5,476 nt of DNA from Deltaproteobacteria bacterium (GTDB lineage Bacteria; Desulfobacterota; BSN033; UBA1163), in assembly GCA_016875155.1 (NCBI GenBank), contig VGSD01000220.1:1-5476 (forward strand), written 5' to 3'. A program made the translations under genes and the position numbers. The notes under the pieces are model-generated. The model was not told the DNA's origin. It saw nothing but the letters and a program-made list of their open reading frames with translations, and made no database searches. This document shows positions 1-5,476 of the stretch, in pieces (the first letter of the stretch is position 1; every line of letters starts with the position of its first letter).

Positions 1-1
1 A

Positions 2-667
2 GACTTTTTTGAACTCTTTGCAGATTATGCCAAGAATATCATCATTGGATTGGCTCGCATGGGAGGAAAGGTGGTTGGAGTGGTTGCCAATCAACCTCAG
101 GTATTTGCTGGATGCATTGACATTAATGGTTCGGATAAGAGCTCTCGGTTTATTAGAACCTGCGATGCCTTCAATATTCCCCTGGTGACGCTGGTGGATG
201 TGCCTGGTTTTCTCCCTGGCACGAATCAGGAATACGGGGGAATTATCCGCCATGGAGCGAAGATGCTTTACGCCTGGTCGGAGGCCACGGTTCCCAAAAT
301 CTCCTGCATCATCCGAAAAATGTATGGAGGATCCATTCCAGCCATGGGGGTTCATCAAATTGGCTTTGATCAGGTGTTTGCCTGGCCTACTGCGGAGATG
401 CAGATGGTCGGAGCAGAGGCTGCTGTACAAGTCCTCTATGGAAAAGAGCTGAAGACGGTGAAAGACCCTGATCAATTTCTTACGGAGAAGGTCAGAGAAT
501 ATCAGGAGACTTATTTAACCCCCTATCATTCAGCTTCGAGGTCGGTCATTGACGCCGTGATCCATCCCAAAGATACACGCAGAAGGATCATCAGCGCCTT
601 AAGTATTCTGGAGACGAAGAAGGAGATGGGCCGAGCTTGGAGAAAACATGGGAATATCCCCGTTTGA
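2..667 (+). CDS. Acyl-CoA carboxylase carboxyltransferase subunit (PccB/MmdA-like), 5'-truncated
   Basis: This is the C-terminal 221 codons of a carboxyltransferase subunit; the frame is open from base 2, so the real start lies upstream, and the TTG at 50 is internal. Family members of about 510-520 residues transfer CO2 between carboxybiotin and an acyl-CoA (propionyl-CoA carboxylase beta, methylmalonyl-CoA carboxyltransferase or decarboxylase alpha) in the cytoplasm. Visible motifs are VDVPGFLPG (about 194-220), the oxyanion-hole stretch GGIIRHGAK (236-262), RKMYGG (314-331) and AWPTAEMQMVGAEAA (380-424), ending in the family-typical RKHGNIPV. Where PccB proteins read YGGAYDVM this one reads YGGSIPAM, so the acyl-specificity Asp (Asp422 of Streptomyces coelicolor PccB) aligns with Pro. 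No biotin carboxylase or biotinyl domain gene is in the window. Stop TGA 665-667 overlaps the ribosome site of the mutase gene. The family is clear; the substrate is not. Confidence 0.93.
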   Translation, partial: DFFELFADYAKNIIIGLARMGGKVVGVVANQPQVFAGCIDINGSDKSSRFIRTCDAFNIPLVTLVDVPGFLPGTNQEYGGIIRHGAKMLYAWSEATVPKISCIIRKMYGGSIPAMGVHQIGFDQVFAWPTAEMQMVGAEAAVQVLYGKELKTVKDPDQFLTEKVREYQETYLTPYHSASRSVIDAVIHPKDTRRRIISALSILETKKEMGRAWRKHGNIPV

Positions 668-670
668 GGA
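666..670 (+). promoter_or_regulatory. Ribosome binding site of mutase large subunit, overlapping upstream stop
   Basis: GAGGA lies six bases before the ATG at 677 and shares its first two bases with the TGA stop of the carboxyltransferase gene. This supports 677 rather than the in-frame ATG at 686 and suggests coupled translation of the two genes. Confidence 0.6.
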
Positions 671-676
671 AAAGCC

Positions 677-2335
677 ATGGATTCAATGGATGAGATCAAA
701 AGAGAAAGAGAAAAATGGGAAAAAGAGATGTTGGCAAAAAACCCCATCTCTCCAACAAAGACGACCTCCGGCATAGACGTGGATGTCGTTTATACGCCCG
801 CTGATCTTGAAGAGATTGACTACAGCCGGGACCTTGGGTTTCCGGGGAAATTCCCTTTTACGAGGGGAGTCTATCCTACGATGTTTCGCGGAAACCTCTG
901 GTCAATGAGGCAATATGCTGGCTTTGCCGATGCAGAGGAGTCAAACAGGCGATTCAAATACCTCCTGGAGCAGGGACAATCGGGCCTGAGTGTGGCTTTT
1001 GATCTTCCCACTCAGATGGGATTTGATTCTGACAATCCCATGGTCCGTGCAGATGTGGGCCGAGTGGGTGTGGCCGTGGATACGCTCCGGGATATGGAAA
1101 TTCTGTTCGATGGCATTCCCTTGGACAAAATCACCACCTCCTTCACGATCAATGCCACTGCTGCCATCATCTTGGCCATGTATCTGGCTGTCGCTGAAAA
1201 ACAGGGGGTCCCGATGGAGAAAGTGGGAGGGACTCTACAGAATGAGATTCTGAAAGAATATATCGCCCGTGGAACATTTATCTTTCCACCCAGACCTTCT
1301 CTCCGGCTGGTAGTCGATATCATCGATTTCTGTAAAAACCGCGTCCCCCGGATGAACACCATCAATTTTTCTGGATATCATGTGCGAGAAGCAGGCTCGA
1401 ACGCCATTCAGGAAGCAGCCTACTGCCTTTCCAGTGCCATCACCTATGTTGAAGAAGTGCTGAAACGGGGGATTGACATTGATGATTTTGCCTCTCGCAT
1501 TGCCTTCCATCTCATTGTGGGATTGGATTTCTTTGAAGAAATTGCCAAGATCAGGGCGACGCGCAGCCTCTGGGCAAAAATCGCTAAGGAGAGATTTAAG
1601 GCAAAGAACCCGAAGTCGATGATGTTACGACTTTTCTGCGGTTCGTCGGCGCGGGAGGCCACCCTGAGAGAGCCTCTCAATAATATTATCCGGGCAACGA
1701 TCGATATGATGGGCATCGTCTTTGCCGGGGCTCAGTCTGCAAGCATCCTGAGTTATGACGAGGCCTATACCATTCCCACAGAGGAATCGGCGTTGATCAG
1801 CCTGAGGACACAGCAGATCATTGGGTACGAGACCGGCATTGCGAAAGTGGTTGACCCGCTCGGTGGATCTTACTATCTGGAGAGCCTGACCCATAGGATG
1901 GAAAAAGAGATCAAAGCCCTGATTGATGAAATCGATGCAGCCGGAGGGATGCTCTGCTGTATCGAAACAGGAAAGATTCAGATGGACGTATTAAAGAACG
2001 CATATGAAATTGAAAAGAGAAAACAGAGCGGAGAGACCGTGATTGTCGGTGTCAATAAATTTGTCGATGAGCAGAAACAGGATGAAGAAATTGTCCTCAC
2101 CAAAATCGACCCCCGTCTTTCCGAAAAACAGATCCAGAGGCTTCATCAGGTAAAAGCAGCAAGGGACAACAAGAAGGTGGAGAAGGCTTTGAAGGCTTTA
2201 AGAGAGAAGGCCATGGGTACGGAGAATCTTGTTCCTTCCATCCAGGAGGCTGTTAAGGAATACGCCACGGTAGGAGAGATTTGTGACACACTGAGGGAGG
2301 TCTTTGGAGAGCATCAGGAATCGGTTGTGCTGTAA
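677..2335 (+). CDS. Adenosylcobalamin-dependent acyl-CoA mutase, large (catalytic) subunit, divergent methylmalonyl-CoA mutase family
   Basis: A 552-residue TIM-barrel subunit of the methylmalonyl-CoA mutase family, which rearranges acyl-CoA skeletons by a radical mechanism. It lacks the C-terminal B12 domain, which the next gene supplies, as in archaeal and other two-subunit mutases. Using Propionibacterium shermanii numbering in brackets, it retains Arg78 (87), Tyr80 (89), Phe108 (117), Gln188 (197), Arg198 (207), His235 (244), Arg274 (283), Lys313 (321) and Glu362 (370). Tyr89 and Arg207 contact the substrate carboxylate in methylmalonyl-CoA mutase and are Phe and Gln in isobutyryl-CoA mutase, so a dicarboxylic acyl-CoA is favoured here. 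Several other pocket positions differ: Asn73 (Arg82), Ala276 (Ser285), His278 (Phe287), Phe320 (His328), Gly322 (Gln330), Ala325 (Gly333), Leu358 (Asn366) and Thr365 (Ala373). The usual HTQTAG segment reads FCGSSA. The family is certain; plain methylmalonyl-CoA mutase activity is doubtful. Confidence 0.9.
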   Translation: MDSMDEIKREREKWEKEMLAKNPISPTKTTSGIDVDVVYTPADLEEIDYSRDLGFPGKFPFTRGVYPTMFRGNLWSMRQYAGFADAEESNRRFKYLLEQGQSGLSVAFDLPTQMGFDSDNPMVRADVGRVGVAVDTLRDMEILFDGIPLDKITTSFTINATAAIILAMYLAVAEKQGVPMEKVGGTLQNEILKEYIARGTFIFPPRPSLRLVVDIIDFCKNRVPRMNTINFSGYHVREAGSNAIQEAAYCLSSAITYVEEVLKRGIDIDDFASRIAFHLIVGLDFFEEIAKIRATRSLWAKIAKERFKAKNPKSMMLRLFCGSSAREATLREPLNNIIRATIDMMGIVFAGAQSASILSYDEAYTIPTEESALISLRTQQIIGYETGIAKVVDPLGGSYYLESLTHRMEKEIKALIDEIDAAGGMLCCIETGKIQMDVLKNAYEIEKRKQSGETVIVGVNKFVDEQKQDEEIVLTKIDPRLSEKQIQRLHQVKAARDNKKVEKALKALREKAMGTENLVPSIQEAVKEYATVGEICDTLREVFGEHQESVVL

Positions 2336-2336
2336 C

Positions 2337-2340
2337 GGAG
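2337..2340 (+). promoter_or_regulatory. Ribosome binding site deciding the small-subunit start
   Basis: GGAG sits eight bases before the ATG at 2349. The same frame extends upstream to 2304, inside the mutase large-subunit gene, but those extra 15 residues do not resemble a B12-domain N-terminus. The ribosome site and the family-like start MAIRVLIAKPG both favour 2349. Confidence 0.6.
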
Positions 2341-2348
2341 AAAGAGAG

Positions 2349-2750
2349 ATGGCAATTCGAGTATTGATTGCAAAGCCGGGCTTGGATGGTCATGACAAGG
2401 GCGCTAAAACAGTAGCCGTCGCTTTAAAGAATGCAGGGATGGAAGTGGTCTACACGGGCCGCCGCCAAAGTGTGGACCAAATCGTGATCACAGCCATTCA
2501 GGAAGGAGTGGATGTCATTGGCCTGTCCATCCTTTCGGGTGTCCACATAGAAATCACAGAACAGTTGATGGAAAAGATGAAGGAGAAAAAGCTCGAGACA
2601 ATCCCTGTCGTTGTTGGCGGCGTCATTCCTCATCAAGACAGAGCGGTTTTGAAAAGGATGGGCGTGAGGGAGGTTTTCCCCATTGGTTCCACTTTTGAGG
2701 AGATTGTTCAGGGGATTACGAAGATTGCCAAGGAGGGAAACAGGAGGTAA
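2349..2750 (+). CDS. Acyl-CoA mutase small subunit, B12-binding domain
   Basis: A 133-residue stand-alone cobalamin-binding Rossmann-like subunit that pairs with the large subunit encoded 13 bases upstream. The base-off/His-on signature DxHxxG is present as Asp13, His15 and Gly18 in KPGLDGHDKGAK, with Lys9 at the position of Lys604 in Propionibacterium shermanii MutB; His15 is the predicted lower axial ligand to cobalt. The other nucleotide-tail motifs follow: Ser60-Ile-Leu62 (SxL), Gly90-Gly91 in VVVGGVIPHQD, and Gly113-Ser114. Length is normal for separate small subunits (about 130-145 residues). Its B12 motifs look entirely standard, unlike the altered large subunit, which suggests that the complex still uses adenosylcobalamin. 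The last codons carry the AGGAGG ribosome site of the next gene, so translation is probably coupled. Confidence 0.95.
   Translation: MAIRVLIAKPGLDGHDKGAKTVAVALKNAGMEVVYTGRRQSVDQIVITAIQEGVDVIGLSILSGVHIEITEQLMEKMKEKKLETIPVVVGGVIPHQDRAVLKRMGVREVFPIGSTFEEIVQGITKIAKEGNRR
2742..2747 (+). promoter_or_regulatory. Strong ribosome binding site inside the end of the small-subunit gene
   Basis: AGGAGG, a near-consensus Shine-Dalgarno, overlaps the last two codons of the B12 subunit. It stands five bases before the ATG at 2753, with the TAA stop lying between them. This fixes the hydratase start and suggests efficient re-initiation. Confidence 0.8.
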
Positions 2751-2752
2751 AC

Positions 2753-3529
2753 ATGGAGACGATACTTTTCGAACTTGAAGGACCGATTGGCATACTGAAG
2801 TTCAATCGTCCCGAAGTTCTCAATGCCCTCAATCGCCAGGTCTTTCTTGAGTTGACCTCGGTCCTCTCTCAGATAGAGAAAGAGATAATGCCGAAGGTTC
2901 TGATCTTGACCGGATCTGGGGATCGAGCCTTTGTTGCGGGCACGGACATCGTTGACATGGAGAATCTATCAAGCGTTCAAGCAAGAGCGTTTGCACTTCT
3001 CGCCCGCCAGGCGATTGATAAAATCTATGATTTGGACAGACCGGTGATTGCGGCAATCAATGGATTCGCCCTGGGGGGCGGCTGTGAGGTTGCCATGGCA
3101 TGCGATATCCGGATCGCCTCCGAGAAGGCAAAGTTAGGTCAACCTGAAACGAACCTGGCCATCATCCCAGGATCAGGAGGAACGCAGAGGTTGCCCCGGT
3201 TGGTGGGCCCATCCAGGGCAAAACAGATGATCTTTACCGGTGAAGTGATTGATGCGAAGACCGCCCTTGACCTCGGCCTGGTGGACAGGGTCGTTCCCCA
3301 CGATCAATTGATGGTTGAAGCAAAAAAAATGGCTTCTGCCATTGCTCAAAAATCGAAGATCTGCCTTGCCCTGGCAAAGACAGCCATCAATCGAGGATTG
3401 AGTCTGGATTTATCGTCAGCCCTCGATTATGAGATCGAATGCTTTGCTCAGTGTTTCTCCACAAAAGATCAGAGAGAAGGAATGAGGGCCTTTTTAGAAA
3501 AGAGGAAACCCAATTATACGGATCAATAG
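2753..3529 (+). CDS. Enoyl-CoA hydratase/isomerase family protein (crotonase)
   Basis: A 258-residue crotonase-fold enzyme of standard length for a monofunctional enoyl-CoA hydratase, which adds water across a 2-enoyl-CoA double bond. The oxyanion-hole segments are FVAGTDI (residues 60-66; most hydratases have AGAD) and ALGGGCE (106-112). Both catalytic glutamates of rat mitochondrial hydratase (Glu144 and Glu164) are present as Glu112 in GGGCEVAM and Glu132 in GQPET, followed by the typical IIPGSGGTQRLPRL. Two glutamates favour hydratase over isomerase or decarboxylase-type crotonases. Start 2753 follows the B12-subunit stop by two bases with an ideal ribosome site, and the dehydrogenase acting on the expected product is encoded 12 bases downstream. 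Chain length and branching of the substrate cannot be read from the sequence. Confidence 0.93.
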   Translation: METILFELEGPIGILKFNRPEVLNALNRQVFLELTSVLSQIEKEIMPKVLILTGSGDRAFVAGTDIVDMENLSSVQARAFALLARQAIDKIYDLDRPVIAAINGFALGGGCEVAMACDIRIASEKAKLGQPETNLAIIPGSGGTQRLPRLVGPSRAKQMIFTGEVIDAKTALDLGLVDRVVPHDQLMVEAKKMASAIAQKSKICLALAKTAINRGLSLDLSSALDYEIECFAQCFSTKDQREGMRAFLEKRKPNYTDQ

Positions 3530-3541
3530 AGGAGGGAGAGG

Positions 3542-4387
3542 ATGAATACCCAATGCATCTTCATTCAAGGAGCGGGAACAATGGGAAGCGGAATTGCCCA
3601 GGTTTCTGCTCAGGCTGGTTTTGAAGTGATCCTGATGGATTTAGCCGCTGAATTAGTTCAGAAGGGGATGAACTCCATTGATAAGAGCCTTCAGCGGGGA
3701 GTAGAAAAAGGGAAGATGAAGGCAGAAGAGAAAGCCGCTATCCTCTCCAGAATTAAACCCGTGACGGACCTCAAGGAAGCAAAAAAAGCAGACCTTGTGA
3801 TTGAAGCGGTGTTCGAAGATTTGGAAGTCAAAAAGAAGGTCTTTAAGGCATTAGATGAGGTCTGTCCTCCTCATGCTGTTCTGGCATCCAACACATCTGC
3901 CCTTCCGATTGCTGCCATGGCATCAACTACGAAAAGACCGGATAAGGTTCTGGGCCTTCACTTCATGAACCCTGTTCCAGTGATGCGCGGGGTGGAGATT
4001 ATTCGAGCCATCACCACCTCAGAAGAGACCATGGCCATTGGCAGGGACTATCTTAAGAGATTGGGAAAGGAAATTGTCGAGGCGGTTGACTATGCAGGCT
4101 TCATTGTGAGCCGTGTATTGGATGCGATGCTCAATGAAGCGGTTCGGTGTGTCATGGATGGGAACAGGCCTGAAGAGGTGGATAAGGCCATGAAGATCTG
4201 CACCAATTTTCCCATGGGTCCCTTGGAGCTCATTGATTTAGCTGGCGTTGATATCGTCTTTCACGGTCTTGAGACCATGGAGAAGGACTTTGGGGATCGG
4301 TTTCACCCTGCCCACTTGCTTCGTCAGATGGTGAGGGCTGGACATCTGGGAAGAAAAACAGGAAAAGGATTTTATAACTATACCTGA
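3542..4387 (+). CDS. 3-hydroxyacyl-CoA dehydrogenase (3-hydroxybutyryl-CoA dehydrogenase type)
   Basis: A 281-residue enzyme with the two-domain layout and length of bacterial 3-hydroxybutyryl-CoA dehydrogenases; it oxidises a 3-hydroxyacyl-CoA to the 3-ketoacyl-CoA with NAD. The N-terminal Rossmann domain has GAGTMG (residues 10-15), and Asp33 ends the second strand, which indicates NAD rather than NADP. Matching human HAD, Ser119 (Ser137) lies in SNTS, His140 (His158) in GLHFMNPVPV and Glu152 (Glu170) in GVEIIR, so the His-Glu pair is intact. The fourth active-site residue, Asn208 of human HAD in the PGFIVNR motif, is Ser190 here (AGFIVSR), and the preceding Pro is Ala. The C-terminal domain has FPMGPLELIDLAGVD and ends GRKTGKGFYNYT, as expected. 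GGAGG at 3531-3535 sits six bases before the ATG. It probably acts directly after the hydratase upstream; the Ser substitution makes full activity less certain. Confidence 0.92.
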   Translation: MNTQCIFIQGAGTMGSGIAQVSAQAGFEVILMDLAAELVQKGMNSIDKSLQRGVEKGKMKAEEKAAILSRIKPVTDLKEAKKADLVIEAVFEDLEVKKKVFKALDEVCPPHAVLASNTSALPIAAMASTTKRPDKVLGLHFMNPVPVMRGVEIIRAITTSEETMAIGRDYLKRLGKEIVEAVDYAGFIVSRVLDAMLNEAVRCVMDGNRPEEVDKAMKICTNFPMGPLELIDLAGVDIVFHGLETMEKDFGDRFHPAHLLRQMVRAGHLGRKTGKGFYNYT

Positions 4388-4417
4388 ATAAACCTTAACA
4401 TTGCAAAACATTGAACC

Positions 4418-4591
4418 AAAGGGACATGGGTGAGCCGTTCGGAAACGCTTCGAGGCGAACCTTCAGACCAATGGGCACTCACGTTTCTAACCCATACTGG
4501 AATTCACCTTTGTTGAAGTCCAGCGATTCCCTTAAGACATCCAATGAACCGCCATTCGAAGCGTTGGAGAGTGGATTACCCATGGCCCTTT
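4418..4591. repeat. Imperfect long inverted repeat (MITE-like or palindromic element)
   Basis: Arm 4418-4453 is complementary to arm 4556-4591. The outer blocks AAAGGGACATGGGT (4418-4431) and ACCCATGGCCCTTT (4578-4591) pair at 13 of 14 positions. The inner blocks AACGCTTCGA (4444-4453) and TCGAAGCGTT (4556-4565) pair at all 10. Both arms have the same 12-base interval between blocks, with about 5 of 12 pairing, giving roughly 28 of 36 matched positions by hand alignment around a 102-base centre. The equal spacing argues against chance. It contains no transposase, and I could not find a clear target-site duplication. A degenerate miniature transposable element or a dispersed palindromic repeat is the best reading; a structured untranslated RNA is the alternative. 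Confidence 0.55.
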
Positions 4592-4623
4592 ATGCAACTT
4601 GCAAGGTAAAATTTCATTCACAC

Positions 4624-4627
4624 GGAG
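4624..4627 (+). promoter_or_regulatory. Weak, distant ribosome binding site for the SDR gene
   Basis: GGAG is the only Shine-Dalgarno-like sequence before the SDR gene and lies 13 bases from the ATG at 4641, further than the 5-8 bases seen for the other genes here. The second in-frame ATG at 4650 is even further away, so 4641 is preferred but not firm. Confidence 0.35.
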
Positions 4628-4640
4628 AACGTAAAATTCA

Positions 4641-5414
4641 ATGAAGACAATGGACCTCTTTGACTTAAAAGGGAAGACAGCCATCGTGACCGGAGGAGGG
4701 ATCGGGCTCGGTCAGCAGATGGCCTTGGGCCTCGCAGAGGCAGGGGCAGACATCGTGATCTGTTCGAGGAAATTGGAGAAATGTCAGGAGATGGCTCGGC
4801 AGATTGAATCCTTGGGAAGGAAGGCTTTGGCCCTCCGTTGTGACCTCAACCGCGAAGAGGAGATTGATCAGGTTGTAAAAGAGATCCTCAAGGCCTTTGG
4901 AAAGGTGGATATCCTGGTGAACAATGCAGGAAGAACCTGGGGTGGACCCGTGGAAGAACTCAAAGTCGCGGATTGGAAGAAAGTGATCGATTTGAACATC
5001 ACAGGGACATTCCAGTTCACCCAGAGAATCGGGAGGGAGATGATCCAACAGAGAAGCGGGAAGATCATCAATATTGTTTCTTATGCAGGTTTAATAGGAA
5101 CCGATCCCGAATACTTAAATGCGATCGCTTATAATACGAGCAAAGGAGGCCTCATCGCATTCACCAAAGACCTTGCGGTCAAGTGGAGCGTGTATGGGAT
5201 CCAGGTCAATGCCATTTCCCCTGGATGGTTTCTCACAGAAATGACGAAATGGAGTACAGAACATCACGGGAAGAAGATGGTCGATCGTCTTCTGGTTAAG
5301 AGGTTTGGAGGAGAAGACGATCTGAAAGGGGCGGTTGTTTTCCTTGCCTCCAGGGCTTCCGATTATGTAACAGGGCATGTTTTGTCTGTGGATGGAGGGT
5401 TAACCGCCTGGTAG
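4641..5414 (+). CDS. SDR family NAD(P)-dependent oxidoreductase (FabG / gluconate 5-dehydrogenase-like)
   Basis: A 257-residue classical short-chain dehydrogenase/reductase. The cofactor motif TGxxxGxG is TGGGIGLG (residues 17-24), followed by NNAG (94-97). The catalytic tetrad is complete: Asn119, Ser147, Tyr164 and Lys168 (YNTSK), with PG at 194-195 after the last core strand. Arg43 in CSRK after the second strand suggests NADP(H) preference. The C-terminus, DDLKGAVVFLASRASDYVTGHVLSVDGGLTAW, with its final Ala-Trp, resembles SDRs often named gluconate 5-dehydrogenase or 3-oxoacyl reductase by homology, names that say little about substrate. In this setting a role on a 3-hydroxyacyl- or 3-ketoacyl-CoA, or another alcohol intermediate, is plausible. 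It is separated from the five-gene block by the inverted repeat, so it may be transcribed separately or have been pushed away by insertion of that element. Confidence 0.9.
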   Translation: MKTMDLFDLKGKTAIVTGGGIGLGQQMALGLAEAGADIVICSRKLEKCQEMARQIESLGRKALALRCDLNREEEIDQVVKEILKAFGKVDILVNNAGRTWGGPVEELKVADWKKVIDLNITGTFQFTQRIGREMIQQRSGKIINIVSYAGLIGTDPEYLNAIAYNTSKGGLIAFTKDLAVKWSVYGIQVNAISPGWFLTEMTKWSTEHHGKKMVDRLLVKRFGGEDDLKGAVVFLASRASDYVTGHVLSVDGGLTAW

Positions 5415-5440
5415 GAAATGGGGAGATTAGGGCGTGGCTT

Positions 5441-5465
5441 TAAAACCCAAATTCTAAAACCCAAA
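5441..5465 (+). repeat. Short tandem direct repeat TAAAACCCAAA
   Basis: The 11-base unit TAAAACCCAAA occurs at 5441-5451 and exactly again at 5455-5465, separated by TTC, giving a period of 14 bases. It lies in the non-coding tail after the SDR stop (5412-5414) and may be the start of a longer array cut off by the window end. No hairpin terminator is visible in 5415-5476. Confidence 0.6.
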
Positions 5466-5476
5466 ACCGAGATCCC

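Follow-up and report, generated by a model that had tools for sequence, protein, structure and literature searches.

A conserved subfamily of two-subunit, B12-dependent acyl-CoA mutases with an altered active-site pocket

The stretch of DNA analysed here (5,476 nucleotides, referred to as the window) encodes a two-subunit, adenosylcobalamin-dependent acyl-CoA mutase whose large subunit keeps the Tyr/Arg pair of methylmalonyl-CoA mutase (MCM) and carries an altered active-site pocket. There is good support for assigning it to a new mutase subfamily. That its specificity is also new can reasonably be inferred, at about even chance, and a substrate class never seen before is possible. The reading we favour, to which we also give an even chance, is that the enzyme most likely converts a substituted malonyl-CoA to the corresponding substituted succinyl-CoA and back, rather than acting on plain methylmalonyl-CoA and succinyl-CoA.

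The open reading frame list and profile searches gave six plus-strand genes in the window (Table 1). The gaps between the first five measure 2 to 13 nt and the starts are preceded by purine-rich stretches, so that these genes look like one operon. The fragment of the carboxyltransferase gene, which ends 9 nt upstream of the mutase large subunit, matched PF01039 (271 bits) and, partially, the mmdA model TIGR01117 (321 bits against a cut-off of 998.8); its best solved relative is transcarboxylase 12S (1on3). The mutase large subunit scored 687.9 bits with TIGR00641 (cut-off 303.8), and the best solved relatives of the small subunit were 2yxb and 4r3u_C. A PF01642 barrel subunit accompanied by a separate B12-binding subunit is the two-gene mutase layout, which places the pair in the superfamily. 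The gene of the short-chain dehydrogenase (SDR) starts 253 nt downstream of that of the 3-hydroxyacyl-CoA dehydrogenase (HADH). Most of this gap is occupied by a 36-nt imperfect inverted repeat (window positions 4418–4591, 78% complementary, arms 102 nt apart); an Rfam scan of the window gave zero matches up to E = 1. Within the 5.4-kb window there was no gene for a fumarate-adding enzyme, a CoA-loading enzyme, a racemase or MeaB, and its 5476 bases held no homologue of iaaF, iaaL or iaaB; the contig extends further, the matches that represent the window's own HADH and SDR being listed on a contig of 10,110 bases.

Table 1. Genes of the window and the two altered pocket segments
Feature	Positions	Strand	Remarks
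Biotin-dependent carboxyltransferase, C-terminal 221 aa (methylmalonyl-CoA decarboxylase alpha / PCC beta / transcarboxylase 12S type)	2..667	+	5' end outside window
Acyl-CoA mutase large (substrate-binding) subunit, 552 aa	677..2335	+	PF01642, 674 bits; FCGSSA/SASILS pocket
F320–A325 codons (FCGSSA)	1634..1651	+	Replaces HTQTAG/HSQTSG, His328–Gly333
S354–S359 codons (SASILS)	1736..1753	+	Replaces SLHTNS, Ser362–Ser367
Cobalamin-binding small subunit, 133 aa, GLDGHDKGAK motif	2349..2750	+	TIGR00640, 127.1 bits (cut-off 57.45); PF02310
Enoyl-CoA hydratase (crotonase family), 258 aa	2753..3529	+	PF00378; best solved relative 5z7r
3-Hydroxyacyl-CoA (3-hydroxybutyryl-CoA type) dehydrogenase (HADH), 281 aa	3542..4387	+	PF02737 and PF00725; best solved relative 6aa8
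Short-chain dehydrogenase (SDR), 257 aa	4641..5414	+	PF00106; NF006070, 348.9 bits (cut-off 279)

In MCM, which is of the Tyr/Arg type, the substrate bears a carboxylate besides the migrating CoA-thioester: the carboxylate is held by the Arg/Tyr pair, an adenosyl radical is made over the corrin, and the thioester migrates between neighbouring carbons. Alignments showed that Tyr80, Arg198, His235, Gln188 and Glu362 of the query are retained equivalents of MCM Tyr89, Arg207, His244, Gln197 and Glu370. A sequence-only reading of this DNA had reported the first three, together with eight substitutions (Arg82 to Asn73, Ser285 to Ala276, Phe287 to His278, His328 to Phe320, Gln330 to Gly322, Gly333 to Ala325, Asn366 to Leu358 and Ala373 to Thr365) and the segments FCGSSA and SASILS; all of these are present and in register. 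The MCM pocket signature (HxQTxG and SLHTN, with His328/Gln330 and Asn366) is absent, Phe320, Gly322 and Leu358 standing in its place. Two descriptions in that reading hold in part. The changes had been called cobalamin-facing, which, given the MCM structures, fits positions ~328–333 and 366–373 and does not fit 82 and 285, presumably contacts on the CoA side. The positions had also been called nearly invariant, which is too strong for four of the eight: among 69 mutases selected for having His328 and Gln330 (usual P. shermanii numbering), Ser285 occurs in 49, Phe287 in 50, Asn366 in 46 and Ala373 in 44. Gln330 and Asn366 are assumed here to touch the adenosyl ribose. The text retrieved by a literature search did not name these two contacts in MCM and confirmed Glu370 alone, which interacts with the adenosyl group of bacterial MCM (PMC4413051). 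A structure model of the large subunit had a mean pLDDT of 80.4 and a pTM of 0.85, and was poor (pLDDT < 50) at residues 52–70 and 111–129, near the pocket.

About 100 related sequences from environmental DNA carry the altered pocket. Among the matches listed, 99 clusters (P0001–P0099) lie at 77–90% identity to the query, and A276, H278, F320, G322, S323, A325, A355, S356, I357 and S359 are identical in all 99, with L358 and T365 in 98 and N73 in 78. Tyr80, Arg198 and His235 are likewise present in 99 of 99, and 233 of the 552 positions are invariant over these rows. Elsewhere in the alignment examined, Leu358 was seen in P0102 only, a 423-aa fragment at 84% identity that is a member of the same clade. 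The next relatives drop to 60–65% identity and have different pocket letters: P0100, P0101, P0103 and P0104 retain A276/H278 and combine FCGP or FVGP with AA(S/A)N(F/Y)S, while P0105–P0120 mostly have FAGTMA and ALHVTG. The only organism-named clade members among the matches listed are P0041 and P0046, both 'Syntrophales bacterium'.

This fixation across the listed clusters indicates that the altered residues are not the product of decay, as the sequence-only reading had held. Loss of the Gln330 and Asn366 equivalents, the ribose contacts assumed above, could be expected of a decayed or non-catalytic paralogue, but such an origin is highly improbable given the identical altered residues and invariant positions just described, the intact reading frames of both subunits, and a Glu362 (Glu370) that is invariant across a 31-row alignment. 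Since the pocket is altered and the change is conserved in about 100 relatives, the substrate is probably something other than methylmalonyl-CoA.

Trees were built from 140 rows and, with bootstraps, from 45 rows hand-picked from the 140. The query protein fell outside MCM in both. In the 45-row tree the query formed a clade with P0001, P0046, P0091 and P0093 (support 100/99), which was nested in three larger sets: 8 rows with the P0100 group (100/99), 13 rows with the FAGTMA group and one mutase of locus L004 (99/97), and 16 rows with L021/L023 and another L004 mutase (90/93, the least well supported of the three). Throughout the 16-row clade Tyr89/Arg207 are retained, position 328 is Phe or Tyr, and position 330 is Gly or Ala. 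MCM from human, P. shermanii, M. tuberculosis, an E. coli record (L083, an unannotated copy) and L012 formed a separate clade (100/100). Removal of 66 columns surrounding the pocket left the same nested sets (SH-aLRT 99, 98 and 98), and with these columns dropped, a tree constrained to unite the query clade with the five MCM rows was rejected (55.3 log units worse, p-AU 1.8e-5). The finding that the sequence-only reading had said would overturn it, a place within MCM among proteins with the same residues, was looked for and not seen.

These results bear on an alternative in which a diverged large subunit carries out the ordinary MCM reaction of the route from propionyl-CoA to succinyl-CoA, its adenosyl pocket having diverged into a different but functional arrangement. 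The query shares with MCM the fold and the Tyr89, Arg207, His244, Gln197 and Glu370 equivalents, and both Pfam and TIGR00641 assign it to the family. A carboxyltransferase directly upstream would also suit this reaction: of 77 other mutase loci whose upstream sequence was long enough to judge, 12 have one immediately upstream, in each case with the canonical HTQTAG/SLHTNS pocket. The neighbour thus fits the ordinary propionate route too and does not by itself tell the two readings apart. We nevertheless consider the ordinary MCM reaction rather unlikely. MCM and query belong to separate, fully supported clades whose union is rejected, and the MCM pocket reads HxQTSG/SLHTN(S/A), as against FCGSSA/SASILS. 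Each of the five MCM rows in the tree has His328 and Gln330, as does a two-gene Ilyobacter mutase (Tyr/Arg with HTQTGG/SLHTNS) encoded beside MeaB, methylmalonyl-CoA epimerase and an acyl-CoA carboxylase beta subunit, whereas the window holds no epimerase gene. With PRK09426, the NCBIfam MCM equivalog, the query scored 591.8 bits against a cut-off of 876, but that model describes a fused chain of 721 positions.

Of the characterised lineages, 2-hydroxyisobutyryl-CoA mutase (HCM; HcmA, PDB 4r3u) lies nearest to the query in the trees; it shares the two-gene layout and is 44–46% identical. Its signature we take to be Ile at the Tyr89 position and Asp117. This Ile was seen in 4r3u and in Methylibium HCM, and the Aquincola and Methylibium enzymes combine Ile/Gln, at the positions of Tyr80/Arg198, with HCQTAA; the pocket as a whole reads HCQTAA/SLHTNG. 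The query differs in all of these, having Tyr80 in place of Ile and an Ala107 that aligns with the Asp. The proximity of HCM is one of the points in favour of a mutase for a different polar acyl-CoA, in which the Tyr/Arg pair would bind a group that is not the malonyl/succinyl carboxylate, for instance on an intermediate of the neighbouring hydratase and dehydrogenases. The hydratase, HADH and SDR lie in the same cluster, and the HCM pathway also uses a 3-hydroxyacyl-CoA dehydrogenase (PMC7888143). This option appears unlikely, because HCM itself has Ile/Gln where the query has Tyr80/Arg198 and because the carboxyltransferase neighbour suggests malonyl-type chemistry.

Other known types also differ from the query. 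Isobutyryl- and pivalyl-CoA mutases (Icm, IcmF) are presumed to be marked by Phe and Gln at the Tyr89/Arg207 positions, where the query has Tyr80 and Arg198. MeaA, which we take to be ethylmalonyl-CoA mutase, a characterised type with a longer substrate, is closer in kind: the Ruegeria protein (annotated 'protein meaA') is of the Tyr/Arg type and has replacements at positions 328 and 366 as well (Gly and Pro). It is nevertheless a single polypeptide, not the product of two genes, is 32% identical to the query, keeps Gln330 in a GVQVNS/AVQLPA pocket, and forms a very long separate branch whose own placement is unsure. The claim of the sequence-only reading that the protein matches no mutase subclass therefore stands for the isobutyryl, 2-hydroxyisobutyryl and ethylmalonyl types, as does its wider view that the protein is neither decayed nor inside MCM; its list of subclasses was incomplete, omitting IaaGH and MatB/ActD. 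A literature search on mutase subclasses and this group returned no description of the group in titles and abstract openings.

The F/Y-x-G mutases of uncultured Thermodesulfobacteriota and others (P0100–P0120 except P0102; L020, L004 and L021–L023) fall in one clade with the query, keep Tyr/Arg and have lost His328 and Gln330. Their pocket letters differ from those of the query (e.g. FCGPAP/AASNFS, FAGTMA/ALHVTG or FAVGGGG/AVMTCP), and we know of no characterised member. All 24 rows without His328/Gln330 in the 45-row set, whose rows were hand-picked, keep Tyr/Arg and imply at least three changes on the tree. In a 124-row set the pair is lost in 23 of 62 Tyr/Arg rows and also in many rows without Tyr/Arg, so its loss alone does not reveal the substrate. 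Among the Tyr/Arg mutases typed by name or gene context (that of Ilyobacter, MeaA and the plasmid group described below), positions 328, 330 and 366 vary where the setting is not that of plain MCM, which is suggestive only.

Several further mutase groups were noted in passing. Plasmid mutases of Diaphorobacter, Paraburkholderia, Sulfitobacter and Marinobacter (L081, L082, L134 and L135) combine Tyr/Arg with GVVCGG/SxFTCA; their operons encode a hydratase, a B12 subunit and a CoA-transferase (family III by Pfam in Paraburkholderia), with GTPase and TRAP genes in some. This is another uncharacterised mutase route, and its carriers are named organisms. Two Streptomyces plasmid mutases (49% identical to L082) were considered as relatives of ActD/MatB and set aside, having HTQTAG/SLHTNS and no carboxylase or reductase annotated nearby in 21.6 and 17.5 kb. 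Locus L004 (1510–12059) has a cluster, followed by TRAP genes, in which two distinct mutase pairs of the F/Y-x-G type occur together with genes named by eye as a VOC-family protein, MmgE/PrpD-like and thiolase-like proteins and an acyl-CoA ligase. Eight genomes of one bacterial class (G099, G230, G131 and five more; 1.9–3.1 Mb) have 16–32 first-look large-subunit candidates each (loci L050–L128 in part), with 29 PF01642 matches in G099 and 30 in G230. Neither Tyr89 nor Arg207 is found in 21 of 30 G230 rows and 25 of 27 G099 rows, the distant rows being possibly misaligned. This class is a large unexplored radiation of B12 mutases.

The surroundings of the mutase in its relatives were examined in two ways. 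Exact sizes of the longest contig were compared between clusters, using the best 120 matches per gene (118 of 120 rows for SDR). Of the 45 mutase clusters whose contigs reach 5 kb or more, at least 12 match an HADH or SDR cluster in size, 8 with HADH, 7 with SDR and 3 with both; randomly shifted sizes, a control for the HADH comparison only, gave a mean of 0.05 HADH matches and a maximum of 2. Linkage of the mutase to HADH/SDR thus seems conserved. The P0100–P0120 group had zero exact size matches with the listed HADH or SDR clusters. Searches for clade members in other genomes were negative: six peptide patterns run against contigs matched 27 times and brought up four relatives at 46–59%, none of them in the clade; 395 genomes of one phylum, sampled evenly from a larger set, contained nothing closer than 62% and no clade member; and seven whole classes (those of G004, G116, G131, G188, G109, G117 and G145, with 23, 8, 8, 10, 6, 3 and 12 genomes, partly overlapping the 395 and none a known host class of the clade) contained none. 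With P0100 as query, G116 was the sole match.

The G116 relative (62%, identical to P0108) has a complete carboxyltransferase upstream, with a gene for a GntR regulator between it and the mutase. Downstream lie the small subunit, a family III CoA-transferase (the family to which IaaL presumably belongs), a broken second mutase and a TRAP transporter. The broken second large subunit (L087, 3382–4015) consists of two overlapping short reading frames resembling the N-terminal part. A CoA-transferase with a mutase is the arrangement of the IaaL/IaaGH steps of indoleacetate degradation, where IaaGH is the phenylsuccinyl/benzylmalonyl-CoA mutase and IaaL the phenylsuccinyl-CoA transferase working with it (PMC8360864). 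Conversion of a substituted succinyl-CoA to a substituted malonyl-CoA followed by loss of a carboxylate is described for IaaGH/McmLS-type routes (PMC8360864 and PMC5606693). For alkylsuccinate, Candidatus Smithella cisternae has been proposed to combine rearrangement with a carboxyltransferase (PMC5606693), and MatB/ActD are proposed hexylmalonyl-CoA mutases (PMC5719088). The likeness of the query to IaaGH and alkylsuccinate-linked McmLS is one of proposed reaction type, drawn from published descriptions of those routes.

For a substituted malonyl-CoA/succinyl-CoA mutase, the following mechanism can be envisaged. By homology to MCM, Arg198 and Tyr80 would grip the substrate carboxylate, and Gln188 and His235 the thioester. 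The 5'-deoxyadenosyl radical would be made over the corrin of the small subunit and held as in MCM, and the CoA-thioester would, as there, migrate between adjacent carbons. With polar His328, Gln330 and Asn366 replaced by Phe, Gly and Leu, the wall may admit or position a non-polar substituent. The carboxyltransferase could then remove or add the malonyl carboxylate, and the hydratase and dehydrogenases would take the product through beta-oxidation, in anaerobic Syntrophales. In favour of this proposal are the retained Tyr80/Arg198 and His, the fixed pocket, the clade outside MCM, the alteration of MeaA at 328 and 366, the canonical pocket kept by the Ilyobacter mutase in its MCM-like setting, the carboxyltransferase 9 nt upstream, the G116 context, the Smithella proposal for alkylsuccinate and the HADH/SDR linkage. 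Against it, the effect of the substitutions on pocket size is mixed (Phe for His and Leu for Asn increase side-chain bulk, Gly for Gln reduces it), the 5.4-kb window has none of the fumarate-adding, CoA-loading, racemase and MeaB genes, a carboxyltransferase also stands beside canonical mutases, and loss of His328/Gln330 is uninformative alone. A bolder version, which we offer tentatively and hold to be clearly less probable, is that these enzymes form an isofunctional class of B12 mutase in their own right: the polar cradle of the adenosyl ribose (His328, Gln330, Asn366) would have become a hydrophobic wall with a hole at 330, steering the radical onto a bulky substituted malonyl- or succinyl-CoA that no characterised mutase uses. 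Such a class would then belong to a broader F/Y-x-G radiation among uncultured anaerobes, whose branches would each act on an acid of their own.

B12 acyl-CoA mutases have few known substrate classes, and nearly everything else carries the label 'methylmalonyl-CoA mutase' in databases. Among the best 120 matches most were nameless, and the legible source names were all of the methylmalonyl-CoA mutase kind or 'acyl-CoA mutase large subunit family protein'. With its altered radical pocket, this conserved subfamily suggests that other chemistry of syntrophic carbon degradation is concealed behind these labels. It also provides a concrete test case for control of the adenosyl radical by the pocket, in a gene pair that is small and assayable.
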